Part shown: positions 1-64,000 of the stretch, one piece after another | Numbering within the stretch: the stretch's first letter is position 1 | How the letters are laid out: the number at the start of each line of letters is the position of its first letter | From: Oscillatoria sp. FACHB-1406 | GTDB taxonomy: Bacteria > Cyanobacteriota > Cyanobacteriia > Cyanobacteriales > Spirulinaceae | Direction of reading: 5' to 3' | NCBI RefSeq assembly: GCF_014698145.1 | Contig: NZ_JACJSM010000005.1 | Location: 186,001 to 250,000 of the forward strand | Length of the DNA: 64,000 nucleotides | Program-made: the position numbers and the translations under genes | Notes under the pieces: generated by a model | The model's input: the letters and a program-made list of their open reading frames with translations, nothing else | Told to the model about the DNA's origin: nothing | The model's database searches: none

Positions 1-1351
1 TGGCACTGACCGTCAGAATTTGGGCGGGGGCGCGTTCCGTCCTTACAACCCGTCCGGTTTCAGGGTCAACAATGGTTGTTTCCTGCTGGTTGAGAATTTG
101 TACCGAGGCTCCCTGTGTCGCCAAGAAAGTCGCAGCATCCCCGGCTTTAACTTGGTTGAGGCGCAAGCTGCGGGCGATGAGATTTCGCGTTTCAATCGGC
201 AGGGCTGCCCCCACCATAATCGTCGTGCCGTTGCGCTGAGCTTGCAGGCCGGATAGTTGCAAGACGTAGTTAAACGCATCCTGCACGGAAGCATTTTCTA
301 AGTCCAAGGAGATATTGCGCGAGAGTTGAGCGGCTGCGTCTCCGCCTGCTTGACCGCCGCCGCCTCCCTCGACGTAAACGAGGTTTAACCCAGCAGAGCG
401 CGCGAGGAAGCCTAACACTTCTCGCACCGGGGCATCTTTCAACACTAAACTATCGACTTTGAGCGCCGTTCCCAAATCGAGAATGGTGGGAGCGGTATTA
501 ACCGTCGATACGCCGATATCGCCGACTGGGGGCGGAACCGCTCTGGGTAAGAAGGCGGGAGCGGGAGCCGTGGGTTGTAGCGGTTGAGCGGGTGCGGCGA
601 GCGTCCCGTCGAGGTTGAATTGGGTTTGGGGAACGTAGACTCCCGGCGGTGGGGTTTGAGAAACCGGACTGCCGTTGATGGTAATTCCGGGATTGGGAAC
701 GAGGACGTTAGGGTCTTGGGAGGGGATGACGTAGGGTTGAGCGACGGGAACGGGCTGGACTGCGCCTTGATTGTTGAAGGTCGGGACTTGTTGGGCGGGA
801 TTGCCGGGAACCGGGGCAAGTTGGACTTGAGCGAGTTGAAGGGGATTGCTGAGTTCCGTTTTTCTCGTCTGTGCGGTGCTTTCTGAAGCTGCGGCGCTTT
901 CGGAATGTTCGGATGCCTTTGCCTCGGCTTCTTCTACAGGAGGAGCGATCGCTACAATGAGTTTTTCGCCTTCTTGTCGAATTTCTTTGCTAACGGGCGC
1001 GTTCTCTTCGCCTGTCACTGTAAGCTGGAGGTTGCCTTCACTGCTCGGCGTGAGGGCAATTTCAGCGATTCCGGGCGCGGGATTTTCCCGATGAAACCCT
1101 TCTTCCGGCAAGCTTAAAGCCGCCTTGGGAATTTCCGCAATTAAAACATTATCTCGCTGCTCGGTCTGAATCTGCGACGCAATTTCGCCTGCTTCACCTT
1201 CTAACTGCAAACCCACCTCAAGACCGCTCTCGGTGGATTCGACTCTAACATCTGAAATCTGAAGGGAATTTGCTGCCTGTGCGGGATTGATTGCCGCCAC
1301 TAAGATCGGAGCAACCATTAAGATTCCAAGCTGATTTCGATATACTTTCAC
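1..1351 (-). CDS. pilQ: Type IV pilus secretin PilQ, N-terminal part (truncated by window edge)
   Basis: Outer-membrane secretin through which the type IV pilus leaves the cell. Only the first 450 codons are inside the window; the C-terminal secretin pore lies beyond base 1. The start is GTG at 1351, with an AGAGGAG ribosome site just upstream and an in-frame TAG at 1364-1366 that excludes a longer protein. A signal peptide ends near NPAQAA. It is followed by an AMIN-type domain (about residues 25-125), a long Pro/Gln-rich linker, and a secretin/TonB short N-terminal (STN) domain at about 290-385. It lies last in pilM-pilN-pilO-pilQ, all on the minus strand, separated from pilO by about 400 bp. 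The identification rests on synteny plus domain order. Confidence 0.88.
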   Translation of the reverse strand, partial: MKVYRNQLGILMVAPILVAAINPAQAANSLQISDVRVESTESGLEVGLQLEGEAGEIASQIQTEQRDNVLIAEIPKAALSLPEEGFHRENPAPGIAEIALTPSSEGNLQLTVTGEENAPVSKEIRQEGEKLIVAIAPPVEEAEAKASEHSESAAASESTAQTRKTELSNPLQLAQVQLAPVPGNPAQQVPTFNNQGAVQPVPVAQPYVIPSQDPNVLVPNPGITINGSPVSQTPPPGVYVPQTQFNLDGTLAAPAQPLQPTAPAPAFLPRAVPPPVGDIGVSTVNTAPTILDLGTALKVDSLVLKDAPVREVLGFLARSAGLNLVYVEGGGGGQAGGDAAAQLSRNISLDLENASVQDAFNYVLQLSGLQAQRNGTTIMVGAALPIETRNLIARSLRLNQVKAGDAATFLATQGASVQILNQQETTIVDPETGRVVRTERAPAQILTVSA

Positions 1352-1757
1352 GGTGCAACTCCTCTACCGACCTAATACGCTGCTTACTTTATGGGTTGTT
1401 TATGGGCTAATCTTGGCTCGTGTCTTTAAAAGCCTGAATTTTCTACGCTCCAGCCGTGCGTAGCGTTTAATTTTTTTGACACGGCACACTCCTTATTTTT
1501 TTTAAGAGTGGCAGGATTTAGCGCTCATTCCCCAGCTTATTAAAAACGCGCGGTGCGGTTAATTATTGGGGAGTCCGGAGAAATCCTACCGATGCTAGAC
1601 TGCTGGTTCAATATATCACGAAATTCGCCAGAATGATTGGGGGTAAAAAACGCGCGTCTGCCAGATGCACCGAGAACAAAATCAACAGATTTACCGCTCA
1701 AAGGGAAGTTAACAAATCGACAAATTCCGACAGGAATCTGATGCCGCATCGAATCCC
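1352..1757. other. pilO-pilQ intergenic region
   Basis: About 400 bp lie between pilO and pilQ, unusual within an otherwise tightly packed pil operon. No pilP-like reading frame is visible, consistent with cyanobacterial sets that lack pilP. Around 1487-1510 an inverted repeat (CACTCYT / AGGAGTG) flanks a run of T on the plus strand. It may be an attenuator or simply mark a separate pilQ promoter. No promoter could be assigned. Confidence 0.4.
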
Positions 1758-2552
1758 TTACTTCGCCGGAGAAGGTTGCGCGCCTCCTGCCGCCGGTGCA
1801 GCTTTAGCCCCTTGTTTTGCTTTAGCCGCCTCTTCGAGTTCTTTAGCCGATCGCGGCACTAAAGTTTCTAAGGTAAATGTCGTTGCTAATTTGGGTTTAT
1901 CGAGGGGAATAAAAGCGGTTTTAGCCGGATCGTAGAGGAGAACTTGCTCTTCTTTAACTTGAGAGCTAAAGTTCTTCACCGCAGAGAGTAGTTGTAGGGC
2001 TTCAATACTGCGAATGATAGATTGGGTTTGGTCGAAGGTTCCCTCCATCGCTACATCGTACTTGCGAGTTTGAAGCAGTCCGTTAGCTGCATCTCCCCAA
2101 GAGCCATCTTGAACGATCTCGGAATCTGCCGGTTTCCCTTGCTCGGCGGCGGCTGGAATAAATTTCACCAAAACCCCGCGTCGAGCTTCAATTTGACGCG
2201 CGAAGTCATACAAATAAGTATCTTCCTTATCCTGAGCGGCAAAAAGGCTGAGAATTTCCTGCTTTTGCACCTCAAGCTGCTGTTGTTCGGCGACTAATCG
2301 ACTAATCTCTTGTTGGGCGCTGCGCAAGCGTTCGATTTGACTTTGAACGTTCTCCAGTTCGGTTTCCTTTGCCTGTAAATTTTCCCAAGCGGGTTTGACC
2401 ATATACCAACCAATCGCGGCTCCCCCCGCCAAACCCGCCAATGCTAAGAGGACTCCGCCGACAGTCGGGCTAATACTAACGCCAAAAATCGTTGGATATT
2501 CGGGTGCTTCGGCTAATCCGCCTTCTAAGGCAAAATCATCGGCAAATGTCAT
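1758..2552 (-). CDS. pilO: Type IV pilus inner-membrane protein PilO
   Basis: Bitopic alignment-complex protein that pairs with PilN. The call rests on position directly after pilN and on the classic layout: a short cytoplasmic N-terminus, one membrane span near residues 27-50 (VGGVLLALAGLAGG), a coiled coil rich in E/Q (about 55-105), and a periplasmic ferredoxin-like domain. The frame is open to a TTG at 2573, but ATG at 2552 (MTFADDFALEGG) is preferred; GGGAGGAG lies about 11 bases upstream. The Ala/Pro-rich C-terminus (AAPAAGG) is low complexity. It is 264 aa, starting 27 bp after pilN. Confidence 0.85.
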   Translation of the reverse strand: MTFADDFALEGGLAEAPEYPTIFGVSISPTVGGVLLALAGLAGGAAIGWYMVKPAWENLQAKETELENVQSQIERLRSAQQEISRLVAEQQQLEVQKQEILSLFAAQDKEDTYLYDFARQIEARRGVLVKFIPAAAEQGKPADSEIVQDGSWGDAANGLLQTRKYDVAMEGTFDQTQSIIRSIEALQLLSAVKNFSSQVKEEQVLLYDPAKTAFIPLDKPKLATTFTLETLVPRSAKELEEAAKAKQGAKAAPAAGGAQPSPAK

Positions 2553-2579
2553 GGTTCGAGTTTCTCCTCCCAATCGAGA

Positions 2580-3440
2580 TTATTTAGGTGTTGCTGCTGG
2601 TGTTGGCGCTACGTTCGGACTTTTCGCTGCCGGTGCCGCTGCGTTTGCTCCCTCCGCCGCTCGCAAGCGCGTTGACAATCCAAGTGCGCCTTTACGTTCT
2701 AGCACGCGCAACAAATCGGGATCGGGGAGATTCGTCAGTTGAGTTTGAATTTGGTATTGAACGACTTGAGGAAGTTCGACTTGAACTTGTGTTTTGCCCG
2801 TTTGCTGGACGGTTCCGGGAAAGTTCGTCAGTTGGGCGCTTACCAGTCGCGTTTCTTTGGCTTCGAGCAAGGGCGATTTTTTCAGCGTCAGCAGGAAGTC
2901 GTTGACGGGCGCGTAAGTATCGGCGAATCCGGAAATCGTTAAAGCAATGGGGGCGGGGGTAGCGGCGGCGGGTGGAGTAGCTGCTGCTCCCGGCGAGGGC
3001 GACGGCGAGGGAGAGGGTGCGGCGGCGGGCTGAACCTCAACTTGTTTAATCGAGGCAACTTTGACGCGATCGGGAACGCGATCGCGGATATCCTGGAGAA
3101 TCGCCGACCATGACTTAATCCGCCCGAAGATGCTCGCTAAACCATTCACTTGGCTGCGAGCGACTTCAATTTCTGCTTTCAAACTGTCGATTTGCTTCTG
3201 TTTCTCTTTGAGTTGAGCCAGTTCGACATTTCTCGCATCGATTTCTGCTTGCACTTGCTCGGTGCGCCATTGCACGTACCCCCATAATCCCAAGGCGATG
3301 GCAGGAAACAGCAGGCCGATCGATAGCCCTACATACAATGGCACTAAGGCTTGTTTGGGCAGAGGTCTCTTGCCTCTTCCGCCCCCCTTAGTCGGGATAG
3401 CGACGCGATCCTTGAGAAAGTTAATCTCAATACTGTACAT
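2580..3440 (-). CDS. pilN: Type IV pilus inner-membrane protein PilN
   Basis: Bitopic membrane protein linking cytoplasmic PilM to PilO. It begins MYSIEINFLKDR, the conserved N-terminal segment that in known systems docks into PilM (the INFL motif). One membrane helix lies at about residues 35-58, then a coiled coil (about 60-100) and a periplasmic domain. A Pro/Ser/Ala-rich insertion (SPSPSPSPG) near residue 145 and an Ala/Pro-rich tail look like low-complexity expansions. It is 286 aa with an ATG start 5 bp after pilM, so translation is probably coupled. Confidence 0.88.
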   Translation of the reverse strand: MYSIEINFLKDRVAIPTKGGGRGKRPLPKQALVPLYVGLSIGLLFPAIALGLWGYVQWRTEQVQAEIDARNVELAQLKEKQKQIDSLKAEIEVARSQVNGLASIFGRIKSWSAILQDIRDRVPDRVKVASIKQVEVQPAAAPSPSPSPSPGAAATPPAAATPAPIALTISGFADTYAPVNDFLLTLKKSPLLEAKETRLVSAQLTNFPGTVQQTGKTQVQVELPQVVQYQIQTQLTNLPDPDLLRVLERKGALGLSTRLRAAEGANAAAPAAKSPNVAPTPAATPK

Positions 3441-3445
3441 AGCTC

Positions 3446-4576
3446 TTATAGCTCCCGCAGTCCTAAACCAATAACAACCCCTAATCCCGGCCTCATCACC
3501 GTTGAAATTTCTTCGCCCACATCTAAGGATAACGTCGTCACCGGATCGATCGCGGTCGTGGGCAAGCTCAATCGGCTGGTGAAAAATTCGTCCAGTTGAC
3601 CGATTCCTCCTCCGGGTCCTGCCAGGTACAGTTGAGCGACTTCTAACTCGCTGCTTTGATTGAGATAAAAATCGATCGAGCGCCGTAACTCGTCGGCGAG
3701 TTCCCCTAACACTCGCAATAGTGCTGCCATACCGGGATTAATACCCGTTGCCCCCGTCCGAATCCCTTCTGAGGGGGTGTTTGGGATAGTCATCCCTTGC
3801 AGCATTTCCGTATCCCGCTGAGTTGGCAGGTTCATCGCTCGCGAGAGGGCGCTTTGCAACTGAAAAGTGCCGATGGGAACGGTTCGCGAAAATTGCGGAA
3901 CTCCATCGACAATGATAGCAATTTCGGTACTCTCAAACTCGATATCGACGAGGACTGCGGCTTCTTGAGAGCCGAACTGTCGCAGTTGCTCTCGAATTGT
4001 GCGAATCAGCGCGAAGCTGTTAATCTCGAGAACGTCAACTTCGAGGTTCGCTTGCTGAAAGGTTTCTAAGTATGCGTCCGTGACTTCTTTGCGGGTTGCC
4101 ACGAGTAGCACTTGCGTTTTTTCGATGCCGTCTTCATCTTGAAAGAAGCCTAATTGCTGATAGTCGAGATCGACTTCTTCGCGCGGGTAAGGAAGATAAA
4201 GTCCGGCTTCGTGGTTGAGAACCATCTCTCGCAACTCGTCCGGACTCAGTTCGGCAGGAACGGGGATAATGCGAATGATGGCATCGCGCATCGGAACTGC
4301 CGTCGCGACTTTAGTTACCTTGATACTATGTTTGGCGAGGGTTTCTTGAATCAGTTCGGCTAACGCCGGAGAATCAACGATTTGACCTTCTTCAAAAATT
4401 CCTTCGGGGACGGGTTCGCTAATGTAGGTCGAAAGTTTATAACTTTGCCCTTGCTGGCGCAGTTGGGCAATATTAATACGTTCCGGCGCGATTTCAATGC
4501 CGAGTCCTTTACCTTTTTTGGTAAATAAACGGGGAAGAGTTTTGGGAAATGGCGGTAGCTTGAGTGCTTTCTTCAT
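3446..4576 (-). CDS. pilM: Type IV pilus actin-like ATPase PilM
   Basis: Cytoplasmic actin/FtsA-fold protein that binds the PilN N-terminus and couples the pilus motor to the envelope complex. Features seen: GLGIEIAPERINIAQL (phosphate-1-like strand), AVLVDIEFESTEIAIIVDG (second phosphate-like strand) and YLAGPGGGIGQLDEFF (adenosine-binding-like motif), matching the PilM family order. The frame extends to a TTG at 4588, but ATG 4576 (MKKALKLPPF) is the more natural start, giving 376 aa. It is first gene of the pilMNO-Q operon; upstream DNA is repeat-rich, so the promoter could not be placed. Confidence 0.88.
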   Translation of the reverse strand: MKKALKLPPFPKTLPRLFTKKGKGLGIEIAPERINIAQLRQQGQSYKLSTYISEPVPEGIFEEGQIVDSPALAELIQETLAKHSIKVTKVATAVPMRDAIIRIIPVPAELSPDELREMVLNHEAGLYLPYPREEVDLDYQQLGFFQDEDGIEKTQVLLVATRKEVTDAYLETFQQANLEVDVLEINSFALIRTIREQLRQFGSQEAAVLVDIEFESTEIAIIVDGVPQFSRTVPIGTFQLQSALSRAMNLPTQRDTEMLQGMTIPNTPSEGIRTGATGINPGMAALLRVLGELADELRRSIDFYLNQSSELEVAQLYLAGPGGGIGQLDEFFTSRLSLPTTAIDPVTTLSLDVGEEISTVMRPGLGVVIGLGLREL

Positions 4577-4778
4577 AGAGGCAGGCAACCCGAGTCAACG
4601 GGAAAAACGGCAGGATGTCGTTTCGGCAGTCCTGGGAGACTATTTGACCTTAAATATACCTCAAGTGTTTTTCATCGTCTCGTTTTCTTTACTTTGGGGG
4701 TCTGGGGCCGCTCGTGCCGAGAATACTTCACAATAACACGAGGGAGCCGATTTTTTTACCACTAGAGGAATATAACCT

Positions 4779-4930
4779 AATTCGTAATTCGTAATTCGTA
4801 GTTCGTAATTCCTCACCCCGTCCCCTGTTAAGCTGAGCGAAGTCGAAGCGCCGTCACCCCATCACCCCGTCACCCCATCTCCCCTCATTATTCACCACTC
4901 ACCATTCATAATTCATAATTCACCATCCCC
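4779..4930. repeat. Heptamer tracts and C-rich tract in pilM upstream gap
   Basis: Most of the 4577-5004 gap. Bases 4779-4810 are tandem AATTCGT-type heptamers. A CACCCC-rich stretch follows (about 4812-4880), then ATTCATAATTCA-type tracts (about 4886-4923). Similar tracts occur at 10480-10640, 43320-43423 and 44615-44651. They resemble the short tandemly repeated sequences known from filamentous cyanobacteria. No gene was seen here. Confidence 0.75.
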
Positions 4931-5004
4931 CCGTCACCCCTCTCCCGATGCAACGAACAGGGAATAATGGATAATAGAGAATTTGCCGATTATCGTAAAA
5001 CGCA

Positions 5005-6282
5005 ATGCGAAAACTCGTCCGTCTGTGTCTGTTTGCCCTCGTGGGACTATTTGTCAGTCTGACAATAAGCTGCAATTCCGGTTCTGCCCCCTCCGCCTCG
5101 GGAGAACTCGAGTTCTGGACGATGCAGCTTCAGCCGAAATTTACGAGCTATTTCAATCCCCTGATTGGAGAATTTGAGGCGCAAAATCCGGGGACTAAGA
5201 TACGGTGGACGGATGTTCCGTGGGAAGCGATGGAAAGTAAGATTCTCTCGGCGGTAGGGGCGAAAACTGCGCCGGATGTCGTCAATCTCAATCCGAATTT
5301 TGCCTCGCAACTCGCTACGCGCAATGCTTGGCTGCCTCTCGAGGGGAAAGTCTCGCCCGAACAGCAGCAGGAATATCTTCCGAAGATTTGGCAGGCGAGC
5401 GTTTTGGACGGCAGTAGTTTCGGTTTGCCGTGGTATTTGACGACGACGGTAACGATTTACAATCGCGATCTTTTGCAAAAGGCAGGCATTAGTCAACCGC
5501 CGAAAACTTTTGAAGACTTAGCACAAGTTGCCAAACAAGTCAAAGAAAAGACGGGTAAAAAAGCCTTTTTTGTAACATTGGTTCCGGGCGATTCGGGGGA
5601 GGTGTTGGAATCGCTGGTGCAGATGGGGGTGCAATTGGTGGATAAGGAGGGGAAAGCGGCGTTTAATACACCGGAAGGGATTGCTGCGTTTAAGTATTGG
5701 ACGGATCTGTACAAGCAGGGATTATTACCCGCAGAAGTGCTGACGCAGGGGCATCGTCAGGGGATTGAGTTGTATCAGGCGGGCGAAACGGCGCTATTAT
5801 CGTCGGGAGTGCAGTTTATGGACGCGATCGCGACGAACGCCCCGGAGATTGCCAAAGTATCGGCGGCTGCCCCCCAAATTACCGGAAAAACGGGCAAAAA
5901 GAACGTTGCGGTGATGAATTTAGTCGTCCCGCGCGACAGCAAAAAACCGGAGGAAGCGGTAAAGTTTGCTCTTTTTGTCACCAATACTCAAAATCAATTG
6001 GCTTTTGCGAAAGCAGCAAATGTTCTCCCTTCTACCCAAGCAGCGGTTAAAACGTTGATTGATGAATTGGCGAAAAAAAGTAATGCTACGCCAATGGAAC
6101 AAGCCATAAAAATTAGTGCCGAACAATTGACAGATGCAGAAGTTTTAGTCCCAGCGATGAAGAATTTAAACCTCCTGCAAAAGGCGATTTATGAAAACTT
6201 GCAGGCGGCAATGTTAGGGGAAAAACCTGTCGAAAAAGCGGTGGCAGATGCGGCGGCGGAATGGAATTCTGCGGCATTGTAA
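5005..6282 (+). CDS. Sugar ABC transporter substrate-binding lipoprotein
   Basis: Extracytoplasmic solute-binding protein of the UgpB/MalE class (COG1653 type), expected to deliver a sugar or sugar-like compound to a permease. The N-terminus is a lipoprotein signal: basic MRKLVR, a hydrophobic core, then LTISC with the lipidated Cys at residue 23. The mature part begins ELEFWTMQLQ and contains the family pattern around GTKIRWTDVPWEAMESKI and APDVVNLNPNFA. It is 425 aa and full length. No permease or ATPase gene adjoins it; the nearest ABC gene (24274) is of peptide type. The exact ligand cannot be told from sequence. Confidence 0.85.
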   Translation: MRKLVRLCLFALVGLFVSLTISCNSGSAPSASGELEFWTMQLQPKFTSYFNPLIGEFEAQNPGTKIRWTDVPWEAMESKILSAVGAKTAPDVVNLNPNFASQLATRNAWLPLEGKVSPEQQQEYLPKIWQASVLDGSSFGLPWYLTTTVTIYNRDLLQKAGISQPPKTFEDLAQVAKQVKEKTGKKAFFVTLVPGDSGEVLESLVQMGVQLVDKEGKAAFNTPEGIAAFKYWTDLYKQGLLPAEVLTQGHRQGIELYQAGETALLSSGVQFMDAIATNAPEIAKVSAAAPQITGKTGKKNVAVMNLVVPRDSKKPEEAVKFALFVTNTQNQLAFAKAANVLPSTQAAVKTLIDELAKKSNATPMEQAIKISAEQLTDAEVLVPAMKNLNLLQKAIYENLQAAMLGEKPVEKAVADAAAEWNSAAL

Positions 6283-6360
6283 CTTGCCGATCGAGTTATA
6301 GGCAGCACCCTACTGCCGTGACACAGCTAAAACTGTGCGATAGGTTTCTCGTTCTATTGC

Positions 6361-6465
6361 TTATACAAATTCTCAGTTACGATGCACTAAATTTTTTGCT
6401 CTCCGGGGCATAACATTGTTATGCTCTCTTCGGGAATCGTGCAAAATCAATGAGAATTGGTATTA
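6361..6465. repeat. MITE-like repeat, family TATACCAATTCTCA, copy 1
   Basis: A 105-bp unit bounded by inverted ends: TTATACAAATTCTCA at 6361-6375 and TGAGAATTGGTATTA at 6451-6465. The interior has GATGCACTAAATTTT and, near the right, CGTGCAAAATC. A diverged copy sharing ATGCACTAAATTTT and AGTGCAAAATCC is at 45207-45300. No coding frame is convincing; the 71-codon frame at 6416-6631 runs through it and is rejected. Confidence 0.7.
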
Positions 6466-6506
6466 CTCGATCGGGGTTTCGAGAGTTTTTCTAAAGCCTC
6501 ATTTAA

Positions 6507-6562
6507 GGTGTGTCACGGCACTACTTTTTATTCTATGCAGCTTTACATCAATCTGGTATTAC
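6507..6562. repeat. Dispersed repeat, inverted relative to 52359
   Basis: The reverse complement of this stretch (AATACCAGATTGATGTAAAG and onward, including GCTGCATAGAAT and AAAAGTAG) matches the plus strand at 52359-52405 with few differences. It sits next to the 6361 MITE-like unit, so the whole 6283-6647 gap is repeat-derived apart from the immediate upstream of the next gene. Confidence 0.65.
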
Positions 6563-6647
6563 TGGAACTTCACGCAATTGCATCAGTCTTATGGATTTAG
6601 CTACCCTTTGAGAAAAACTTCAAATTTATAGTCAGCTAGTTAAAAAT

Positions 6648-7250
6648 ATGAAACTTAAAGTCGCGATCTCACTTTCCATTGCTTTTAGTGCTACTGTCTT
6701 CCTAACTGCCAATTCTGCACGAGCTTTTTTTAATCCGCTACAGTTCTTCGATAAGCATTGTGCGTCCGATTGTCCCTCATCTGCTTCTCAACTTATTGCT
6801 CAAACCCCAAGCCCGTTTTTAGAAGATACTTTAAAGTTTCTCTTTAGAGACGATTATTTTGATGTCATTCCCTATCATTTTACCCAGTTCGATCTTAATG
6901 ATGATAACCTCGAAGAAAGTATTGTTTTTTATACACAAACCGAGCGGTGTAGCAATCGCAGTTGTCCCGTTCATGTGTTAGAACCTGCTGAAGGAGGGGA
7001 GTACAATCTAATCGGGGATTTGTGGGGGCAAAGAGGCACTCAGGTTGCTCTATTAAGAAGCAAAACTCGCGGTTGGCACGATCTTGCAATCCCTCTTTTT
7101 TCTTACGAACCGCGAGGTCTTTATTGGACTGTTGTTAAGTTTAATGGCAGTCAATACGAAATGACTGATGTTCAACTTGAATCGCTTCCGCCGGGAAGTC
7201 GAATTATTCTAGATGTAGAAAATAGTCCAGCTTTTGCTGTCGAACGATAG
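6648..7250 (+). CDS. Secreted protein of unknown function
   Basis: Not recognised. The 200-aa product has a clear signal peptide (MKLKVAISLSIAFSATVFLT, cleavage expected after ARA near residue 26). The mature part has four cysteines in two close pairs, one near the N-terminus (HCASDC) and one at CSNRSCPVHV, which suggests disulfides. FDLNDDNLEESIVFY resembles the D-x-N-x-D repeats of FG-GAP-like or calcium-binding loops, but there is only one. The DNA is more AT-rich than neighbouring genes. It stands alone between repeats and a metallophosphoesterase on the same strand 82 bp downstream. The periplasmic or extracellular location is inferred from the signal. Confidence 0.6.
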   Translation: MKLKVAISLSIAFSATVFLTANSARAFFNPLQFFDKHCASDCPSSASQLIAQTPSPFLEDTLKFLFRDDYFDVIPYHFTQFDLNDDNLEESIVFYTQTERCSNRSCPVHVLEPAEGGEYNLIGDLWGQRGTQVALLRSKTRGWHDLAIPLFSYEPRGLYWTVVKFNGSQYEMTDVQLESLPPGSRIILDVENSPAFAVER

Positions 7251-7332
7251 AAAAGCAGCAGGATTCTGGAGAAAACTAAAATAGGTAGAGCATCGCTTTA
7301 GCGTATGATGAAATGTCTAACATTGAAGCCTA

Positions 7333-8436
7333 ATGAATTTTAAATTCGCGATCGCGAGCGATCTCCATCTTGCCTTACCCCATACCTTTCGCAACGTTCC
7401 CCAGCGCTTTCACCTCGTCGAAATTAGCATTCCCGTTATTGAAGGGGTGCTGCAACACCTCGAACAACTCGATCTCGATTTCTTGCTGATTCCCGGCGAT
7501 TTAACTCAAGATGGAGAACCGGAAAATCATCAATGGTTGCAGCAACGTTTGGCAAAGTTACCCTTTCCCACTTTTGTGATTCCCGGCAATCACGACGTTC
7601 TGCAAGTTGAGAAAACTAAAAGCTCGATCGCGCTTGCCGAATTTCCCTATTATTATCACAAGTTCGGCTATCAAAATCCCCAACAACTTTATTACCGCTG
7701 CGAACTGCTTCCCGGCGTAGAATTAATTGGTCTAAATTCCAATCAATTCGATGAAAACGGCAAACAACTTTTTACTGGAGGGATTGACAAAGAGCAATTA
7801 ATATGGTTAAAAGAAACGCTAGCAGATTGCGCTAATCAGTTGGTATTGGTGATGGTTCACCATAACGCGATCGACCACTTGCCCAATCAATCCAAACATC
7901 CGCTGGGACGGCGCTACGCGATCGAAAATGCTGCCGAATTGCGCGCTGTATTGCGCTCTGGTGGCGTGCGATTTTTGTTCAGCGGTCATTTGCACGTTCA
8001 AGATATTGCCGAGCAAGAGGGATTATACGAGATTACAACGGGTTCTTTAGTCAGTTATCCCCATCCCTATCGTATTTTAGAATTCAAAGATCGGCAGTTA
8101 AAAATCAAATCTTATCGCGTCCGACAGATTCCCGGTTACGACAATCTCGGTCATTTTTCGCGGGAAATTATTTCCGATCGCTCCTTGCCTTTAATGCTTA
8201 AACTCGCGACTTCCCCGCCCCTGAACTTACCGCCAGAAATGGCGGAACGAGTGGCAGCCCAGTTGCGCTATTTTTGGGCAGATATTGCCGCTGGGGATGC
8301 CGTGTTTGATTTCCCGGATTTTCCGCCGCGAGCGCAACAGTTTTTTGAAGGGTTTAGCGCTGCTGCTGCAATTGATAATGATGCAATTTTGAATCTAGAT
8401 TTTCCGCAGAAATTGGAGCAGTACGTCAAAAGTTGA
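7333..8436 (+). CDS. Calcineurin-like metallophosphoesterase (CpdA/Icc type)
   Basis: Binuclear-metal phosphodiesterase fold. All five metallophosphoesterase motifs are visible in order: SDLHL (D-x-H), PGDLTQDG (GD), PGNHD, MVHHN and SGHLH. This set and the short N-terminus resemble the cAMP phosphodiesterase CpdA/Icc group, but the 367-aa length includes an extra C-terminal domain of about 100 residues (after GHFSREIISD) that the short enzymes lack. The substrate could be a cyclic nucleotide or another phosphodiester. It is cytoplasmic, with no signal. The ATG at 7333 follows AAGCCTA with no strong ribosome site. Confidence 0.85.
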   Translation: MNFKFAIASDLHLALPHTFRNVPQRFHLVEISIPVIEGVLQHLEQLDLDFLLIPGDLTQDGEPENHQWLQQRLAKLPFPTFVIPGNHDVLQVEKTKSSIALAEFPYYYHKFGYQNPQQLYYRCELLPGVELIGLNSNQFDENGKQLFTGGIDKEQLIWLKETLADCANQLVLVMVHHNAIDHLPNQSKHPLGRRYAIENAAELRAVLRSGGVRFLFSGHLHVQDIAEQEGLYEITTGSLVSYPHPYRILEFKDRQLKIKSYRVRQIPGYDNLGHFSREIISDRSLPLMLKLATSPPLNLPPEMAERVAAQLRYFWADIAAGDAVFDFPDFPPRAQQFFEGFSAAAAIDNDAILNLDFPQKLEQYVKS

Positions 8437-8565
8437 GTTAAAATCGGTTGACGCTTTCCGGAATGATTAAAACTCCGTTGATTGAGGAAGCAGGCAGCGA
8501 ACCCACTTTCGTCTGGCTTTGTCCGGGACTTGAGTAGATTTGCAAGGGTTTTAGGGAACGGCAAT

Positions 8566-10335
8566 ATGATTTATTTCATCGCAATTTGGACGCTGCTGGC
8601 TGTAATTTGCTGGGTTATCGGTACGGCGGTTTTGAATGCCTTAAACGCCCCAGAAGGAACGAGTTGGAGGCTCCGCGCGATCGCGGCGCTGTGGTTAGGT
8701 ACGATTATCCTAGCGATCGCGTTATTGAGCGCATCCCTCGCCTTACCGCTATCGCCGCTTGTGGGGGGTGCAGTGGCGTTTGGCGGGGCTGGAATTGCAC
8801 TCCTGTCAGCGCCGACACGAGAAGAACTCAAAGCACTCAAAGCACGCCTTTCTCCCGCCTTCCTGCTGGGCTATTTTGCGATCGCGGCGTTAGTTGCAGC
8901 GCTGATGGTTAAACAAGTCACCTGGTTCGATACGGGGCTTTATCACTTCGGTTCGATTCGCTGGATGGAGAAATATGGAGCCGTACCCGGTTTAGCTTTA
9001 ATTAACAGCAAATTTGGCTTTATTTCCTCCTGGTTTGCCCTCGCTGCGCCCCTCAACCCCGAAAGTTTAGGCTCGCACGTCACCGCTGTCACCAATGGTT
9101 TCGTGCTATTGCTCGCAATTTTTCAGCTTGGAGCGAGTTTGGCGCGCATCATTAAGGGGGAGGGAAATATCGCAGATGGGTTGAGTGTAATTTTTCTGGC
9201 GATCGCGATTTTTTTGATGCGATTTACCACCTTTATGTCCGCTATTTCTATCTCGCCCTCCCCCGATATTCCGGTGATTATTTTAACGGGGATGATAGCT
9301 TGGACGATGCTTTTAATCGCGAGCTACGACACCGCTTCTCTTTTTACAGCCAATCTTCGGACGGACGCGCGCGCTATCCCTCTTATTTTAGCGACGGGGG
9401 CGGTGACAATCAAGCTCAGTGCGTTGCCGTTATTATGTATTGCTTGGCTATTTTATCTTTTTGACGAACCCCACAAAATCGCTGCGAATTCAGACTCAGA
9501 ACCCTTACCTCAGTTGGGGAAAGCTAACGCTCTCAAGCGGGCGATTAAAGGGAGCGCGATCGCGGGAGTATTATTATTGCCGATGGTACTCGTCGGCTTA
9601 GTGACTTCGGGGTGTCCGCTCTACCCTTCGACCTTAATGTGCTTCAATTTTTCTTGGTCGATTTCGATCGCGACAACCGTGGCAGAACGGACTGCAATTA
9701 ATGGTTGGATGTCCTGGTTCGATCCGCCGCCCGCCGGAGAAAATCAGTGGTTTTGGCTATTGAAGGAGTGGTGGAACCTTGCCAATTTTAATAAGGTTAT
9801 GATTGTTGCGATCGTACTTTCCATTGCGATCGCAATTTATCTATTTAAAACCATTCGCTTTAACGAAATTCGCCCCTTCATTTGGTTATTCGCCCTGAGT
9901 GGGTCGGGAATTGTGTATATCATGACCCAAGCCCCGCTGATTCGTTTTGGTTTAGGCTACTTTATCGCAATACCGGCCCTGCTTCTTGCGATTGTATCGG
10001 ACAAACTTAGCCATCAATTTCCGGTTAAATTGACTCGAAACTTCAAAAATATTTTTCTGAATGACCGAATGCGTTGGCTGGGTTTGCTGCTTGTTAGTGT
10101 AGCAATCGTTGGCATTTTGCGTAACGATTTGCGCGAGAATCTATTCATTCCCCCAGAATTGCCCCGAGAGGAAGTTTTCGAGGAAAAAGTCAACGATATC
10201 GATTACTTCATCCCCGCCGATCCGCCTAAATGCTGGGCTGCGACTCTCCCCTGCGCGCCCGAAGAAATCTCGAAGAACGTGCGCTTGCGAAATCCCGATC
10301 GCGGGTTAGATGCTGGATTTGTTAATCGGAAGTAG
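8566..10335 (+). CDS. Polytopic membrane protein, LIC_10190/glycosyltransferase-like
   Basis: Integral membrane protein of about 589 aa with roughly 12-14 hydrophobic segments starting at the N-terminus (MIYFIAIWTLLAVICWVIG). The first large loop holds WFDTGLYHFGSIRWMEKYG, which resembles the acidic periplasmic loop seen in polyprenyl-linked sugar transferases and LIC_10190-type proteins; that comparison is from memory. The frame is open from 8482, but the extra 28 residues are hydrophilic and have no start context, so ATG 8566 is chosen. The soluble C-terminus (after about residue 530) has a Cys-rich patch (PPKCWAATLPCAPEE). A role in envelope glycan assembly is inferred, not shown. Confidence 0.65.
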   Translation: MIYFIAIWTLLAVICWVIGTAVLNALNAPEGTSWRLRAIAALWLGTIILAIALLSASLALPLSPLVGGAVAFGGAGIALLSAPTREELKALKARLSPAFLLGYFAIAALVAALMVKQVTWFDTGLYHFGSIRWMEKYGAVPGLALINSKFGFISSWFALAAPLNPESLGSHVTAVTNGFVLLLAIFQLGASLARIIKGEGNIADGLSVIFLAIAIFLMRFTTFMSAISISPSPDIPVIILTGMIAWTMLLIASYDTASLFTANLRTDARAIPLILATGAVTIKLSALPLLCIAWLFYLFDEPHKIAANSDSEPLPQLGKANALKRAIKGSAIAGVLLLPMVLVGLVTSGCPLYPSTLMCFNFSWSISIATTVAERTAINGWMSWFDPPPAGENQWFWLLKEWWNLANFNKVMIVAIVLSIAIAIYLFKTIRFNEIRPFIWLFALSGSGIVYIMTQAPLIRFGLGYFIAIPALLLAIVSDKLSHQFPVKLTRNFKNIFLNDRMRWLGLLLVSVAIVGILRNDLRENLFIPPELPREEVFEEKVNDIDYFIPADPPKCWAATLPCAPEEISKNVRLRNPDRGLDAGFVNRK

Positions 10336-10362
10336 GGCTTAAAATAGCGGCTTATCCTATCG

Positions 10363-10450
10363 TTATACCAATTAAAAATTAAAAATTAAAAATTAAAAAT
10401 GAAGAAACCTAGATATAATGTGTCGTCCGAACTCGGAGAATTGGTATTAT
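10363..10450. repeat. TATACCAATT-bounded repeat with internal AATTAAAA tract
   Basis: TTATACCAATT at 10363-10373 and GAATTGGTATTA at about 10438-10449 form inverted ends like those of the 6361 and 45207 elements. The interior is different: a tandem AATTAAAA tract and an unrelated AT-rich stretch. It is either a diverged member or only the same termini. Confidence 0.55.
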
Positions 10451-10645
10451 GCTCAAATATAGCGCTACTTGAAAGATGAATAATGAATGGGGAATGGTTA
10501 ATAATAAATACTTCAACGACTGTTAGAATTTCTCTCTCACCCCGTCTCCTCGTCTCCCCCTCTTCATTATTCATCATTCATCATTCATTATTCACCCCCT
10601 CACCCCCTCACCCCGTCTCCCCATATCCCCCTCACCCCTACAAAG
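10451..10645. repeat. Simple ATTCATCATT / CACCCC tracts between convergent genes
   Basis: Rest of the gap between the membrane protein (plus) and purH (minus). It begins with TATAGCGCTACTTG at 10457, the terminal motif of the 106-bp repeat family, followed by ATTCATCATT-type and CACCCCCTC-type tracts. No gene and no convincing terminator hairpin were seen. Confidence 0.6.
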
Positions 10646-12181
10646 TTAATGCAAGAAATGACGAATTCCCGTCAAAACCATGACGACTCCTAACTCATCG
10701 GCGGCTTGAATCGAATCCTTATCGCGAATCGAACCGCCCGGTTGAATAATCGCCTCAATTCCCGCCGCTGCTGCACTGCGAACCGAATCGTCGAAGGGGA
10801 AGAAGCCATCGCTGGCTAAGGTTGCCCCTTTCGCCCGTTCTCCTGCTTGTTCGAGGGCAATTTTTGCCGAACCAACGCGATTCATCTGCCCCGCCCCAAC
10901 TCCGAGGGTGACGCGATCGCGCGTGACGACAATTGCATTTGATTTTACGTGCTTGGCGAGCTTCCAAGCAAAGGCCATCTCGGCCATCTGTTCGGGCGTA
11001 GGTTGCTTTTGCGTCACGACTTGCCAAGTTTGCGGATCGTCAATTTCATCGTCCGCCGCTTGCACTAAAAATCCACCTGCAATAACCTTAACGGTTTCCC
11101 GTTCGCCGCGATGCAAATCTGGCAGCAGCAGCACCCGCAAATTCGACTTTGCTGCTAAAATTTCCCGCGCTTGGGGCGAGCAATCTGGGGCTACAATACA
11201 TTCGAGAAAGGTTTTCTTCAGTGCGGTTGCTGTAGCTGCATCAATCGTTTGGTTTACAGCGACAATGCCCCCAAATGCAGACACCGAATCGGCGGCAAAC
11301 GCCTTTTCGTAAGCTTCGACGAGGGTACTGCCCACCGCCGCCCCGCAAGGATTGGTATGCTTGAGGATCGCGACTGTCGGTTCGTCGGCAGGAAATTCCG
11401 CAATGATGCGCCGCGCGGCTTCAAGATCGACTAAATTGTTATAGCTGAGTTCTTTTCCTTGCAATTGCTCGGCACTCGTCCATCCCGTCGTTCCGGTTTG
11501 ATACCAGGTTGCGCTCTGGTGGGGGTTTTCGCCGTAACGCAGCGATTGATGTTCTTGACCAGCGAGGGTATATTGGGAAGCGGGCTGTTGGGTGACGACT
11601 TCGGTAAAATAGCTGGAGATGGCGCGATCGTAAGCCATTGTCATCGCGAAGCCTTCTGCCGCGCGCGCTTGCCGAAATTCGAGGCTGGTTTCGCCGTTAT
11701 TGTCGCGCAATTGCTGTAAATAGTCTTCGTAACGGGTGGGATTGCACAGTACGGTGAGATGCGCGCAGTTTTTCGCCGAAGCGCGCAACATTGCGGGGCC
11801 GCCGATATCGATCTGCTCGATCGCGTCGGCTACGGTACAATTGGGCTGCGCGATCGTTTGCTCGAATGGATACAGATTAACCACCACCAAATCGAGCGGA
11901 CGAATCCCATTCGCCTCCAAATCTGCCACATCTTGCGGCAAATCGCGCCGCGCCAAAATTCCGCCGTGAATGCGCGGATGTAAGGTTTTCACCCTACCGC
12001 CCAAAATTTCCGGCGAACCCGTATAGTCGCTAACTTTCATGACAGGAATCCCTGCATCGATCAGCGTTTTCGCCGTTCCGCCACTGCTAATGAGTTCAAA
12101 CTCAAACGCTTCGACTAATTGCCGTGCGAGTTCGACAATTCCGGTTTTATCCGATACACTCAGCAGTGCTAAACGTTTCAT
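10646..12181 (-). CDS. purH: Bifunctional AICAR formyltransferase / IMP cyclohydrolase PurH
   Basis: Catalyses the last two steps of de novo purine synthesis: formylation of AICAR with 10-formyl-THF, then ring closure to IMP. The N-terminal MGS-like cyclohydrolase domain begins MKRLALLSVSDKTGIVELA. The transformylase domain carries LRYGENPHQSATW, LKHTNPCGAAVG, NRVGSAKIALEQAG and ASDGFFPFDDSV. The length is 511 aa, as expected. The frame runs back to 12232, but ATG 12181 has a strong GGAGG site 6 bases upstream and matches the family N-terminus. purK is 31 kb away at 43466, so the purine genes are not clustered. Confidence 0.97.
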   Translation of the reverse strand: MKRLALLSVSDKTGIVELARQLVEAFEFELISSGGTAKTLIDAGIPVMKVSDYTGSPEILGGRVKTLHPRIHGGILARRDLPQDVADLEANGIRPLDLVVVNLYPFEQTIAQPNCTVADAIEQIDIGGPAMLRASAKNCAHLTVLCNPTRYEDYLQQLRDNNGETSLEFRQARAAEGFAMTMAYDRAISSYFTEVVTQQPASQYTLAGQEHQSLRYGENPHQSATWYQTGTTGWTSAEQLQGKELSYNNLVDLEAARRIIAEFPADEPTVAILKHTNPCGAAVGSTLVEAYEKAFAADSVSAFGGIVAVNQTIDAATATALKKTFLECIVAPDCSPQAREILAAKSNLRVLLLPDLHRGERETVKVIAGGFLVQAADDEIDDPQTWQVVTQKQPTPEQMAEMAFAWKLAKHVKSNAIVVTRDRVTLGVGAGQMNRVGSAKIALEQAGERAKGATLASDGFFPFDDSVRSAAAAGIEAIIQPGGSIRDKDSIQAADELGVVMVLTGIRHFLH

Positions 12182-12336
12182 ATTCCCTCCAACGCGATTT
12201 AGTGCATTTTTTAGCATATCGAGAGTTGGCAATTTTGCTGAAAATATTTAGCTTCCTTTTCGGTTTGCGAAGAATAGGAGCCGAGGTGCTATTACAGGGC
12301 AGTAGTCAGATGGCCGCTCGTAACTTGCGAGGCTGG

Positions 12337-13917
12337 TTAGCGATCGCGGATTGCAGATTTCGGTTTTAAACGCCAGAGTTCTTGATATTTTCCAGCATAA
12401 ACTCTCTCCACCTTATAGTTTTTCGATTGTTGAAACTTTTGGAGCCAATCTTTCGACGGATTCAATAAGAATAAATCGCTAAAGTTGCCCGATATATCTT
12501 GAGATAAATCGGTCGGACTCAGGAATTTAATTTGTGTCTTCGGGTCGAGGACATAGCTCAGTGATAAAATATCTCGCGAGTTAAAACTAGCAATTATTAG
12601 CCCCCGATCGGCTTGATTGACAATTTCAGCAATAGCAGGATTATCTTGATTATAGTATTTATTCCACCAACTTTGAGCTTGGGAACTGACAGCACAAGAT
12701 AAAACGTTAAGTCCAAAAAAGAGAACTAAAATAAGTTTAAAAAATCTTTGTTGTAAACTCCCAGCCTTAGCGGTATCGAGTTGACGCGCAAAAAGATAAG
12801 CAACTGATAATTGGATTCCCAAGTAACAGGGGATAAAGTATCTCGCTCCAATCGAACGTCGCCCCCCCAACAGCAAATCTTGCAATACGATGAAAGCTCC
12901 TGTTGTTCCAATTAAAAGCAGAATCAACAGCCAGACTCTAAGAGACGCACGCGCGATCGAAAAATAAAGAGCATATCCCACTAAAATCGCGATTGCCAAG
13001 AAAATTAAATAGATGAGCGGATTGGATTCGTTAAAATCGACATCAAAGAAGACTCGCATCAAATTGAGAAACGCGATTTTTAACAAAGGCACTATCTCGA
13101 TCTTTACGGTCGCCCACAGCGGCGAACTAAAGTCTCGAACGCTGAGTAGCCAGGGGATAAAAGCTAGACTTCCAGCGAGCGAGGAAATGAGATAAGAGAT
13201 CGATTTTTTGTTAAGTCTAAATTTTTCCGCGATCGCTACATAAAGCCCATGAGCTAAAAGAACGAGACAATGGAGCAAATAGCTATATAAACCCAGGATT
13301 ATCGTGAAAGAATAGAATATCCAACTGAGTTTGGTATTGCACCGTAACGCTTGCAAAAGTGCCGCACTAGAGAGTAAAATTATTACAGTCCAAAGGGCAT
13401 ATTCTCTTGCTTCTTGAGCGTATAAAACATGAAAGGGAGAAATGGCAAAAATAGCAGCGAATAACCCTGCCGCTCGTGAGGAATTAAATAAGTTGAATCC
13501 CAGCCAGTAGGCACAAGGTAAAGCCAACAAGCTGATGACCGCAGACGCAGTTCTAATGGTGGCGACTGAATCTCCAAACCACCCAACCCATAATCGAAGT
13601 AGGGCATAATAAAGGGGAGGATGCAGAGCATCGAGTTGAGGAGCATTCTTGATGATGTCGATGGCGCTTCGATTGGGATTGAGACGCTGGTATTTTTGCA
13701 AATCCTCTGCACTCACAATATGCCCCGTTACTTCTGTGTCAATCTCGGTAACTGAGTAACCCGAAAGCCATAAAGACGTGAAAGTTTCATCCATCCAGTA
13801 AACTTTGCGATCGAGATTGGTAAATCGAAAGAAAATGCTAAGAATTAAAAGCAGAATGATGAGGAGGCGGAGTGGATTCTGCCTCATATAATAAAACTGT
13901 TCTCTAGCGAGGTTCAT
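12337..13917 (-). CDS. GT39-type membrane glycosyltransferase
   Basis: Integral membrane glycosyltransferase using polyprenyl-phosphate sugars (GT-C fold, ArnT/PMT class). Diagnostic is YWMDETFTSLWLSGYS after the first helix: the DE pair in the first periplasmic loop is the catalytic acidic motif of this class. About 10-12 hydrophobic segments fill residues 14-430, followed by a periplasmic C-terminal domain. 526 aa. It belongs to the run of envelope-glycan genes from here to 22863. The acceptor (lipid, protein or glycan) is unknown. Upstream is a 337-bp gap shared divergently with 14255. Confidence 0.85.
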   Translation of the reverse strand: MNLAREQFYYMRQNPLRLLIILLLILSIFFRFTNLDRKVYWMDETFTSLWLSGYSVTEIDTEVTGHIVSAEDLQKYQRLNPNRSAIDIIKNAPQLDALHPPLYYALLRLWVGWFGDSVATIRTASAVISLLALPCAYWLGFNLFNSSRAAGLFAAIFAISPFHVLYAQEAREYALWTVIILLSSAALLQALRCNTKLSWIFYSFTIILGLYSYLLHCLVLLAHGLYVAIAEKFRLNKKSISYLISSLAGSLAFIPWLLSVRDFSSPLWATVKIEIVPLLKIAFLNLMRVFFDVDFNESNPLIYLIFLAIAILVGYALYFSIARASLRVWLLILLLIGTTGAFIVLQDLLLGGRRSIGARYFIPCYLGIQLSVAYLFARQLDTAKAGSLQQRFFKLILVLFFGLNVLSCAVSSQAQSWWNKYYNQDNPAIAEIVNQADRGLIIASFNSRDILSLSYVLDPKTQIKFLSPTDLSQDISGNFSDLFLLNPSKDWLQKFQQSKNYKVERVYAGKYQELWRLKPKSAIRDR

Positions 13918-13967
13918 AGCTAGCCTTACCCTTCAATAAAGAAATTGGAGAATTGAGGAGAAAGTGT

Positions 13968-14084
13968 ATGAGAATTATAAGCGACGCATCTAGGATGCTT
14001 CGAGAAGAAGCTTCTCCTACCTTCTGGCTCGAGGATAAATCTCAAGTCAGGTGCATCTTAGCTAATGATAATGGACAATTATAG
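13968..14084 (+). CDS. Possible 38-aa small protein
   Basis: ATG at 13968 preceded by GAGGAG eight bases upstream, open for 38 codons to TAG at 14082. The peptide starts MRIISDASRMLREEASPTFW and ends ANDNGQL. It overlaps no other gene and lies in the otherwise empty divergent gap 13918-14254. Only the ribosome-site spacing and open frame support it; it has no recognised family, and chance is quite possible. The rest of the gap shows nothing identifiable. Confidence 0.22.
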   Translation: MRIISDASRMLREEASPTFWLEDKSQVRCILANDNGQL

Positions 14085-14254
14085 CCTTAAATTCTCGCGC
14101 TTTCCTAGCTGCACCGGCTTTGCTCTCCCAGTCACCTACAATTTAAAATAACTTTTTGACTAAAACCACTAAGCTATGATGGAAAGAGAAAGAGTGAAAA
14201 TGCACCAATCGCTCTAGATTCTTAGTTTTTGCGATAACAACCCAAGTTCTAGCT

Positions 14255-14926
14255 ATGAATAAACTCGGTAAAAGCCTACATCAGTGGATGAGAAAATACG
14301 GAATTATTCTGTTCTTGAATAGTTTAATTCTCGTCCCTTTGTTAGCGCTAGCCGCCTATATTAAATTTGCAGGACTCTACAATCCAGACCAACACTCTCG
14401 CAGAGTTCAAGTTCTCATTCGTTTATTTGACGAACCTTTCTGGGCTTATCAACCCTATCTCGGATTATTAACGAACATCTCCGAACTCTTATGGTGTATT
14501 TCCGCAACCGTCTGTTTATTCAGTTTCTTCCTTCTTAAAGCCCTTCGAGAGCGCCGCAAGGCAGATTACTTTATTTTATACGCAGGAATTTTACTGGCAA
14601 TCTTGCTCATTGATGATATGTTTCGCATCACGCTAATGTTGGCATTATTTGCTAAAGTTCCCAAGGTTGTTATGTATTCAATTTATGGCGGCGCAGCAAT
14701 TGCTTACGGCTTGTATTTTTGGCGGCGAATCCTCCTAACTCCTTATGTGTTGCTTATCCTTTCGGGTTTTTTATTCGTTCTATCCGCTCTCGCAGACTCG
14801 ACTCATTTCCAAGGGACGGGAACGCCAATTATGCTAGAAGATGGAACGAAGTTTTTAGGAATCCTTAATATTGCGATTTATTTTAGTAGAGTCTGCACGC
14901 AAGAAATCGCGCGATCGCGCAATTAA
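14255..14926 (+). CDS. Membrane protein of unknown function
   Basis: Not recognised. 223 aa with about six hydrophobic segments: residues 17-40 (IILFLNSLILVPLLALAAYI), about 70-92, 105-120, 122-140, 148-155 and 165-180, then a soluble loop with ALADSTHFQGTGTPIMLEDG and a last short hydrophobic stretch. The acidic conserved-looking loop LLIDDMFRIT might be functional. It is divergent from the GT39 gene and stands alone on the plus strand within a minus-strand glycosyltransferase block, so a link to that pathway is only positional. Confidence 0.55.
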   Translation: MNKLGKSLHQWMRKYGIILFLNSLILVPLLALAAYIKFAGLYNPDQHSRRVQVLIRLFDEPFWAYQPYLGLLTNISELLWCISATVCLFSFFLLKALRERRKADYFILYAGILLAILLIDDMFRITLMLALFAKVPKVVMYSIYGGAAIAYGLYFWRRILLTPYVLLILSGFLFVLSALADSTHFQGTGTPIMLEDGTKFLGILNIAIYFSRVCTQEIARSRN

Positions 14927-14995
14927 GGCGGGAACGGGAGAACTCATGCTTTCAAGTTGAGTAAGACGATAAACGAGCATTACCAAAATGATTGA

Positions 14996-15146
14996 TATAG
15001 CGTTTTTCCTTTGCGTGAGGTACAGTTCCAAAAATCAAATCCGTAGGGGCGCGGATTTCGAGGTCGCCTCGAAATTAAACGCCGCTCCGTAGGGGCGAAT
15101 GGTATTCGCCCGCTGGGTGTACCTCATCCATGTGAAAACTGCTATA
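14996..15146. mobile_element. 151-bp MITE-like element with ~28-bp inverted ends
   Basis: TATAGCGTTTTTCCTTTGCG at 14996 and the reverse complement of the right end (TATAGCAGTTTTCACATGGA, ending 15146) share most bases and both continue into GTGAGGTACA / TGAGGTACAC. The interior contains two CCGTAGGGGCG motifs and the palindromic TAGGGGCGAATGGTATTCGC, also present in variant form at 46981. There is no reading frame. It occupies the 14927-15185 gap between convergent genes. Confidence 0.7.
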
Positions 15147-15185
15147 AGAATTGAGTTGCCAAATTTTGAGTGTCGAGCGCTTTGA

Positions 15186-16364
15186 TTATTGGTTCTGCAA
15201 ATCGGCTTCAACTTGGCAAAAAACTTTTTGGAGAACGTTGCGGTAGTGGGCGAGGCTAAAGGCGTTCAGCGCTTTTTGGCGAGTTTGTTCCCAATTAACA
15301 GGATAAGCGGTTCCGTTCGCGATCGCGGCGATCGCTTCTGCGATCGCTTCGGAAAACGGCTCGCACATCCACAAATCAACCTCCGACTCGAAGAATTCAT
15401 CAAAGGCAGGCGCTTTCATATTCAATGTCGGCAAACCCATAATCAGCGCTTCTACAACTTTAGTGGGAAGGCTGGCTCTTGCGCCCTCGCCATCCATAAA
15501 TAAACCTAGCACTAAATCGCAGTTTTCCACTAAATACTGAGGTAAGGAACCGTCGGAAAATCGCAAGTCTTTATTGAGAGTAACGCGATCGTCTAAACCA
15601 TCGGCTTTTAGCTTTTCCTGATAGTTATAAAAAACTTGCATATGACCCGTTGGCGGAATCCCAAAGAGATGACACTGATAATTTATGCCTTTTTCTTTTA
15701 ATATTTTTAAAGCTTGAATGATGTCATCCAATCCATGAACTGCTTCAAAAGTTCCCCACCAACAAATCCGTATAACTTCTTCTAAATTTTGCCGATATTG
15801 TTTAACTTTCATGGCTGCTAAAGCCGGATCGGGGAAAAGCGGGCTAACAAAAACTTTGCGGCGATCGATCTCCGTATTTAACAGTTTTTCCCAGTAATTG
15901 AGTTCGGATTGAGAAGCGGTAACACTATAGTCTGCTTGGGTTAAAGCAATAATATCTTTAGCTTTAAGTTCGCGTGCTTCTTTACTATTCTCCTCGAATT
16001 TATTCATTTCTTTGACTTGGCGATCGTACAAGCAAGAAGTCATTTCAACCACCAACTTTTTCTTAAAAAGCCTTGCAACTTTTAGTGCTTCTAAAACCGA
16101 ATTATTGTTGAATGGCAACACATAAATGACATCTGCCAAAGTTGCTTTAACAAAAAGCTCGATCCCATAAGCACCAGACAAGATCGCGCGCATAACTTTA
16201 GAAACAAAATCTCGTTTTACGCCTCTTTCTTGATAAAACTCCGGACACACCCAAGAAATCCGATAGCCAAAATCCATCAGAAACTTGACTAAATTCTCCG
16301 AACGGTAAGCACCGTAAGAGTTGCCGTACAATAATACCTTGAGTCTGCTTTTAGTGATTGCCAT
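15186..16364 (-). CDS. GT4-type glycosyltransferase
   Basis: Cytosolic GT-B fold glycosyltransferase. The N-terminal acceptor domain opens LKVLLYGNSYGAYRSENLVK. The C-terminal nucleotide-sugar domain has IRICWWGTFEAVHGLDDIIQALK (start of the Rossmann fold) and the E-x7-E-like region ARASLPTKVVEALIMGLP that binds the donor. 392 aa with a clean ATG at 16364. It is the last gene in the minus-strand run that starts at 22863. Donor and acceptor are not deducible; context suggests exopolysaccharide repeat-unit assembly. Confidence 0.82.
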   Translation of the reverse strand: MAITKSRLKVLLYGNSYGAYRSENLVKFLMDFGYRISWVCPEFYQERGVKRDFVSKVMRAILSGAYGIELFVKATLADVIYVLPFNNNSVLEALKVARLFKKKLVVEMTSCLYDRQVKEMNKFEENSKEARELKAKDIIALTQADYSVTASQSELNYWEKLLNTEIDRRKVFVSPLFPDPALAAMKVKQYRQNLEEVIRICWWGTFEAVHGLDDIIQALKILKEKGINYQCHLFGIPPTGHMQVFYNYQEKLKADGLDDRVTLNKDLRFSDGSLPQYLVENCDLVLGLFMDGEGARASLPTKVVEALIMGLPTLNMKAPAFDEFFESEVDLWMCEPFSEAIAEAIAAIANGTAYPVNWEQTRQKALNAFSLAHYRNVLQKVFCQVEADLQNQ

Positions 16365-16444
16365 CTTAATTCGTGCTACTTTTAATCTAAATAGGAATAG
16401 AACTGTTATTTGCCCGCATTGAGAATCGAATTTTTAACGGTTTT

Positions 16445-17353
16445 TTAAGAAACAGCAAGAAGATTTTTAGCGATTTTATAAAGTGCGGATCCGATGACTT
16501 TTGTTTGTCGCAGAGACGAAGGATCGTTTTTAATAAAATGCCAAAGATATCGAGCGGCTAACAATCCTTTCTCTCGAGTTAACTCCCCAGAATCAAGACT
16601 TTTAAACGTCATATACTTGTAAAAATTAGCTAAGCTAAACTTTTTAAGATAGCGTAACGATTGGGGGGCAGTTGCAAAGGTTTTGGAGATCGCTTGCAAA
16701 GCTCCTGCTTCGTGTCGGTCAAAATTAAACGACATAGAATTTGGGGAAACGCGATATAAAACCTGGGGAAAAGGCACGGCGACAAAAGGATATTGAGCCG
16801 ACAGTCGCAAATACATATCCCAATCTTGGCAAGTTGGAACTAATTTATCAAATTGACCGACTTTTTGAAAAGCTTGCTTGCGAATTAAGGGATTTGAACC
16901 ATTTTCTAAAAAGTTCCCCAACAACAATTTTTGATAAACATCTCCATTCGCGGTGACGTGCATTCCCGATCGCAAGAATTGACCGGATTCGTCGATATAA
17001 TCCGTCCAACTGTATGCAACCGCAGCTTCAGGATGTTGTTCGAGGGCTTCGACTTGGGCTGCTAACTTATCAGTCGTCCAAAGGTCGTCAGCGTCCAAGA
17101 AAGCCACAAATTCGCCCCTCGCGCGATCGATTCCTCGATTGCGACTCTCGGCTAAGCCAGCATTGGGGAAAGAAAAGACGTGAATGCGATCGTCTGGAAT
17201 GGCTTTAATGATGTCGGCAGTGCTATCTGTGGAGCCATCATCAATTACAATCAATTCCCAATCCGTAAAGGTTTGTTGCCGAACGGATTGAATGGTGTCT
17301 CGTAAAGTTTTTTCGGCATTATAAGCGGGAATAATCGCTGAAACTTTAGGCAT
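16445..17353 (-). CDS. GT2 family glycosyltransferase
   Basis: GT-A fold inverting glycosyltransferase. The nucleotide-binding N-terminus is VSAIIPAYNAEKTLRDTIQS followed by LIVIDDGSTDST; the metal-binding DxD motif appears as FLDADDLW. The middle matches the family (SWTDYIDESG; CQDWDMYLRLSAQYPFV, giving the catalytic-base-like ED/WD region). 302 aa, with a short basic C-terminal extension. It is third from last in the minus-strand run, 66 bp after the phosphodiesterase-like gene. Confidence 0.87.
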   Translation of the reverse strand: MPKVSAIIPAYNAEKTLRDTIQSVRQQTFTDWELIVIDDGSTDSTADIIKAIPDDRIHVFSFPNAGLAESRNRGIDRARGEFVAFLDADDLWTTDKLAAQVEALEQHPEAAVAYSWTDYIDESGQFLRSGMHVTANGDVYQKLLLGNFLENGSNPLIRKQAFQKVGQFDKLVPTCQDWDMYLRLSAQYPFVAVPFPQVLYRVSPNSMSFNFDRHEAGALQAISKTFATAPQSLRYLKKFSLANFYKYMTFKSLDSGELTREKGLLAARYLWHFIKNDPSSLRQTKVIGSALYKIAKNLLAVS

Positions 17354-17419
17354 AACTCGCTCCCAGAATCTCTCAAAAAAGTCAAAAATTTAGGGTTAAA
17401 CTTTACTAAATCGAGTCGA

Positions 17420-19087
17420 TTAGTGCGCTGTAACCCCAATCTTTAATAAAGATTTCCCCTCATAAGAATCGGGAATCGGCATTCCCATCAAATGCAGAAT
17501 TGTGGGGGCGATATCTAAAGCATGGCCGAGCGGAAGCGAGGAACCCGGTTCGATTCCCGGCCCTGTAGCCATAAAAAAGATATCCGAGCGATGCCCTCCC
17601 GATCGCGGCGAGGGAGCCGGTCCTATGCGTCCGAACTCGGGACTGTCGATAACATCGATCGCGCGATCTTTGTGCCAGAGGACAATCAAATCGGCATCGG
17701 GAAGCTTAGAACTCTCCTCAGTAGCAGAGGCTCGCGTCCGCAGAACTTCCTTAACAACCGGCGCGCCCGTGCGCGCATCTACGAGATCGTAGAGTTTTTG
17801 CGTTAGCTCCTGACAAAGCGCCTCGTAATCGGCGGGAGCGACGATTCCCCCCGCTTCGCGTCCTTGCAAGTTAATGCGGATATGCCCGTCTGAGAAGCTG
17901 GGCAGGGCAAACGCTTTCATCTGCGGCCAGAAGCGTTTGTACCACATTGCGGGCTGATAAAAGTAGGGGTGGGATTGTTTTTGTAACTCGAAGGGAGACA
18001 GGAAATCAGGCTTGTTAGGCTTGCGGAAGAATTGCGCGATGCGATCGCCCCATTCAATCGGAGCGCGTCGCCGCAACCATCCCATCAAGGGATTAGGTTC
18101 GTGCTTGAGCCGCCAGAGTGCTTGCAGCCAATCCCATTCCGAGCGATCCGCGTAGGGCGGCGGTGGCGGGGCGCTCGTTTTGCTCGCCGCTAAACCGTAC
18201 TGACCCGGAAAGTTATACCGATAGAGGAGTTCGGGGATAAAGACCATGCTCGGTAAGTCCGTAGCATTATCGCACATCCCCGAATCGGAGAAGATGACGA
18301 TATAAGCCTCTTCGGGCGCGATCGCTAAAATTTCCCCAATCGCCTTGTCGAGCGCTTGAAACACTTCCAGCAAGGGATCGCCCTCAACGCGAGATGCAAA
18401 AGTCGAGTAAAGAGGATGACTGGGCTGACTGAGATGCCAGAGCGCGTGTCCGGCATGATGGGGTTCGCCAAAGAGCGTCAGAAATAAATCCCACCGCTCC
18501 CGCTGCAACAGATCTCGACAAATTGCCGCGCGACGGGACGTACTGGTTTTGAGTCGTTTGACAAATCCCTGGAGGGTTTTTAGATTGCGAATATTCGGGT
18601 CTAAGTGGCGGATGGGATTCGTGCCGTACTTATCAATCAGTTCTTGGAGGAGGTGAGGGGGCTGAGATTGGCTCTCGGCGCGAGGACTGCGCTCGCCCCA
18701 CGCCAGGATTTGAATGCCGTTAACGCGATCGCAAACCCGACCTTGAGGCATATCGAATACCGCCGTGCGGCAGCGCTCCCCCAAAGCATAAAAAGGTCGA
18801 GCGTCGCTTAAAGCCTCTGCGAATTCGTCGCCATGAAGTTTTTTAACCTCATAGGTTTGCGGCTGGAACTCAATCGCCGTCCAATACCCGGTACTTTGAG
18901 GCGAACGTCCCGCTAACAAACTAATGGCGGCGGATTCTGAAACATAGGATTCGACCGTTTTTAAGCGCGCGTAAACGCCGCGATCGCGCAAACGCCGCAA
19001 ATTTTCAAGGTAGCCTCGCTCCATCCAGGTTTCGAGAGTTTGGGGATCCGTACCGTCTAAGCCAAGGGCAATTACTGGAGTATTCAT
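17420..19087 (-). CDS. Alkaline phosphatase superfamily phosphodiesterase
   Basis: Metal-dependent phosphodiesterase/nucleotide-pyrophosphatase fold (type I phosphodiesterase family). Metal ligands can be picked out: ALGLDGTDPQTL at the N-terminus, SESAAISLLAGRSPQSTGYW around the nucleophile (Ser where many relatives have Thr), FGEPHHAGHALW, IVIFSDSGMCDN, and the C-terminal GGHRSDIFFMATGPG. 555 aa with no signal peptide, so a cytoplasmic site is implied. It sits between an HpsE-like and another GT2 gene with 28- and 66-bp gaps, so it is in the glycan operon; it may trim a phosphorylated sugar or lipid intermediate (inference). Confidence 0.78.
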   Translation of the reverse strand: MNTPVIALGLDGTDPQTLETWMERGYLENLRRLRDRGVYARLKTVESYVSESAAISLLAGRSPQSTGYWTAIEFQPQTYEVKKLHGDEFAEALSDARPFYALGERCRTAVFDMPQGRVCDRVNGIQILAWGERSPRAESQSQPPHLLQELIDKYGTNPIRHLDPNIRNLKTLQGFVKRLKTSTSRRAAICRDLLQRERWDLFLTLFGEPHHAGHALWHLSQPSHPLYSTFASRVEGDPLLEVFQALDKAIGEILAIAPEEAYIVIFSDSGMCDNATDLPSMVFIPELLYRYNFPGQYGLAASKTSAPPPPPYADRSEWDWLQALWRLKHEPNPLMGWLRRRAPIEWGDRIAQFFRKPNKPDFLSPFELQKQSHPYFYQPAMWYKRFWPQMKAFALPSFSDGHIRINLQGREAGGIVAPADYEALCQELTQKLYDLVDARTGAPVVKEVLRTRASATEESSKLPDADLIVLWHKDRAIDVIDSPEFGRIGPAPSPRSGGHRSDIFFMATGPGIEPGSSLPLGHALDIAPTILHLMGMPIPDSYEGKSLLKIGVTAH

Positions 19088-19115
19088 AAATTTCGTCTTA
19101 AGGTATTAGCACTGG

Positions 19116-20135
19116 TTATCCGACAATTTTTGCCTTCGCGATCGCCTCTTCTTTCGAGACTGCCAGATTGTTCTGAAGATTCACTCGAACATTTCCCCGT
19201 TGCTGTTGGAACCAATAAAAGGGGCTGAGCATCGTGTTGAGGTAGTAACGCAACTCGCAAGCAGCAACCAAATCGGTCGCGATTTGCCCTCGGTATTTGA
19301 GGACGTGCAGGACAATGCGACGCAAGCTCCCGAACCCGAGCTTTAGGATAATCGCGAGTCGCTCGAGACTCGTTGCGCCAACCAGTCTCAGCCCGCACAC
19401 CCCTCGGCCAGTATCCCGCATCAGACGCAAGAGATAATCTCGAGTCAGTCGGGAACTGGGGATGGAATGATAGCTGTGGAGCGTGGGACAGTACCAAATT
19501 TCCCAACCCGCTTGATGAAGGTACAGCAGGGCTTCAAAATCTTCATTGGCTAACAAGGAATTGCCGACGCGACCCCCGAAGGCTAAGCGATCGGGAACGC
19601 TATCCAACCAAGCTTGTTTTCGTACTACCAGTCCCGCACCGGGAGGAAGACAGAGGCTTTCCGGTTTGTAAAGATGAGGGTTGGTTCCTCGCTCGCGAAT
19701 CGCTAAAAAAGACGCAATGCGTTGAAAATTTTCGGGCGGCTGAACTTCAAAGTCGCCGTGAACTTGCCCGCCATAAGCCCCGGCGCTTGGATATTCCTGA
19801 CCAAACTCACAGGCGCAATAAACCCAATCGAGCGCAGGACAAAGGTCATCATCGATAAAACCCACCCAAGTTCCTCGGGCTTCGGTCATCGCTCGCTGAC
19901 GAGCATAAGCAAGTCCTTGTTCTTTTTCGCAGCTATATCTTAACGGAAACTGTTTTGTCCATCGAGTTTGGTAGTCGCGAACGACTTGTTCGGTTCCATC
20001 GGTACTATTATTATCAATCACAAGAATTTCCCAAGCAATCGTTTCGGTATTAACTTGTTCTTGCAATCGTTCTAAAAGCGAGGGTAAGCGCAGCGCTCCG
20101 TTATAGGTGGGAATAGCAATTGTGAAGTCGGTCAT
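19116..20135 (-). CDS. hpsE: HpsE-like GT2 glycosyltransferase (hormogonium polysaccharide type)
   Basis: GT2 transferase with the start MTDFTIAIPTYNGALRLPSL, the donor motif LVIDNNSTDGTEQV and DDD-type metal site GFIDDDLCPALDW. The sequence resembles HpsE, needed for hormogonium polysaccharide in Nostoc punctiforme; this assignment is from memory of the family's N-terminus, so the symbol is tentative. 339 aa. Its stop is 28 bp before the phosphodiesterase-like gene and it starts 66 bp after the next GT2, all minus. Species with this gene are commonly motile filaments, which agrees with the pil genes at the window start. Confidence 0.65.
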   Translation of the reverse strand: MTDFTIAIPTYNGALRLPSLLERLQEQVNTETIAWEILVIDNNSTDGTEQVVRDYQTRWTKQFPLRYSCEKEQGLAYARQRAMTEARGTWVGFIDDDLCPALDWVYCACEFGQEYPSAGAYGGQVHGDFEVQPPENFQRIASFLAIRERGTNPHLYKPESLCLPPGAGLVVRKQAWLDSVPDRLAFGGRVGNSLLANEDFEALLYLHQAGWEIWYCPTLHSYHSIPSSRLTRDYLLRLMRDTGRGVCGLRLVGATSLERLAIILKLGFGSLRRIVLHVLKYRGQIATDLVAACELRYYLNTMLSPFYWFQQQRGNVRVNLQNNLAVSKEEAIAKAKIVG

Positions 20136-20201
20136 AACACCCTTTTATGATTTGTATTCTCTGAGGGGCATGGTCAAAACAATCTATGCACGCTTAGTCG
20201 T

Positions 20202-21227
20202 TCAAAACGACAAGCGAACAGCGTCAGGCAGATTGGGCGAACTCGATACCATCCAGGGCAGCTTTGCTTCGTGCAGTTCAGCCGTATAAATGTCGTCATC
20301 TTCGACCTCAAAACTCGCGAGCTTATTCTGAGCTTTTCGAGAATAAATCACTTTAGCCAGATGGGCAAAAGTTGTGGCAGAAAGTAATGAGGGATAAATC
20401 AATTTAAGACCGTCAATGAGTTTTCCTCGTTTGAGACCGACTAATCCCCAATGTAATTCTAAAAAAGCGCAGACATCTTCACTCTTGGGGAGCAAAGATG
20501 CGTATTTTGGGTGAACCCGTTTGTATATTTTTTGTTTGATTGAAATGTTAGTATTGAGCCGTTGTTTTAAGGAAAGCTGTCCGGAACAATTTCCCCGCCA
20601 TATCGTTCTGTAGGCAAGCGCTTGATTGATAAAAATCGCATCCCCAAACTGAGCGATTCTAACCCAAGATTCGATGTCGTCGCCGTCGCCATCGAAGTCT
20701 GAATTCCAGCCGCCGGACTCGATAAACGCTGCTTTTTTGACGGCAACTTGTACCGGAGTGCCAAAGGGCAGCATTTCAATGAGCATTCCGTAATGGATGT
20801 CTTCTTGCAAAATGTAGAAGGCTTTGGCGGTTCCGACTGGAGCGGTACAGTTAAGTTCTTTACCGTCCGTATCGACTTGGAAAGCTTGGCAAGAACAGAT
20901 TGCAGCTTGCGGATGAGACGCGATCGCTTTTGCCATGACTTCAACGCAGTTCGGCGCGAGATAGTCGTCATCGTCGATGAACTTGATCCATTCGCCGCTT
21001 GCCGCAGCAACGCCAGCATTAACGCTCTTGGAGTGTCCCAGGTTTTGAGAGTTACGATGGTAAATAACCTGGTGTCCCAGACTCTTGGCATATTCTTCCG
21101 TCCCATCGTTAGAGCCATCGTCTACAATGACAACTTCACATACAGAAGTTTGTTGTAGTGCAGATGCAACGGCTCTTTGCAGAAATGGTAATCGGTTGTA
21201 CGTTGGAATTACAACACTCACTTTCAT
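20202..21227 (-). CDS. GT2 family glycosyltransferase
   Basis: GT-A fold transferase: MKVSVVIPTYNRLPFLQRAV, then VVIVDDGSNDGTEEY and the metal-binding WIKFIDDDDYLAPN. 341 aa with a C-terminal region that is not membrane-spanning. Upstream (21228-21672) is a 445-bp gap holding a MITE-like repeat, so this gene probably begins a transcription unit of five genes ending at 15186. The linkage made is unknown. Confidence 0.85.
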   Translation of the reverse strand: MKVSVVIPTYNRLPFLQRAVASALQQTSVCEVVIVDDGSNDGTEEYAKSLGHQVIYHRNSQNLGHSKSVNAGVAAASGEWIKFIDDDDYLAPNCVEVMAKAIASHPQAAICSCQAFQVDTDGKELNCTAPVGTAKAFYILQEDIHYGMLIEMLPFGTPVQVAVKKAAFIESGGWNSDFDGDGDDIESWVRIAQFGDAIFINQALAYRTIWRGNCSGQLSLKQRLNTNISIKQKIYKRVHPKYASLLPKSEDVCAFLELHWGLVGLKRGKLIDGLKLIYPSLLSATTFAHLAKVIYSRKAQNKLASFEVEDDDIYTAELHEAKLPWMVSSSPNLPDAVRLSF

Positions 21228-21487
21228 AGCATTCTAAAGAGGCGAGCAATAATTAGATTTATTGAAATCTCAACTCTAATCAATATTTAGGAGTATTGCT
21301 TCGCTCTATTACGAATTGCTTGAGAATTTTACATAATCTTTAAATAGAGGGTTTGAAACTACCGAATTGCGTGCAATCTTTCTTAAAAAATCGCTATCGT
21401 GCTACAAATTACTTTAAAATGTCTTACAAGCTGTGGCCTTTAATGTTTTGACACTCCCCTGTCGGTCTACTTATCTACCTCTCAAGA

Positions 21488-21593
21488 TATAGCGCTACTC
21501 ACCGAAGAATGAACGCTCTCTAAAGCTGAAAGCATTGGCTGGTGGGCGCTGCCCACCCTACTTAATGTCCTAACCGATCTGCCTAGTGCTATA
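21488..21593. mobile_element. 106-bp MITE-like repeat, copy A
   Basis: Runs from TATAGCGCTACTCACCGAAG to TAGTGCTATA. It is almost identical, in inverted orientation, to 50457-50562. The middle has the short palindrome GGTGGGCGCTGCCCACC. The ends TATAGCGCTA and TAGTGCTATA are imperfect inverted repeats. No coding capacity. The remainder of the 21228-21672 gap is AT-rich DNA in which nothing else was recognised. Confidence 0.8.
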
Positions 21594-21672
21594 CAAGGGT
21601 GGGCATTGCCGACTTTATGCCTTTTTTTTAGGTTCAATTCCAGCAACGGTAATGCCCACTCGCGTAATTTTG

Positions 21673-22863
21673 TCAAGACTGAGTAGTTGATTGAGCTTGT
21701 CGAAATGCGGAAGTGAGGGAGGCTTTAAACCCACTTTTCGGTAAAAGATCGCTTTCGATCGCGTCGAGATATTGAGTGACGGCGCGATCGATCCCGAAGT
21801 CTAGCGCGCGCCGCTCGAGCAGTTCGGTATCGAGTGGGCGATCGATCGCTAATTGCATGGCTTCGGCCAGGGCTTCGACATCTTCTACCGGCACGAGACG
21901 ACCGTATTTTCCACTATCGAGAATTTCCCGAGGTCCGTAGGGGCAATCGGTAGCAACGACTTGGCAACCGCAGGCGAGGGCTTCAATTAACACGGTGGGC
22001 AATCCTTCCCAACGGGAGGACAAGACGCAGGCGCGAGCGCGACTCATGTAAGCGTAAGGGTTGGGGGTAAATCCCGGTAGGGAGACTTCGCTTTCTAAAC
22101 CCAATTGCTCGATCGAGGTTTCGAGGGCAGGGCGCTCTTTACCTTCTCCGAGTAAAATCAGTTTGGCTTCGCGTTGCTGTCTGAGGCGGGCGAAGGCGCG
22201 CAGGAGCGTGGGAAAGTCTTTCGCTTTCTCCAGTCGTCCGACACCGAGGAAAACGGGGGGAGCAGAGGGAGCGAACCAAGGATGTTCGAGGGGGGCTTTG
22301 GCTTTGGCGGCGAAATCGCGATCGAGGGCTGGGTTGTAGATTACGTCAATCTTGCCGGAGGGAAAGTGCAACCATTGTTCGAGGGTAGAAGCCATATCTT
22401 TGGAGACAGCAACGACGCGATCGGCTTTTGGGTATAGCCCGCGCATGAGGAGAGGAAGCAGTTTGCTGCTCGGTTCGTTACTGCGTCCCGGCTTTTGGAA
22501 CAGGAGGTTATGCTCGATGAGAGTGAGATGGGTAGGAAATCGAGCCAGAGTGCGCGCGATCGCGGTAACGACATTGACAAAAATCAGATGGGAGAATAGG
22601 GCAATGGGCTTTTCTTGGCGCAGATAGCGAATGAGGGGCGGAATCAGGGCTAGCGCGCTCTTAAAGTTCGGGGAGATCGGCGTTTTCAGGTCGATGATTC
22701 TGACTTTTGGAGGGATTTTAGCAGCATCCAAACCATCGGCGCGATCGAGAACCAGATCGATCTCGTAAGGATAGTGCGTCAATCCGCGAACTTGGTTCAG
22801 GACGACGGTTTCTAGTCCTCCGCCCAAATTGTGCATGAGAACGGCAACACGGGGTGAATTCAT
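21673..22863 (-). CDS. GT4 family glycosyltransferase
   Basis: GT-B fold transferase. N-terminal domain: RVAVLMHNLGGGLETVVLNQ. The C-terminal donor domain has PVFLGVGRLEKAKDFPTLLR, LILLGEGKERPALE, VSLPGFTPNPYAYM, and the E-x7-E motif ARACVLSSRWEGLPTVLIEA with both glutamates. 396 aa from ATG 22863; a GTG seven codons upstream (22884) is possible, but MNSPRVAVLM is the typical family start. First gene of the minus-strand glycan block. Confidence 0.88.
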   Translation of the reverse strand: MNSPRVAVLMHNLGGGLETVVLNQVRGLTHYPYEIDLVLDRADGLDAAKIPPKVRIIDLKTPISPNFKSALALIPPLIRYLRQEKPIALFSHLIFVNVVTAIARTLARFPTHLTLIEHNLLFQKPGRSNEPSSKLLPLLMRGLYPKADRVVAVSKDMASTLEQWLHFPSGKIDVIYNPALDRDFAAKAKAPLEHPWFAPSAPPVFLGVGRLEKAKDFPTLLRAFARLRQQREAKLILLGEGKERPALETSIEQLGLESEVSLPGFTPNPYAYMSRARACVLSSRWEGLPTVLIEALACGCQVVATDCPYGPREILDSGKYGRLVPVEDVEALAEAMQLAIDRPLDTELLERRALDFGIDRAVTQYLDAIESDLLPKSGFKASLTSAFRQAQSTTQS

Positions 22864-23008
22864 GGTAGGGAGACGGGGTAACACTGAAAAGAAGAGAGCG
22901 GCAAATTTTAACTTCGGGCGATGAGGCAGATTTTAGCTCGAAGTTAAAACGATCGAGCCTACAGAAAGGTAGAGAGCGAGCCGATAAAAAGGTAGAGATT
23001 TAAGCCGA

Positions 23009-23041
23009 CAAATAAAAAGAAAGCTATCGTTTAAGATAGCT
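23009..23041 (-). terminator. Rho-independent terminator of the PEP-CTERM gene
   Basis: Read on the minus strand: AGCTATC (23041-23035), a loop, GATAGCT (23028-23022), then a T-rich run (TTCTTTTTATTT). It lies about 80 bp after the stop of the gene ending at 23119 and before the GT4 start at 22863. Confidence 0.7.
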
Positions 23042-23118
23042 CCCTGATTCTGATATGAAGTTAAGAAAGTAATTCCTTTCGGAATGTTCCCTCAACTTGT
23101 GTTTGTTGCAAATTGCTC

Positions 23119-23883
23119 TTAGACAGACTTTTTGTTGCGGCGAGATGCAGCCATTAAGCCACCTACTACGCCTAAACCGAGTAAGGTTGCGGGTTCGGGA
23201 ACTGCGGCAGTCGTAGAAACGGCAGAAAGCGTGAAGTCGGAGTTTCTGAAGCTGGTTGCGGAACCGTTTGACAAAGCCGTGATGGCAAAGCCGCCAATTT
23301 CTTGACCGCCGAAGAGATTGGATAGGAGATAAGAACCGCCACCGCCAACGACAGAGGGAGAAACGTTAGAAACGCCTCCTGAAGTGGTTACAGCAGTTGT
23401 ATTGCCGGTAACGGTTAAGTCAGCGAAGAGGCCGAGCAGATTGCCAGCGGCATCTAAAGCAGTAATTCTTGCCTTTTCAAACACCTTGTCTGCGAAAACT
23501 CCAGGTTGATACATGAAGCTTAATTGCAGTGCGTCTAAGCTACCGAGGCTGGGGAACAATACCTTGAGGGTTTCGTCGCGATCGATTTCACCGCCGGAGG
23601 GATCGCCGTTGGCGGTATCTCGGAAATTCAGATTATCAGAATTCTTAGCAATGCCGATTCCTAAAATTCCACCCTCAGTCTTCTGGGTCATTTCAGGGCT
23701 ATTAACGCCGGTTTTGGAAGCGGTTAAGGAGAAACCGTTAACGGTGCAAGTGGTTTGACCGACGCAACCTGCGCCGACAGCATCGGCAGCAGTAAAAGAG
23801 GCAGCGCTAACGGGGGTACCAGTAAGGGCAATTGCACCCGTTGCAAGTAAGCCTATTCCGGTGGAGAGTGTTTGCAGTTTCAT
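23119..23883 (-). CDS. PEP-CTERM sorting domain protein
   Basis: Exported protein with a C-terminal PEP-CTERM tripartite signal: VPEPATLLGLGVVGGLMAAS followed by RRNKK, the tag read by exosortase. The N-terminal signal peptide is MKLQTLSTGIGLLATGAIAL with cleavage near VSAA. The mature body is Gly/Ser/Thr-rich with two cysteines (GCVGQTTC), and resembles other cyanobacterial PEP-CTERM surface proteins in composition. 254 aa from ATG 23883; an upstream in-frame run to 24084 is judged non-coding. No exosortase gene is in the window. A surface or extracellular-matrix role is inferred; it neighbours exopolysaccharide genes, a common association for this tag. Confidence 0.85.
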   Translation of the reverse strand: MKLQTLSTGIGLLATGAIALTGTPVSAASFTAADAVGAGCVGQTTCTVNGFSLTASKTGVNSPEMTQKTEGGILGIGIAKNSDNLNFRDTANGDPSGGEIDRDETLKVLFPSLGSLDALQLSFMYQPGVFADKVFEKARITALDAAGNLLGLFADLTVTGNTTAVTTSGGVSNVSPSVVGGGGSYLLSNLFGGQEIGGFAITALSNGSATSFRNSDFTLSAVSTTAAVPEPATLLGLGVVGGLMAASRRNKKSV

Positions 23884-23986
23884 GATAAGTAAGTTGGATT
23901 TCCCTAATTTCGTGGACTGGAATAGCGTGATGTTTTCAGAGCTAAGACTACATAGGGTATGGCTAGGTGCGATTATGCCCTTAACG

Positions 23987-24020
23987 TAGTTATAAGCTAA
24001 GACCCCCGAAGTTATAACTA
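23987..24020. promoter_or_regulatory. Direct repeat AGTTATAA, 22-bp spacing, upstream of PEP-CTERM gene
   Basis: AGTTATAA occurs at 23988-23995 and 24010-24017, 22 bp apart (about two helical turns), roughly 105-135 bp upstream of the start at 23883. The second copy extends to the palindrome GTTATAAC. This spacing is typical of operators for dimeric regulators on one DNA face. No regulator is known; the rest of 23884-24273 shows nothing else. Confidence 0.3.
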
Positions 24021-24273
24021 GCCGTTCCCTTGTTTCTATAATTTCAGGATAAGGGATAATTCTGAGGACTGCCAATTGCCTCACCGTATCTTTACTAAAT
24101 CTTTAAGCACAGAATAATGTTTTTATGGTTTTAGTAAAGTTTTCTGGAATTCGGTAGCAAAGCGCACAGTTTGAATGACACTTTTACTGATATATGCCCC
24201 CGTTCGGAGCGCGATCCCCGCAGTTAAGCTAAGATTTTTGTGCTTTTTGTCGGTGCAAGTTTTGGTTGGATAC

Positions 24274-25926
24274 TTAGGTGGCGTTTTTTGAAATCGGTGA
24301 GGGTGCTGAGCTTAGGAGCTTTTGCGTATAAGAATGTTGAGGGGCGGTAAAGATATCCTGAGTTCTACCGATCTCGACAATCTGACCGGCGTTCATGACG
24401 GCAATGCGATCGCAGAAAAATCGGGCGACGGCGAGGTCGTGGGTAATAAAGAGGTACGTTAAGTTAAAGTCTTGCTGTAAGGACTTCATCAAGTCGAGGA
24501 CTTGCGTTTGGACGGTGGCATCAAGCATACTGACGGGTTCGTCGCAGATCACGAGTTGCGGGCGGGTAATCAGGGCGCGCGCGATCGCAACCCGCTGCTG
24601 TTGTCCGCCGGAGAGTTCCCTCGGATAGCGCCCGTAGTAGTCGGCGGTGGGCGTAAGTCCGACGCGCTCTAACATTTGTTCGACTTGCTGTTTGGCTTCG
24701 GCGGGCGTGGCGGCGAGGTTGTGGATAAACAGGGGATCGGCGATGCTTTCTCCGAGGGTCATTAAAGGATTCAAACAAGCCAGCGGATCTTGAAAGATCA
24801 TTTGCAAGTGGCGACGCAGGGCGCGCAGTTCGCCGGTGGATTGCTGGGTTAAGTCGCTGCCCCGAAATTCAACTGTACCGGTGGTGGGGGGGACAAGTTG
24901 GAGAATGGTGCGCGAGAGGGTGGATTTCCCGCATCCGGATTCTCCGACTAAGCCCAAGATTTCGCCGGGAAACAATTCAAAGCTAATGCCATCAACGGCT
25001 TTGATAACTTGCTTTTTTTGGCCGAGGAGGTTTTGCAGGAAGCTGGTTTCGAGGGTGTAGTGCTGGCTGAGGTTGGAGACTTTGAGGAGGGGAGTTTGTG
25101 GGGCGGTTGGGGGCGGTAGGATTGGTTTCTCGTCTTGGAGGTGGAAGGCGGATTCGAGGAGCGATCGCGTGTATTCGTGCTGGGGATTGAGGAGGATCGA
25201 TCGCGTCGGCCCGGTTTCGACAATTTTACCTCCATTCATTACGGCGACGCGATCGCAATATTCCCCGACCATCGCTAAGTCGTGGGAAATCAGCATCAGA
25301 GCGAGATTGCGCTCCCGACACAAGCGCGTAAGCTCCTGTAAAATTTCCGAAGCGACAGTAACATCCAAACTGGTGGTCGGTTCGTCGGCGATAATAAGTT
25401 TGGGTTCTAAAAGGAGAGCGAGCGCGATCGCAACGCGCTGGCGCATTCCGCCGCTAAACTCGTGAGGATACTGTTCCCAACGACTGGCCGGAATTCTCAC
25501 TGCTTCTAAGGTCGCGATCGCTTTTTCCTTCGCTAGAGCGCGAGACAGTCCGTTTTGGTGCGCTTGTAGGGTTTCGATGCAATGTTCGCCAATCGTCATT
25601 AACGGATCTAGGCGCGTCATCGGATCTTGAAACACCAGCGCCACGACTTCCCCCCGAAACAAGCGCAATTGCTGCGGTGTTAGCCCGAAAACCGAGCGAT
25701 CTTCAAATAAAACTTGTCCTTCAACGCGCGATCGGGAGGGCAGTAAACGCATCGAAGCGCGTCCGATGGTCGATTTCCCGCATCCGGACTCGCCCACGAA
25801 CCCTAAAATTTCTCCGGGCTTCAAGGCAAAAGATACGCCATCTACAGCTAAGGGCGCTCGCTCGAAGGACTGGCGTTGGGGGTAAGCAACTCGTAGGTTT
25901 TCGACAACTAGCAAAGGGCTGGACAT
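24274..25926 (-). CDS. Oligopeptide/nickel-type ABC transporter, two fused ATPase domains
   Basis: Cytoplasmic ATPase with two complete ABC cassettes in one chain (DppD plus DppF, COG1123 layout). Cassette 1: Walker A GESGCGKSTIG, signature SGGMRQRVAIA, Walker B LIIADEPTTSLD. Cassette 2: Walker A GESGCGKSTLS, signature SGGQQQRVAIA, Walker B LVICDEPVSMLD. Each cassette is followed by an oligopeptide/dipeptide C-terminal motif (QHEYTRSLLESA; QHSYTQKLLSSA). ATG 25926 (MSSPLLVVENLRV) is chosen over a frame opening at 25986. 550 aa. No permease or binding protein adjoins it, so it must work with products encoded elsewhere. Confidence 0.93.
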   Translation of the reverse strand: MSSPLLVVENLRVAYPQRQSFERAPLAVDGVSFALKPGEILGFVGESGCGKSTIGRASMRLLPSRSRVEGQVLFEDRSVFGLTPQQLRLFRGEVVALVFQDPMTRLDPLMTIGEHCIETLQAHQNGLSRALAKEKAIATLEAVRIPASRWEQYPHEFSGGMRQRVAIALALLLEPKLIIADEPTTSLDVTVASEILQELTRLCRERNLALMLISHDLAMVGEYCDRVAVMNGGKIVETGPTRSILLNPQHEYTRSLLESAFHLQDEKPILPPPTAPQTPLLKVSNLSQHYTLETSFLQNLLGQKKQVIKAVDGISFELFPGEILGLVGESGCGKSTLSRTILQLVPPTTGTVEFRGSDLTQQSTGELRALRRHLQMIFQDPLACLNPLMTLGESIADPLFIHNLAATPAEAKQQVEQMLERVGLTPTADYYGRYPRELSGGQQQRVAIARALITRPQLVICDEPVSMLDATVQTQVLDLMKSLQQDFNLTYLFITHDLAVARFFCDRIAVMNAGQIVEIGRTQDIFTAPQHSYTQKLLSSAPSPISKNAT

Positions 25927-26019
25927 TAATTTAGCGATCGATAATATAGTGAATCGTGAATCGTGAGTATTAGCAATCCTTCTCACCCCGGTCGCTGAGT
26001 CTCGACTTCAATCGACCCA

Positions 26020-26598
26020 CTATTCCTTCTCTTCCGAACGATAAACAATTTTACGCATCAAATACGAAATCGCATAATCTCCTTCAGGGTGTTGGGCGAG
26101 CTTATCGGCGAGTTCAAACACTGCTTCTGCTAGCGTCGGCCCTAATTTTTCAATTGTCGTTTGCCGTTCGCTGTTGAGGGAGCGATAGTGTTCGACTTTT
26201 GCCTGCCATCCCGGCTCGAATAATTGTTCGATGCTCGCACTCAGCCCGAGTTGCGTCAAAACATCCCATTCGCCCGCGTCGCACCAAATGCCCCCGCACT
26301 GCGGGCAGCGATCGACGAAAAACGACGTTTTAATATTGACTTTGGCGCGGGAGAGATAGCGGCGACATTGGGGACAGAGTGCGGCGCGAGCATCGAGGGA
26401 AGAGGGGCTGAATTTAAGATCGAGGTTTTGGTTGAAGGCTTCTGCCTTGATGGGGGAGATGGATTGTTGGGTTTGCCATTGTTGGTAATTTTCTGCCGGA
26501 AGCCAAGTTCCCTGACATTCCCTACATTCTTTGACGGCAAGGTCGGGTGTTAAGCTCCCTTCGGTTAGATCGACCTTGTTACATTTAGGACATCTCAT
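26020..26598 (-). CDS. TFIIB-type zinc-ribbon protein
   Basis: Small protein with two zinc-ribbon units: residues 1-33, MRCPKCNKVDLTEG to ECRECQGTWLP, and about 75-110, CPQCRRYLSR to CPQCGGIWCDAGEW. Each has the CPxC...CxxCxGxW pattern of zf-TFIIB family proteins (COG3809 type). The remainder is helical with no membrane span. 192 aa with an ATG start. Its function is unknown; a metal-binding role is the only safe statement. Confidence 0.8.
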   Translation of the reverse strand: MRCPKCNKVDLTEGSLTPDLAVKECRECQGTWLPAENYQQWQTQQSISPIKAEAFNQNLDLKFSPSSLDARAALCPQCRRYLSRAKVNIKTSFFVDRCPQCGGIWCDAGEWDVLTQLGLSASIEQLFEPGWQAKVEHYRSLNSERQTTIEKLGPTLAEAVFELADKLAQHPEGDYAISYLMRKIVYRSEEKE

Positions 26599-27204
26599 AA
26601 AACGTCTCGATTCGATAATTGAAATTCAGTAGCCTAGGCGGTTTGCGCTGTCTCCGTCCGGGGTGTTCGCAATTTTCCTATTGTATCTGCTCGGGGACTC
26701 CTGCCTCACTGTTCGCTTAAAATGTTAGCGAACAGTAGGCAGTTTGATGATTTTTAAAGTCGATAAGGGGGAATTTTTTTAAATTTTTGGGGCTTGCTTT
26801 TTTTTGCGGGCTTGATTATACTATTCTTATAATGGAAATCTGTCTAAAAATTTGAAAGTTTCGTCTATTTCCATTATTTAAATAATACCTTAAAAGTCAA
26901 TATAAAACAAGTAAAAAATCAAAAAAAACATCATTTTTTGTTAAGTAAATTAAAGTCATGTTAAACGATGGGGAGAAAAAACGAGGGAAAATATAACGAC
27001 GAGTCAGAGGTTCATGCTGATTACGGCAAATTGTGATGCGTTCAACACATCACCAACGTTAAAAAAACTACAATAGTTGGCGCGATCGCGTCCTGCAACT
27101 GCGAAACTAGATTCGACTGCACGTTCGCGGGAAAAATCTGAAAACCGTTCCGAATGCTAGTAGGCTCGGACAATTCAAGACCCCAACCGATTCTTTAACT
27201 CACG
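26599..27204. other. AT-rich gene-free stretch
   Basis: About 600 bp with no acceptable reading frame. 26740-26960 is strongly AT-rich with homopolymer T and A runs. Bases 27020-27065 hold ATGCGTTCAACACATCACCAAC and A-runs without recognisable structure. It may contain the promoter of the zinc-ribbon gene (minus) or what is left of the aspC upstream region after the insertion at 27205. Confidence 0.5.
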
Positions 27205-27325
27205 GTTTTGACACTCTACCGCCCTTTTAGGGCGGAGATTCTTAAGAGATTTTCACTTCTAGCGAAAAGCACCCAAAATGTAAAGCCGCCGAAGAACGGC
27301 GGGGTTTCAAACCCATTTTTCTGAT
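27205..27325 (-). mobile_element. IS200/IS605-type miniature element (ends only)
   Basis: Contains both ends of the transposon relic at 44741-45167 but no coding core. On the plus strand it starts GTTTTGACACTC, followed by hairpin CCGCCC/GGGCGG, and ends with GGGTTTCAAACCC then ATTTTTCTGAT. The reverse complement of the first end (GAGTGTCAAAAC) resembles the 3' end of cyanobacterial tnpB elements, so the element is oriented minus. Length is about 120 bp. Its last bases (CTGAT) overlap the first two bases of the aspC ATG at 27324. Confidence 0.8.
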
Positions 27326-28493
27326 GACTATGCAATTGGCAGCACGAGCAAACCAACTTTCCCCTTCCGTTACCTTAGCGATCTCGACGAAAGCCAAAGC
27401 GATGAAAGCAGAAGGCATTGATGTCTGCGATTTCAGCGCGGGGGAACCGGATTTCGACACGCCCGCCCACATTCGCGAAGCCGCCAAAGATGCCCTCGAT
27501 CGCGGTAAAACTCGTTACGGTCCGGCTGCGGGCGAACCCAAACTGCGCCAAGCGATTGCCGCCAAGCTCCAGAAAGACAACGCCCTCAGCTACCAACCCG
27601 AAAATATCATCGTCACCAACGGCGGCAAACAATCGCTCTTCAATCTAATACTCGCCCTCATCGAATCGGACGATGAAGTTATCATTCCCGCGCCTTATTG
27701 GTTGAGCTACCCAGAAATGGTCAAACTCGCAGGCGGCAACCCCATCATTATCTCGACGGAAGCCAGCAACGGCTACAAACTCACTGCCGAACAACTGCGC
27801 CAAAGCATTACCCCCAAAACCAAATTATTAATTCTCAATACTCCTTCCAACCCTACGGGGGCCGTCTACAGTCCGGATGAAATCCGCGCCATCGCTGAAG
27901 TGATTGTCGAGCGAGATATCTTGGTTGTTTCCGACGAAATCTACGAAAAAATTCTCTACGATGGAGCCGAACACCTTAGCATTGGAGCCGTCAGCCCCGA
28001 AGCCTTCGCCCGCACCTTCATCAGTAACGGTTTTGCCAAAAGCTATGCCATGACGGGCTGGCGCGTCGGCTACCTCGCCGGAGCGGTGGAAGCGATTCAA
28101 GCCGCGACGCGCCTTCAGGGCCACAGTACCTCGAATGTTTGTACTTTTGCTCAGTACGGCGCGATCGCAGCCCTCGAAGGCTCCCAAGAACCCGTCCAAA
28201 CCATGCTTGCCGCCTTCACCGAGCGCCGTTCCGTCCTCTTAGAAGGCGCGCGCGCTATCTCGGGGTTGAGTTGTAGCGTTCCCGACGGTGCATTTTATCT
28301 CTTCATCGATGTGAGCAAAACGGGTTTAGGCTCCCTCGACTTTTGCAAATCCCTGCTCGATGCCGAAAGCGTTGCCGCCGTTCCAGGCGTTGCCTTTGGC
28401 GACGATCGCTGCATTCGCCTTTCTTATGCGACCGATATGACCTCCATTCAAAAAGGAATCGAACGGCTCGAACGATTTGTTGCTTCTTGTTAA
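27324..28493 (+). CDS. aspC: Aspartate aminotransferase (class I, PLP)
   Basis: PLP enzyme exchanging the amino group between aspartate/oxaloacetate and glutamate/2-oxoglutarate. The fold-type I subgroup-1gamma layout is clear: [49 protein letters not shown], and PLP-binding Lys239 in [17 protein letters not shown]. 389 aa, full length. Two ATGs lie in frame (27324 and 27330). The first overlaps the end of a transposon-derived element and the second does not. No ribosome site is near either; a GGGTTTCAAACCC palindrome sits about 9 bases before the first. Expression may therefore depend on leaderless or weak initiation. Confidence 0.93.
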
Positions 28494-28567
28494 CCCGTAG
28501 CCAGCTTGAAGTCAAAAAGCTGAAGAAAAGCTTTCCAGACTTGAAGAGTGTCTTAAGCTCAAACCCA

Positions 28568-28595
28568 GTAGGAACGTTATCTATAACGTTTCTAC
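28568..28595. repeat. 28-bp palindromic dispersed repeat
   Basis: Near-perfect palindrome GTAGGAACGTTATC..TATAACGTTTCTAC, extended by CCCA/TGCGG. The same 28-bp palindrome class recurs as a perfect version at 42518-42545. It lies 75 bp after aspC, where it could act as a stem-loop terminator or mRNA stabiliser. A further hairpin (GGCAGAGAAA .. TTTCTGCC) is at 28689-28714; otherwise the 28494-28763 gap is empty. Confidence 0.7.
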
Positions 28596-28763
28596 TGCGG
28601 GCGAAATTGAGGTAAAATTAAAGTAAGACAATAGAAGTCGAAATTCACCATTGAGGGTTAGGTTTTGTCGTTTTCTCGATGGGCTTGAGGCAGAGAAACT
28701 TAAATATTTCTGCCGTTTGCGTTCTGTCCCCTTCAAGTTTTGACAAAATCTAAAATTTTGAAT

Positions 28764-29261
28764 ATGGGATATGCAAAAATTCTTGTCGCGCTCGACGAAT
28801 CCGTGCAATCAGAAATTGTTTTTAAAAAAGCGTTGGAACTGGCGAAAAGCAATGGAGCGCGTTTAATGCTTTTTCGCTCCCTGACCTTCGAGCATCCGAA
28901 TGCCGTTTATACCGATCTTTACGGTCAGAACCTCGAGAGTTTTTCGGTCATTATGCAAGAACAACTCGAAAAAAACACCCAAAAGACCAAGGAACGAATG
29001 GAGCATTACAGTATGCTCGCCGACCGAGAAGGAGTTGAGACTGAATGGGATTGGAAACTGGGCGAAGCGGGGCTGTGGATTTGCAAGCTCGCTGAAACTT
29101 GGGGGGCGGATTTAATCGTTCTCGGTCGTCGCGGTCGTCAGGGGCTAGCGGAAATGCTGTTGGGGAGCGTGAGTAATTACGTGCTTCACCGCGCGCCCTG
29201 TTCGGTTTTAGTGGTTCAGGGCGTTGGGGTTGCTGAAAGCGAAGTACCGAGCGAGGAGTGA
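28764..29261 (+). CDS. Universal stress protein (UspA family)
   Basis: Cytoplasmic alpha/beta stress protein. MGYAKILVALDESVQSEIVF is the standard start, and the ATP-binding signature G-2x-G-9x-G-S is present as GRRGRQGLAEMLLGS, so this is of the ATP-binding type. 165 aa. The frame is open from a TTG at 28740, but ATG 28764 fits the family start. It is monocistronic; the role is probably stress survival, with no partner in the context. Confidence 0.9.
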   Translation: MGYAKILVALDESVQSEIVFKKALELAKSNGARLMLFRSLTFEHPNAVYTDLYGQNLESFSVIMQEQLEKNTQKTKERMEHYSMLADREGVETEWDWKLGEAGLWICKLAETWGADLIVLGRRGRQGLAEMLLGSVSNYVLHRAPCSVLVVQGVGVAESEVPSEE

Positions 29262-29292
29262 GCGAAAAAAGGGAACTGACGGACTAAAAACT

Positions 29293-29790
29293 TTAAAATT
29301 TGAGCCGCAATCCAAGAACGATTAAGTCTCGCTCGACTCCATCGAGTTCGGCAATTCTCGGCAGATAGCCCCATTCCTGGAAATTAAACTGTTCAAAGAG
29401 ACTGAGGCTGGCGGTATTGTGAGCGAAAATGAAAGCAACTAACGTACTGAATCCTACGTCTCGAGCGCGATCGATCGCTTGTTGTAAAAGAAATTTGCCT
29501 ATTCCGTGGCGGTGGTAGCAGGGATCGACATAGATGCTAACTTCCGCCGTCGAACGATAGGCGGGTCGCCCGTAAAAAGGACGAAAGCTCAGCCATGCGA
29601 TGACTTCTCCTTTCAGTTCCACCACTAAGAGTGGGTAATGGGTGGGGGAGTGAGCGGCGAACCAATCGCACCGACTTTCCACCGAAACCGGCTCGGTATC
29701 TGCGGTGGCTTTACGATCGGGAATTGAGGCATTATATATCTTGACAATTTCGGGTAAATCTGCTTCGGCCGCGTCGCGAATCGTCGCCAT
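29293..29790 (-). CDS. GNAT N-acetyltransferase (phosphinothricin acetyltransferase-like)
   Basis: Acetyl-CoA dependent N-acetyltransferase. MATIRDAAEADLPEIVKIYN is the typical PAT/YncA-type start, and the CoA-binding motif A appears as YHRHGIGKFLLQQAIDRA. The C-terminal SLFEQFNFQEWGYLPRI also matches that group. 165 aa from ATG 29790; the 55 codons upstream in frame have no family resemblance. The natural substrate is probably an amino acid or amine; resistance is not implied. Confidence 0.85.
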   Translation of the reverse strand: MATIRDAAEADLPEIVKIYNASIPDRKATADTEPVSVESRCDWFAAHSPTHYPLLVVELKGEVIAWLSFRPFYGRPAYRSTAEVSIYVDPCYHRHGIGKFLLQQAIDRARDVGFSTLVAFIFAHNTASLSLFEQFNFQEWGYLPRIAELDGVERDLIVLGLRLKF

Positions 29791-29969
29791 GATTGGGTTA
29801 AGGATGGAGGTAGAGAATTTGCCAAGGACGTGGGAAGAAAGAGCGATCGCAAATAGAAATGCTTCGCTCTGGAGTGGAATGCACCTTAAAATCGAAGGAT
29901 ATCTTTGACAGCCAGTAGAAGCTTGAAAAATTGAGTTAATCAGACATCTTATCAAAGAAACCGACTGAT

Positions 29970-30476
29970 TTAAAACTCGGCTCGAAGCGCCTCAATTCGC
30001 TGGCGGTTCGCGCCCAAGTCCGACTCTCCCAAACGAGAGGCAGAACGCACATTAATTTTTTGCGAGGGTTCATCGAGTAAAAATTCCACATCATCGACAA
30101 ATCCCAACCAACGACTGCTGAATTCAGCGTAGAGGTAATCCTCAGTTTGGGCGAGAATTTGGGTTCGCGGGGTGCTGCGGACTAAAGCTTGGAGACGATC
30201 CATCGCCTCAGCAGCAGAACCGTCGTAAGTTAGGGGCGCGATCGCATTTTCGAGATTTGGACTTTGGGAGTTAACGCAATTGGGCGTATTCGGGCAAGGG
30301 GCGAGTTGTCCGGCGCGCGCGCCGAGGTTGTGGGGCTGCACTCCAGCGAAGAAAGTGGGACTATTTGGGAAGGCAAGGCGGAAAACAATCCAGGCGATCG
30401 CGATCGCAACGAACCCAAACAGCACGATACGCGGTAAAGTCAGCTTAAAGAGGGACGGCGTTTCTAGGGCAGACAT
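29970..30476 (-). CDS. DUF1499 family membrane-anchored protein
   Basis: 168 aa with a single N-terminal membrane anchor (about residues 15-35, ALPRIVLFGFVAIAIAWIVF-like). The C-terminal domain has the DUF1499 hallmarks CPNTPNCVNS with two cysteines, YLYAEFSSRWLGFVDDVEF and VRSASRLGESDLGANRQRIE. Family members are common in cyanobacteria and their biochemical role is unknown. It is 179 bp upstream of the acetyltransferase start on the same strand. Confidence 0.88.
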   Translation of the reverse strand: MSALETPSLFKLTLPRIVLFGFVAIAIAWIVFRLAFPNSPTFFAGVQPHNLGARAGQLAPCPNTPNCVNSQSPNLENAIAPLTYDGSAAEAMDRLQALVRSTPRTQILAQTEDYLYAEFSSRWLGFVDDVEFLLDEPSQKINVRSASRLGESDLGANRQRIEALRAEF

Positions 30477-30567
30477 GAAAGATTAAAGATCTCAAACTAC
30501 AGTTTGCTAGCTATTGTATCGGCGAATTGCAATTTCTTAAGGGGGGGCTAGGGCATTACAATTCTAA

Positions 30568-31683
30568 GTGCAGAATTATCAAGCAACAAGCGTGGAATCA
30601 ACGATTGGGATCGCCGTTCTCGGCACGGGATTCGGGCAAAAAATTCATATTCCGGGGTTTCAGTACCATCACCGCACGGAAGTTAAAGCCGTTTACCATC
30701 GCGATTTAGATAAGGCTAACGCGATCGCAACCTCCCACAACATCCCCTACGCCTCCGACAACCTCGAAACCTTACTCGCCCGCCCCGAAATCGATGCCGT
30801 CAGCATTGCTACGCCGCCCTTCCTCCACTACGAAATGGCGAAAACCGCACTCAATGCCAAAAAGCATCTACTGCTCGAAAAACCGATGGCGATGTCCGCC
30901 CGCGAAACCGAAGAACTCTACCATCTCGCCCAACAGCAAGGCGTTACAGCAATTGCCGACTTTGAATTTCGTTTCGTTCCCGCTTGGCAGTGCTTCGCCG
31001 AACACCTACAACAAAACTACGTCGGGCGCAAGCGCTTGATAAAAATCGATTGGCTTGTCTCCAGTCGCGCCGATGCAACTCGTCCTTGGAATTGGTACGC
31101 CCGCAAAGATAAAGGCGGCGGCGCGCTTGGTGCGGTAGGTTCCCACGCCTTCGACTACATTCACTGGCTGTTCGGTTCCGTTCGTCGCTTGTGCGCCCAC
31201 TTAAGCTGCGCGATTCCGGAACGCCCCGATCCCCTCGAAGGGGGCAAACTCAAACCCGTCGATGCGGACGATACTTGCTTAATTATGCTCGAACTCGCTG
31301 ACGGTACGCCCTGCCAACTGACGATTAGTTCGGTAGCGTATCAAGGACGAGGGCATTGGGTCGAAGTTTACGGCGATCGCGGTACTCTGGTCTTAGGCAG
31401 CAGCAACCTCAGCGATTACGTCCGCGACTTCCATCTGTTCGCCGCCCCTGCTGGCGAATCACTCCAAGAAGTCGAAATCCCCGCCCGCCTCGCCTTCCCC
31501 AAAACCTTTGACGACGGGCGTTTGGCTCCCTTTATTCGCGTTATCGAGCGTTGGGTTAGCGCGATCGATAGCGGACAATCTTTAGAACCTTCCTTAAAAG
31601 AAGGATATTACTCGCAACTGTTAATGGATTTAACCCATCAATCCAACGAAACTCGAGCTTGGGTTGACGTTCCCGAGTTATAA
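30568..31683 (+). CDS. Gfo/Idh/MocA family NAD(P)-dependent oxidoreductase
   Basis: Sugar-type dehydrogenase. The Rossmann motif is GIAVLGTGFGQKIHIPG; then VSIATPPFLHYEMAKTAL and LLEKPMAMSARETEEL, where EKP is the family signature. C-terminal pattern: GGALGAVGSHAFDYIHWLFG. 371 aa from a GTG at 30568 (MQNYQATSVESTIGI); GTG is the only start upstream of the Rossmann fold. It precedes the acyltransferase by 91 bp on the same strand, so it may prepare a sugar for the exopolysaccharide, though a catabolic role is equally possible. Confidence 0.88.
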   Translation: MQNYQATSVESTIGIAVLGTGFGQKIHIPGFQYHHRTEVKAVYHRDLDKANAIATSHNIPYASDNLETLLARPEIDAVSIATPPFLHYEMAKTALNAKKHLLLEKPMAMSARETEELYHLAQQQGVTAIADFEFRFVPAWQCFAEHLQQNYVGRKRLIKIDWLVSSRADATRPWNWYARKDKGGGALGAVGSHAFDYIHWLFGSVRRLCAHLSCAIPERPDPLEGGKLKPVDADDTCLIMLELADGTPCQLTISSVAYQGRGHWVEVYGDRGTLVLGSSNLSDYVRDFHLFAAPAGESLQEVEIPARLAFPKTFDDGRLAPFIRVIERWVSAIDSGQSLEPSLKEGYYSQLLMDLTHQSNETRAWVDVPEL

Positions 31684-31774
31684 CAGCTTTGATAGAGAGG
31701 AGACTCTCGCTCGCACGCTCTCGCCAGCAAGTTGAGTCGCGATTGAGGAAGACACCGCGCACCCTGGATAATTC

Positions 31775-32914
31775 ATGCAAGATAAAATCCCTCGCAAAAG
31801 AGTTCAACTCAACCTCCTCCAAGCCTTTCGAGGAGTTGCTGCTTTACTGGTTATTCTCTTCCATATCGACCAACTTAGTAACGAAACACTAAAACAGCCT
31901 TTTCTCTTCGATTTCTTCAAATTTGGTTCGGCTGGAGTCGATTATTTTCTCGTCCTCAGCGGTTTTGTCGCTATCTACGCCCACTGGCACGAACTCGGGC
32001 ATCGCAGCTTTGAGAATTTCAAAACCTTTCTCCTCAAACGCTGCATCAGAATTTATCCCGTTTACTGGATTATTTCTCTGATTGTTGTCGCCTTTTTTGT
32101 GTTGATTCCCGGTTTTGCAAAAGCGGGAGACTTAACGCCAGAGTTTTTGTTTAAATCGTTTATTCTGTTTCCTCAAACCGAATCTCCGTTGTTGAATGTC
32201 GGTTGGACTTTAATCCTCATTGTATTCTTTTACCTGGTCTTCAGCTTAGTGTATTTGCTGCCGACAGGCTTATATTTGGGCTTAGTTGCACTGCTACTGA
32301 TTGGCTCTTCAACTCAGTTTTTTAGCGCCTTATCCGTTACCAACGAACGACCGATTTTGCAACTGCTTACCAATGCACTTAATCTTGAATTTGCTTTTGG
32401 GAGTTTAGCAGCTTGGCTCGTTCTCAAGAACAACTTGCCGCAACGCAAGGCTATTTTTTGGGTAGGAAGCGTTCTTTTGCTAACGTTTGGAATTCTTCAT
32501 GCCTCAAAATTAATTCTTCAATCTGAAGGAGCCGTCGATCCGATTTCAATTTTCGGCATTACTTTTCTAATTAATCGCGTTCTAGTTTTCGGTATTCCTT
32601 GTTTTTTAATTGTTCTGGGAGCCGCATCGATAGATTTGAATGAGGGGCGACAAATTCCGAAGTTTATAAACTACTTGGGTGACGCTTCTTATTCGCTCTA
32701 CCTAATGCACAGCCCGATTGTTTCTGCGATGACCAAAATCGCCGTAAAATTGGGGTTGAACGGTTCGGTTTTACAATCTACTCTTGTCAATTTTGTTATT
32801 CTGGCTGTTGCTATAGCAGTCAGTTGCTTATTTTATTCTTTCGTCGAGCAGCCGGTTGTTGAATTTTTAAGGAAGCGATTGATTAAAAAGAAGGCTGTTC
32901 CTAAGACTTCTTAG
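31775..32914 (+). CDS. Acyltransferase 3 family membrane O-acyltransferase
   Basis: Integral membrane protein (about 10 helices) that transfers acyl groups, usually acetyl, to sugars. The N-terminus LNLLQAFRGVAALLVILFHI holds the conserved R-x10-H motif of the family, followed by GVDYFLVLSGFVAIYAHWHE. 379 aa. Beside it, convergent, is an SGNH hydrolase (33030). In polysaccharide O-acetylation the two activities commonly work together, sometimes fused. A C-terminal SGNH domain is absent here, which makes the pair more interesting. The chain is full length for a stand-alone AT3 protein. Confidence 0.88.
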   Translation: MQDKIPRKRVQLNLLQAFRGVAALLVILFHIDQLSNETLKQPFLFDFFKFGSAGVDYFLVLSGFVAIYAHWHELGHRSFENFKTFLLKRCIRIYPVYWIISLIVVAFFVLIPGFAKAGDLTPEFLFKSFILFPQTESPLLNVGWTLILIVFFYLVFSLVYLLPTGLYLGLVALLLIGSSTQFFSALSVTNERPILQLLTNALNLEFAFGSLAAWLVLKNNLPQRKAIFWVGSVLLLTFGILHASKLILQSEGAVDPISIFGITFLINRVLVFGIPCFLIVLGAASIDLNEGRQIPKFINYLGDASYSLYLMHSPIVSAMTKIAVKLGLNGSVLQSTLVNFVILAVAIAVSCLFYSFVEQPVVEFLRKRLIKKKAVPKTS

Positions 32915-33029
32915 AGAGCCGGTGAAATCAGTCATCAGTTATCAAGAACTCCCACCTCAACTCAATCAACAGTCATCCGTTTGAAAGGGCAGGCTTGCGA
33001 CCTTTTTTGGGGGTTAAAGTATTCTTAAA

Positions 33030-34013
33030 TTAGGTTTGGCAAGCGGGAAGTTGTTGCTGTTGGCATAATTGCAGAAACAGTAGTTCCGCGATCGCGCGAT
33101 TCCCTTCCACGCTGAGGTGAACGCCATCGATAAAATAGTTGGCTACGGTTTCGGGGGGAAGTTTCGACCAAGCTGCATGACTATCAATGACGGGAATTTT
33201 TAAGCCCTGCAACTGCTTGAAAAATTCCCCCTGATAATCCGGTTGTGTCGAAGTCGGTAAAAGATCGCGGCGATCGGGCGTATAAAGGACAAAGAGCGGA
33301 ATCTTTCTTTTCCGTGTTTCCGCAGCAATTTGTTCTAAAATTGCCATATTCTCCCGAAATTGCCGATCGCGAAAGGTTGGGTTCGGTTGCGATCGCTCCA
33401 CTCCCGCAGGCGCAGGATTTCGCCCTCGGAATCTCTCTCGCAAGATCGGCCAAGCATAAAACGCGATCGCTTCCTCCAACGCAAACCTCGGTCTTCGCTT
33501 CAGACTCTCCGGATCGGCTTTAGATGTCTCTTGAATTAGATCGTGCGTACCAATCTGTAAAATAACGGCATCGCTATCGAACCAACCGTACTTGCGCAGA
33601 TACCCCCAATGATTGCCAATCCCCCAAGAATTCGCCGAAGCGTTTAACACTTCCACAGAAGAACCGGAATGGGTAGCGCGCAAAATCCTCACTTCCAATA
33701 ATTCCGAAATAATCTCGCTTTGATCCTTGCGATTGCCCCCATTCAGCACGGAATCGCCCACCATCAAGATTCTGAGCGTTTTGGAAGGTTTAGGAGATGC
33801 GATCGCCTCAGAACGCTGAGAATACTGATTGTATTCCAACACATTACCAAAGCGACGCAACCTTTGATTTTCCCCGAACCGATAGCCCATTGCGCGATCG
33901 GCAACTACAAGCGGCGGATGTCCCAACCCGAAAGCCAAGCTCAAAAATAATTCTAGCCCGACAACTCCCAGGATCGCACCCGCCGGAATCCACCACTTCG
34001 TTAGGACTTTCAT
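33030..34013 (-). CDS. SGNH/GDSL hydrolase-type periplasmic protein
   Basis: Membrane-anchored SGNH fold protein of 327 aa. The N-terminal anchor is about residues 5-28 (KWWIPAGAILGVVGLELFL). Block I is LRILMVGDSVLNGGN with the Ser nucleophile, block III includes IGTHDLI (a GxND variant with His), and block V is YFIDGVHLSVEGN with the DxxH pair. ATG 34013 (MKVLTKWW) is chosen; a second ATG at 34025 adds only four residues. Convergent with the acyltransferase at 31775. The acetyl/acyl sugar as substrate is inferred from that pairing. Confidence 0.83.
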   Translation of the reverse strand: MKVLTKWWIPAGAILGVVGLELFLSLAFGLGHPPLVVADRAMGYRFGENQRLRRFGNVLEYNQYSQRSEAIASPKPSKTLRILMVGDSVLNGGNRKDQSEIISELLEVRILRATHSGSSVEVLNASANSWGIGNHWGYLRKYGWFDSDAVILQIGTHDLIQETSKADPESLKRRPRFALEEAIAFYAWPILRERFRGRNPAPAGVERSQPNPTFRDRQFRENMAILEQIAAETRKRKIPLFVLYTPDRRDLLPTSTQPDYQGEFFKQLQGLKIPVIDSHAAWSKLPPETVANYFIDGVHLSVEGNRAIAELLFLQLCQQQQLPACQT

Positions 34014-34025
34014 TGCTAAATACAC

Positions 34026-34454
34026 TCCGGTGTGAGTTCGCCTACCGTTCGCTGTTGAATTGTGAATTGAAGGCAGCGTTACGGGAACAAGTCAAACTTG
34101 CGCCGCGATCGCCCTCATCCCCCCGCCCCCCCTCATTCCTCCCCAATTCTGGTGGGGACGACAGAGGATGCTTCGCTGTTTGTTGAACGGCGAAGGGGAG
34201 TAGCCTCAAAGTCCCTCTCCCAAAGTTGGGCTACGTGTACACACAACTCATTGGTTGAGTGGCAATCAAGCGCCGCCCCGTGAAAACAGCGCCCCTAAAA
34301 TCCCCATCAGGGGGACTTTGAATCCGGTTCCCCCCTTTTTCAAGGGGGATCTTCAACCGTCATGCTAGATTCGATCGCTTATATGTACACCGTAGCAAAG
34401 TTGGGAGAGAGATTGAGGGAGAGGGCGACAAAAGTGACTTGTTCCCCAGCGTTA
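34026..34454. repeat. Repeat-rich gap with CCCCCTT/AAGGGGG hairpin
   Basis: About 430 bp without a gene. It holds C-rich tracts (CCCCCGCCCCCCC), a hairpin CCCCCTT..AAGGGGG at about 34331-34348, a CCATCAGGGGGACTTTGAAT-type unit and TGTGTACACA-like inverted motifs. These are usual cyanobacterial dispersed repeats. Short frames here (for example 34098-34283) are not credible genes. Confidence 0.55.
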
Positions 34455-35420
34455 CTAGCGTTTCACCGACTGTTTCATGATATCCAGAGAACTAACTCCT
34501 AACGCTTTTTTCAACTTGCGATTAACCTTCTTCAAGAAAGTTGGTTGATAATCGTAGTAAGTATTTTCGGTGAAGCGATCGGCGCGCGTATCCCGAATCA
34601 CATAAGGAGGATGTTTTAAGGGAAATTCCATCGGCTCGACTCCCAAAGTGTGATAGGGACTTTCATCTTGATAGGTATGAGTCGATTCAGTTTGATGGTA
34701 GCCGATGTAAGAGATTAAATTGCGATCGGGAAGAATCGCTAAACCGCTATTAAGCCACATCGCCAAAGTCCATTGAAAATCCCACCAATCCGGTTTTTCA
34801 TCCCAAGTTCGTTGAAATGTTTGCGTCCAAACTTTCGCCGCGCGAGCATCGCCTAACGCATCGACAAGCCAATCGTTATCTCGCACTTCCGGCCACAGCT
34901 TAATATCGTAATCAAAATGTTTCCAAGCGCGTCGCCAGCCCGCCCATCCCCAGCAGTGATTGTAGCGAGAGAAATAGTAACTGTAATCGGTTCGTTTGTG
35001 ACCGAACTGAACGTTTAAGCCGCAAATCGTCATCACCCGTTCGTCATCGCGATAGCGTTCGAGTAACTCTTGACAAAAACGAAAAAATGTGGGATCGGGC
35101 AGGCAATCATCTTCCAAAATAATGGCCTCTTCCACATTCTCAAAAACCCAATCAATGCCGGTAGAAGGTCTTTTGCCGCAACCGAGATTAACATCCGAAA
35201 AGTTTTTGAAGACTTCGCAATCCCAATCGACGCGATCGATAATTGCGCGAGCTTCCGCACACTTTTCTATATCGTCGGGTTTATCCGCTCGAGGGCCGTC
35301 TGCAATCACAAAAAGTTTGGGCGGTTTCGCTTGACGAACCGCTTCAAAAACCTTTTCTGCCGTTTGGGGACGATTGAAAATAATGAGAGCAACTGGAGTA
35401 GTAAATTGCCAATCTGCCAT
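34455..35420 (-). CDS. Glycosyltransferase, HlpA-like GT2 group
   Basis: GT-A fold transferase, 321 aa. The start is PVALIIFNRPQTAEKVFEAV, the donor region includes LFVIADGPRADKPDD, and the DxD-type site is EAIILEDDCLPDPTFF. CGLNVQFGHKRTDYSYYFSR and HCWGWAGWRRAWKHFDYD fit the group often annotated hemolytic protein HlpA-like, a misleading name for a glycosyltransferase. It is 106 bp from the flippase gene on the same strand, so it probably adds a sugar to the exopolysaccharide repeat. Confidence 0.8.
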   Translation of the reverse strand: MADWQFTTPVALIIFNRPQTAEKVFEAVRQAKPPKLFVIADGPRADKPDDIEKCAEARAIIDRVDWDCEVFKNFSDVNLGCGKRPSTGIDWVFENVEEAIILEDDCLPDPTFFRFCQELLERYRDDERVMTICGLNVQFGHKRTDYSYYFSRYNHCWGWAGWRRAWKHFDYDIKLWPEVRDNDWLVDALGDARAAKVWTQTFQRTWDEKPDWWDFQWTLAMWLNSGLAILPDRNLISYIGYHQTESTHTYQDESPYHTLGVEPMEFPLKHPPYVIRDTRADRFTENTYYDYQPTFLKKVNRKLKKALGVSSLDIMKQSVKR

Positions 35421-35526
35421 GAACGGTTATCCTCTAAACTCAATTTTATTGTATTCGCTGAAGCACGAGTCTGTCTTCTTGCAGACAAAGACAGTCGATG
35501 GCTGGGTTGGAGGTAGCGATCGCTAA

Positions 35527-36837
35527 TTATCTTTTAATCCAACCTAACAAAGTCAGTGCTTTAGTTTGCTTCCAAAAAACCGGACGGGTACGAGAGTAAA
35601 AAGCACCGGCAAGGTAAGCCGCGAGAAATTGCGAAATAAGCGTTGCGATCGAAGCTCCATCTCCACCATATTTCGGAATCAAAAAATAATTCAATACGAC
35701 ATTAACAAGCGCCCCAGTAGCCGCCATAGCCGCAGAAAACTTCATCAATCCTTCAGTCGTCAGCCAAGATTCCCGCGCCATCCCTAACGAAGCAAACAAA
35801 CCCGACCAGACCAAGATTGTTAGCATACTCGCTGCGCCAGCATACTTGGGGCCATACATGATTTGGATTAAATAAGGAGAGATTAAAGTAATGGGAATCG
35901 CAACTGAATAACTGACTAAAGCCATCAAGTTTAAGATCTTCTGCATCCTATGATTGTAGGTTTCTTGACTGATGTCTTTAGCTTGGACGATGGAGGGAAA
36001 CACCGATTGTAAGATCGCGATCGGGACAAAGTACCACATCTCCGAAATTTTAACCGCAGCCGAATAAATCCCCACAGCTTCGTCTCCAATCATCGAACCT
36101 AACATCAGTTGGTCGATGCGCATATAAACAAAGATGACCATGCTCGAAAGCATTAAAGGCCAACTTTCTCGCAATAGCGATCGCGCGCGCTTCTTGCTAA
36201 ACTTCCAAGCTCTCATGGAATAGCCGCGCAAATGATACGCGATAACCATTCCAAAATAGGCTAAGGCTTGTTCGAGGAATAAGGCGACTACAAACGCAAC
36301 TAACGGTGCTTTAATTTGAATTAAAATAACTTTAAGTACATTAGTGCAAATGTATGCTATATTTCTCGGCCAAACGATATACTTAGCTTCAACTTGCGAT
36401 TGAAACCAAAACTCGATAACTCCGAAAGCGGTTAGAGCCGAAGCGATCGCAAAAATCGCTACGCTCCATTGCGCGTCTGGGTTTCCCCGCTTTAAGTACA
36501 TCACCGTGCTGACAAGCACCACCAGATTCGTCAAACCGACCAAAAGTTTCAGATAAAAGCCCGTTCCGAGCGTTTCGGATTGGTGCGAAGAATCGCGGGC
36601 TAAATCTCTGACAATAATTTGATCGAGACCGAGTTTAGCAAGAGGCTCGATCAATCCGACATACGCGATCGCATAATTAATCACCCCAAATCGGCTCGGC
36701 CCTAAATAGCGAGCAACCCAAACCCCAACCAGCAATCCCAATCCCAACTGGAAGACCTTTTCGCCGAACAGCCAAGCGGTATTTCCAACAATGCGGCGCA
36801 GGTTAGGACTGAAATTTTTGCCAACTTTTTCTAGCAT
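35527..36837 (-). CDS. Wzx-type polysaccharide flippase
   Basis: MATE/MVF-like transporter of the polysaccharide-synthesis group that flips undecaprenyl-linked repeat units across the inner membrane. 436 aa with about 12-14 hydrophobic segments starting NTAWLFGEKVFQLGLGLLVG, an early motif typical of Wzx proteins (VWVARYLGPSRFG, IVRDLARDS). Adjacent to a Wzy-like ligase/polymerase (36941) and a GT2, it belongs to the Wzx/Wzy pathway with the divergent Wza/Wzc pair. It is not likely a solute antiporter given this context. Confidence 0.88.
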   Translation of the reverse strand: MLEKVGKNFSPNLRRIVGNTAWLFGEKVFQLGLGLLVGVWVARYLGPSRFGVINYAIAYVGLIEPLAKLGLDQIIVRDLARDSSHQSETLGTGFYLKLLVGLTNLVVLVSTVMYLKRGNPDAQWSVAIFAIASALTAFGVIEFWFQSQVEAKYIVWPRNIAYICTNVLKVILIQIKAPLVAFVVALFLEQALAYFGMVIAYHLRGYSMRAWKFSKKRARSLLRESWPLMLSSMVIFVYMRIDQLMLGSMIGDEAVGIYSAAVKISEMWYFVPIAILQSVFPSIVQAKDISQETYNHRMQKILNLMALVSYSVAIPITLISPYLIQIMYGPKYAGAASMLTILVWSGLFASLGMARESWLTTEGLMKFSAAMAATGALVNVVLNYFLIPKYGGDGASIATLISQFLAAYLAGAFYSRTRPVFWKQTKALTLLGWIKR

Positions 36838-36940
36838 TCACGATTCTCCCGGACAATGAGGATGTCAACTCGTTTCCATCTCAATCATCAGATGGAGGGC
36901 TTTCTACTGTAAGTATTCCCGATAACCGCACCAACGCAAC

Positions 36941-38350
36941 TCAGCGACGCTGAGCGACTGTTAAATCGTCTTGAATATAATAAGGCTGCTCCCTGACGCT
37001 GTTGTTAGCAGTATCCAAACTCGTCCTGACTGCAATGACAATATACCAAAACCAAAGGCTAGTCACGCCCAAAAGTCCCGTTTCCGTCAAATTGGTCATC
37101 AATATATACGTCAACAACAACAGCGGTAGCCCCGCTTCAGGCATCGGCGCGCGACCGAGATAAGTCACGGCTTTGGCAATACTGGTAAAAAACGATCCCA
37201 TAAAAACCACCAAACCCACATACCCCAAATCGCAAGCGAGATCGAGAAAACCGTTGTGAGAGTGAGGCGGGACAAATTGCGTTTTGATGACAACAATACT
37301 GCGTGCCGGATTGTCAGCATCGCGCCACGGTTGCCAAAATCCATCAATTCCATACCCCAAGAACGGTCGCTCGTTAAGTTTATCGATAATGAGCGGCCAA
37401 AAATCCGTTCGTCCCGTAATTGTTAGATCCTTATTTAATGTATCTACAACGATAAACTTTAAATTCTCGGTCACAATGATTGTCAAACATACGCTAACAA
37501 TCATAAACAGAACAACTGAAACAAAAGCCCATTGTGAAGGGAGTTTTTTCGCCGTTCCTAAATAAAACCACAAGGCGAGTAAGCAAACTACTAATACTTT
37601 AGCTGCACCGCTTTTTCCCTGATTGATAGCAATCAAACTCAAAACAAAAACAAAAATAGAAAAGTTGCGAGATCGGGGATAGTAAAGAGCGTTAACAAAC
37701 CAAATTATTGCCCCAAAAAGTGTAACAAAGCAAAATTGATTTTTATGTCCGATAATGCCAACCCATGCGCCTTCAAAGTCCTTACCCGAACTGGTGAAGC
37801 TATACCCAAAACTCACCAACAAGAGAATGAGGGAAACAACTTTTCCAATCTCAAAAAGTTCCGACCAGGAGTATTGTTTCCCGACATAAATCGCCACAAG
37901 CGAAGTTGCCAAATAAACCAAACTCGTTTTAAATGTAACATCGGGAGTGTCCGACCAGAATCGAGAAAGACCGATTAAAATGAGAGTCGTTATCAAAAAG
38001 GGATCGCGTACTAAAAGTACATTTGCCACAGAAACCATGTCTCGCAGCGTGTAGCGAAGCCGGGGTGAAAGTATCATAACAATCATCCCATAAAATGCCA
38101 ACTGTATCATCACTGTCGTTGGCGTAATCGCAACATTTGATAAAGCCCTAGGATGCAACTTTGGGAAAGGCATAATCGTTGCACCTGTCGCCCCAGCGAT
38201 GGTAATTAAAAAGACATAGATAAAAAACTTTTCAACCTGTAACGCATAACTCTTATAGCGACCGATATAGTTAAATAAAATCAGACCATAGAGAGAACCG
38301 AGAGAGATAAGAAGGCATAAAATTATCGGATCCTTTAAGATTTGTTTCAT
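36941..38350 (-). CDS. O-antigen ligase/polymerase family (Wzy-like)
   Basis: Polytopic membrane protein, 469 aa, about 12 helices with one large periplasmic loop (about residues 300-380). The loop contains GRTDFWPLIIDKLNERPFLG and PPHSHNGFLDLACDLGYVG, where the H-x-N motif is the WaaL/Wzy_C hallmark. With Wzx next door and Wza/Wzc divergent, it is taken as the exopolysaccharide polymerase rather than an O-antigen ligase, but the two cannot be separated by sequence alone. The ATG at 38350 is 267 bp from the wza start. Confidence 0.85.
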   Translation of the reverse strand: MKQILKDPIILCLLISLGSLYGLILFNYIGRYKSYALQVEKFFIYVFLITIAGATGATIMPFPKLHPRALSNVAITPTTVMIQLAFYGMIVMILSPRLRYTLRDMVSVANVLLVRDPFLITTLILIGLSRFWSDTPDVTFKTSLVYLATSLVAIYVGKQYSWSELFEIGKVVSLILLLVSFGYSFTSSGKDFEGAWVGIIGHKNQFCFVTLFGAIIWFVNALYYPRSRNFSIFVFVLSLIAINQGKSGAAKVLVVCLLALWFYLGTAKKLPSQWAFVSVVLFMIVSVCLTIIVTENLKFIVVDTLNKDLTITGRTDFWPLIIDKLNERPFLGYGIDGFWQPWRDADNPARSIVVIKTQFVPPHSHNGFLDLACDLGYVGLVVFMGSFFTSIAKAVTYLGRAPMPEAGLPLLLLTYILMTNLTETGLLGVTSLWFWYIVIAVRTSLDTANNSVREQPYYIQDDLTVAQRR

Positions 38351-38617
38351 GGTGTAACAGAGCGCTCTAATCGAATGAGAAGTTAAAAGGAATAGGGGTC
38401 AGCGCTAGCCAAGGAAAAGTTAATTCGAGCAGTTAAGTTATATCGCGTTTAAACTGAATCTAGCGCTTAGGGTAGCATCTATAACTCATTGCAATCGAGG
38501 GAGAGGGAACCTCTCATCAAAGTCGAGCATCCTCAAGGTATAACGCACGGGACTCCCTGTTGAACGTTAAATTGTTAATTGTTATAAGTTATAAGCCCTG
38601 CACGTTCGCGAGATTTG
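38351..38617. promoter_or_regulatory. Divergent promoter region between wzy-like and wza-like genes
   Basis: This 267-bp interval drives both export operons. It contains the tandem GTTATAAGTTATAAG just ahead of the plus-strand gene. No clean -35/-10 pair could be set with confidence. Confidence 0.35.
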
Positions 38618-40090
38618 ATGAACCAGCAAACTCTAAAAGTGACTTGCCCGATCGCTCTACTCCTGTGGGGAACGATGTCGCTCCCCGCTCCCAGTATGGC
38701 GCAACAGCAGCCCTCCGTGCCGCTTGCCCAAAGATCGCTCTCGTCGATAGAAAGTTCCTATTTTTTGGGGGGCGGCGATCGCATCTCGATCGATGTCTTT
38801 GAAGTGCCTCAATACAGCGGTTCTTACCAACTGCCCATCGACGGGATAATCTCACTGCCGCTCGTCGGAGCAGTACCGATAGGCGGGCTGACCCTCGAGC
38901 AAGCAGCCAGCGTTATCTCGAACCGCTACGCTGCCTACCTCAAACGCCCAATTATTACAATCCGCTTGCTCAGCACGCGCCCGATTAACGTCTTCGTATC
39001 CGGAGAAGTGAGCAAACCCGGTTCCTTTAGCATTCCCTTAATCGGGGGTTCCGGCGATCAACCCGGTATCCAATACCCAACCCTCACCCAAGCGCTGAAA
39101 ACGGCCGGAGGAGTTACCTTAGCCGCCGATATCAGCCAAGTTCAAGTTCGACGCAGGACTTCCGGCGGCGGCGAGCAAGCGTATACCGTGAACTTTAAAG
39201 ACTTCATCGAAACCGGAAATCCGCAATCGAGCTTAACCTTACGCGATGGCGATGCCATTTACGTCCCGGCGGCTACAGAAGTTTCCCTGCGCGAACTTCG
39301 TCAGTTAGCCAACGTAGAATTTGCGGCCGATATCAACGCCGCTAGAACCGTCTCTGTCATCGGTCAGGTGGTGCGTCCGGGATCTTACTACATTCAAACC
39401 GCTCAAGCCGGAATTCCATCGAGTTTGCCGACTCTGACGCGAGCGATTAAGGAAGCGGGAGGCATTACGCAACTCGCAGACGTTCGCAACGTACAACTGC
39501 GAAGATTGACTAAATCCGGAACCGAGCAACTGATTGCCGTCAATCTCTGGCAACTGCTACAAAGTGGAGATATCAGCCAAGATACCGTCATCCAAGACGG
39601 AGACACAATTATCGTCCCTCAAGCCAGCGAAATTTCAGCCGCAGAAGCAGCCGAAATCGCCAAAGCTCAGTTTTCGCCCGATACGATTAAAGTGGCAGTA
39701 TCCGGCGAGGTTCGCCAGCCGGGAATTGTTAACATTCCACCGAACACGCCGCTCAACCAAGCAATTATGACCGCAGGCGGCTTCAACCGCTCTCGAGCGG
39801 ATAACGATCGCGTCACCCTGATTCGCCTCAATCCCGACGGTTCGGTCGTCAGTCGAGAAGTCCCCATTGATATCAGCCAAGGGATCAGCGAACAGAGTAA
39901 CCCACTCCTGCGCGACAACGATATCATTGTGGTGGGACGCAACCGAGCCACTGCCATTGCTGACTCCCTCGACGACTTCCTACGAGCGGGTGCTAATGCA
40001 CTTTCTTGGTTCTCAATTCCCAGCCGTATTTTTGGCATCCTAGATGTATTGGGTATCACGAATACCGATAGCACTGACAGTAGTAACTGA
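38618..40090 (+). CDS. Polysaccharide export protein with SLBB domains (Wza-like)
   Basis: Outer-membrane/periplasmic exporter, 490 aa. A signal peptide (CPIALLLWGTMSLPAPSMAQ) is followed by a polysaccharide-export domain, residues about 45-130 (YFLGGGDRISIDVFEVPQYS), and at least three SLBB-type modules: INVFVSGEVSKPGSF, RTVSVIGQVVRPGSYYI, IKVAVSGEVRQPGIVNI. The E-x-x-x-PG repeats are well conserved. ATG 38618 is chosen over an overlapping TTG at 38615. It is directly upstream (29 bp) of the Wzc-like kinase, in the same operon. Confidence 0.92.
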   Translation: MNQQTLKVTCPIALLLWGTMSLPAPSMAQQQPSVPLAQRSLSSIESSYFLGGGDRISIDVFEVPQYSGSYQLPIDGIISLPLVGAVPIGGLTLEQAASVISNRYAAYLKRPIITIRLLSTRPINVFVSGEVSKPGSFSIPLIGGSGDQPGIQYPTLTQALKTAGGVTLAADISQVQVRRRTSGGGEQAYTVNFKDFIETGNPQSSLTLRDGDAIYVPAATEVSLRELRQLANVEFAADINAARTVSVIGQVVRPGSYYIQTAQAGIPSSLPTLTRAIKEAGGITQLADVRNVQLRRLTKSGTEQLIAVNLWQLLQSGDISQDTVIQDGDTIIVPQASEISAAEAAEIAKAQFSPDTIKVAVSGEVRQPGIVNIPPNTPLNQAIMTAGGFNRSRADNDRVTLIRLNPDGSVVSREVPIDISQGISEQSNPLLRDNDIIVVGRNRATAIADSLDDFLRAGANALSWFSIPSRIFGILDVLGITNTDSTDSSN

Positions 40091-40119
40091 ATTCAACTTC
40101 TCCCCCAGGTCGCCTTTCT

Positions 40120-42456
40120 ATGGACACAGAACGCAACGCCATCAGTTATCCTAACCGCCTCAGTCGGACGAGCGCCCCGCCGACGGTTGAACCCGTTTCT
40201 GCCTCACAGCCCGCAGGGGGAGATGGAGATGCCATCGATCTAACTTGGCTGGGGTCGGTTTTTATGCGCCGCCTGCCGGTGATGATCTTTGTTAGCTTCC
40301 TCTTGAGCGGTTTGAGCGCTGCCGCCATCTTTTTGAAAGGGCAACAAACGGAAGTCTCTTACGACGGCTCTTTCCAGATGTTAATCGAACCGGTAACTGC
40401 GGAAGGACGGTTGGCGAAACTTTCTTTGCTCGCTCAAACCGGAACGAATGTCGGTGCAACCGAACTGACTAAAGTGGGGGTAGACCAAGCCGATTTGGTC
40501 GATTACGAAACTCAAATCCGAGTTCTTAAGAGTCCCAGGATTCTCGATCCTGTGGTAAAAACCCTTCGGACTAAAAACCCAGATATGACTTCTCAAGTGT
40601 TGCTGAGTAATTTAACGATTTCGCGGATTGGGTATGTCAAGGACGGTAAGGAAGTCGGCACGAAGATTTTAGACGTGCATTACAAGGACAAAGATCCCGA
40701 GCAGATTAAGTTTGTTTTAGATACTTTATCTAACGCTTATCTCCAATATTCGTTGGAAGAACGCCAGAGCAGTCTCAATCAAGGTTTAGAATTTATCAAC
40801 CAACAACTGCCCGAACTCCAGAATCGAGTCGATAAATTTCAAGGTCAATTGCAAAAGCTGCGGGAGCAATATAACCTAACTTTTCCCGATCGCACGGCGG
40901 ACGAGCTATCGAATGAAGGCCGCAACTTGCAAGGAGAACGGATTAACGTTCAAGCTCAATTGACGGAATCGATCGCCAGTTATAACAACCTCGAAAAAGA
41001 AATTGCAGCCGGGAACCCGATTTCGATTTTGTCGCGGGATCCGAATAATAATTATAACGTTCTCATCAACCAACTTCAGCAAGTCGAGAGTCAGATTGCC
41101 TTGCAAGCGAGTCAGTTTAAAGAAGACAGTCCGCCGATGCAGGTTTTGTACGAGAAGCGGGATAACCTGCGTGCACTGCTTGCTAGAGAGGCAGACGCAG
41201 CCCGACGCACCCTAGCGGTCAAAATTAAGGACTTACAAGCCAGAGAACAGTATATTGACAACCGGCAGCAACAACTCGATAGCCGTCTGCGAGTTTTTCC
41301 GGAAGTCTTACGCCAGTATAGCGATCTCGATCGCAATACCGGGGTAGCAACGGAAACATTGAAAACATTTTTGGAAAAGCGAGAAGCCCTTAAATTGGAT
41401 GCTTCGCAACGCGAAATTCCTTGGCAGCTAATCGCGCCGCCCGCACTCTGGGAAACGGTAGACGGCGGTTTACTGAAGACTTCCGAGATTAATAAGAAAC
41501 GATTGCTCGCGATCGCGGTGATTTTAAGTACCCTGGTCGGTATCGGTGTTGGATTTATTATTGAAATTCTCAATTCCGTTTACCACACGCCGGACGAAGT
41601 GAAAAATGGCACGAAATTGCGCTTGCTCGGTGCGATTCCTCGTGCTAAGCAACTCAAGCGGTACGAAAATCGACTGCGCCGACTGGCGAAGGGAGGACAA
41701 CCGGAATTCTTGCCGCAGCCCGAATATTCTGTTGCTTTTTTAGAAGCTTTCCGTTCGCTTTACACCAATATCAGTTTGCTCGACTCGAAAAAAAGCCATA
41801 TTCATTCCCTAGCGGTGAGTTCTGCGGCTTCGGGCGATGGCAAATCGACAATTGCTTGGCAACTCGCCCAAACTGCCGCCAGTGTCGGACAGCGCGTTTT
41901 GTTGGTGGATAGCGATTTGCGCCGCCCGCAGTTGCATTGGCGTTTGGGGCTGACTAACAAACAAGGACTCAGTGATTTGATTCAAAGCGATTTGATCTTG
42001 AATGAAGTGATTCAACAATCGCCAACAGAACCCAATCTTTTCTTCCTCAGTAGCGGTAATATTCCGAGCGATCCGATTAAGTTGCTTTCTTCTGCGAAGA
42101 TGGAACACCTGATGGAGCAGTTCCAAGGTTTCTTCGATTTCGTGGTTTACGATACGCCGCCGTTAATAGGTTTAGCGGATGCTAACCTCATTGGTGCAAA
42201 AGCGGATGGTATCGTTTTTGTGGTGAATCTCGATAAGACGAATCGAGGACTCGTTACTAAAGCGATTGATGGCTTGCGCATGACTCGGGCTACGATTTTG
42301 GGGGTCGTTGCCAATGGCATCAAACGCGATAATGTTGAGGTTGAGCTAGCTTACCTGCGCTCTGACCGTTCTTTTTCTACCTACAGTATTCCTCCTAACC
42401 GACCGAAGGCTGTAGAGCAATCAGAACCAAAACTGCCCTCGCAAGGGAATAATTAA
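40120..42456 (+). CDS. Polysaccharide co-polymerase/BY-kinase (Wzc-like)
   Basis: Inner-membrane protein, 778 aa. A Wzz-type domain starts about residue 50 (membrane span VMIFVSFLLSGLSAAAIFL), a long periplasmic coiled coil fills about 190-420, and a second span is near 460-485 (AIAVILSTLVGIGVGFII). The cytoplasmic ATPase has Walker A SGDGKSTIAW at about 570, Walker A' VLLVDSDLRRP and Walker B FVVYDTPP. The C-terminal tail (after about 750) has only a couple of tyrosines (AYLRSDRSFSTYSIP), not the Tyr cluster of E. coli Wzc. It probably controls chain length with the Wza-like protein; autophosphorylation sites are uncertain. Confidence 0.9.
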   Translation: MDTERNAISYPNRLSRTSAPPTVEPVSASQPAGGDGDAIDLTWLGSVFMRRLPVMIFVSFLLSGLSAAAIFLKGQQTEVSYDGSFQMLIEPVTAEGRLAKLSLLAQTGTNVGATELTKVGVDQADLVDYETQIRVLKSPRILDPVVKTLRTKNPDMTSQVLLSNLTISRIGYVKDGKEVGTKILDVHYKDKDPEQIKFVLDTLSNAYLQYSLEERQSSLNQGLEFINQQLPELQNRVDKFQGQLQKLREQYNLTFPDRTADELSNEGRNLQGERINVQAQLTESIASYNNLEKEIAAGNPISILSRDPNNNYNVLINQLQQVESQIALQASQFKEDSPPMQVLYEKRDNLRALLAREADAARRTLAVKIKDLQAREQYIDNRQQQLDSRLRVFPEVLRQYSDLDRNTGVATETLKTFLEKREALKLDASQREIPWQLIAPPALWETVDGGLLKTSEINKKRLLAIAVILSTLVGIGVGFIIEILNSVYHTPDEVKNGTKLRLLGAIPRAKQLKRYENRLRRLAKGGQPEFLPQPEYSVAFLEAFRSLYTNISLLDSKKSHIHSLAVSSAASGDGKSTIAWQLAQTAASVGQRVLLVDSDLRRPQLHWRLGLTNKQGLSDLIQSDLILNEVIQQSPTEPNLFFLSSGNIPSDPIKLLSSAKMEHLMEQFQGFFDFVVYDTPPLIGLADANLIGAKADGIVFVVNLDKTNRGLVTKAIDGLRMTRATILGVVANGIKRDNVEVELAYLRSDRSFSTYSIPPNRPKAVEQSEPKLPSQGNN

Positions 42457-42517
42457 TAAAGCGATGAATGGCACTGACTTAAGGCGGGTGGGCAGCGCCC
42501 ACCCTAGGAAATTATCT

Positions 42518-42545
42518 GTAGAGACGTTGTATACAACGTCTCTAC
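42518..42545. repeat. 28-bp perfect palindrome
   Basis: GTAGAGACGTTGTA followed by its exact inverse TACAACGTCTCTAC, 62 bp after the Wzc-like gene. It is the same class as 28568-28595. The GGGTGGGCAGCGCCCACCC palindrome at 42486-42504 is next to it. It may end transcription of the export operon; no other structure was recognised in 42457-42631. Confidence 0.75.
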
Positions 42546-42631
42546 AGGCGATGTTTTAACTCTTATTTCAGTGCCATTCAATACAGCGATCGCTCCATTA
42601 TCCCCTCCCTCGCCCTTCTGTTCCCGAACCC

Positions 42632-43306
42632 GTGCTTCAAGAACGCTTGATGATTTTTATGCGCTTTCCAGAAGCAGGAAAGACGAAAACTCGATTGATC
42701 CCTCGGTTGGGAACGGAGGGGGCTGCGCTTTTGCAGCGTCAAATGAGCGAATATACGATCGCGCAGGTGGAACGCCTCGATCGCGCTGTAAGGATTGAAA
42801 TCCATTATGCTGGCGGGACTCGCCAACAGATGCAGGATTGGTTGGGGAACGATCGCGTTTATCGCGAGCAAAATGAGGGAGATTTGGGGGAACGTCTGAA
42901 TGCTGCCTTTGTGAGTGCTTTTGGCGATCGCGTCGAGCGCGCGATCGCGATTGGCATCGATTGTCCGGATCTCAACGCTGAATTGTTAAATGAGGCTTTC
43001 GAGCAATTGAAACTCAACGATTTGGTCTTGGGGAAAGCGGCAGATGGCGGATATTATTTAATTGGTTTGCGATGCTCGACAGACTTACAAAAGTCTCCTC
43101 AAAGTCAAGCCAAAGATACGATTTGTAATCTTGAATTCGGGCAACTGTTTGAAGGGATTGCTTGGGGAAACGAGCGAGTTTTAGCGCAAACGGTAGCGAT
43201 CGCCAAAAAATTAGGATACGCGATCGCCTATCTTCCCCTACTCCACGATGTCGATTATCCTGAAGACTTACCGATTTGGGAAAACCGAAAAATCTACCCC
43301 GACTGA
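42632..43306 (+). CDS. DUF2064/TIGR04282 family glycosyltransferase-like protein
   Basis: GT-A-like protein, 224 aa. The start region MIFMRFPEAGKTKTRLIPRL is the family motif (nucleotidyltransferase-like G-x-x-K-T-R). It also has IAIGIDCPDLNAELL (acidic metal-binding pair), and LVLGKAADGGYYLIGLR near the middle. The product family is annotated around arsenosugar biosynthesis, but no arsenic genes are nearby. The start is GTG 42632; ATG 42650 and 42659 are alternatives. It stands upstream of purK without overlap. Confidence 0.85.
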   Translation: MLQERLMIFMRFPEAGKTKTRLIPRLGTEGAALLQRQMSEYTIAQVERLDRAVRIEIHYAGGTRQQMQDWLGNDRVYREQNEGDLGERLNAAFVSAFGDRVERAIAIGIDCPDLNAELLNEAFEQLKLNDLVLGKAADGGYYLIGLRCSTDLQKSPQSQAKDTICNLEFGQLFEGIAWGNERVLAQTVAIAKKLGYAIAYLPLLHDVDYPEDLPIWENRKIYPD

Positions 43307-43382
43307 TACCAATTCCCATATTCATAATTCACAATTCATCATTCAGCACTCACCCCGTCCCCGCGTCAAGCCGCAAAGCGGC

Positions 43383-43423
43383 AATTCGTAATTACGAATT
43401 ACGAACTACGAATTACGAATTAT
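43383..43423. repeat. AATTCGT/ACGAATT heptamer tract
   Basis: Interrupted tandem copies of ACGAATT and AATTCGT between the DUF2064 gene and purK, with ATTCATAATTC-type sequence just before (43320-43350). Same class as 4779-4810 and 44615-44651. It fills most of the 43307-43465 gap. Confidence 0.75.
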
Positions 43424-43465
43424 TGGGTCAGCCTTAACTTAGGTCATTCAACCGGATTTTAGATT

Positions 43466-44614
43466 ATGAGCGATCGGCAAATTCAAAACGTTGGCATCAT
43501 TGGCGGCGGACAACTCGCTTGGATGATGGCCGATGCCGCCCAAAAACTCAACCTCAATCTCATCGTTCAAACCCCTCACCCCAGCGATCCCGCCGCCAGT
43601 ATTGCCGATCGCGTGATTCTCGCCCCCATTGACGATGCCGCAGCCACCGCCCAACTCGCCGCCCTCTGCGATGTCATTACCTTTGAAAATGAATTCATCG
43701 ATTTAGAAGCATTGCAAGCGATCGCGCGCCAAGACACCATTTTTCGCCCTCGCCTGCAAGCACTCGCCCCCTTACTCGATAAATACGACCAACGCAGCTA
43801 TTTTAAATCCCTCGGTTTGCCCGTTCCCGACTTTCGCCTGTTAGATGAAGAAAATCCCGATCCTCCCGATCGCTTCCCCGCTGTCCTCAAAGCGCGGCGA
43901 CACGGCTACGACGGCTACGGCACATTTATTGTTAAAAGTCAAGAAGAATTTAGCCAGCTATGGGAACGGTTGAATCGCCCCTCCCTACTCCTCGAAGAAT
44001 TCGTTCCCTTTGAGAAAGAATTAGCAATTATGGCAGCGCGGGGTGCAACCGGAGAAATTGCGCTCTATCCCGTCGTCGAAACGCAGCAAGAGAAGGAAGT
44101 GTGCCGCCGCGTTATTGCTCCAGCGGATATTTCCCCTGAAGTTAGCTTACAAGTTAGCGCGATCGCGCAGCAACTCCTCAATCGCCTCGAAGTTATCGGT
44201 ATTTTTGGGATCGAACTTTTTCTCACCCGCGACGGCAAAATCTCCGTCAACGAAATTGCCCCCCGCACCCACAATTCCGGACATTACACCCTTGATGCTT
44301 GCGATATCTCTCAATTTGAGATGCACCTACGCGCTGTCGCCGGATTGCCCCTCGCAACGCCGCAATTGACGAACTGCGAAGGAGCAGTGATGGTTAATTT
44401 GCTCGGTTATGAAACCTCGCATTGCGATTATGCCGAAAAACGAGCCAAACTCGCCGAAATTCCTAACGCGCGCGTCCATTGGTACGGAAAAAGTGAATCT
44501 CGCCCGGGCAGAAAACTCGGTCACATTACTGTATTGTTGCAGCAAGGAGAATTGGAAAAGGCAAACGCGATCGCGCGCCGAGTCGAAGCACTTTGGTATT
44601 CCAGAGAACCGTGA
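43466..44614 (+). CDS. purK: N5-carboxyaminoimidazole ribonucleotide synthase PurK
   Basis: ATP-grasp enzyme converting AIR, bicarbonate and ATP to N5-CAIR in purine synthesis. The N-terminal NVGIIGGGQLAWMMADAAQK is the PurK GGGQL signature. The ATP-grasp core has FPAVLKARRHGYDGYGTFIV, LLEEFVPFEKELAIMAARG and the C-terminal VNEIAPRTHNSGHYTLDAC. 382 aa. ATG 43466 follows an untranslated repeat tract, with no strong ribosome site. purE, which normally works with it, is not in the window. Confidence 0.95.
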   Translation: MSDRQIQNVGIIGGGQLAWMMADAAQKLNLNLIVQTPHPSDPAASIADRVILAPIDDAAATAQLAALCDVITFENEFIDLEALQAIARQDTIFRPRLQALAPLLDKYDQRSYFKSLGLPVPDFRLLDEENPDPPDRFPAVLKARRHGYDGYGTFIVKSQEEFSQLWERLNRPSLLLEEFVPFEKELAIMAARGATGEIALYPVVETQQEKEVCRRVIAPADISPEVSLQVSAIAQQLLNRLEVIGIFGIELFLTRDGKISVNEIAPRTHNSGHYTLDACDISQFEMHLRAVAGLPLATPQLTNCEGAVMVNLLGYETSHCDYAEKRAKLAEIPNARVHWYGKSESRPGRKLGHITVLLQQGELEKANAIARRVEALWYSREP

Positions 44615-44651
44615 TTCGTAATTCGTAATTCGTAATTCGTAATTCGTAATT
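44615..44651. repeat. Tandem AATTCGT heptamers after purK
   Basis: Five or so consecutive TAATTCG units beginning right at the purK stop codon. A TATAGCGCTACTTGC motif (end of the 106-bp repeat family) follows at about 44699-44713. Confidence 0.75.
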
Positions 44652-44740
44652 TGCAGTCATTGAGACTTCGGAATTTCAGCAAGCTCAACGATCGCGAATT
44701 ATAGCGCTACTTGCCCGATAATGAGCGGCACTAAAAGCTG

Positions 44741-45167
44741 GTTTTGACACTCCCCAGCCTAAAGGCGTGGGGATTCTTGGTTCAATGAGACCACTTAGAA
44801 TAGATACCTTGCCGTGTCTAATCCAGAGGTGGGACTCTCCCCAAGCGACTTCGGGTATGCCCTACCCTAGGAGTAATTACTTCAAGTTCTTTTTGAAGCG
44901 TGAAACATACCGTTTCAAATGACTGTTTGCCGAGTTCCTCTAAATCTTTGACCTACTGCGAGGCGGAATCTCGGAAAATGCAGTAGAACCGCATAGATTT
45001 AATTGTTCAAGGTTCAGCGTTGTACCTTTCGGCAACTGGGTTTTTAGAGCGGTTGATTACCCGAGCCGCTGTGCTACATTCTAGCACAAGGCACGAAAGC
45101 CGCTCTAGAAGCGATGCACTGAGCTTGCCGAAGTGGGCAGGGTTTTAAACCCATTTTTCTGATAAAG
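44741..45167 (-). mobile_element. IS200/IS605-type element with most of tnpB deleted
   Basis: 427-bp relic. The plus-strand left border GTTTTGACACTCCCC with hairpin CCCCAGCC..GGCGTGGGG is the complement of a typical 3' element end; the right border GGGTTTTAAACCC then ATTTTTCTGAT is the 5' end, in minus orientation. Between them only the last codons of tnpB and its 3' noncoding part remain. The same two ends occur at 27205-27325. Confidence 0.82.
45007..45118 (-). pseudogene. tnpB: C-terminal fragment of transposon protein TnpB
   Basis: Read on the minus strand, an open stretch ends at TGA (45007) with the tail CSTAARVINRSKNPVAERYN followed by AEP. This is the usual C-terminus of cyanobacterial IS605-type TnpB proteins (recalled, not searched). 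The codons join straight to the element's 5' end sequence near 45118, so about 90% of the gene, including the RuvC active site, is missing. About 265 bp from this stop to the element end (44741) are intact; in functional TnpB systems the guide (omega) RNA is made from that part. Confidence 0.6.
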
Positions 45168-45206
45168 CTAATCTTAAATCCTTGTAGGGAAGGCAAGGGC
45201 GGCTCT

Positions 45207-45300
45207 TTATACCAATTCCCAATCCTAATGCACTAAATTTTCCTGTAGGGCCAGAGCATTACTCTGCCCTAGTTCTGCGGAATAGTGCAAAATCCATCTA
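45207..45300. repeat. MITE-like repeat, TATACCAATT family, copy 2
   Basis: Starts TTATACCAATTCCCAATCC and shares ATGCACTAAATTTT and AGTGCAAAATCC with the 6361 copy. It lies in the 122-bp upstream of the FAD/Rieske gene, and the right end is eroded. Confidence 0.65.
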
Positions 45301-45422
45301 AAGAAATAAGTAAAAATAACAATGCGTTTGTAACTCTCTCTCCGGAGAGGGCTATCTCTCCGCAGAAAAACTGGTTGAATGTTAATTAATATTAATAATC
45401 TGAGCGGACACACTTTTCTTTT

Positions 45423-46943
45423 ATGTCATATATCCCTGGTAAACCAGCTTCCTATTGGATTGACTCAACAGCAAAAATAGACGATTTGCCTTCCGGCAAT
45501 GTCCTATCAGTTGATGTCGCCATTGTTGGCGGAGGCTTAATCGGAATTACTGCGGCAACCCTCCTCAAACGGGCAGGAAAGCGCGTTGCAGTTATCGAAG
45601 CGGAAAGCATAGGGATGGGAACAAGCGGCCATACCACGGCTAAAATTACCTCTCTACACCAACTTATTTACGCCGATCTGATCGATAAAATTGGGGAAGA
45701 GAAGGCTAGACTTTACGCAGAATCGAACGAAGCCGCGATCGCGTGGATTGCTAAGATGGTCGAAGAAGAAGGCATCGACTGCGACTTCAGCCGTCAGAGT
45801 GCTTATACCTTCGCCGAATCTGAAAAAGATCTGTCCAATGTCGAAAAGGAAGTCAACGCAGCGCTGAAACTCGGACTTCCCGCTTGTTTGGTACAAGAAA
45901 CCTCCTTACCTTTCCCGATCGCGGGAGCCGTAAAATTTGATAATCAAGCTCAATTTCACATTCGCAAGTATCTATTGCACCTCGCGAAAAATATCCCCGG
46001 TGACGGCAGCTACATCCTAGAAGGCGCGCGGGTTGAAGAGATTGAAGAAGGCGAACCTTGCACGGTGAAAAGCAACAAAGGAACGGTGCAAGCCACTGAT
46101 GTTATCGTAGCAACGCACCTACCCATCCTCAACGAAGGGCTATTTTTTGCTAAATCTTACCCGAAACGCTCCTACATCGTCGGCGCGCGCATTCCAGCCG
46201 ATCGCGCCCCTCAAGGGATGTTCATCGGTGCGGAAGATAAAAACTACTACTCCATTCGGACAACGCCTTACGAGGGCGATTTATTGCTTCTCGTCGGCGG
46301 CGAAGGGCATAAAGTTGGGGAAAAAACCGACACTGAGGAGTGTTATTTAAACCTGGAAGCTTACGCGCGCGATCGCTTCGGGGTAGACTCGTTTGAGTAT
46401 CGCTGGTCTACTCAGGATATGGTTTCCTTCGATCGCCTGCCCTACGTTGGCAAACTCACCCCCCTGAATCATCATATCTACGTGGCGACGGGGATGAGTC
46501 TCTGGGGAATGAGCAAGGGAACGATGGCTGGGATGTTACTATCGGATTTGATTTTAGGTAAAGAAAATCCTTGGGCAGAACTGTACGACTCTCTGCGCGC
46601 GACTCCCTTCTTGTCGGGAACTTCGATTAAAGAGAATGCAGGTGTTGCGACGCACATGATCGGCGATCGCCTCAAAGGTTTAATGTCCTCCATCTCCGAT
46701 GTGGAAATGGGTGAAGGCAAACTCGTCACCGTTGATGGGGATAAGGTTGCGGCTTACCGAGACGAGACTGGCGAGTTGCACGCCGTTTCTGCGGTTTGTT
46801 CTCACTTAGGCTGTATCGTCAATTGGAATAGTGCTGAGAAAAGTTGGGATTGTCCCTGTCACGGCGCGCGTTTTGACTGCGACGGACAGATTTTGCACGG
46901 TCCGGCTGTTAAACCGCTGGAATCCTTGAAGGGACAAAGCTAA
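45423..46943 (+). CDS. FAD-dependent oxidoreductase fused to a Rieske [2Fe-2S] domain
   Basis: 506 aa in two parts. Residues about 25-390 are a DAO-type FAD domain: VAIVGGGLIGITAATLLKRA (dinucleotide motif) and GMGTSGHTTAKITSLHQLIY. Residues about 430-500 are a Rieske domain with cluster ligands C459/H461 (CSHLGC) and C477/H480 (CPCHG). C464 and C479 match the disulfide pair of cytochrome b6f-type, high-potential Rieske proteins. No signal peptide is evident, so it is probably cytoplasmic. The family is widespread in cyanobacteria; its substrate is unknown. It is monocistronic. Confidence 0.9.
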   Translation: MSYIPGKPASYWIDSTAKIDDLPSGNVLSVDVAIVGGGLIGITAATLLKRAGKRVAVIEAESIGMGTSGHTTAKITSLHQLIYADLIDKIGEEKARLYAESNEAAIAWIAKMVEEEGIDCDFSRQSAYTFAESEKDLSNVEKEVNAALKLGLPACLVQETSLPFPIAGAVKFDNQAQFHIRKYLLHLAKNIPGDGSYILEGARVEEIEEGEPCTVKSNKGTVQATDVIVATHLPILNEGLFFAKSYPKRSYIVGARIPADRAPQGMFIGAEDKNYYSIRTTPYEGDLLLLVGGEGHKVGEKTDTEECYLNLEAYARDRFGVDSFEYRWSTQDMVSFDRLPYVGKLTPLNHHIYVATGMSLWGMSKGTMAGMLLSDLILGKENPWAELYDSLRATPFLSGTSIKENAGVATHMIGDRLKGLMSSISDVEMGEGKLVTVDGDKVAAYRDETGELHAVSAVCSHLGCIVNWNSAEKSWDCPCHGARFDCDGQILHGPAVKPLESLKGQS

Positions 46944-46982
46944 GGTTGCCATCACCAAGGTAGTGAGGACAAATTTGGGTAG

Positions 46983-47001
46983 GGGCGAATGCCATTCGCC
47001 C
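46983..47001 (+). repeat. Palindromic GGGCGAAT/ATTCGCCC hairpin
   Basis: GGGCGAAT, loop GCC, ATTCGCCC, then GGTTTTCT, 40 bp after the FAD-Rieske stop. The same palindromic motif occurs in the 14996 element. It could act as a terminator for the gene before it. Confidence 0.55.
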
Positions 47002-47060
47002 GGTTTTCTACCGATTCGATTGTCCTCACCAATATCTCTATTGCTTTATCACTGGAGTTT

Positions 47061-47252
47061 AGCATCGGGTAGGGTGGGCAGCGCCCACCAGTCAGAACCT
47101 TGGTGCGTTGAGGAACGTATTTTCACCTTTCAAGTAGCGTTATATCATTGACTATCAGCATCGGGTAGGGTGGGCAGCGCCCACCAGTCAGAACCTTGGT
47201 GCGTTGAGGAACGTACTTTCACCTTTCAAGTAGCGCTATATCATTGACTATC
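47061..47252. repeat. Two tandem 96-bp units
   Basis: Unit 1 is 47061-47156 and unit 2 is 47157-47252; they differ at only a few positions (for example ACGTATTTTC versus ACGTACTTTC). Each contains GGTGGGCAGCGCCCACC-type palindrome sequence and ends TAGCGTTATATC / TAGCGCTATATC, so they are relatives of the 106-bp family. A recent tandem duplication. Confidence 0.8.
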
Positions 47253-47416
47253 AGTGACATTCAAAAAGGATTTTCGTCTGCCGAGTCCTCGGCTTGATTT
47301 TGGAACGCCGAGTCGAAAAACTGGGGATTACAAACAAGCGAACTGACTCACCTCTCTAAAAAAATGAGCCAGTTCAGCCAGAACACTTGACAAAATTTAC
47401 AACTTGTTCTGTTAAA

Positions 47417-47518
47417 TCGATACTTGCCAAAAAATGAGCGACCCTAAAAGCTGAAAGCCTTACCTGGTGGGCGTTGCCCACCCTACCTGATGTCCTAACC
47501 GAGGTGTTTAGCGCTATA
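47417..47518. mobile_element. MITE-like repeat, copy C (diverged)
   Basis: About 102 bp with the order of copy A: a left end eroded to ATCGATACTTGCC, AAAAGCTGAAAGCC, GGTGGGCGTTGCCCACCC, GATGTCCTAACCGA, ending TAGCGCTATA. It ends 4 bp from the stop region of the kinase gene. The rest of 46944-47521 holds nothing else recognised. Confidence 0.7.
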
Positions 47519-47521
47519 CCT

Positions 47522-49720
47522 CTAGCATCCTTCCTCATCCGGGTTGCAAGAAAGTAGGAAGCCCCTTCCCGGTTCAGAAGATTTTCTGGCTTGGTTTTCG
47601 CCAATCTCAGTGGCACGTCTTACCCGGTTTTCGCCGATCGCAGCGGGTTTTTTCAATAGGGTTTCGCCGATCGCCAAGGGTCGTCTTACCCGAGCTTCGT
47701 CAGTCGCAGCAGGTCTTCTCGATTGAGGCCCATCTGAAGCAGGAGGTTCGCTATCCGATGGAAAGATATCGTTATCGGGATTGTTGGGCGAGATGGGAAT
47801 TTCCGGATTGCGAGGGACTGGCGGCTGGGCGGCAGAGGGGGAAGGAGAAGGCTGCGGTGATGGAGGGGGAGAAGGCTCGCTCGGCGTTTCAGGTGCTTGG
47901 TTTTGTTTCTCCTCGCGGGCTTTACTTTGTCTGGCTTGATTGGTCAACTCTTCCAACTTAGCGCGCCAATAACGGTTATTGGGCAATTTGCTGTTACCGT
48001 AAGCGATAACATCATCCCACTTCCCTTGGTCGAAGGCCCGTTTGGCTCGTTCGTAATTATTTTGAGCTTCCGACCAGGTACTGCGCCAAGTGTCGAGATT
48101 TTTTTGCGCGTCGTCGTAACTCTTGCTGACTTCAGGAACCGATCGCAACTGCTCGATCGCTTTGTCGATTTCGCCGCTTTCATACAGTTCTCGCGCTTTA
48201 TTCAACAGATCTCCGCCTTTATCCGGTTGTGTGGCGGGCGTTGGCGAGGGTTTGGGAGTCGGCTTTGGTTTTGGGGGAATTAGGACGAAGGGTTGGTTGT
48301 CGCGGGAACATTGAACGAAATCCGAACCATTGTAAACCCAGCCCCGAGCGGGAGCCTTAACTTCTAACCAACCGTTTTGTTGGTTGCCGGTGAGTTGCAA
48401 GGTTGTGCCATTGCTGACGGTATCGACGACAGAGCGATCGGTTCCCGGCCCGGAACGCACGTTTAAGTTACCGCTGAGGACGACTTTACAGCTTTTCAAA
48501 TCGGTTTTTTCAACCGCATCAACGGTGTTATTACTACCGCGCGTACCGCTAAAAGCATCGGGAATCTTTTTCACCGCCCAAGAAATCCCAAAGACAATGA
48601 AAAATACGGCTGCCATTGTCGTCCCGAACATCATCCAAGGCAAACTATCACTCTTGCGCGGAACGGGTTGCAGATCGGCCGGATTGAAGCGCTGAATCGG
48701 TTGGGGTTGGGGCTGAGGTGCGGGTGCGGGTGGTGGAGGTGCGGGCGGTTTAATTCCCGGAACCGCATAGGTTTGTTTTTGGGAGAGGGGAACCGTGTAA
48801 TCTGGCGGCGGCAAGGTTTGCGGTTCGTTCTGGGCCGGAGAAACGGGGGGCGTAGCAGAACGGGCGGAAGCTTGGGTGGGGGCGACGGGAACGCTGAGTT
48901 GCTCGAGGGCTTGTAAAACTTCGGCCGCCGACTGATAGCGATCGCGAAAATGATAGCGCGTCATCCCCGTTAGAACCGTTGCCAGTCTCGGACTGACAGC
49001 AGCGCGATGCTGCCAGAGAATTTCGCCGGTATGGGGATCGTACTCGAATTGTTGCGGATTTATGCCGGTAATCGCTTGCAGCGCGATCGCGCCGAGGGCA
49101 TAGATATCGCTACTCGGGCGGGGTTGTCCCTTCGCCTGTTCGCTGGGCATATAGCCGGGAGTGCCGATCGCGACGGTATAGTTAGGACTGACGGCATTCG
49201 CGCCCCCCGTCAGCATTTGCGTCGTCACCTGTTTCACCGCCCCGAAATCCACCAACACCAGATTTCCGTCGTAATTGCGGCGCAAAATATTATCGGGTTT
49301 GATATCGCGGTGAATTACGCCGCGACTGTGGACGAATTCGAGAATCGGCAGTACGCCTTTAAGCAAGTCGATAACTTTATTTTCCGGCCAAGGACGATCC
49401 GGCAGTAACTCGCTAGTGAGTGGATGTCCTTCGACATAATCTTGGACGAGGTAAAATTCCCGATCTTCTTCAAAATACGCCAGCAATCGCGGGATGCGAT
49501 CGTGGGAACCTAACTGTTCGAGGATTTCCGCCTCGGAGGTAAATAAGCGCCTTGCTGTCGGCAAAAACTGCGGATCGTTACTAACCGGCTTAAGATGCTT
49601 CACCACGCAAGTCGGATTGCCCGGGCGGCGGATGTCGCGAGCGATGTAGGTTTGCCCAAAGCCGCCAGCCCCTAAAGGTTGAGTAATTTCGTAACGTCCG
49701 TCCAGGAGTCTGCCTAACAT
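47522..49720 (-). CDS. Serine/threonine protein kinase with SH3b domain and repeat tail
   Basis: 732-aa membrane-anchored eukaryotic-type kinase. Kinase domain (about 1-270): glycine loop LGAGGFGQTYIARD, lysine VVKHLKP, catalytic HRDIKPDN, DFG as DFGAVK, and GTPGYMPSEQAKG in the activation segment. A proline-rich linker is followed by one membrane span at about 362-386, an SH3b domain at about 410-470 (NLNVRSGPGTDRSVVDTVS), then a helical repeat region and a Pro/Ser-rich stretch. The tail (666-720) is five 11-residue repeats, e.g. RVRRPLAIGET. All catalytic residues are present, so activity is expected. The ATG at 49720 is followed at once by the kinase fold. It is not near a phosphatase or obvious substrate. 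Confidence 0.93.
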   Translation of the reverse strand: MLGRLLDGRYEITQPLGAGGFGQTYIARDIRRPGNPTCVVKHLKPVSNDPQFLPTARRLFTSEAEILEQLGSHDRIPRLLAYFEEDREFYLVQDYVEGHPLTSELLPDRPWPENKVIDLLKGVLPILEFVHSRGVIHRDIKPDNILRRNYDGNLVLVDFGAVKQVTTQMLTGGANAVSPNYTVAIGTPGYMPSEQAKGQPRPSSDIYALGAIALQAITGINPQQFEYDPHTGEILWQHRAAVSPRLATVLTGMTRYHFRDRYQSAAEVLQALEQLSVPVAPTQASARSATPPVSPAQNEPQTLPPPDYTVPLSQKQTYAVPGIKPPAPPPPAPAPQPQPQPIQRFNPADLQPVPRKSDSLPWMMFGTTMAAVFFIVFGISWAVKKIPDAFSGTRGSNNTVDAVEKTDLKSCKVVLSGNLNVRSGPGTDRSVVDTVSNGTTLQLTGNQQNGWLEVKAPARGWVYNGSDFVQCSRDNQPFVLIPPKPKPTPKPSPTPATQPDKGGDLLNKARELYESGEIDKAIEQLRSVPEVSKSYDDAQKNLDTWRSTWSEAQNNYERAKRAFDQGKWDDVIAYGNSKLPNNRYWRAKLEELTNQARQSKAREEKQNQAPETPSEPSPPPSPQPSPSPSAAQPPVPRNPEIPISPNNPDNDIFPSDSEPPASDGPQSRRPAATDEARVRRPLAIGETLLKKPAAIGENRVRRATEIGENQARKSSEPGRGFLLSCNPDEEGC
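47561..47725 (-). repeat. Five 33-bp units encoding the kinase tail repeat
   Basis: Coding repeats, each 11 codons: QSRRPAATDEA, RVRRPLAIGET, LLKKPAAIGEN, RVRRATEIGEN, QARKSSEPGRG. The core is R/K-R/K-P-x-A-I-G-E, with middle units best conserved at both DNA and protein level. Confidence 0.8.
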
Positions 49721-50012
49721 GAGAAGATGCGCGTTATAGATTTCACCATCAATATTATTCTCATACAGGACGAGCTATGCTTCTTCGGGAAAAATCCTAT
49801 GGATTTTCGCAGCGGACAAAATCGCTTTCGGCAAGCATTACCGGTTTTTAACCCTTTTTTTTAAATCGAGCTAAAAAAAGGTAACACCTGCCCTATACCT
49901 AGAGATTGGGGATGAAGTCAGTGTAGGGTAGGACAACAGAGGATTAATCAACGAAAAATTTTCGCTCGCTCGCCGCTGATTTGCATTCCATTTTAAGCCC
50001 TTAACAATACTT
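49721..50012. other. Divergent gap upstream of kinase and 50013
   Basis: 292 bp with T- and A-runs (TTTTTTTT near 49855-49865) and no gene-like frame. It must hold the promoters of both flanking genes; none could be assigned. Confidence 0.4.
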
Positions 50013-50396
50013 ATGAAACCCAAATTTAAAAATGTTCGCGCTTGGGAACAGGCTCAATTGCTCATGCAGCCCGCTTTTATCCGGATTATCGACCATATTC
50101 GCAAGCAACTCGATCGCTCGGCTTGGAAGGGAACATATGAAGAAGTCGAAACGCCTTATCCCACTTATCTTCTACATCTGAAGCTCGGTACGCGATCGCA
50201 GGTTATCGATATTTGGGAATTGTGCTATCAAGTCTGTTTTAAAAACTACGAACCGACTCATGCGGCTATGACTTCTGTGGAAGTGGAAATCGATACAACC
50301 GCGATCGATGAAATGGGCGAGGTAAACTGGCAGCGTTTGGACGAAAAAGCCAAGCAATTAATCGAGAATATCTTTGCAAATTTACCCGCTCAATAA
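50013..50396 (+). CDS. Conserved-looking hypothetical protein
   Basis: Not recognised. 127 aa, cytoplasmic (no signal or membrane span), beginning MKPKFKNVRAWEQAQLLMQP. It is rich in aromatic and acidic residues, with a mixed alpha/beta pattern (SQVIDIWELCYQVCF; MTSVEVEIDTTAIDEMGEVN). Codon use and base composition are like neighbours, which supports a real gene. No domain can be named. It stands alone, 257 bp from icd (convergent). Confidence 0.6.
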   Translation: MKPKFKNVRAWEQAQLLMQPAFIRIIDHIRKQLDRSAWKGTYEEVETPYPTYLLHLKLGTRSQVIDIWELCYQVCFKNYEPTHAAMTSVEVEIDTTAIDEMGEVNWQRLDEKAKQLIENIFANLPAQ

Positions 50397-50456
50397 ACTC
50401 TTTGTTCTCGAAATTTCGTTCCGTATGGAGGATTTTTAGAGCCTGTTTTGTCAATT

Positions 50457-50562
50457 TATAGCACTACGCAGATCGGTTAGGACATTAAGTAGGGTGGGCA
50501 GCGCCCACCAGCCAATGCTTTCAGCTTTAGAGAGCGTTCATTCTTCGGTGAGTAGCGCTATA
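50457..50562. mobile_element. 106-bp MITE-like repeat, copy B (inverted)
   Basis: Its reverse complement matches 21488-21593 nearly base for base over the full 106 bp; the ends here read TATAGCACTACG and AGTAGCGCTATA. It sits between the 50013 gene and the icd terminator. Confidence 0.82.
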
Positions 50563-50595
50563 GATGTGTTTTAGCCGAACCAGCTTATCGCCGCT

Positions 50596-50625
50596 AAAAA
50601 ACCGGATTTCTACTCAGAAACCCGG
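50596..50625 (-). terminator. Rho-independent terminator of icd
   Basis: Minus strand: CCGGGTTTCT (50625-50616), loop GAGT, AGAAATCCGG (50611-50602), then TTTTTT. A ten-base stem with one wobble, about 28 bp past the icd stop. Confidence 0.8.
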
Positions 50626-50652
50626 CTTTAAAGTCGAGCGAGCGAGCGATTC

Positions 50653-52083
50653 TTAATCGTTGAAATGATTAATAATTGCCCGCGCGAACTCCGAACATTT
50701 CAAGGACGGCTCGACGGGCGGTTCCATTAATCGCGCCAAATCGTAGGTAACTTCGCGATTGGCAATCGCTGCCCCTAACCCTCTTTTTATCAAATCCGCG
50801 GCTTCCTGCCAGCCCATGAACTCTAACATCATTACCCCAGAAAGAATCACCGATCCCGGATTAATGCGATCGAGTCCGGCGTGCTTGGGCGCAGTCCCGT
50901 GAGTCGCCTCAAATATGGCGCAGCGATCGCCAATATTCGCCCCCGGCCCCATCCCCAAACCGCCGACAACTGCGGCAGCCGCATCGGAAAGATAATCGCC
51001 GTTTAAATTCATGGTTGCCAAGATCGAATATTCATCCGGGCGCGTTTGGATTTGTTGGAAAATACTATCGGCGATGCGATCGTTAACCATCACTTTATCT
51101 TTCCATTTTCCGCCGCCGTGACTGTCCCAAATTGATTCTAAAACGGCTTTAACTTCCTCTAAAATTTTCTCCTGTTTGTCGGTTGTGAGCGCGTCGAATC
51201 CCGGTTCTACCTGACGGGCATTATCTTCAATGCTTAAATCGGCATTTTTCTCTTTATTGCTGAGAATCCACGACTCTCGTTCCGTAACGCATTCGTCGCG
51301 AAACTCCGTCGTTGCCAGTTCGTAACCCCAGTCCCGAAACGCACCTTCGGTATATTTCATAATATTGCCTTTGTGCACCAGCGTGACCTGTTGCTTTTCT
51401 TTTGGCAATCTTAAAGCGTGTTGAATGGCACGACGAACTAACCGTTGCGACCCCTTTTTACTAATCGGTTTGATGCCAATTCCTGCATCGAGAGGGATTT
51501 GCTTTTTACCGTGTTCTGGCGTAGCGGGGATTAATTCTTTGTTGAGGATTTCGATCAGTTTGATACCGATTTCCGAGCCTTCTCGCCATTCAATTCCGAG
51601 GTAAATATCTTCTGTATTTTCTCGATAAACAATAACATCTAATTTTTCCGGGGATTTGTGAGGGGAAGGCGTACCGGAGTAATATTTACAAGGACGAACG
51701 CAAGCGTAAAGATCGAAGATTTGGCGAAGGGCAACATTAAGCGATCGAATTCCGCCGCCAACCGGAGTGGTTAAAGGCCCTTTAATCGCTATGCCATAAT
51801 CTTGAATCGCATTGAGCGTATCTTGGGGAAGATATTGATACGTTCCATACTGTTCGCAAGCTTCATCCCCCGCGTAGACTTTAAACCAGTTGATTTTACG
51901 TTGTCCGCCGTAGGCTGTTTCAACAGCCGCATCGATAACTTTTTCCGTAGCGGGCCAAATATCGACTCCCGTTCCATCCCCGCGAATAAAGGGAACAATG
52001 GGATCGTCGGGAACAATGGGTTTTCCGCCTTCAAAGGTGATTTTGGAACCTACTGTTGGCGGGACGAGCTTATCGTAGATCAT
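50653..52083 (-). CDS. icd: NADP-dependent isocitrate dehydrogenase
   Basis: TCA-cycle enzyme (isocitrate to 2-oxoglutarate with NADPH), which in cyanobacteria supplies carbon skeletons for nitrogen assimilation. The substrate loop [17 protein letters not shown] includes the Ser/Arg residues; there is also [39 protein letters not shown] and the NADP-side TYDLARLM with Tyr and Arg. The E. coli Lys344-Tyr345 pair reads K-H here. 476 aa from ATG 52083 ([13 protein letters not shown]), the normal family start; a GTG frame at 52158 adds 25 unlike residues. The chain has the insertion usual for cyanobacterial forms. Confidence 0.95.
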
Positions 52084-52358
52084 GAAGTTATGCGTTGTAA
52101 CAGTATCCTTGGTTAGGGTATCAAATCCTGTCGCATATTTTGTACGAAGGTTTACCACTTAGCACCGCTCGAGGGGATTTTTGCTCGCTCTTCAGGCACA
52201 ATTGTTGACACTGACCCAAGTTTTTTGATAAACGGCTAACGCTCAACTCGGTCGTTAAAGGGTCGCGGCTCGAAGACGCACAAAAGTGTTCAATTGTCTA
52301 CCAGAATTATAAAATCTATACGATAGGGCGGACTGAATAATTGACAATTGACAGCCTC

Positions 52359-52430
52359 TTATACCAGATTGATGTGAAGCTGCATAGAATGAAAAGTAGG
52401 GTGTGTTAGCGAAGCGTAACGCACCGTTAT
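52359..52430. repeat. Dispersed repeat (TATACCAGATTGATGT family)
   Basis: TTATACCAGATTGATGTGAAG and onwards to GAAAAGTAGG matches the reverse complement of 6507-6562. It is followed by GTGTTAGCGAAGCGTAACGC, another palindromic cyanobacterial repeat. The remaining part of 52084-52480 shows no gene. Confidence 0.65.
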
Positions 52431-52480
52431 CATAAAAATTTAGGAAAGTTAATTTTAGGCAAAGTCATCTTAAATTGATA

Positions 52481-52909
52481 TTAGCGATCGCCAACTGCCG
52501 CTAACTCGCGCCCGCCAAAAATAGCTTCGTAATGGCAGTAAAATTTAAATTCAAGGAGATTATAGAAGGGGTCTTCTAAGAAGAAAGTTCGATGCTCGGT
52601 GAGTTGTCCGGGAAAGCGTCGCTTGGGCTTTTGATAGAATTTGAGTTGTTTTTCTGTTGCCCTTTCAAGTAACTTTTTCCAATCGTTTTCTTCCCAAAAA
52701 ACGAGTCCAAAATGACGGGGATAAATACCATTTTGCGGGGTTAAAGGTTGTTCGGTTAGATGAGCGACAAGTTGATGTCCCTGGAAGTTAAAGATTATGG
52801 CTCCTTTGGATTCTCGACCGACTTCGCAGCCCAATCCTTCGGCATAAAATATTTTGGCATTTTCCAGGTCGCTAACCGGAATCGCGAGATGAAACATCGG
52901 AGTTTTCAT
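52481..52909 (-). CDS. VOC (glyoxalase/bleomycin-resistance fold) family protein
   Basis: 142-aa vicinal-oxygen-chelate protein with paired beta-alpha-beta-beta-beta units: MFHLAIPVSDLENAKIFYAE (first metal His), HLTEQ and HFGLVFWEENDWKKLLERA (second half), FFLEDPFYNLLEFKFY (metal Glu). A single-domain member that would dimerise. The substrate is not deducible; family members act on small molecules or dioxygen-dependent reactions. Monocistronic. Confidence 0.82.
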   Translation of the reverse strand: MKTPMFHLAIPVSDLENAKIFYAEGLGCEVGRESKGAIIFNFQGHQLVAHLTEQPLTPQNGIYPRHFGLVFWEENDWKKLLERATEKQLKFYQKPKRRFPGQLTEHRTFFLEDPFYNLLEFKFYCHYEAIFGGRELAAVGDR

Positions 52910-52994
52910 AGTAGTTATTAGTGATGGATTACGATAAAAACTGGTGAAAATCTAAAAATTCAGTTGACGAGCAATATCACGATCGCACCTAATT

Positions 52995-54188
52995 TTAAAG
53001 GTTAGGAAATCCCATCGACTTTAATCCTTGACGGAGGCGTTGCGCTTCTGGGGGATTTTGTTGTTCGTAAAGGGCGATCGCGCGTTGAAAGAACTCGATA
53101 CTTTTGAACAGTTGCCCGCATTTCAGCCAGACAACGCCTAAATTTTGCAGGGCGGGGGCATATTCTGGATTCAGACGCAGGGTTTGTTCGTAACTCGCGA
53201 TCGCGTCTTTAAAGTTTCCCTGCTCTTTATAAGTCATGCCCAAATTATAATGGATTATCGCTAAGTTCGGATCGATCTTTAGCGCTTCTTTATAAGAGTT
53301 TTCCGCTAATTTTAACTCTCCTGCTGCTTGCAGCAAACTCCCTAAATTATTATAAGCTCCGAGTTTGAGCGAGGGTAAAATGGGCTGTGCGATCGCTTGT
53401 TGGTAGTGTCCGACAGCTTCATTGGGCAAATTCGATCGCGCGTAACCGTTGCCGAGATGGTAATGAAATTCAAACAGCAACGGCGCGTCAAGATTGGGAA
53501 TTTTTAGCCCCGTTTCTAGTAAAGCAATGCCTTCTTGAATGCGTCCTTCTTGAAGGTATAACGCCCCCAGTTTATTGCAAGTGTAAGCATCTTCGGGATG
53601 AGTCGCCAAAAACGCTTCCATGACTTCGCGCGCTCGTTGAAACTTACCTTTTGTCGCGATCGCGCCGGGTTGATAGCCATAATGGAAAATGGCAATATCG
53701 GGCAACGAGACGATTTGCCAATGCGGTTCTTTTTGCTGCAACGCGATCGCGCTATCGTCAATCGTAGCGTGATAAGGATGGCTGAAAATTAATTCTGGAT
53801 GGAAGCGAAATAGGCGAGAAGTGAGGGAATACGGCGATTGCATGGCCCCAACTTCTTGACGCAGGAGATTGATAACGAGGTAATTTTCCTTCGCGATCGC
53901 GCCTCGAATTTGGGGGATAATTTGAGGATTGAGAATCTCATCGGCATCAAGTACCAATACCCAATCGCCGGTAACATATTTCAGCGCCTCATTGCGCGCT
54001 GCTGCAAAATCGTTGCTCCAAGGATAAGAATAAACGATCGCGCCGAGCGATCGCGCAACTTCCACCGTGCGATCGCTCGAACCCGTATCCAACACCACCA
54101 TCTCATCAACAACATCCTTGACGCTGTTTAGGCATTTTGCGAGGGATTCCTCTTCATTTAACGCGATCGCGCATAGACTGAGTTTCAT
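52995..54188 (-). CDS. GT2 glycosyltransferase with TPR repeats
   Basis: 397 aa. The first ~240 residues are a GT2 domain (MKLSLCAIALNEEESLAKCL, VVLDTGSSDRTVEVARSLG, the DxD motif VLVLDADEIL). The rest are about five tetratricopeptide repeats (e.g. AIIHYNLGMTYKEQGNFKDA, APALQNLGVVWLKCGQLFKS). This GT-TPR architecture is common in cyanobacteria and is suspected to glycosylate proteins or glycans. ATG 54188 has GAAGAGGAACGG upstream; a longer frame to 54275 has a poor context. The gene abuts the R-M island. Confidence 0.85.
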   Translation of the reverse strand: MKLSLCAIALNEEESLAKCLNSVKDVVDEMVVLDTGSSDRTVEVARSLGAIVYSYPWSNDFAAARNEALKYVTGDWVLVLDADEILNPQIIPQIRGAIAKENYLVINLLRQEVGAMQSPYSLTSRLFRFHPELIFSHPYHATIDDSAIALQQKEPHWQIVSLPDIAIFHYGYQPGAIATKGKFQRAREVMEAFLATHPEDAYTCNKLGALYLQEGRIQEGIALLETGLKIPNLDAPLLFEFHYHLGNGYARSNLPNEAVGHYQQAIAQPILPSLKLGAYNNLGSLLQAAGELKLAENSYKEALKIDPNLAIIHYNLGMTYKEQGNFKDAIASYEQTLRLNPEYAPALQNLGVVWLKCGQLFKSIEFFQRAIALYEQQNPPEAQRLRQGLKSMGFPNL

Positions 54189-54333
54189 CCGTTCCTCTTC
54201 CCAAGCTTCAGTGTTAGTGTAACAAGTCTTTCGCGTCACAGCTAACCGATCGGGAGCGCGATCGCGTCTCCGCAAGCAGACTCAGTACAGTACAATAGCT
54301 TTTCTAGCCCCTATTCTGTCACCAACATCACCC

Positions 54334-55434
54334 GTGTTAATAGGAGAACCTTTATCAAATCAAAAACCAGGATTATTTTGTATTAATTACTCCAATCGAG
54401 ACTTTTCTCGTAAAGAAGCGTGGGGTAAAAACTGTTTTAATTCCACTTTTCCAGCGGCTTTAAGTGCTTTTATACAAAGCTGCGGTCTGGAAAACATTTA
54501 TCTTAAATTAGATAGTAGTTACAAAGTCGTACATAGTAGTATTCTGACCTCAGAATTGTATGGCTTAGCTCCAAATTCAAACAATCTATTCTACGCCTTT
54601 GAGACTCAGTTTACTCCTTATCAACAATATTTAATAGGAAGCTTACCACGGGTCGATTTAGTCTTGCAAGCGAGAGATACTGGAGCGTGCTTGCGTCCCC
54701 TAGAAGTTAAATTAACAGCTTTGCCAGATCGTACGACTTGTAATTTATCGGAAAGCTTGTATGGATGCGAGCTAGTTATTCGACCCGATACGATCGTTTA
54801 TCTTGCTTGTATGCTAATCGATGGTATTCTGTCTCACAACATTCCCTACAATGATTTATTAGACCCTCGTTTATTATCAGAAATCAATGGAATAGAATTT
54901 GATAACGTTTTACAGATTGTCCCAGCTTTAATTGAAATTATAGATAGAGTAGCTTTTTCTTTACTCGATTATCAAAAACCTCTATTATTGCAACCTGTCT
55001 GGAAGACAGAGGGGAAATCACCAAAATTATCAGAGAATTGCTTAGATGTATTTGTCTGGAGCGATCTGGCATTCACACGCCTATTTGTTGATTTGGTTAA
55101 AACTGAGATACAGCTATCCGGAAGTATTAGATTAATTACCAGACCTGTAAGAACTTTAATCTGGCTTTTTAAAATGCTCTCTGATTTTTGCAATGCAGGA
55201 AACTTTAATGCAAAAAGAATTATTGACAACCTTTCTTACAATACTAAAAACGATAAAGCATTTGCTGTCAGTGGAAGCTTCACAAATCGATACATGAAGT
55301 GTTCTCAACTTGAATGTCCCCGAATTACCAAATATCAAATACAGCAAATTGTTTTAGGAGGCGGTCAAAATCTACTCAGTCCAGAACGAAGATTTGATGC
55401 TATAATCTATAACTCACCAGATTTATTTACTTAA
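54334..55434 (+). CDS. HindVP-type type II restriction endonuclease
   Basis: 366-aa endonuclease. The N-terminal KPGLFCINYSNRDFSRKEAW is the characteristic start of the HindVP/HgiDI family, whose known members cut GRCGYC. The catalytic PD-(D/E)xK motif is seen as RVDLVLQARDTG...PLEVKL with Asp108, Glu124 and Lys126. It starts with GTG 54334. It is clearly AT-richer than the flanks, with TTA/AAA-rich codons. The methyltransferase follows 36 bp later on the same strand, making a standard R-M operon. The specificity GRCGYC is inferred from family, not shown. The gene looks intact, so activity is plausible. Confidence 0.85.
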   Translation: MLIGEPLSNQKPGLFCINYSNRDFSRKEAWGKNCFNSTFPAALSAFIQSCGLENIYLKLDSSYKVVHSSILTSELYGLAPNSNNLFYAFETQFTPYQQYLIGSLPRVDLVLQARDTGACLRPLEVKLTALPDRTTCNLSESLYGCELVIRPDTIVYLACMLIDGILSHNIPYNDLLDPRLLSEINGIEFDNVLQIVPALIEIIDRVAFSLLDYQKPLLLQPVWKTEGKSPKLSENCLDVFVWSDLAFTRLFVDLVKTEIQLSGSIRLITRPVRTLIWLFKMLSDFCNAGNFNAKRIIDNLSYNTKNDKAFAVSGSFTNRYMKCSQLECPRITKYQIQQIVLGGGQNLLSPERRFDAIIYNSPDLFT

Positions 55435-55470
55435 CATCATTACTACTGTATATTGATTTAATTATTCAAT

Positions 55471-56385
55471 ATGAGAACCGTAGATTTATTTGCAGGTTGT
55501 GGTGGGTTATCCCTAGGGTTTCAGAATGCAGGCTTTGAAATTGTGGCAGCAATCGATCGCTGGAATCCTGCAATAGAGGTTTATCGTAATAACTTCCAAC
55601 ATCCCATTTTCAATCTAGATATTTCCGATACTGAAGTAACTTCTTTTGTATCTGAGTTGGAGCCAGAGGTTATTATTGGCGGCCCCCCTTGTCAAGATTT
55701 TTCAAGTGCCGGATCGAGAAATGAGAATTTAGGACGTGCAGAGCTAACTCTTTCTTTTGTTAATATCGTGGCTGCGATTAAACCTCAGTGGTTTGTCATG
55801 GAAAATGTCGAAAGAATCACAAAGAGTAAAGTTTTAAAGCAAGCCTTGAAAATTATGACAGAAAACCATTATAGCTTGACTTCTATGGTGCTTAATTCCA
55901 GTTATTGTGGAGTTCCTCAAGCTCGAAAACGATATTTTTTAGTTGGGGAGTTGGGCAATCTTAAAAGCGATCTAGGAAAATATTTGCTTAAAAATCAAGC
56001 TAAAAAACAAATGACTGTATTTGATTATTTACAAAATGACTTAAATATCGAGTATTACTACCGACATCCAAGAAGTTATCAAAGGAGAGGTATTTTTAGT
56101 ATTTACGAACCGAGTCCGACGATTCGAGGAGTTAATCGACCAATCCCAAAGAACTATCGAAGGCATCCGGGAGATGCGTGCGCTCCAAATCCTTATTTAA
56201 GACCTTTAACAACGTTAGAACGAAGTTATATCCAAACTTTTCCAAAAAATTTCAAGTTTCAGGGAAACAAATCAGATTTAGAACAAATGATTGGTAATGC
56301 AGTTCCGGTTAAACTTGCCGAATATGTCGGTCGTTGCATTTTAGAATATGCAGAGGTGGAATTGCTTCAATCGAGCAAAGTTTGA
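55471..56385 (+). CDS. DNA (cytosine-5) methyltransferase of the R-M pair
   Basis: 304-aa C5 methyltransferase that should protect the host from the endonuclease upstream. Motif I is DLFAGCGGLSLGFQNAG; motif IV GGPPCQDFSS with catalytic Cys74; motif VI ENVER (Glu111); motif VIII QARKRYFLVG; motif IX region RPLTTLERSYIQTFP; motif X MIGNAVPVKLAEY. All key blocks are present; it is short because the target-recognition domain is small, as in M.HgiDI-type enzymes. The order R then M with no C (controller) gene is noted. The AT-rich composition matches its partner, supporting joint transfer. Confidence 0.93.
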   Translation: MRTVDLFAGCGGLSLGFQNAGFEIVAAIDRWNPAIEVYRNNFQHPIFNLDISDTEVTSFVSELEPEVIIGGPPCQDFSSAGSRNENLGRAELTLSFVNIVAAIKPQWFVMENVERITKSKVLKQALKIMTENHYSLTSMVLNSSYCGVPQARKRYFLVGELGNLKSDLGKYLLKNQAKKQMTVFDYLQNDLNIEYYYRHPRSYQRRGIFSIYEPSPTIRGVNRPIPKNYRRHPGDACAPNPYLRPLTTLERSYIQTFPKNFKFQGNKSDLEQMIGNAVPVKLAEYVGRCILEYAEVELLQSSKV

Positions 56386-56401
56386 AAAAGAACTCAGAAT
56401 A

Positions 56402-56953
56402 TTAACAGAGCGATCGCAATCTCCAAGAATGCTGATGTAACTTCTCCTCAACTTTTTCCTCCCACTGTGCCAAACGCTGCGGAAACTCCTCGCGATGCAA
56501 TCCGCCCAGCCAAAAAATTAACGCATCTTCCCCAGTATCTTGATAGTACCCCTTGCGCCGTCCGGCGAGTTGAAAGCCAAACTTTTCGTACAGGGTTATT
56601 GCCCGTGGATTAGAATCGCGCACTTCTAACGTCGCTCGTTCTAACTTCCGCTCGACTGCTTTCTTCAATAACCCCAATAGTAACGCTTGTCCCAAACCTT
56701 GCCCTTGAAACTCCGGACGTACTGCTAATAATGTAATGTGCGCTTCTTCCAAAATCGCCCAAAAACAACCCATCCCCAAAAACGTTCCTTCTCCCACAAC
56801 CGGCACGGATAAATACAACAGTTCGCTGTTCGGACTTTCTAACTCGCGCTGATAGCCATCCAGCGTCCACAAACCGCCCAAACACGCGCGATCGAGGTTG
56901 ACAGCCGCTTCAAGTTGTGCTGTAGAGAAAGGTTGAAGGATGAGTTCTTGCAA
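56402..56953 (-). CDS. rimI: Ribosomal protein alanine N-acetyltransferase RimI
   Basis: GNAT enzyme acetylating the N-terminal Ala of ribosomal protein S18. The CoA motif is PEFQGQGLGQALLLGLLKKA, and ATLEVRDSNPRAITLYEKFG followed by RRKGYYQDTGEDALIFWL is the RimI C-terminal signature. 183 aa. The start is TTG 56953; an in-frame TAG lies a few codons above and the first ATG is too far inside, so TTG (or ATT just before it) is forced. It is convergent with the R-M island, at the right edge of the AT-rich part. Confidence 0.9.
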   Translation of the reverse strand: MQELILQPFSTAQLEAAVNLDRACLGGLWTLDGYQRELESPNSELLYLSVPVVGEGTFLGMGCFWAILEEAHITLLAVRPEFQGQGLGQALLLGLLKKAVERKLERATLEVRDSNPRAITLYEKFGFQLAGRRKGYYQDTGEDALIFWLGGLHREEFPQRLAQWEEKVEEKLHQHSWRLRSLC

Positions 56954-57117
56954 AATCGCGTGCTGCTATGCAGATCCCTGCGGGATCCCCAGAGAAAATT
57001 CAATCTACAAATGCTATCAAATTTCGGGATGGCGCGGGGCGGGTTGCAGGTTAAGCTAAAAAGGGAGTTGCGCCTGCGTCGGCTCCCTTAGTCCCCGTAA
57101 AGCTAAACAACCCTATC

Positions 57118-58530
57118 ATGTTATCGACCGAACCGAGAGTGCAAGAAAATCTCAGCTACCCTTATCTGCCGCCTCAAAACTCCCCTCAAACCTCCCTCTC
57201 TCCCAACCAACAACTTCTTCCCCTTACCGCTAAAATTAACGATCGCGATCGCCTCGAAATTGGCGGTTGCGATGTAACCGCCCTCGTCGAACAGTTTGGC
57301 TCTCCCCTCTACATTGTCGATGAACTCACCCTCAGAACGACCTGCGCTCAATATCGCGACGCATTCGCCACCTATTACCCCGGCACTTCCCAAGTCATCT
57401 ACGCCTCCAAAGCTTGGAGTTGCCTAGCCATCTGCGCCATAGTCGCCAGCGAAAACTTAGGATTCGATGTCGTCTCCGGCGGCGAACTCTACACCACCCT
57501 CAAAGCGGGCGGCAATCCCGAAACCATTTATTTCCACGGCAATAACAAATCGCGCGAAGAACTCAGCTTCGCCCTCGATCGCGGCTGTACCATTATCGTC
57601 GATAACCGTTTCGAGCTAGAAATGCTCTGCGATGTCGCCGCCCATCGCCCCCACCCCGCCCGCATGATGATTCGCCTCACTCCAGGAATCGAATGCCACA
57701 CCCACGAATACATTCGCACCGGCCACATTGATAGTAAATTTGGCTTCGATCCCACCCAACTTCAGGATATTTTTACCTTTATCGCCCAAAAACCGCAATT
57801 AAACTGTATTGGCTTGCACGCACACATCGGATCGCAGATTTTCGAGCGCCAGCCTCACCAAGATTTAGCGGGCGTATTAGTCGATTGGATGGAAAAAGCG
57901 ATCGCGTGCGGACTGCCCATCGCAGAACTCAACATTGGCGGTGGATTGGGCATTCGCTACACCGAATCCGACGATCCCCCGAGCATTGACGAATGGGTCA
58001 AAGCCGCCTGCAACGCCATCGTCAAAGCTTGCCAAACCAAAGGACTCCCCCTCCCCAAACTGCTCGCCGAACCCGGACGCTCCCTCGTCGGTTCCTCCTG
58101 CATCACCGCCTACACCGTCGGCAGTAGCAAAGTCGTCCCCGGAATCCGCACCTACATTGCCGTTGATGGCGGAATGTCCGACAATCCGCGCCCGATTACC
58201 TATCAATCCGTCTATCGCGCCGTCCTCGCTAACCGGATGTCCGCCCCGCCTAGCGAAACCGTCACCGTTGCAGGCAAACACTGCGAGTCTGGGGATATTG
58301 TCCTCAAAGATGCCCACCTGCCGCCAACTCAACCGGGCGACATTCTTGCTATCTTAGCCACGGGAGCCTATAACTACAGTATGGCTTCCAATTACAATCG
58401 CCTCTCGCGTCCTGCTGCGGTGGTGGTTCGCGAGGGTTTAGCCTCTCTCATTTTGGAACGAGAAACTTACGAAGATCTCGTTCGCCAAGATCGTTTGCCC
58501 GAACATCTCGCCCTACCTCCAAAAGAGTAG
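57118..58530 (+). CDS. lysA: Diaminopimelate decarboxylase LysA
   Basis: PLP enzyme making lysine from meso-DAP, linking amino-acid and peptidoglycan supply. PLP-binding Lys98 lies in VIYASKAWSCLA; IGLHAHIGSQIFERQ, LAEPGRSLVGSSCI and HCESGDIVLKD match the fold-type III family. 470 aa, with about 50 extra N-terminal residues before the barrel (RDRLEIGGCDV), as in other cyanobacterial forms. It starts a plus-strand run lysA, cdaA, uppS, ispF. Confidence 0.95.
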   Translation: MLSTEPRVQENLSYPYLPPQNSPQTSLSPNQQLLPLTAKINDRDRLEIGGCDVTALVEQFGSPLYIVDELTLRTTCAQYRDAFATYYPGTSQVIYASKAWSCLAICAIVASENLGFDVVSGGELYTTLKAGGNPETIYFHGNNKSREELSFALDRGCTIIVDNRFELEMLCDVAAHRPHPARMMIRLTPGIECHTHEYIRTGHIDSKFGFDPTQLQDIFTFIAQKPQLNCIGLHAHIGSQIFERQPHQDLAGVLVDWMEKAIACGLPIAELNIGGGLGIRYTESDDPPSIDEWVKAACNAIVKACQTKGLPLPKLLAEPGRSLVGSSCITAYTVGSSKVVPGIRTYIAVDGGMSDNPRPITYQSVYRAVLANRMSAPPSETVTVAGKHCESGDIVLKDAHLPPTQPGDILAILATGAYNYSMASNYNRLSRPAAVVVREGLASLILERETYEDLVRQDRLPEHLALPPKE

Positions 58531-58642
58531 GAGGAATCGGTTGCACCCGAGTTGCGCTATCCAACGCGCGCTTTACCCGGGAAAGCAATTTTTCCTTCGT
58601 AAAATTTTAATTGATTCGCTCCTTCCTCATTCCTCTTTCCCC

Positions 58643-59569
58643 ATGTCGGGTTTTACCCCGGACTTTGCCCGGATTTCCGCTTGGCTGATTTATAGCGTCG
58701 ATATTGGATTGGTTTTAATCCTCATCTACCTCATGCTCCTCATTATTGGGGAGCGTCGAACGTTGTGGATGTTGCGCGGTTTCATCCTGCTCATGCTAGC
58801 AGCCGTCGTCACCCAGCAGTTAAAGTTATACCTGCTGAGCTTCGTGCTAGAAAAATTAGTCATTGGGGCAGCAGTCGCAATGGCGGTCATTTTCCAGTCC
58901 GATTTGCGAAAGTTTTTAGAGCAGTTGGGGCGAGGCGAAATTCTCGAAATTTTTCAACCTTCGCGCCGCTCTCCGCCCAAATCGGACAGTACAATTGACG
59001 AAATTGTCGATGCAGTGAAAGAACTCTCGCAAAATCGCACGGGCGCGCTCATTATTTTAGAAACCAGCGGGCCGATTGACGAGCGAGATGTCGCAGTACC
59101 GGGAGTCGTGCTGAATGCAGAGATTTCCAAAGAACTGTTGCAGACGATTTTCCAAACTTCAACGCTGCTGCACGATGGTGCAGTACATATTCGCGGTTCT
59201 CGAATTCTAGCGGCGGGAACGATTTTGCCGCTGTCGGAACGAAAAGCGTCGCGTCAGTTGGGGACGCGCCATCGTGCGGCAATGGGACTAGCCGAACGGG
59301 TGGAAAATTGTATCTGTATTGTCGTTTCCGAGGAAACGGGATCGATTTCTTTGGCGGAGGGACGAACGCTCAATCGTCCGCTGACGAGCGCTCGGTTGAA
59401 GGAACTGCTGGAAGCGAAGTTTTCGGCTTCGGTGGAACGGGAAGCGGTGGGCGCGCCGAAGTTGGGACGGCTAAGCCGTCAAATTGGTTCTTTGGGGCGA
59501 GGGGTTTGGAAGCGTGTTGTCCATCGCGACAGTTCGAGTGCGGATGATAAAAAACGCCAATCCCGTTGA
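58643..59569 (+). CDS. cdaA: Diadenylate cyclase CdaA (c-di-AMP synthase)
   Basis: Membrane-bound enzyme making c-di-AMP from two ATP; c-di-AMP controls osmotic balance and, in cyanobacteria, dark survival. Three N-terminal helices (about residues 10-100) precede the DAC domain. The catalytic DGA is at 178-180 and RHR at 209-211. 308 aa from ATG 58643 (MSGFTPDFARI); a longer frame back to 58541 lacks family similarity. Its usual Firmicutes partners (cdaR, glmM) are absent; instead it lies 112 bp after lysA and 155 bp before uppS, tying it to cell-wall precursor supply. Confidence 0.95.
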   Translation: MSGFTPDFARISAWLIYSVDIGLVLILIYLMLLIIGERRTLWMLRGFILLMLAAVVTQQLKLYLLSFVLEKLVIGAAVAMAVIFQSDLRKFLEQLGRGEILEIFQPSRRSPPKSDSTIDEIVDAVKELSQNRTGALIILETSGPIDERDVAVPGVVLNAEISKELLQTIFQTSTLLHDGAVHIRGSRILAAGTILPLSERKASRQLGTRHRAAMGLAERVENCICIVVSEETGSISLAEGRTLNRPLTSARLKELLEAKFSASVEREAVGAPKLGRLSRQIGSLGRGVWKRVVHRDSSSADDKKRQSR

Positions 59570-59724
59570 AGCAGCCCTCGCGGTATACTTATTAAGATTT
59601 TTAACAAAAAAGGTTTGGCAACTGAATTTTCTCGAGATTATGCTTGGAGATAGGAACAAATATCCTGGTTTCCTCGTTAGGGGAACGTTAAAGGAAAATA
59701 GACTGATATCCTTTTAAGCTGCCC

Positions 59725-60483
59725 ATGACTGCGAGTAAAAGTATCTATTTGGAAACGTTGCCCCCCGATCTCGATCGCGATGCCCTGCCCGCTCACATCG
59801 CAGTCATTATGGACGGCAACGGTCGTTGGGCGAAGCGCCAAGGACTGCCGCGATTTATGGGGCATCGGCGCGGTGTCGATGCGTTGAAGGATTTGTTGCG
59901 CTGCTGCAAGGATTGGGGCGTGGGCGCGCTGACGGCTTATGCGTTTTCGACGGAAAATTGGGGACGACCGCTCGAAGAGGTGGAATTCTTAATGGCGCTG
60001 TTCGAGCGAGTGCTGCGGCGGGAGCTACAAGAGATGATGGCGGAGGATGTGAAAATTCGCTTCGTGGGGAATTTGAAGGCGCTACCGCCTTCGCTGCAAG
60101 ATGAAATTGCGCGCTCGATGGACGATACGAAGGACAATCGCGGCATTCAATTTACGGTGGCGACGAATTACGGCGGACGGCAGGAGATTTTAAATGCTTG
60201 TCGCGCGATCGCGTCCCGCGTTAAGGAGGGAACGCTGCACGTCGAACAAATTGACGAAGCGGTATTCGAGCAAAATTTGTATACCGCTGGATTGCCCGCC
60301 CCCGATTTGTTGATTCGCACCAGCGGCGAGATGCGCATTAGTAATTTTTTACTGTGGCAGATGGCTTATGCGGAGATTTATGTCACGCAAACGGCTTGGC
60401 CGGATTTCGATCGCACTGAGTTTCATCGCGCCTTGCTGAGCTATCAACAGCGCGATCGCCGTTTTGGTAAGGTGAAAATGTAA
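59725..60483 (+). CDS. uppS: Isoprenyl transferase (undecaprenyl diphosphate synthase) UppS
   Basis: Cis-prenyltransferase making the C55 lipid carrier for peptidoglycan and for the Wzx/Wzy glycan export in this window. It has the signature [20 protein letters not shown] with the catalytic Asp, [18 protein letters not shown], and [20 protein letters not shown] near the C-terminus. 252 aa, complete. Same strand as cdaA and 42 bp before ispF, an arrangement that pairs carrier synthesis with isoprenoid precursor supply. Confidence 0.95.
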
Positions 60484-60525
60484 CGCGCTGGTTTAAACTG
60501 GAGGCACATTTTTTGCTCCTCAACG

Positions 60526-61023
60526 ATGGATATTAGAATTGGGAACGGTTACGACATTCATCAGTTAGCGCCCGATCGCGCTTTGATTTTAGGCGGCGTA
60601 AATATTCCCCACGAACTCGGTTTGCTCGGTCACAGCGATGCCGACGTATTGACTCATGCGATGATGGATGCGATGTTAGGCGCGTTGAGTTTGGGCGATA
60701 TCGGGCATTACTTTCCCCCCAGCGATCCGAAATGGAAGGGAGCCGATAGCATTGAGTTATTGAAGCAGGTTAACGAGTTGGTGCGATCGCGCGGTTGGGA
60801 AGTCGGCAATATTGATTCGACTCTCGTCGCCGAACGCCCCAAACTCAAGCCCCATATTGCGGCTATGCGCGATCGCTTAGCCGCAGCGCTGGAGATTGAA
60901 AGCGATCGCGTCGGAATTAAAGCCACCACCAACGAAAAATTAGGCCCTGTCGGGCGGGAAGAAGGTATTGCCGCCTATAGCGTCGTTTTACTCGTCGCGC
61001 GCCGAGAGAACGTTAAGGGTTAG
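60526..61023 (+). CDS. ispF: 2-C-methyl-D-erythritol 2,4-cyclodiphosphate synthase IspF
   Basis: MEP-pathway enzyme producing MEcPP from CDP-ME2P. The metal site is [10 protein letters not shown] (Asp/His), [20 protein letters not shown] is the family motif, and [20 protein letters not shown] forms the C-terminal pocket. 165 aa, complete, forming a trimer in known relatives. It is last in the lysA-cdaA-uppS-ispF run and ends 2 bp before the convergent peroxiredoxin-like gene stop. Confidence 0.95.
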
Positions 61024-61025
61024 TG

Positions 61026-61778
61026 CTAAAGCGTTTCTAAAAAAGCCAGCGGGCGACTCATATTCGCGGCAAAACCGAGAATCCCGCGATCGCGATGTTC
61101 GTACAACAGTTTCCCCCCCGCATCGAACCAAAACGTCCCGCCGCGCTGGGTAATATAAGCCATATCGGGGACATACGTTGACCAATGACTCAAAACTTCC
61201 GTCATGTTTCGCAAGCGCAGCGTTGCTAGTTCAAAAGGGCGCTGAAACCCTTTTCCGCCTGCGAAGCGAAAGACAGAACCGGAGAGGGGCGGTAGCGGTG
61301 CAGTGCGGACGACTTCATTATCGCCGATGAGTTGGGGGGCGGCGCGATCGCCTTTATACCCCCGCAAGACTTCCCGCAGCGTTCCGGGGCTGCCAATTCC
61401 GGCGCACATCAACAGCAAATTAAACCCCACCGGAAGAGCGAGCGTAAGTCCGGGGTAAAGTTGCAGTTGGCGGTGCAAACTCGCATCGCGATCGACAAAC
61501 AAATGTTGCGCCGAAAAACCCGTATAGTTGCAAAATTGTTGTCCAGAGGCGCGATCGCCAATTCCCACTGCGCGAACCGCTATATTTTTAGATTCTAGGA
61601 CTTCTTTCTCTTTCTCCAGCCACCAAGCATATTCCAGACTGTCGAAATCGCCCAATTGCGGCCAAACCAAAACGAGGAGCGATGAAGCTTTTTCGCAATC
61701 TTGTAAAATCGGAAGCATTGCACCATCGCTGACGCGCTGGCGTTGAGTTTGTTGAAAAATTGCGTAAGAATCGAGCAT
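61026..61778 (-). CDS. Peroxiredoxin-like (AhpC/TSA) family protein lacking the peroxidatic Cys
   Basis: 250-aa thioredoxin-fold protein of the peroxiredoxin-like group. The strand that normally carries the peroxidatic Cys reads LLVLVWPQLGDFDSLEYAWW; there is no Cys at that place, though QQFCNYTG has one later. AVGIGDRASGQQFC and LFVDRDASLHRQLQLYP match cyanobacterial relatives, which as far as recalled share the PQLGDFDS sequence. Peroxidase activity is therefore doubtful. The C-terminus (ITQRGGTFWFDAGGKLLYEH) is typical. Convergent with ispF. Confidence 0.78.
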   Translation of the reverse strand: MLDSYAIFQQTQRQRVSDGAMLPILQDCEKASSLLVLVWPQLGDFDSLEYAWWLEKEKEVLESKNIAVRAVGIGDRASGQQFCNYTGFSAQHLFVDRDASLHRQLQLYPGLTLALPVGFNLLLMCAGIGSPGTLREVLRGYKGDRAAPQLIGDNEVVRTAPLPPLSGSVFRFAGGKGFQRPFELATLRLRNMTEVLSHWSTYVPDMAYITQRGGTFWFDAGGKLLYEHRDRGILGFAANMSRPLAFLETL

Positions 61779-61826
61779 CTTTAAAGAACGCTAAAGCGAG
61801 TCAGATAGCTAGATTTTACCGCGACT

Positions 61827-62120
61827 TCAAACATCCGCGCGCGATCTTCTCCTGCGTTGAGTTGTCCACCACATTGTAATTCCCGTCACCGCCAAAAACA
61901 GTAAACCCGCTGCATTGAGAAAGGGATAAATCTTTTCTAAATTCAACGCCCCAAAATGTCCTTTATGCCATTGGATTAACCAATTAAAACCTTCATCGCG
62001 ATCGAGGATTTCGAGCATTTGATAAAGGCTTCCTGTTGTTAAAGTCAATAAAACTGGCAGTACCATAATCGGCGCGAGACTGCTGTGTAGTCTGCGAAAG
62101 TTTGAAATTGTCTTGCTCAT
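61827..62120 (-). CDS. Small PepSY-type transmembrane protein
   Basis: 97 aa with two membrane helices: about 17-35 (PIMVLPVLLTLTTGSLYQML) and 68-85 (AAGLLFLAVTGITMWWTT). The WHKGHFG between and the last helix with MWW resemble the terminal region of PepSY-TM proteins, which are several times longer. It is either a short family version or a fragment; the start codon and codon use look normal. The function is not known; it is 48 bp from the peroxiredoxin-like start. Confidence 0.65.
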   Translation of the reverse strand: MSKTISNFRRLHSSLAPIMVLPVLLTLTTGSLYQMLEILDRDEGFNWLIQWHKGHFGALNLEKIYPFLNAAGLLFLAVTGITMWWTTQRRRRSRADV

Positions 62121-62577
62121 CGCGATCTAGGGATAAAGTTTGGTTGAAGGGCAACTTTTTATTGTCTTATCCAATATCCTGGAGATTCGCCCTTAATTTC
62201 TATCATATTAATAATCAAGCTTTTTGAGAACCCTCTCTTAATTTATTGTCAAACTTCTAGGTTTAATCTCAACCGATATAAGCTCCAATGTTAGAGCGAA
62301 AATAGTGCGCTTAAAAAAACAATCTATTATTAATCTCAATAATGAATGACGCTTAACGATTATTCATTGGAAATAAAATAAAATTCCCTAAACAGAGTCA
62401 GAGGTTAGCTGTACTGCGCTCCCCCATTAATGGCTTGTGCGAGATAGGATAAAAGAAAAAGATTGTCATCTTCGCTTTGTCGCAATGATGCCATCTCCCC
62501 GTCACTGTCCTGACAAATGAGAGCGCTACGGTAGAGGTATCAGGCAAAGAGATGCTAAAGCAAGAGGAGCAACGACG
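62121..62577. other. AT-rich promoter region of the HtrA gene
   Basis: About 450 bp divergent gap, AT-rich at 62160-62400. A strong ribosome site (AGAGGAGCAACGACG) is directly before 62578. Nothing coding was seen; the promoter could not be pinned down. Confidence 0.45.
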
Positions 62578-63879
62578 ATGCAATTACACCCAAAACGAGA
62601 AGAAGATTCAGATTTTAAAACCCTTCATTTAGAAGAGCGCCCGAAAGCGCCAAATCGCGCTCCAGCAAAACTTGTGGGCGTTTTGTCCTTGCTACTGCTC
62701 GGTGCAGGAGTGGGTACGGCGGGAACGTATTTATATCAACAAAAACCGATTGAAAGCGATTCGGCTACGATTCTCGCCCCCTCTAAACCCTTAGCGAGCC
62801 TGCCTCCGGCGAGTACAGGCGCAAGCGCCCCGAATTGGATAGCCGATATCGTCAAACAAGTCGGCCCGTCGGTGGTGCGAATCGACTCATCGCGCACGGT
62901 AGAAAATCCGGCAGCCGATCTGTTTAATAATAATCCCTTCTTCGGTCGCTTTTTCGGGCCGAATATGCCGCAAATGCCGGATAAGGAGATTCAACGGGGT
63001 ACGGGTTCGGGATTTATTACAACCTCTGACGGACGTATCCTTACGAATGCTCACGTTGTCGATGGTGCGGATCGGGTAACGGTGACGTTGAAGGACGGGC
63101 GCACATTTGAGGGAAAAGTGCTGGGAACCGATAGCGTAACCGATGTGGCGGTGGTGAAAATCGAAGCGACGAATCTGCCGACGGTGAAAACGGGCGATTC
63201 TGAGGCGCTGCAACCGGGCGAAGCGGCGATCGCGATCGGCAATCCCTTGGGGTTAGATAATACCGTTACCGCCGGGATTATCAGCGCGACGGGGCGCACG
63301 TCCGGACAAATTGGGGTTCCCGACAAGCGCGTGGATTTCATTCAAACCGATGCAGCGATTAACCCCGGAAATTCTGGCGGTCCGCTATTGAACGCGCGCG
63401 GCGAAGTGATTGGGATGAATACGGCGATTATCCAAGGCGCGCAGGGACTCGGTTTTGCGATTCCCATCCAAACCGCCCAGCGCATCGCCGAACAGTTGGC
63501 GCGATCGGGTAAAGTGGAACACGCTTACCTCGGCGTACAAATGGTGACGCTGAGTCCCGATGTCAAACAGGAAATTAATAGCAATCCGAATAGCGGTTTG
63601 AGCGTTCGCGAAGATCGAGGCGTGTTGGTGGTGCGCGTCATGCCCAATTCGCCAGCCGAAAAAGCCGGATTGCGCGCGGGCGATGTCATAGGGAAAGTAG
63701 ACGGACAAAGCGTCAGCGATGGTAATATCCTCCAGCAAACGGTAGAAAAGGCGCAAGTCGGTCAAACATTGCGTTTTGAAGTGAGTCGTAACGGACAAAC
63801 GATAAATTTGAACGTTAAAGCGGGGACTTTCCCGAACCAACAGAGTGCGCCACAGAACCGGATGCCGTTGAATCGTTAA
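62578..63879 (+). CDS. HtrA/Deg serine protease with PDZ domain (HhoA/HhoB type)
   Basis: Periplasmic quality-control protease, 433 aa. The N-terminal anchor is about residues 28-50 (KLVGVLSLLLLGAGVGTAGT). Trypsin-like catalytic triad: His159 (TNAHVVD), Asp189 (SVTDVAVVKIE), Ser266 (NPGNSGGPLL). One PDZ domain follows at about 315-410 with HAYLGVQMVTL, VRVMPNSPAEKAGLRAGDVI and RFEVSRNGQTINL. A single PDZ is the HhoA/HhoB/HtrA arrangement of cyanobacteria; which of the three it is cannot be told by eye. Downstream, 63880-64000 holds no feature. Confidence 0.93.
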   Translation: MQLHPKREEDSDFKTLHLEERPKAPNRAPAKLVGVLSLLLLGAGVGTAGTYLYQQKPIESDSATILAPSKPLASLPPASTGASAPNWIADIVKQVGPSVVRIDSSRTVENPAADLFNNNPFFGRFFGPNMPQMPDKEIQRGTGSGFITTSDGRILTNAHVVDGADRVTVTLKDGRTFEGKVLGTDSVTDVAVVKIEATNLPTVKTGDSEALQPGEAAIAIGNPLGLDNTVTAGIISATGRTSGQIGVPDKRVDFIQTDAAINPGNSGGPLLNARGEVIGMNTAIIQGAQGLGFAIPIQTAQRIAEQLARSGKVEHAYLGVQMVTLSPDVKQEINSNPNSGLSVREDRGVLVVRVMPNSPAEKAGLRAGDVIGKVDGQSVSDGNILQQTVEKAQVGQTLRFEVSRNGQTINLNVKAGTFPNQQSAPQNRMPLNR

Positions 63880-64000
63880 ATACGGTAAGTTCGACGAAGC
63901 CTGAAATTTAGATTGTGTCGTTAACTGAGAGCCTTATCGCTTTCGTAGGCAGTCATAAGATTCGGGTTTCGATCGAACTTCGCGAACTCATCATTCAAAA

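Follow-up and report, generated by a model that had tools for sequence, protein, structure and literature searches.

The kinase and its domains

In this work we analysed a window of 64,000 nucleotides from Oscillatoria sp. FACHB-1406, in which a gene on the minus strand encodes a Ser/Thr kinase of 732 amino acids (AA) with a short repeat array near its C-terminus. The features of this gene are the following.

47522..49720, minus strand: Ser/Thr kinase gene, 732 AA, with the kinase domain at residues 10-262 (PF00069, E 4.8e-34)
48572..48628, minus strand: the lone predicted membrane span, residues 365-383 (top 19-residue hydropathy 1.91, runner-up 0.62)
48326..48472, minus strand: SH3_3 domain, residues 417-465, between Cys411 and Cys471 (PF08239, E 1.4e-9)
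47921..48268, minus strand: helical module at residues 485-600, conserved in 23 of 29 relatives (31-57% identity; helices in the single-sequence model)
47723..47890, minus strand: acidic linker rich in Pro and Ser, residues 611-666 (seen in the sequence; in kind and length it resembles entire orthologue tails)
47591..47722, minus strand: four units of 33 bp or 11 residues, residues 667-710 (repeat statistics and consensus matching)
47558..47590, minus strand: fifth unit as previously claimed, residues 711-721, no more than a decayed copy (12 of 33 bases match the consensus)
47525..47548, minus strand: Cys-bounded C-terminal octapeptide CNPDEEGC, residues 725-732 (C-[DN]-P-x4-C-stop is also present in the G106 and G224 kinases)

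The protein is a Hanks-type kinase, as PF00069 scores 118.4 bits against a curated cut-off of 31.7 and both HRDIKPDN and DFG are present in the translation. The SH3b domain after the kinase scores 38.4 bits (PF08239, cut-off 27), and the helices of the helical module have pLDDT values mostly of 72-93 in a single-sequence model; the identities given above for this module were computed over at least 103 aligned positions. The kinase, SH3b and helical regions named in a preliminary description of this DNA are thus confirmed, and its placement of the tail on an extracytoplasmic side agrees with the predicted topology. A hydropathy scan finds one dominant span in the window kinase and in the 29 relatives, and all 30 proteins carry a Cys pair behind it. 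Beyond the span each relative has two Cys and no more (29/29), most pairs bracketing the SH3 region, whereas the window kinase has four: Cys411 and Cys471, and an extra pair at 725 and 732. These positions suggest that the SH3 domain, like everything C-terminal of the span, is extracytoplasmic, and that it is probably closed by a disulfide between the flanking Cys411 and Cys471.

In the intergenic region downstream of the kinase gene, positions 47061-47254 of the window hold two near-identical 96-bp tandem copies (97% matches) containing GGTAGGGTGGGCAGCGCCCACC, with a related palindrome (GGTGGGCGTTGCCCACCCTACC) at 47466-47487. Genome G000 (5.5 Mb) has 53 protein kinase domain matches, 52 of them over the Pfam cut-off, and many of these matches sit in open frames of 1770-1970 AA.

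The repeat units

An offset of 11 residues is the best period of the array, with a BLOSUM score of 112, where shuffles average 22.7 and none of 5000 reaches it, and the DNA signal at offset 33 was reached in none of 3000 codon shuffles, in agreement with the tandem 33-bp repetition proposed previously. Four units are found at residues 667-710 (SRRPAATDEAR, VRRPLAIGETL, LKKPAAIGENR and VRRATEIGENQ), which match the 33-base consensus at 27, 24, 29 and 23 positions, respectively. The preliminary description had counted five, but the last one, ARKSSEPGRGF, matches 12 of the 33 consensus bases, as well as 18.5% of codon shuffles do, and its protein score is equalled by 1.55% of random 11-mers. The core given in that description, R/K-R/K-P-x-A-I-G-E, holds for units 2 and 3 only, unit 1 reading RRPAATDE and unit 4 RRATEIGE. 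The offset-11 score also covers part of the upstream linker, beginning at residue 644, but DNA support for units ahead of 667 is slight or absent (13 of 33 bases for residues 656-666, fraction 0.036).

Any two of units 1-4 agree at 17-24 of 33 bases (52-73% identity), so the expansion was not recent, contrary to what had been suggested. The units are too divergent to be called by Tandem Repeats Finder at score 40. Pooled differences between units give a pS of 0.45 and a pN of 0.34, a ratio of 0.74 that comes from few, partly saturated sites and suggests a divergence near neutral. The array is of mixed charge, with 13 K/R and 7 D/E over residues 667-721 (net +6), and the whole tail from residue 601 has a net charge of -4. 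In single-sequence models, which are no proof of disorder, the tail has a mean pLDDT of about 61 and one weak helix at residues 694-714. The codon statistics of residues 667-732 are the best of the six frames, yet they rank low among in-frame pieces of 198 bases (2.3rd percentile) and are matched by 6.8% of out-of-frame pieces.

The unit beyond the window kinase

Searches with the tail protein found only its own locus in its own genome (next E 0.53), nothing below E 1 in the 12 other genomes of the family (13 searched with its own, in which nothing else fell below E 0.5), and nothing better than E 0.037 in the 387 others of the order (388 searched). Eight of these others gave weak matches (E 0.037-0.099), which were discarded because chance alone would give about 39 at E 0.1 in a search of 388 genomes. 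Searching cyanobacteria for the 11-mer had been proposed as a check, and a two-unit profile, which detects the window itself at E 1.3e-10, gave nothing better than E 0.015 in the 385 other genomes of the phylum (386 searched). The genomes searched include a single one of the window's genus. A tblastn search over genome contigs, a collection from which records close to that of the window may be missing, yielded 355 pattern matches, none of which is a relative, and a further scan of genome contigs gave a single match, on a gammaproteobacterial contig, at 31% identity.

The absence of a named domain for the tail, noted previously, is borne out by Pfam-A, which gave Titin_Z alone (E 0.14, under its cut-off) and no repeat or coiled-coil family, and by NCBIfam, which gave only NepR (E 0.17). 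Families with an 11-residue repeat are known, for example LEA group 3, but the window tail matches no curated repeat model. Literature searches returned nothing relevant on an 11-residue repeat or on Pro-rich or disulfide-capped cyanobacterial kinases. Three other origins of the tail DNA were rejected: a mobile or interspersed repeat, as its own genome contains only itself and short matches (best E 0.315); an RNA element, as the single Rfam match over 46900-50100, to mir-1206, scores 23.6 bits where the gathering threshold is 70; and descent from the DNA of relatives, as blastn against the loci of eight of them gave nothing better than E 0.46.

Tails of the related kinases

The ectodomain module (residues ~403 to 604) is widespread, with a match at E 1e-5 or below in 329 of the 388 genomes of the order, some of them to the helical part only. 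A conserved gene of 127 AA without a Pfam family (window 50013-50396) is transcribed divergently from the window kinase gene; it adjoins the kinase in 6 of the 8 loci inspected, which supports the orthology of these kinases.

Orthologues are conserved up to residue ~600, and their tails beyond this point are unrelated and mostly acidic or neutral. Every other orthologue examined lacks the 11-residue unit, the result that the preliminary description had named in advance as speaking against its reading of the tail. In 21 of the 23 relatives with the helical module, a set that includes L027, cut by a contig end, 0-90 AA follow residue 600, with a net charge of -14 to +1; the other two, L019 and L020, are of SPOR type and have long tails. 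The window tail extends 132 residues past residue 600, and is long because of the array. Strongly basic Pro/Thr/Arg tails are found, in the set of 29, in the more distant kinases L028, L029 and L031 (net +21 to +22), and otherwise in the SPOR-type pair only. Several relatives have tail repeats of their own, with periods of 6, 10, 12 or 16: the tail of L013 carries a 12-residue PKPTDSPKPTET array, that of L091 a PS-rich short repeat, and in one further kinase a 12-residue array reaches 43, on a score that counts identities only, misses the degenerate 11-mer of the window and thus understates degenerate arrays in relatives. The signature filter used in this survey admitted the non-kinase frames L050, L060, L061, L117 and L158, and missed L086. 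These comparisons show the tail to be the hypervariable part of a conserved kinase design. The relative L024 (G027) has an ARC6-like IMS domain (PF13355, E 1.7e-17) at residues 495-607, after the SH3 domain, and is another case of an exchanged extracytoplasmic end.

The terminal cysteines

The window protein ends in CNPDEEGC-stop, a feature absent from the preliminary description. Among 84 distinct kinase C-termini, retained by a script as closed frames of at least 200 AA with a HRDxKPxN-type motif, C-[DN]-P-x4-C-stop is found in three: that of the window, that of G106 (L086, L128, L251), which ends in CDPAKKPC and also has an internal CDPKVPGNC, and that of G224 (L087, L249, L279), which ends in CDPATQSC. 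All three kinases are of the SH3b-helix type and they come from three different families. A search for the motif as a DNA pattern gave 41 matches in the 13 family genomes, where the reversed pattern used as a control gave about half as many (21), and 33 matches in nine genomes of the other two families, among which G106 and G224 were included because they carry the motif. Of these 74 matches in 22 genomes 71 were read, the remaining three ending in TGG, with no stop, and the only convincing genes among them are the three kinases; the other matches are in frames of at most 45 codons, in one of 82 codons, interrupted, or TGG-ended.

When 26 kinases are placed in a tree by their residues 1-600, the motif-ended proteins fall in scattered positions and are not sisters, which suggests either that the motif is ancestral and was often lost, or that it was gained more than once. 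As the Cys end is missing from nearly all orthologues, the importance of that end is only putative. Its presence in two distant kinases indicates that the window frame ends properly and that the array lies inside a linker running from the helical module to the terminus. Accordingly, a frameshift artefact is unlikely, and the reading of the tail as a run-on past a lost stop was dropped when the motif was found in these two kinases.

Discussion

The array is probably a lineage-specific, slippage-expanded, mostly disordered extracytoplasmic spacer of mixed charge, and not a conserved binding domain. The protein would be a receptor-like Hanks-type kinase, with a cytoplasmic kinase domain, one span, and an extracytoplasmic SH3 domain and helical module followed by a hypervariable tail, in which a 33-bp segment would have been duplicated or have slipped to give four 11-residue units, long diverged since. 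Such a spacer would push the Cys-bounded end (C-N-P-x4-C) farther out, so that it lies within or passes through the wall. Among the points against this reading are the conservation by position of R/K-R/K and I-G-E within the units, which is compatible with some constraint, and the weak codon statistics of residues 667-732.

The preliminary description had proposed that a basic tail binds the wall or a polyanionic glycan, and the net charge of +6, with an R/K-R/K pair every 11 residues, is in keeping with a functional module that binds peptidoglycan, exopolysaccharide or another polyanion by its spaced basic pairs and localises the kinase, as are the wall- or glycan-compatible ends found at the same place in other kinases (SPOR, PF05036, in L020; the basic tails of L028, L029 and L031). 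However, the window tail is overall negative (-4), orthologue tails without SPOR have net charges of -14 to +1 and pN/pS among the units is 0.74; the idea is weakened because neither the unit nor the charge recurs in any orthologue, and we consider such a module unlikely. Alternatively, everything past residue 666 could be a functionless neutral run-on or noise: the tail is unique to one genome, its codon signal is weak, the differences between units are near neutral, and orthologues manage without the array. But the frame closes exactly with C-N-P-x4-C-stop, an ending that reading on beyond a lost stop would not produce and that recurs in two distant SH3b-helix kinases, with no other frame longer than 82 codons among the matches inspected in 22 genomes. 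A neutral tail as a whole is therefore rather unlikely; the repeats themselves could be neutral inside a real linker. Finally, the period of eleven residues and the helix at 694-714 in both single-sequence models recall a coiled coil or helix of hendecad type, through which the ectodomain, and hence the kinase, would dimerise. This is very improbable, given the Pro at position 4 of units 1-3 and the Gly behind Ile, a predicted helix that spans parts of units 3 to 5 only (block-mean pLDDT ~57-69), the lack of a match to any Pfam repeat or coiled-coil family, and a sole suggestive PDB match, to designed toroids (E 0.0011).

Comparison with known kinases places the protein among its kind. A survey of the STKs of cyanobacteria described additional domains of 14 kinds, most of them C-terminal, and counts SH3b among them, with Synechocystis SpkD (Sll0776), of STK family II, as one of its carriers (PMC2176072). 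Like the window kinase, members of this family are Hanks-type with a C-terminal SH3b, but the passages of the survey considered here mention no 11-residue repeat or terminal Cys motif (PMC2176072). Closer in sequence, the L004/L055 kinase (G008), from the same order and 59% identical, has the same order of parts and the two Cys around SH3b; the L004 tail differs, being acidic and 53 AA long, with neither the 11-mer nor tail Cys. L019 and L020 share with the window kinase the kinase domain, the span, two post-span Cys and the helical module, and differ by a SPOR domain, a peptidoglycan binder, at the end of the tail (PF05036 at E 4.1e-6 in L020; near-identical end sequence in L019); in the window kinase no SPOR match was found at E up to 1. 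With PASTA kinases (PknB type, NF033483) it shares a kinase domain, which aligns at E 7.8e-38, one span and a region predicted to be extracytoplasmic, but NF033483 scores 130.8 bits against a cut-off of 450, and there is no match to a PASTA domain.

In conclusion, the array is genuine but unremarkable, a repeat specific to one lineage within a kinase of known kind; taken alone it is of limited interest, and the Cys motif is the more interesting by-product. We tentatively propose, as a possibility of low probability, that C-[DN]-P-x4-C-stop works as an extracytoplasmic cap, forming a small disulfide loop that would serve in redox sensing or attachment and would have been gained or kept repeatedly in kinases of this type, and that the array is an evolvable spacer setting the reach of the cap from the membrane. 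These observations support a picture in which the sensing half of cyanobacterial membrane kinases has a fixed SH3b-helix core and an end that is exchanged freely, for acidic Pro-rich repeats, SPOR, basic tails, or an 11-mer array with a Cys-bounded terminus. The recurring C-terminal Cys motif provides a concrete, testable handle on kinases with unknown ligands.
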